Shown piece by piece: positions 1 to 11,615 of a stretch of DNA of 11,615 nucleotides. This DNA comes from a bacterium (lineage in GTDB: Bacteria; Coprothermobacterota; Coprothermobacteria; Coprothermobacterales; JAADFF01): contig JAMORD010000034.1 of NCBI GenBank assembly GCA_027063755.1, positions 1 to 11,615 of the forward strand, given 5' to 3'. The notes below the pieces were generated by a model. That model saw only the letters and a program-made list of their open reading frames with translations. It was not told the origin of the DNA and did no database searches. The position numbers were made by a program, and so were the translations under genes. Every line of letters begins with the position of its first letter. Positions within the stretch are counted from its first letter, which is position 1.

Positions 1-1248
1 AGTGAAGCCCATTTCCTCCAAGGTATCTTTGATAAAGTCTACAGGTACACCGTATGTGTCATATAGCTTAAATGCCTCTTTACCTGTGAGGAAGTTTCTC
101 CCCTCTTTCTTGGCCTGCCCAACATAATTCTCAAGAATGTTCAGTCCTTGTCCTATGGTGCGGAAGAAGTTTTCTTCCTCTGCCTTGAGGATAGACATGG
201 TAATCTTCATCTTTTCCTCTATCTCGGGATAGACATGTTTATATCTGTCTACTACAACGGGGACAATGTCATATAGGAATGGTTTTTCCAGTCCCAGTTT
301 CTTACCAAATCTCAGTGCCCTTCTAATAACCCTTCTGACAACATATCCCCTACCCTCATTGGAAGGATATGCCCCATCGGCTATGACAAATGTTAGGGCT
401 CTGATGTGGTCCATGACGACACGATAGGCTGTTGTGTATTCTCCACCTTTGGGGTCATATGGTTTGCCTGTGAGATCTTTAAGGTAATCAAGAATAGGGG
501 TAAAGAGGTCTGTTTCAAAGTTGGAAATGGTGCCTTGCATGATAGATGCCATACGCTCAAGGCCCATGCCTGTATCTATGCCTTTTCTCTTCAGTGGGTG
601 GAGGTTGCCCTCTTCGTCTTGATGATACTGCATAAACACGAGGTTCCAAAACTCTCTAAACCTTTCACATTCAGAGGCAGGCCCCAGTTCAGGATGTTCA
701 CATGGCCAGTCTTCACCCATATCAAAGTGAATTTCTGTACATGGGCCACATGGACCAGTGGGACCGGGAGGCCCCCAGAAGTTATCATCTTTGCCCATTC
801 TTACTATTCTGCTATCGGGTACACCGATTTTCTTATTCCATATCTCATATGCCTCTTCGTCATCTTCATATATAGAAACCCATAGCCTATCTACCGGGAG
901 TTTCCATACCTCTGTAATGAGTTGCCATGCAAATGTTATGGCACCTTCTTTAAAGTATCTTCCAAATGAGAAGTTGCCAAGCATCTCAAAGAATGTGTGG
1001 TGCCTTGTTGTGCGACCGACATTCTCAAGGTCTGATGTGCGGAAGGATTTCTGCACAGTGGTTGCACTGTCAAACGGCGGTTCCTTTTTGCCTAAGAAAT
1101 ATGGTTTAAACTGCACCATACCGGCTGTTGTAAACAGTAGTGTGGGGTCATCAGGTATTAGACTACTGGAGGGAAGTCTCTTGTGTCCATTTTTTTCAAA
1201 GAATTCAAGGAAAGATTCGCGTATCTCATCACCACTAAGTGGTTTCAT
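1..1248 (-). CDS. alaS: Alanine--tRNA ligase (AlaRS), N-terminal part, cut by window edge
   Basis: This is the first 416 codons of alanyl-tRNA synthetase, which charges tRNA-Ala with alanine using ATP and releases AMP and PPi. Read on the minus strand it begins MKPLSGDEIRESFLEFF and shows the class II AlaRS core: TAGMVQFKPYF (about residues 41-51), DLENVG (73-78), RHHTFFEMLGNFSFG (82-96) and the GPPGPTGPCGP loop followed by TEIHFD. The later GIDTGMGLERM segment (class II motif 3) is also present. The frame is open to base 1 with no break. The editing, DHHA1 and C-terminal parts lie outside the window. The start at 1248 is set by GGAGG at 1261-1257 with an 8-nt spacer. It diverges from a small membrane-protein gene. 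The 79-nt leader is too short for a T-box. Identity is certain; completeness cannot be judged. Confidence 0.97.
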   Translation of the reverse strand, partial: MKPLSGDEIRESFLEFFEKNGHKRLPSSSLIPDDPTLLFTTAGMVQFKPYFLGKKEPPFDSATTVQKSFRTSDLENVGRTTRHHTFFEMLGNFSFGRYFKEGAITFAWQLITEVWKLPVDRLWVSIYEDDEEAYEIWNKKIGVPDSRIVRMGKDDNFWGPPGPTGPCGPCTEIHFDMGEDWPCEHPELGPASECERFREFWNLVFMQYHQDEEGNLHPLKRKGIDTGMGLERMASIMQGTISNFETDLFTPILDYLKDLTGKPYDPKGGEYTTAYRVVMDHIRALTFVIADGAYPSNEGRGYVVRRVIRRALRFGKKLGLEKPFLYDIVPVVVDRYKHVYPEIEEKMKITMSILKAEEENFFRTIGQGLNILENYVGQAKKEGRNFLTGKEAFKLYDTYGVPVDFIKDTLEEMGFT

Positions 1249-1327
1249 ATGTGTCACCTCCTAAAGTGCGGCGTTTACTATAGTATAATACAGATATAGA
1301 TTCCCTCTAATAAGGAGGCGACATATT
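1249..1327. promoter_or_regulatory. Divergent alaS / small membrane protein promoter region
   Basis: This 79-bp gap separates two divergent genes and must hold both promoters unless one is transcribed from elsewhere. A perfect TATAAT lies on the plus strand at 1284-1289, and a TATACT lies on the minus strand overlapping it. I find no good TTGACA-like -35 at 16-18 bp for either, so only the -10-like elements are supported. The ribosome binding sites are clear on both sides: GGAGG at 1257-1261 for alaS and AAGGAGG at 1312-1318 for the plus-strand gene. Confidence 0.3.
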
Positions 1328-1534
1328 ATGAAATATTGGCAGAATATTTTGGTTATCTTGCTCCTCATCGTGTTGTACCCTCTTTCTGTTGATTTGTTAG
1401 GTGGTGCAACACCATCTGGTAAAGCCGGGCTTCAACTGGCTACATTTACATCGTTTGTTATTGTTCCAACGCTTATTGCCTATCTTATGTATCTCTACAT
1501 AGATAAGGTGTCAGGGGAAAAAGATTCTCGGTAG
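1328..1534 (+). CDS. Small two-helix membrane protein, unknown function
   Basis: A 68-residue protein that I do not recognise. It has two hydrophobic stretches long enough to cross the membrane, about residues 7-24 and 37-58. Between them is a short polar loop (GGATPSGKAG), and the tail is charged (DKVSGEKDSR). Lysine lies at residue 2 and K/E/D/R after helix 2, so both ends may be cytoplasmic; that topology is inferred. The start is well supported: AAGGAGG at 1312-1318 with 9 nt to the ATG, the strongest possible Shine-Dalgarno match. It diverges from alaS and precedes the aldolase gene by 148 bp, with no visible terminator between them. Such small integral membrane proteins are common and poorly conserved, and no function can be read from the sequence. 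Confidence 0.75.
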   Translation: MKYWQNILVILLLIVLYPLSVDLLGGATPSGKAGLQLATFTSFVIVPTLIAYLMYLYIDKVSGEKDSR

Positions 1535-1630
1535 CATATAGTTGAAATTATCTGGTGTAAGTTGATTTATGCAACAAAAGTTCTTGGTATGCAGTTATTT
1601 TTCTTCCTATATGTCATTTGTTTGATATAC

Positions 1631-1660
1631 TTAACTGCTACGGTGTGTAGCGGTGATAAT
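1631..1660 (+). promoter_or_regulatory. Probable aldolase promoter with dyad in the spacer
   Basis: TTAACT (1631-1636) and GATAAT (1655-1660), 18 bp apart, are a reasonable sigma-70-type promoter. It would start transcription about 16 nt before the aldolase ATG. The spacer holds an inverted repeat, ACTGCTAC (1634-1641), GGTGT loop, GTAGCGGT (1647-1654): eight pairs with one G-T. It is not followed by a T-run, so it is not a terminator. Its position between -35 and -10 is where a repressor operator could sit. The promoter elements are visible; the operator role is inference. Confidence 0.4.
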
Positions 1661-1682
1661 ATAAATTTGGGAGGTGGTTTAT

Positions 1683-2621
1683 ATGCCATATGTTAACACT
1701 AAAGTCATTTTAGATAAAGCCAACAAGGAGTACTATGCAGTGCCTGCATTTAACATAAACAACCTTGAGTTCTTGCAGGCTATTTTAGACGGTGCAGTGG
1801 CAGAGAATGCTCCTGTTATTATTGAGACCAGTGAAGGAGCCATAAAGTATGCCGGTGGTGGTGATCCATATCTCGGTGCTGAAATTTTTGTAGAGATGGT
1901 AAGGCGCTATGCTGAGAGATTGCCTATACCTGTATCTTTGCATCTTGACCATGGTAAACACCTTGAGTACATTATGGCAGCTATCAAGGCAGGCTATGGC
2001 TCTGTTATGATTGATGCTTCTGATAAGCCCTTTGAGGAAAATATGGCTATCACAAAGAAGGTTGTTGAGATAGCCCATGCCGCCGGTGTATCTGTAGAGG
2101 CAGAACTTGGTACCCTTGCAGGTATTGAAGACAATGTAAAAAGTGCCGAAAGCATTCTTGTCAATCCTGAGGAGGCAGAGCAGTTTGTCAAAGAGACGGG
2201 GGTGGATTTCCTTGCCCCAGCTATTGGAACATCTCATGGTGCCTTCAAGTTTAAGGGTGAGCCTAAACTTGATATAGAGAGGCTAAAAGAGGTCAAGAAA
2301 CGCACAGGTATTCCTCTGGTGCTTCATGGTGCATCTTCTGTACCTCAGGATATGGTAGAGCTTGCTAACCAGTATGGTGCTAAGCTTGAAGGTGTCAAGG
2401 GGGTACCCGGTGAGCTTCTTGTGGAGACTGTTAAAGGTGGTATTAACAAGGTCAATACCGATACAGACCTGCGTATTTCATTCCTTGCAGGACTTCGTAA
2501 GTATCTAACAGAGAATCCTGAACAGTTTGACCCTCGTAAGTATCTTGGTGAGGGTAAAAAGTATGTGACAGATGTTGTTAGGGCAAGGTTGAGACTCTTG
2601 GGTGCTTCTGGTAAGGCTTAA
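1683..2621 (+). CDS. fba: Class II fructose-1,6-bisphosphate aldolase
   Basis: A cytoplasmic zinc enzyme of 312 residues. It reversibly cleaves fructose 1,6-bisphosphate into dihydroxyacetone phosphate and glyceraldehyde 3-phosphate in glycolysis and gluconeogenesis. Visible class II marks are AVPAFNINN (19-27), HLDHG (87-91, with catalytic Asp89 and metal-ligand His90), VEAELG (138-143), GTSHG (182-186, ligand His185), LHGASS (214-219, ligand His215) and the phosphate-binding NTDTD (258-262). The length and the short compact form fit the bacterial/thermophile branch. The frame opens at a GTG at 1674, but GGAGG at 1670-1674 overlaps that codon and sits 8 nt before the ATG at 1683, so 1683 is the start. 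Some class II enzymes prefer tagatose bisphosphate or other keto sugars, but nothing here points to those. A strong terminator follows, so it is probably a single-gene unit. Confidence 0.96.
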   Translation: MPYVNTKVILDKANKEYYAVPAFNINNLEFLQAILDGAVAENAPVIIETSEGAIKYAGGGDPYLGAEIFVEMVRRYAERLPIPVSLHLDHGKHLEYIMAAIKAGYGSVMIDASDKPFEENMAITKKVVEIAHAAGVSVEAELGTLAGIEDNVKSAESILVNPEEAEQFVKETGVDFLAPAIGTSHGAFKFKGEPKLDIERLKEVKKRTGIPLVLHGASSVPQDMVELANQYGAKLEGVKGVPGELLVETVKGGINKVNTDTDLRISFLAGLRKYLTENPEQFDPRKYLGEGKKYVTDVVRARLRLLGASGKA

Positions 2622-2649
2622 CACCTCCTCGCCGCCATTTATATAATAT

Positions 2650-2681
2650 GGAGACACCATATAGGTGTCTCCTTTTTCTTT
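2650..2681 (+). terminator. Rho-independent terminator after aldolase
   Basis: A perfect 9-bp stem, GGAGACACC (2650-2658) and GGTGTCTCC (2664-2672), with the loop ATATA, is followed by TTTTTCTTT. It lies 28 bp after the aldolase stop. The minus-strand flank has no T-run, so it acts in the plus direction and separates aldolase from the next operon. Confidence 0.92.
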
Positions 2682-2768
2682 AAAAGGCTACATAATGTTT
2701 AGGAACATTGTTTAAGCGGTAAAATATATGTGATGTGAAAGATAAACTTGTGACGGGGAGCGTGTGCT

Positions 2769-4646
2769 ATGAAGGTTATAGGTAGGAGAGGGCTTTTAAG
2801 AGATGTGTTTGATATTAAGTATCACGGAGGATATTTCTACCTTGCTGCATCGTGGCGTGATCCTATAGATGGTGAGAGTATGCGTTCGGGGCTTGTTAGA
2901 CTTCATGTTGATGAAGATTTGTCCACGGATATTGAATATTTAATAAGTGGCAAAGAGGCGTATAAGGTAGAGATATCCGATGAGTTTCTTGTGCTCTCCG
3001 GAACAGGTTTGTGGATATATGGCCGCAAAGGAGATGAGTTTGTTCCCCTGAAGGAAGAAGTCGGAACGCTTGTTGTTGATATTAAGCTAGTTGGTAATCT
3101 TGTGCTGGCTGTTGTGGGTAGTGTGTTTAGCACCTATCTTGTGGTATATCAGATTACCTCACATGGTGTTGAAGATGTGGGTATTTTCTTTGATGAGAAT
3201 ATGTCAGGACTATTTGTTATTAGTGATACTTATGTTGCTGTTCGCTCAGGTAGTGATGTTATTATTCTTGATATATCCGATCCCGCTAATATTAAGCAGG
3301 TAGATAGATATGATGATATAGGCATTTTACTTGCATCACAATCTCCCGGTATGGCTGTTTTAAAGAAAGATAACAATCTTAGGTTGTGTAAACTTCATGA
3401 GAAAAAGTATCTTGGTATGGTAAAAGATATTGGCGATGTTGTTTCATCTTTTATTGATGGATACACTTTGTATGTTTTAAAAAATACGGGTGAGATTATG
3501 AAATTTTCCCCTGGTGATGATAGGTTTTTGTTTAAGGTAGATGGTTTTCCCACCACCATTTACGAATACGATGGTTTGGTTTTTGTTGGGTTTGAGAACG
3601 AAGGTCTTATGATATGGAAAGAGGATAAACAGAGATGGGTTAAATCTTTTAGTCCTTGGTATGGTGCCATAAGGGAGGAAAATAGAATCTTACTGGGAAC
3701 TGTTGAAGGTGTAGTGGAGTTGGATATTTCTCGTCCTGAAAGGCCTTCAGAGATATCCCGTGTAAAAGGTTTCTGGGCATGGCACCTTGAGAAGAAAGAT
3801 GATTACATATATGTGGGGGGAATATGGTCATCTCGTGGAGGGGAGAATATCATTAAAGAGTTTTTCAAAGGTCGCATACTTTACAATGGTATTGTCATCT
3901 TGAAAAAGGAAGACGAAACACTAAGAGAAGTGAGACGTATAAGGCTTCCTGAGACCAAGTCTTCTTTTACAACATATGATGTTTACATCAAAGATAACCT
4001 ACTGTTTGCTGTGTCCGATGCCGGCATGATTGTTATGGATATCTCTGAGCCCGATAATCCTAAGAGCATATATGAAAAGCGTGGTATACATGTTAGATAT
4101 GTGTGGTTTGAAGAAGATAGGGCTTATGTACACCTATATCCCTCTGGTGATGTCATTATCTTTGATATATCTGGCAATGAGATACAGGAGATAGGTACTG
4201 TCCACGATGTGGGATATATTAAGGTGGGCTACAAGGCATTTGGGGGCAGAAGTGGTATTAGATATATTTCCACATCAGATGGTGGTCTCAAGGTTATTGG
4301 TGGTCTTGATGTTGGTATGGTTGAAGATGGCACTACCGATGGTAAGCGATTGTATGTCTCTTCTTATGATGAAGACAAGCATAAACTGTGGATCATAGAT
4401 GGTAGTAATGTGGAGGAATATGAAGTGCCCCATCTAAAAAATCTTCTATATAAGAACGGGTATCTCTATGCTTCAGCTCAGGTAGGAGGCAAGGAGTGGG
4501 ATATTGTCAAATATGATGTATCCAGAGATCTTAAAGAGGTTGAGCGTATCAAGGATATGGGAGATATTTTCAACTACGCTATGTGGGTAGGAGATTACCT
4601 TTATTTCTTAGACGGTAGGCGCGGTGTTGCCATATTGGAGGTATAG
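2769..4646 (+). CDS. Large cytoplasmic beta-propeller repeat protein (LVIVD-like)
   Basis: A 625-residue protein with no assigned function. It is built from repeats of about 40 residues with the pattern short hydrophobic strand, D/G turn, 'hxYhh' strand, then 'hhhhDIS.P..P'. The clearest DIS turns have their Asp at residues 168, 319, 424 and 466, each resembling the LVIVD propeller repeat. By eye I count about 14 repeats over the whole length, which would suit two seven-bladed propellers; this count is an estimate. The longest insertion, near residues 345-375 (ISRVKGFWAW onward to NGIVILKK), interrupts one repeat. There is no signal peptide or membrane helix, so it is predicted to be cytoplasmic, although most LVIVD proteins I know of are exported. 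The start ATG has GGGGAG at 2755-2760. Its stop lies 3 nt before sua5, whose ribosome binding site is inside this gene, so the two are probably translated together. The role is likely a binding scaffold. Confidence 0.85.
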   Translation: MKVIGRRGLLRDVFDIKYHGGYFYLAASWRDPIDGESMRSGLVRLHVDEDLSTDIEYLISGKEAYKVEISDEFLVLSGTGLWIYGRKGDEFVPLKEEVGTLVVDIKLVGNLVLAVVGSVFSTYLVVYQITSHGVEDVGIFFDENMSGLFVISDTYVAVRSGSDVIILDISDPANIKQVDRYDDIGILLASQSPGMAVLKKDNNLRLCKLHEKKYLGMVKDIGDVVSSFIDGYTLYVLKNTGEIMKFSPGDDRFLFKVDGFPTTIYEYDGLVFVGFENEGLMIWKEDKQRWVKSFSPWYGAIREENRILLGTVEGVVELDISRPERPSEISRVKGFWAWHLEKKDDYIYVGGIWSSRGGENIIKEFFKGRILYNGIVILKKEDETLREVRRIRLPETKSSFTTYDVYIKDNLLFAVSDAGMIVMDISEPDNPKSIYEKRGIHVRYVWFEEDRAYVHLYPSGDVIIFDISGNEIQEIGTVHDVGYIKVGYKAFGGRSGIRYISTSDGGLKVIGGLDVGMVEDGTTDGKRLYVSSYDEDKHKLWIIDGSNVEEYEVPHLKNLLYKNGYLYASAQVGGKEWDIVKYDVSRDLKEVERIKDMGDIFNYAMWVGDYLYFLDGRRGVAILEV

Positions 4647-4649
4647 CCG

Positions 4650-5627
4650 GTGGTCTGCCGTGAGAGTGGTTCCCTTGTATGTGTGAAAAAAGGTGCTAAT
4701 ATTATAAGGAATGGTGGGATTATCGCATTCCCCACTGAGACCGTTTATGGATTGGGAGCCGACGCCTTTAACCCAGACGCCGTAAGGCAAATATTTACGC
4801 TAAAGGGTAGACCTGCAGATAATCCTCTTATTGTGCATATAGATACCCTATACTGGCTTGATTTTCTCTATGAATATGTGCCCGATTATGCAAAGAAGAT
4901 GATGGAAAACCTGTGGCCCGGTCCTCTATCTATTATTCTTCCTGCCAAATGTTCTGTTCCATCTGTTGTCAGAGGTGGACTTCCCACTGTGGCAGTGAGA
5001 ATGCCAGCCCATCCTTATGCCCTTAAGCTCATAGAGTATGCTGGAACTCCCATTGCCGCTCCTAGTGCCAACTTGTCGGGACGGCCAAGCCCCACATCGG
5101 CACAGCATGTTTTTGAAGACTTCGGTGAAAAGGTGTTTATCATAGATGGTGGACCTGTAGCCGTAGGGGTAGAGTCTACTGTTGTAGATGCTACCAGTGT
5201 GCCACTAAAGATATATAGGTTGGGGGCTATTACACCAGAAGATATACAGAAGGTTACCGGTAAGCCTGTGGAGATACATGTAAAGCCCAAAGATGGTAGG
5301 CCCCTTTCTCCCGGTCATGCATATAGGCACTATGCACCGAAAAAGCCTCTTTATGTGTTTAAAGATGAACAGACATTCATAGATTTTGTGAGAGAGAACA
5401 ATGCTATTGCCATAGCGTTAGAACAATATAGACATATTACAGATAGATTTATATCGCTGGGTAATGATGAAAAGGAAGCAGCAGCCAGACTGTATATGGC
5501 ACTGAGAGATGCTGATAGAATGGAAGGAGAAGTCATTGCCGCACTGATGGTAATGAATAAAGGTGTTGGCATGGCTGTTAATGAGCGTATGAGCCGTGCT
5601 GCTACATATATCTATGGAGGTGAATGA
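4650..5627 (+). CDS. sua5: Threonylcarbamoyl-AMP synthase, Sua5 type
   Basis: This enzyme makes threonylcarbamoyl-AMP from threonine, bicarbonate and ATP, releasing PPi. The product is the activated donor for the t6A modification at position 37 of ANN-decoding tRNAs. The YrdC/TsaC domain covers about residues 10-200, with PTETVYGLG (28-36), KGRPADNPL (52-60), WPGPLSIIL (89-97), APSANLSGRPSPTSA (137-151) and VESTVVD (174-180). The linker SPGHAYRHYAP (220-230) and about 95 further residues are the extra Sua5 domain, so this is the long form (325 residues), not short TsaC. The start is GTG: GGAGG at 4637-4641 lies 8 nt before it and within the previous gene. The stop lies one base before the mtnA start, giving strong operon coupling. 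The partners TsaB, TsaD and TsaE are not in the window. Confidence 0.95.
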   Translation: MVCRESGSLVCVKKGANIIRNGGIIAFPTETVYGLGADAFNPDAVRQIFTLKGRPADNPLIVHIDTLYWLDFLYEYVPDYAKKMMENLWPGPLSIILPAKCSVPSVVRGGLPTVAVRMPAHPYALKLIEYAGTPIAAPSANLSGRPSPTSAQHVFEDFGEKVFIIDGGPVAVGVESTVVDATSVPLKIYRLGAITPEDIQKVTGKPVEIHVKPKDGRPLSPGHAYRHYAPKKPLYVFKDEQTFIDFVRENNAIAIALEQYRHITDRFISLGNDEKEAAARLYMALRDADRMEGEVIAALMVMNKGVGMAVNERMSRAATYIYGGE

Positions 5628-5628
5628 T

Positions 5629-6708
5629 ATGAATGTTGCTACTGAAGTGAAACCTATTGTGTGGGATGAAGCATATGGTGTTTTGAAGATGCTTGACCAG
5701 AGAAGACTACCCCGTGAAGAGGTATGGGTAGAGGGGAAGACGGCAGAAGATATATATAATGCCATAAAGAATATGATTGTTAGAGGGGCTCCTCTACTTG
5801 GTATTGTTGGGGTCTTTGGACTTGTACTTGCCATCACTGACCTTGAGGCATCATCTTCATATACCCCTGATAAGTTTCTGGAGATTGCCCAGAAGCTGAA
5901 AAGTGCCAGACCTACGGCTGTTAACCTTGCCAAAGAGATAGATAGGGCACTGGAAGATTTGCCACTGGGTGATGCCATGCCCTTTGAGATACGTACTTTG
6001 CTTATAGAGAAAGCAAGAAAGCTTTTAAAAAGACAGCAAGATGAGGACATGTCTATGGCAAGACATGGTTTGGAGATATTCCAAACTATGGACGATATTC
6101 GTATTATGACCATTTGCAATACAGGTGCATTGGCCACAGGTGGTATAGGCACCGCCCTTGGTGTCATTAGGGCTATACACTGGGCTGGTAAGAAGATTCA
6201 TGTGTATCCCTTGGAGACCAGGCCATTTCTGCAAGGTGCGAGACTGACGGCTTATGAGCTGAAAAAAGAAGGGATACCTTTTTCCCTGATAGCCGATGGG
6301 GCATCTGCCATTACCATGAAAGAGAAGAATATAAGGGCTATTATTGTCGGTGCCGACCGTATTGCGAGAAATGGGGATACAGCAAATAAAATAGGTACAT
6401 TTATGCTTGCCACCGTTGCCCACTCTATGGGGATACCTTTCTTTGTTGCCGCCCCTGTATCCACATTTGATTTTAATACATCAACCGGTGAGGATATACC
6501 TATAGAGGAGAGAGCCAAAGAAGAAGTTATGCTGTGTGGTGGTTGTCCTATTACACCAGAAGACATAGATGTGTATAATCCTGTGTTTGATGTGACCCCC
6601 CATCACCTCATTACCGGTATCATAACAGAGCTTGGTACCATATGGCATCCTAGCGAGGAGTCTATAAGAGAATTTTTCAGCAGACATTCCGATGTAGATA
6701 TTGAGTAG
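5629..6708 (+). CDS. mtnA: S-methyl-5-thioribose-1-phosphate isomerase
   Basis: A cytoplasmic enzyme of 359 residues in the eIF2B-alpha/beta/delta-like family. It converts 5-methylthioribose 1-phosphate to 5-methylthioribulose 1-phosphate in methionine salvage. Marks are VRGAP (51-55), ICNTGALATGGIGTALG (162-178) containing the catalytic Cys163, ETRPFLQGARLTAYEL (196-211), GADRIARNGDTANKIGT (241-257) containing the catalytic Asp243, and APVSTFD followed by IPIEER. Cys163 and Asp243 match the pair described at 160 and 240 in the Bacillus enzyme. The TRPxxQGxRLTA and STFD segments favour MtnA over archaeal ribose-1,5-bisphosphate isomerase. The start at 5629 is chosen because GGAGG at 5616-5620 precedes it by 8 nt; the frame is open farther upstream to a GTG at 5596 inside sua5. 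No other methionine-salvage gene is visible nearby. Confidence 0.95.
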   Translation: MNVATEVKPIVWDEAYGVLKMLDQRRLPREEVWVEGKTAEDIYNAIKNMIVRGAPLLGIVGVFGLVLAITDLEASSSYTPDKFLEIAQKLKSARPTAVNLAKEIDRALEDLPLGDAMPFEIRTLLIEKARKLLKRQQDEDMSMARHGLEIFQTMDDIRIMTICNTGALATGGIGTALGVIRAIHWAGKKIHVYPLETRPFLQGARLTAYELKKEGIPFSLIADGASAITMKEKNIRAIIVGADRIARNGDTANKIGTFMLATVAHSMGIPFFVAAPVSTFDFNTSTGEDIPIEERAKEEVMLCGGCPITPEDIDVYNPVFDVTPHHLITGIITELGTIWHPSEESIREFFSRHSDVDIE

Positions 6709-6731
6709 AATATATGTAGAGGTGATATACC

Positions 6732-6989
6732 ATGCTCAGTGGAATATCGGCATATAGGTTTGTGCCCGTAGACCCAGTAAAAAGGTCGCTGCCTGTGAGG
6801 TCTGCTCCTGTAGGTCGTTCTGAAAATGGAAGGCTGGCAAGAAATGCCCGCTATGAGGCTATGAGGGTGCAGACATATGCTCCATATAGAAGTGTGAGGA
6901 ATAATCGTAGTAAGTCTATTAACAGCAAGGCTCATAAATCCAATACAAGGCAATACTATTATCGTAGAAGACTTGATACTTATGCCTAA
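6732..6989 (+). CDS. Small, strongly basic protein, unknown function
   Basis: An 85-residue protein that I cannot assign. It contains 15 Arg, 4 Lys and only 4 acidic residues (net charge about +15), plus 8 Tyr. It lacks long hydrophobic stretches and ends in a Tyr/Arg-rich segment (QYYYRRR at 74-80). This composition suggests a disordered or RNA/DNA-binding protein; that is inference. The gene is supported by GAGGTGA at 6719-6725, 6 nt before the ATG, and by its place 23 nt after mtnA in the same direction with no terminator between. The promoter of the following tRNA overlaps its last codons. A chance open frame is possible, but the good ribosome binding site and operon spacing make a real gene more likely. 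Confidence 0.6.
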   Translation: MLSGISAYRFVPVDPVKRSLPVRSAPVGRSENGRLARNARYEAMRVQTYAPYRSVRNNRSKSINSKAHKSNTRQYYYRRRLDTYA

Positions 6990-7002
6990 AAGATGGTAAA
7001 AT
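6973..7002 (+). promoter_or_regulatory. Promoter of tRNA-Leu
   Basis: TTGATA (6973-6978) and TAAAAT (6997-7002), 18 bp apart, are a good sigma-70-type promoter. The predicted transcription start is near 7009, about 8 nt before the mature 5' end of the tRNA. The -35 box lies inside the end of the upstream small gene and the -10 lies just after its stop. Confidence 0.6.
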
Positions 7003-7016
7003 AAAACTTGCAGTGT

Positions 7017-7105
7017 GCCGAGGTGGCGGAACTGGAAGACGCAGGGGACTCAAAATCCTCTGGGCCCTAAAGCCCGTGCGGGTTCGAATCCCGCCCTCGG
7101 CACCA
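7017..7105 (+). tRNA. tRNA-Leu (anticodon CAA)
   Basis: An 89-nt leucine tRNA that reads UUG. The acceptor stem pairs GCCGAGG (7017-7023) with CCTCGGC (7095-7101), followed by discriminator A and an encoded CCA (7103-7105). The anticodon loop CTCAAAA holds CAA at 7051-7053, closed by GGGGA/TCCTC. The long variable arm (GGGCCCTAAAGCCC region) marks class II tRNAs and excludes most amino acids. The T-arm is GCGGG-TTCGAAT-CCCGC. It has its own promoter and is immediately followed by a terminator. Confidence 0.96.
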
Positions 7106-7144
7106 AACAGGTGGACCGATTTTTACCGGTCCACCTGTTTTTTT
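7105..7144 (+). terminator. Rho-independent terminator after tRNA-Leu
   Basis: A perfect stem of up to 14 bp pairs AAACAGGTGGACCG (7105-7118) with CGGTCCACCTGTTT (7127-7140) around the 8-nt loop ATTTTTAC, ending in a run of seven T (7138-7144). The stem starts at the last base of the CCA. The same hairpin would also end readthrough from the upstream sua5-mtnA operon. Confidence 0.93.
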
Positions 7145-7242
7145 AATAGAAACTTGTATATGCGATGATATTTATAGAAAGTTAATAGAAGATACCACGA
7201 ATAACTATATATACATTCATCTGATGCGAAAAAATCGTAGTT

Positions 7243-7281
7243 AATGTTGTAATATATCTTGTGTAAAGAAATGTTGTAATA
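7243..7281 (+). repeat. 12-nt direct repeat upstream of HU
   Basis: AATGTTGTAATA occurs exactly at 7243-7254 and again at 7270-7281, with a centre-to-centre distance of 27 bp. The second copy ends 28 bp before the HU start codon. The rest of the 165-bp gap (7145-7309) is AT-rich, and I find no convincing -35/-10 pair; TTAATG (7241-7246) and TAAAGA (7264-7269) at 17 bp is the best, and weak. The repeats may be protein-binding sites for control of HU; that is inference. Confidence 0.45.
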
Positions 7282-7309
7282 ATCCCGCTTCAGAAAGGAG
7301 GGTATATGT

Positions 7310-7633
7310 ATGGACAAGAAGACTCTCGTCAAGGCTATTGCCGAGAAGACAGGACTTCCTCAGAAACAGGTTAAGGCTGTTATTGATGCATTTACCGAAG
7401 TAGTAATGGAGACATTGAAGAACAAAGAGGAGGTTAAACTTACAGGCTTTGGTACATTTACCGTAGCAGAGCGTAAAGAGAGAACTTACATCAATCCTCA
7501 GACCAAAGAACCTATTAAGGTTCCTAAGAGAATTGTTCCCGTATTCCGTGTAGGCTCTAAGCTAAAAGCTGCCGTTATGGAGGCACCCAAGAAGACAAAG
7601 AAGAGAAAGACCAGCAGGAAAAAGAAGAAATAA
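7310..7633 (+). CDS. hup: HU family DNA-binding protein with lysine-rich tail
   Basis: A histone-like nucleoid protein that acts as a dimer to bend and compact DNA. The 107-residue chain holds the normal HU core (1-90): helical N-terminal half MDKKTLVKAIAEKTGL, the signature GFGTFTVAERKER (46-58), the arm with the intercalating Pro63 (INPQTKEP instead of the more usual RNP), and PVFRVGSKLK (77-86). After the core comes a 14-residue tail, residues 94-107, made almost only of Lys, Arg, Thr and Ser, resembling a eukaryotic histone H1 tail. Similar tails are known in mycobacterial HupB. The start is fixed by AAAGGAGGG at 7294-7302, 8 nt before the ATG. A second ATG at 7306 is in another frame. 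It ends at its own terminator and is probably transcribed alone. Confidence 0.95.
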   Translation: MDKKTLVKAIAEKTGLPQKQVKAVIDAFTEVVMETLKNKEEVKLTGFGTFTVAERKERTYINPQTKEPIKVPKRIVPVFRVGSKLKAAVMEAPKKTKKRKTSRKKKK

Positions 7634-7654
7634 TAGGTGGGTGGTTTCTACCTT

Positions 7655-7690
7655 AGGGGAAGGCGTGAGCTTTCCCCTTTTTGTTTTTTG
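7655..7690 (+). terminator. Rho-independent terminator after HU
   Basis: A 9-bp stem, GGGGAAGGC (7656-7664) and GCTTTCCCC (7669-7677), contains one G-T pair and is capped by a GTGA tetraloop. It is followed by TTTTTGTTTTTT. The orientation of the T-run shows that it ends HU transcription. Confidence 0.9.
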
Positions 7691-7860
7691 CTTAGCCTTA
7701 GTATTATGTATATAAATAAGAGAAAGAACCAATTTAATCATATATAACAAGATTTTATGCCATTGGCATACTGATAAGCATACTGACAACAAATGTTATG
7801 TTTCATGATGCGTTTATGGTGTTTATGTCTTGGTGGAAAGAACTCATGGGGACCCAAAAC
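7691..7860. other. Intergenic region between two convergent terminators
   Basis: These 170 bases lie between the HU terminator and the oppositely oriented pyrophosphatase terminator, so no flanking gene needs them. They are AT-rich. I find no gene with a ribosome binding site and no clear promoter. The only structure I see is the short repeat cluster at 7757-7786. Confidence 0.6.
7757..7786. repeat. Palindrome overlapping a tandem direct repeat
   Basis: ATGCCATTGGCAT (7757-7769) is a perfect palindrome about a central base. It overlaps GCATACTGA at 7766-7774, which repeats at 7778-7786 after TAA. The cluster could be a protein-binding site or chance in AT-rich DNA. Confidence 0.4.
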
Positions 7861-7894
7861 AAAAAAGATAAAGGGGGCTCACACGAGCCCCCTT
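7857..7894 (-). terminator. Rho-independent terminator of the membrane pyrophosphatase
   Basis: A perfect 10-bp stem of AAGGGGGCTC (7871-7880) and GAGCCCCCTT (7885-7894) surrounds the loop ACAC. Read on the minus strand it is followed by TATCTTTTTTGTTTT, the complement of 7857-7870, so it terminates the minus-strand gene that ends at 7914. The plus-strand side has no T-run. Confidence 0.92.
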
Positions 7895-7913
7895 ATGTGT
7901 TCAAAGTGTGCTT

Positions 7914-9920
7914 TTAAACGAGTGCGGCAATAAATACGAGAGAAATAATGGTGGTCAATTTCATAAGGATATTGAGAGATGGACCGGCTGTATCCTTCAG
8001 CGGATCACCAACAGTATCTCCAACAACGGCTGCCTTGTGGGCTTCGGAACCTTTACCACCTAAGAAGCCAGACTCAATAAGTTTCTTGGCGTTATCCCAT
8101 GCACCACCAGAGTTTGCCATAAATAGGGCAAGGAGGAAGGCTGTTAGTGTCTGACCGGCAAGTGCACCACCGAGGGCCTCTTTACCAGTGGTGAAGAATA
8201 TGAGGAACGGGGCGACGACGGCAATAAGGGCAGGGATAACCATGGCCTTCAGGGCACCCTTAGTGCTGATACGCACACATGATGCATAGTCAGGTTTACC
8301 GGTGCCTTCCATGATACCGGGTATCTCTCTAAACTGTCTTCTAACCTCTTCAACCATTTCTTCTGCGGCCTTAGAGACGGCATTGATAACAAGGGCAGAG
8401 AAGAAGAAGGGAAGCACGCCACCAACGAAGAAACCAAACACAATCTTAGGATCAACAAGGTTCAGCACCTTGATATTGACAGCTTCCTGGTAGGCAGAGA
8501 ACAATGCCAGTGCTGTCAGAGCAGCAGATCCTATGGCAAATCCCTTACCAATAGCGGCTGTTGTATTGCCTAAACTGTCAAGCATGTCTGTGCGCTCTCT
8601 GACCTCTGGTGGCTGGTGAGACATCTCGGCAATACCACCGGCATTGTCGGCAATAGGACCGTATGCATCAACAGACAGGGAGAAACCCAGTGTTGAAAGC
8701 ATGCCGACACCGGCCAGTGCGATACCGTAAAGCCCTGTTAGATTGTATGTCCACAATACGGCAATGGCAATGGCCAATGTGGCAAGCAGTGTAGACTCCA
8801 TACCCACTGCAAGGCCCATGAGAATATTGGTAGCAGGGCCTGTCTGTGAGGCCTCTGCAATTTTTCTAACAGGTTTACGCATGGTGTAGTAGTCTGTTAC
8901 TATACCTATGAAGATACCAGTAAGCAGACCAATAATGGTTGCCCATACCTCATTCATAGATACGCCAAGATATGATTTAACCCAGAATATGAGGCCAATG
9001 AATAATACGGCCACAACACCGTTGCCTATATGGAATACCGATGCTGGATGATATTTTTCAGACTTTGCCAAAATTCTTACGGTAAGAACTGTCAAAAGGG
9101 CTGAAACAAGGCCGATAACAACGACAAATATGGGAAAAGATAGGCCTTTCATGACATCTCCGCCTTGTGATGAGTAATAAGAGTAGCCCAGCAGGAGTGA
9201 TGCCACTGTAGCACCTACATAAGACTCATAAAGGTCTGCCCCCATGCCTGCAATATCGCCAACATTATCACCGACATTGTCTGCAATAACAGCTGGATTT
9301 CTGGGGTCATCTTCGGGAATACCAGCCTCTACCTTACCGACAAGGTCGGCACCCACATCGGCTGCTTTGGTGTATATACCACCACCAACACGGGCAAACA
9401 GGGCAACAAAGGAGGCTCCCATGGAGAAACCACTAAGGACCTTGGCAGCCTCTTTAAGAAAGTCATTCTGCAGATATGGACCATATAAAAGGAGAATAAT
9501 AGATATACCCAATATACCAAAGCTTGATACCATAAGTCCCATAACAGAACCGCCAGTGAATGCAACTCTTAGAGCTTGGCCTATACCCTTCTTGGCCGCT
9601 TCGGTTGTTTTTCCGTTGGCCTCTGTTGCAATATACATGCCTGTATATCCTGCAAGGAGTGATAAAGATGCGCCAAATAAAAATGCCACTGCAACTTTAA
9701 TGTTTAATATCCACCACAGAAGTCCAAATACTACCAGTGCCCATGGCAGTACCACCATGTATTCCTGTCTTAGAAATGCCATGGCACCTTCACGAATAGC
9801 ACTTTGCAGTTCTCTGATTTTTTCATTTTCAACTTTGATGCGGGTGATGTAGATGGCCATGTAAAGTGCGAATAATAGTCCGACAATTGCCGTAATGAGG
9901 CCAATAAGACCAAGGTTCAT
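7914..9920 (-). CDS. hppA: Membrane-bound ion-pumping pyrophosphatase, K+-dependent, probably Na+
   Basis: An integral membrane enzyme of 668 residues, predicted to have about 16 helices, that hydrolyses pyrophosphate and drives ions across the membrane. The catalytic signature is complete: [11 protein letters not shown] (188-198), [19 protein letters not shown] (204-222) and the C-terminal [27 protein letters not shown] (451-460) has Ala and Gly where potassium-independent enzymes have Lys and Thr, so it should need K+. Glu232 in ADLYESY sits where sodium-pumping PPases such as the Thermotoga enzyme have it, four residues before the plant proton-pump glutamate; sodium transport is therefore likely but not proven. 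The frame is open from 9926, but GGAGG at 9934-9930 is only 3 nt from that ATG and 9 nt from the ATG at 9920, so 9920 is chosen. It diverges from the PTP-MazG gene. Confidence 0.95.
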
Positions 9921-9944
9921 AAACATTCACCTCCATGTGCATAT

Positions 9945-9975
9945 AGTATATGAACATTCTACCAAAAATGCACAA
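9945..9975 (-). promoter_or_regulatory. Possible pyrophosphatase promoter
   Basis: On the minus strand TTGTGC (9975-9970) and TATACT (9950-9945) are separated by 19 bp, slightly long for a sigma-70 promoter. Transcription would start close to the ribosome binding site at 9934. This is the best pair in the divergent gap, but it is weak. Confidence 0.28.
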
Positions 9976-10007
9976 GTATTTGCATATTATGTCATTTGCT
10001 ATTGGTA

Positions 10008-10013
10008 TATAAT
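10008..10013 (+). promoter_or_regulatory. -10-like element before PTP-MazG gene
   Basis: A perfect TATAAT stands 42 bp before the GTG start, in the context TTGGTATATAATGG. I see no good -35 at 16-18 bp. Shifting the hexamer by two bases gives TGGTATATA, an extended -10. It would produce a leader of about 30 nt carrying the GGAGG at 10036-10040. Confidence 0.35.
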
Positions 10014-10049
10014 GGCATAGAATGTAGAGTTATACGGAGGTGAACAGGT

Positions 10050-11291
10050 GTGAATACATTTGATATAGATTTACTAAACTTTTCTTGGCTGGAGGAAGGG
10101 GTAATTGCCGGCAGTGCCAAACCGTCACTTCCCAGCCATTGGGGGTATATAAAAAATCAGGGGATAAGGGCCGTTGTATCTTTGACAGAAAAACCCCTTG
10201 ATAGTTATGCCCTTTCTCAGATGGGAATATCACCTCGCAATTATCTTCATCTACCCATAAAGGATATGTCTGTGCCTGAAGAATATCAGGTATGGGAGTT
10301 TCTTGAGTTTGTGTGGCGTAAGCGCTCTCAAGGGGCGCCTGTCCTTGTGCACTGCGGTGCCGGTGTGGGACGCACAGGCACCATGCTTGCTTTTTACCTT
10401 AAGAGTCTTGGATATACCGGTGATAGGGCTATTATGGAGGTAAGAAAGAAAAGACCCGGTAGTATAGAAACTCCACAGCAGGAAGACTTTATAAGGAAAC
10501 TTGATGTAGAGGATTTTTGGAATGATGCCCCAGAGCCGTATTGGTATTTGCGTATACGCACTATTGTGCATATCTTGAGAAAAGAATGTCCGTGGGATAG
10601 GAAGTTGACTCCTCAGATGCTTGTGGCACTGTCTCAAGAGGAACTTATAGAGCTCATGAATGCCATTGCAGAGGGTGATATAGAAGAGTATGCAGGTGAA
10701 ATAGGAGATGTATTGCTACACTTACTTCTTCATGTGACCATTGCTGAAGAGAAAAAGCAGTTTGACATGATAACAGTTATCAAGAAAGAGGCCTATAAGA
10801 TGATAGGTAGACATCCCCATGTGTTTGCTCTTGAAGAAAGCGACGATGCCGCTGCTGTGCTCTCTAAATGGGAGAAGTGGAAAAAGAAGGAGAAAAAAGG
10901 TGAAGAGAAGAAAAAACCCAGACCATCTGCCCTTATATGGGCATTTAGAGTGCAAGACGAGGCTGCCCAATATGGCTTTGACTGGACACGCCTTGAAGAT
11001 GTTATGGATAAGGTAGAAGAAGAGGTTAGAGAGATATGGGAAGCTATAAAGAAAAACGACAAGAAAAATCTTAGAGAAGAGATAGGAGACCTCTTGTTTG
11101 TTGCCGTTAACCTTGCAAGACTGGCAGGTATTGACCCTGAAGGTGCTCTCAGTTATACTACAGAAAAGTTCCGTAGACGTTTTAAGAATATGAAGAAGTT
11201 GGCAGAAGAACGAGGTCTTGACCTGAGAAATATGACACTTGAAGAGATGGAAGAGCTGTATCAGGAGGTAAAAAGACATGAGACTGGATAA
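10050..11291 (+). CDS. Fusion of a DUSP23-like protein phosphatase and two-domain MazG
   Basis: A 413-residue three-part protein. Residues 10-155 form a protein-tyrosine/dual-specificity phosphatase domain: FSWLEEGVIAGSAKP, VVSLTEKP, Asp72 as probable general acid (PIKDMSVP), the P-loop HCGAGVGRTGT with Cys102 and Arg108, and RPGSIETPQQED, closely like DUSP23/VHZ. Residues 165-280 are the first MazG domain (ECPWDRKLTP, EELIE 197-201, EIGD 217-220, RHPHVF 254-259). After a Lys-rich linker (278-291), residues 292-412 are the second MazG domain (EEEVREIWEAI, EEIGDLLF 343-350, KFRRRF). Both MazG domains keep the EExxE...ExxD metal ligands. MazG hydrolyses NTPs to NMP and PPi; the substrate of the phosphatase part is unknown. 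The GTG start has GGAGG 9 nt before it. The last 14 nt overlap rqcP. There is no sign of a frameshift joining two genes. Confidence 0.93.
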   Translation: MNTFDIDLLNFSWLEEGVIAGSAKPSLPSHWGYIKNQGIRAVVSLTEKPLDSYALSQMGISPRNYLHLPIKDMSVPEEYQVWEFLEFVWRKRSQGAPVLVHCGAGVGRTGTMLAFYLKSLGYTGDRAIMEVRKKRPGSIETPQQEDFIRKLDVEDFWNDAPEPYWYLRIRTIVHILRKECPWDRKLTPQMLVALSQEELIELMNAIAEGDIEEYAGEIGDVLLHLLLHVTIAEEKKQFDMITVIKKEAYKMIGRHPHVFALEESDDAAAVLSKWEKWKKKEKKGEEKKKPRPSALIWAFRVQDEAAQYGFDWTRLEDVMDKVEEEVREIWEAIKKNDKKNLREEIGDLLFVAVNLARLAGIDPEGALSYTTEKFRRRFKNMKKLAEERGLDLRNMTLEEMEELYQEVKRHETG

Positions 11292-11538
11292 GTTTATGCA
11301 GCTGTCCCGTATTGTTAAAAGGCGGTCATTGGCAGAGGCCCTCTGTAGAGAGGGGCTTGTATGGGTGAATGGAAAGGTTGCCAAGCCATCTTATCGTGTG
11401 AAGGTAGGCGATAAGATAAAGGTGAGATTGGGACGCTGGATGCTTGAATATGAAGTTGTTGATGTTCCTCCCAATAAACGCATATCTCACGATTATGTCA
11501 AGCTCATCTCCAAAGAAGAGGTGAGCCAGGAGTGGTAG
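11278..11538 (+). CDS. rqcP: RqcP / YabO-type S4-domain RNA-binding protein
   Basis: An 86-residue S4-domain protein: MRLDKFMQLSRIVKRRSLA at 1-19, the VNGKVAKPS turn near 30-38, and VKVGDKIKVRLG (41-52). It matches RqcP (YabO), which binds stalled large ribosomal subunits and helps RqcH add C-terminal alanine tails to unfinished chains. The related heat-shock protein Hsp15 is an alternative, but the short length and the place after a mazG gene are as in Bacillus. The start is set by CAGGAGG at 11262-11268, 9 nt before the ATG and inside the phosphatase-MazG gene, with which it overlaps by 14 nt; translation is probably coupled. RqcH is not in the window, though the alaS gene nearby supplies Ala-tRNA synthesis. 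Confidence 0.9.
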   Translation: MRLDKFMQLSRIVKRRSLAEALCREGLVWVNGKVAKPSYRVKVGDKIKVRLGRWMLEYEVVDVPPNKRISHDYVKLISKEEVSQEW

Positions 11539-11615
11539 TCTTTCCCAAGAGATATCATATCCTTGAAGAAGTGATAGATAATCTTGTTGTTGCATATGAG
11601 GAGAGAGATACACTG
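11532..11615 (+). CDS. Start of an unidentified protein, cut by window edge
   Basis: An open frame of 28 codons runs off the window from a GTG at 11532, giving (M)VVFPKRYHILEEVIDNLVVAYEERDTL. GAGG at 11518-11521, within rqcP, lies 10 nt before it, and it overlaps the rqcP stop by 7 nt, in keeping with the tight overlaps of this operon. The visible part is amphipathic and probably helical. In Bacillus, yabP, yabQ and divIC follow rqcP, but this start shows no DivIC-like basic region and membrane helix. I do not recognise it. Confidence 0.5.
   Translation, partial: MVVFPKRYHILEEVIDNLVVAYEERDTL

Follow-up and report, generated by a model that had tools for sequence, protein, structure and literature searches.

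Described MazG Fusions and Small Cysteine Phosphatases

MazG enzymes convert NTPs to NMPs and PPi, and the mycobacterial enzyme removes 5-OH-dCTP (PMC3855555, PMC10014863). Two-domain members are represented by the E. coli structure 3cra, the NCBIfam equivalog NF007113 and the mycobacterial structure 7yh5. The E. coli protein has no N-terminal domain in front of MazG, and that of M. tuberculosis carries an extra alpha/beta N-terminal region, which the abstract of its report does not term a phosphatase (PMC10014863). In mycobacteria, mfd adjoins mazG in a fixed order (PMC3084762). An unrelated enzyme domain in front of MazG is also found in YabN (NF052436), where it is a SAM methylase-like, tetrapyrrole-methylase-like domain. 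In Bacillus, YabN is also encoded near mfd and an S4 gene. MazG is widespread, and the reason why unrelated N-terminal domains have been acquired repeatedly is a wider question.

The small cysteine phosphatases, such as DUSP23/VHZ, the archaeal SsoPTP and Tk-PTP, and the members of PF22784, share a fold, an HCX5R loop and an aspartate loop, and those solved are small free-standing proteins. In PTP-NADK (PF22741), a similar phosphatase domain is joined to another nucleotide-metabolism enzyme, which is NAD kinase and not MazG.

The locus described here lies in an 11,615-nucleotide stretch of bacterial DNA (the window), in which a phosphatase of the DUSP23 kind is fused to a two-domain MazG. MazG, small cysteine phosphatases and MazG fusions with other domains are thus known, and the fusion with a phosphatase, its spread over two phyla and the repeated decay of the phosphatase appear to be new. 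A search of openly accessible papers found none describing any of these three, in agreement with the original prediction, which had considered the combination unusual.

A Cysteine Phosphatase and a Complete MazG in One Reading Frame

The features of the locus, with the evidence for each, were as follows:

7914-9926, minus strand: divergent neighbour, membrane ion-translocating pyrophosphatase of HppA type (H_PPase, 5.4e-263; NCBIfam sodium-translocating pyrophosphatase)
10036-10042, plus strand: ribosome-binding site GGAGGTG, 7 bases ahead of the GTG start (read directly)
10050-11291, plus strand: PTP-MazG fusion gene, 413 aa, a single unbroken frame (open reading frame; relatives)
10077-10493, plus strand: DUSP23/PTP-SAK-like cysteine phosphatase domain, residues 10-148 (PF22784; 2img, 4erc and 25xa; VIA Z 16.9 to 2img)
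10263-10265, plus strand: Asp72, likely general acid (aligns with the D of the 25xa loop lPlpDfsaP)
10350-10376, plus strand: P-loop HCGAGVGRT, of which residues 101-108 are HCGAGVGR (H, C, G and R invariant in ten intact fusions)
10353-10355, plus strand: Cys102 codon (P-loop reading)
10371-10373, plus strand: Arg108 codon (P-loop reading)
10554-10898, plus strand: MazG N-terminal domain, EExxE at 10638-10652 and ExxD at 10698-10709 (Pfam, NCBIfam, PDB; invariant residues)
10899-11288, plus strand: MazG C-terminal domain, EExxE at 11019-11033 and ExxD at 11079-11090 (Pfam, NCBIfam, PDB; invariant residues)
11278-11538, plus strand: S4-domain RNA-binding protein, with a 14-base overlap with the end of the fusion gene (S4 PF01479, 4.8e-16)

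The profile, the fold, the CX5R cysteine and arginine and the putative acid aspartate of the atypical dual-specificity (PTP-SAK) phosphatases were all found in the N-terminal half. Residues 10-148 matched the Pfam PTP-SAK profile PF22784 (E=1.2e-23, 84.3 bits against a cut-off of 27), and the PTP-NADK profile PF22741 matched the same domain (1.1e-11). Searches of the PDB matched residues 9-148 to human DUSP23 (2img, E=4.5e-24) and the front half to the bacterial dual-specificity phosphatase 25xa (E=1.1e-24). Moreover, in an AlphaFold model of moderate confidence (mean pLDDT 72, built from 8 rows), residues 2-157 superposed on DUSP23 with a VIA Z of 16.9 and an rmsd of 2.6 A over 148 aligned residues, and PFA-DSP1 was also among the fold matches. 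His101, Cys102, Gly105 and Arg108 were invariant among the ten intact fusions aligned. Asp72 comes after the nearly invariant Pro69, and its position is occupied by Asp in families f1 (the window genus), f56, f58 and f59, being replaced or shifted in f16, f57 and f60. Judged from these residues, the window genus probably has a catalytically competent phosphatase.

The remainder of the protein was assigned to MazG by Pfam (PF03819, E=4.7e-33, in two stretches), by the NCBIfam equivalog NF007113 over residues 169-409 (242.7 bits, cut-off 208), by TIGR00444 (216.8, cut-off 148.3) and by a PDB match of residues 169-411 to E. coli MazG 3cra (E=2e-47). The metal-binding residues E197/E198/E201...E217/D220 and E324/E325/E328...E344/D347 were all present and did not vary in comparison with MazGs from other bacteria, so that the window protein shares both motifs with the known two-domain enzymes; E198, E201, E217, D220, E324, E325, E328, E344 and D347 were likewise invariant across 17 diverse members of the fused clan. 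The window MazG would convert NTPs to NMPs and PPi, by analogy with the known biochemistry of MazG. The YabN architecture was rejected, since NF052436, which has a cut-off of 525 bits, reached 233.9 and covered only residues 167-408, which is the MazG part; Pfam listed phosphatase families and no tetrapyrrole-methylase family for the N-terminal half. The original prediction of a DUSP23-like phosphatase with Cys102, Arg108 and a likely acid Asp72, joined in one open frame to two complete MazG domains each with EExxE...ExxD, was therefore confirmed by profile, structure and conservation, its residue numbering included, and all three sites of the protein look catalytically competent.

Distribution in Two Phyla

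A search for proteins containing both domains, which had been proposed as a check of the prediction, found the gene in every one of the nine genomes from the window's phylum and in 53 of 54 genomes, representing 21/21 genera, of a second phylum reached via genome G021. The two phyla, which we take to be Coprothermobacterota and Caldisericota, respectively, are two groups of mostly heat-loving bacteria. They have been placed near each other (PMC10356935). Among the matches listed from 386 genomes sampled across bacteria, those covering both halves were confined to these two phyla, a sample that rarer cases in other phyla could escape. In both phyla, the N-terminal region of MazG was a phosphatase domain or a recognisable remnant of one, except in two families whose extension could not be recognised, and many full-length fusions of about 400 aa occurred in the second phylum.

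A second genome of the window genus, G001, carried the same fusion in one frame at 93% identity, and the gene L002, from a MAG named Dictyoglomota bacterium, encoded the same protein as that of G001. The dN/dS between the window and these copies was about 0.05 overall, with values of 0.041 for the phosphatase, 0.030 and 0.095 for the MazG domains and 0.054 for the junction. The G001 copy and the full-length fusions of the second phylum ruled out a fusion unique to the window genome.

In family f56, the fusion was split between the MazG domains in four genomes (L054:1474-2663, L055:1154-2343, L056:1145-2325 and L059:666-1855), into overlapping frames for phosphatase plus MazG-N (277-282 aa) and MazG-C (125-127 aa). 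In L054 and L055, an ATG inside the overlap points to a second, coupled gene, a frameshift being the alternative.

Repeated Loss of the Phosphatase Residues on a Constant MazG

In a tree of the MazG halves, the fused proteins were set apart from six outgroup MazGs with support of 96/92, and a larger tree constrained to hold the fused clan as one group was not rejected (p-AU 0.83). By this placement, the MazG halves of the fused proteins are one clade, and their predicted catalytic residues are invariant. The phosphatase residues followed another course. HCX5R was intact in f1, f56, f57, f58, f59 and parts of f60 and f16, with the exception of L050 in f57, in which Phe replaces the P-loop His, and it was gone in f2, f3, f55, most of f16 and part of f60. 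The MazG tree needed five changes between the intact and degenerate states, of which well-supported branches force four, and the phosphatase site thus appears to have been lost about five times, and at least four, in the fused clan.

Pfam gave clear phosphatase matches in intact members and none in any of the dead members tested. In comparisons with profiles of the intact second-phylum domains, subset A of f16 reached 99.9%, subset C 99.6% and f60 99.1%, which shows these predicted dead domains to be former phosphatases; subset B of f16 matched weakly (71-91%). The N-domain of the Coprothermobacter-like family f2 is probably a former phosphatase as well, with a profile match of about 90% that includes the linker to MazG. 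The profile comparison recognised no phosphatase in the N-terminal regions of f3 and f55, so that, together with the linker in the f2 match, the evidence for two of the five losses is domain position and the MazG tree. The N-terminal region of f55 was also compared with the extra region of mycobacterial MazG, and the MazG part alone matched convincingly.

The dN/dS of close pairs, obtained from simple counts without confidence limits, separated the two states. In intact lineages, the N-domain evolved at 0.04-0.18 and MazG at 0.05-0.12, a ratio of about 0.6-2.1, whereas in degenerate lineages the N-domain evolved at 0.12-0.62 against 0.03-0.24 for MazG, about 1.3-6 times faster. The phosphatase domain being as slow as MazG where intact, its catalysis seems to be under selection where it is present. 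The dN/dS of the degenerate N-domains was always below 1 and their frames had no stops, and these remnants probably keep a weaker, structural role.

Since about five losses of the phosphatase residues left MazG invariant, the phosphatase step cannot be required for MazG function. As far as residues and trees can tell, the phosphatase is a lineage-specific, catalytically optional module on a housekeeping MazG. A two-step enzyme, in which the phosphatase continues the MazG reaction, had been suggested by the original prediction and was not supported in view of these losses; an obligate version of it is unlikely. The fused clan thereby constitutes a natural experiment, in which the front domain is apparently active or dead by lineage and MazG is constant, and its intact and dead members would bear on whether that domain feeds or gates MazG or just supports it.

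Gene Neighbourhood

In f1 and f2, the gene order was the divergent HppA gene, the fusion gene, the S4 protein gene and an M16 peptidase gene. A pyrophosphatase of this type would use PPi such as MazG makes, an adjacency that is suggestive only. In the second phylum, the gene overlapped or directly followed mfd, identified by NCBIfam and encoding the transcription-repair coupling factor, in every family looked at except f56. The fixed mfd-mazG order of mycobacteria parallels this arrangement (PMC3084762), and the fused clan would also bear on whether an mfd-linked MazG belongs to a repair module. In f3, the MazG gene, whose N-domain is dead or replaced, overlapped the enolase gene and had neither S4 nor mfd neighbours (L034:186-2613, L035:1240-3667). 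Within the window, a 625-aa protein encoded at 2769-4646 appeared beta-propeller-like by eye and matched nothing in Pfam or NCBIfam at E 1e-4. Elsewhere in the same genome, outside the window, a gene for a PP2C phosphatase immediately precedes that of a Hanks-type kinase (G000:C40:28990-30284).

Proposed Role of the Fusion and Alternative Explanations

The fusion, the intact residues, the single MazG clade, the repeated losses, the selection pattern and the gene neighbourhood, all seen in sequences and trees, are likely to be jointly explained by a housekeeping MazG to which a phosphatase with a separate substrate was fused before the clan diversified, the phosphatase having decayed in several relatives. 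In this proposal, the reactions themselves, the structural role of the dead domains and the kind of phosphatase substrate, a phosphoprotein or a small phosphate, are what we infer. An N-terminal DUSP23-like cysteine phosphatase would have joined MazG before the MazG clan of the two phyla diversified. The MazG half, an all-alpha NTP pyrophosphohydrolase, would perform a conserved nucleotide-pool job, probably clearing surplus or damaged (d)NTPs. In the window genus, Cys102 would attack the phosphate, Arg108 would bind it and Asp72 would serve as the acid. The phosphatase would act on a separate phospho-substrate, its union with MazG serving co-location or control and not an obligate next step, and in several relatives it would have decayed to an N-terminal domain that no longer catalyses and is retained for its structural contribution. 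The N-domain may also be a candidate sensor of a ligand handled by MazG, as the original prediction had offered as a second reading.

One alternative concerns the origin of the domain, namely that the active phosphatase of the window genus is a later replacement by a free-standing bacterial phosphatase and not the retained ancestral domain. The nearest relatives of this domain were indeed free-standing phosphatases, beside which it branched in the tree, with 52% identity to one in genome G020, against 20-42% among the fused domains of different families. With the long degenerate branches included, a first test weakly rejected one common origin for all fused phosphatase domains (p-AU 0.043); a second, with the degenerate rows left out, did not reject it (p-AU 0.55). 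The remnant retained by the sister family f2 can be aligned with the window domain. The similarity to free-standing phosphatases and these two tests make a later swap in the window genus possible; we regard it as a minority reading, retention being the simpler account. If a swap took place, the count of independent losses would shift by about one.

A specific version of the preferred proposal, in which the domain would be a protein phosphatase that dephosphorylates the substrates of a Hanks-type Ser/Thr kinase and ties this to nucleotide clearing, is tentative to a similar degree. The window genome carries such a kinase (G000:C40, 6.2e-55), and in a comparison spanning 63 genomes, 17 of the 22 that have an intact phosphatase also had the kinase, against 10 of the 33 whose phosphatase is degenerate (Fisher p 0.0009, kinship ignored). 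After correction for kinship, however, about two informative pairs remained, with a median p of 0.5. In addition, the kinase co-occurs with a dead domain in f3 genomes, and f60 genomes that lack the kinase have an intact domain. The kinase gene of G000, G021 and others has a PP2C gene as its immediate neighbour, so that a cognate phosphatase is already there.

A coupled enzyme is improbable, one that would make nucleoside within a single chain as the phosphatase strips the 5'-phosphate from the (d)NMP that MazG releases along with PPi, or else acts on an NTP or alarmone. It would agree with the prediction of both activities in one chain and with PFA-DSP1 as a fold match, given that PTP-fold enzymes acting on non-protein phosphates include RNA 5'-triphosphatases and the inositol-pyrophosphate PFA-DSPs. 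Nevertheless, the phosphatase residues were repeatedly lost with MazG unchanged, and the nearest solved relatives are named as protein phosphatases. We give equally little credence to a further reading, by which the fused phosphatase would work on MazG-handled nucleotides or an alarmone within an mfd-linked genome-maintenance module and its dead versions would act as MazG sensors or brakes. Finally, a sequencing or assembly error merging two genes, named as a possible refutation of the original prediction, can be dismissed almost with certainty, since the same frame occurs in the independent genome G001 and in many genomes of another phylum and purifying selection spans the junction.
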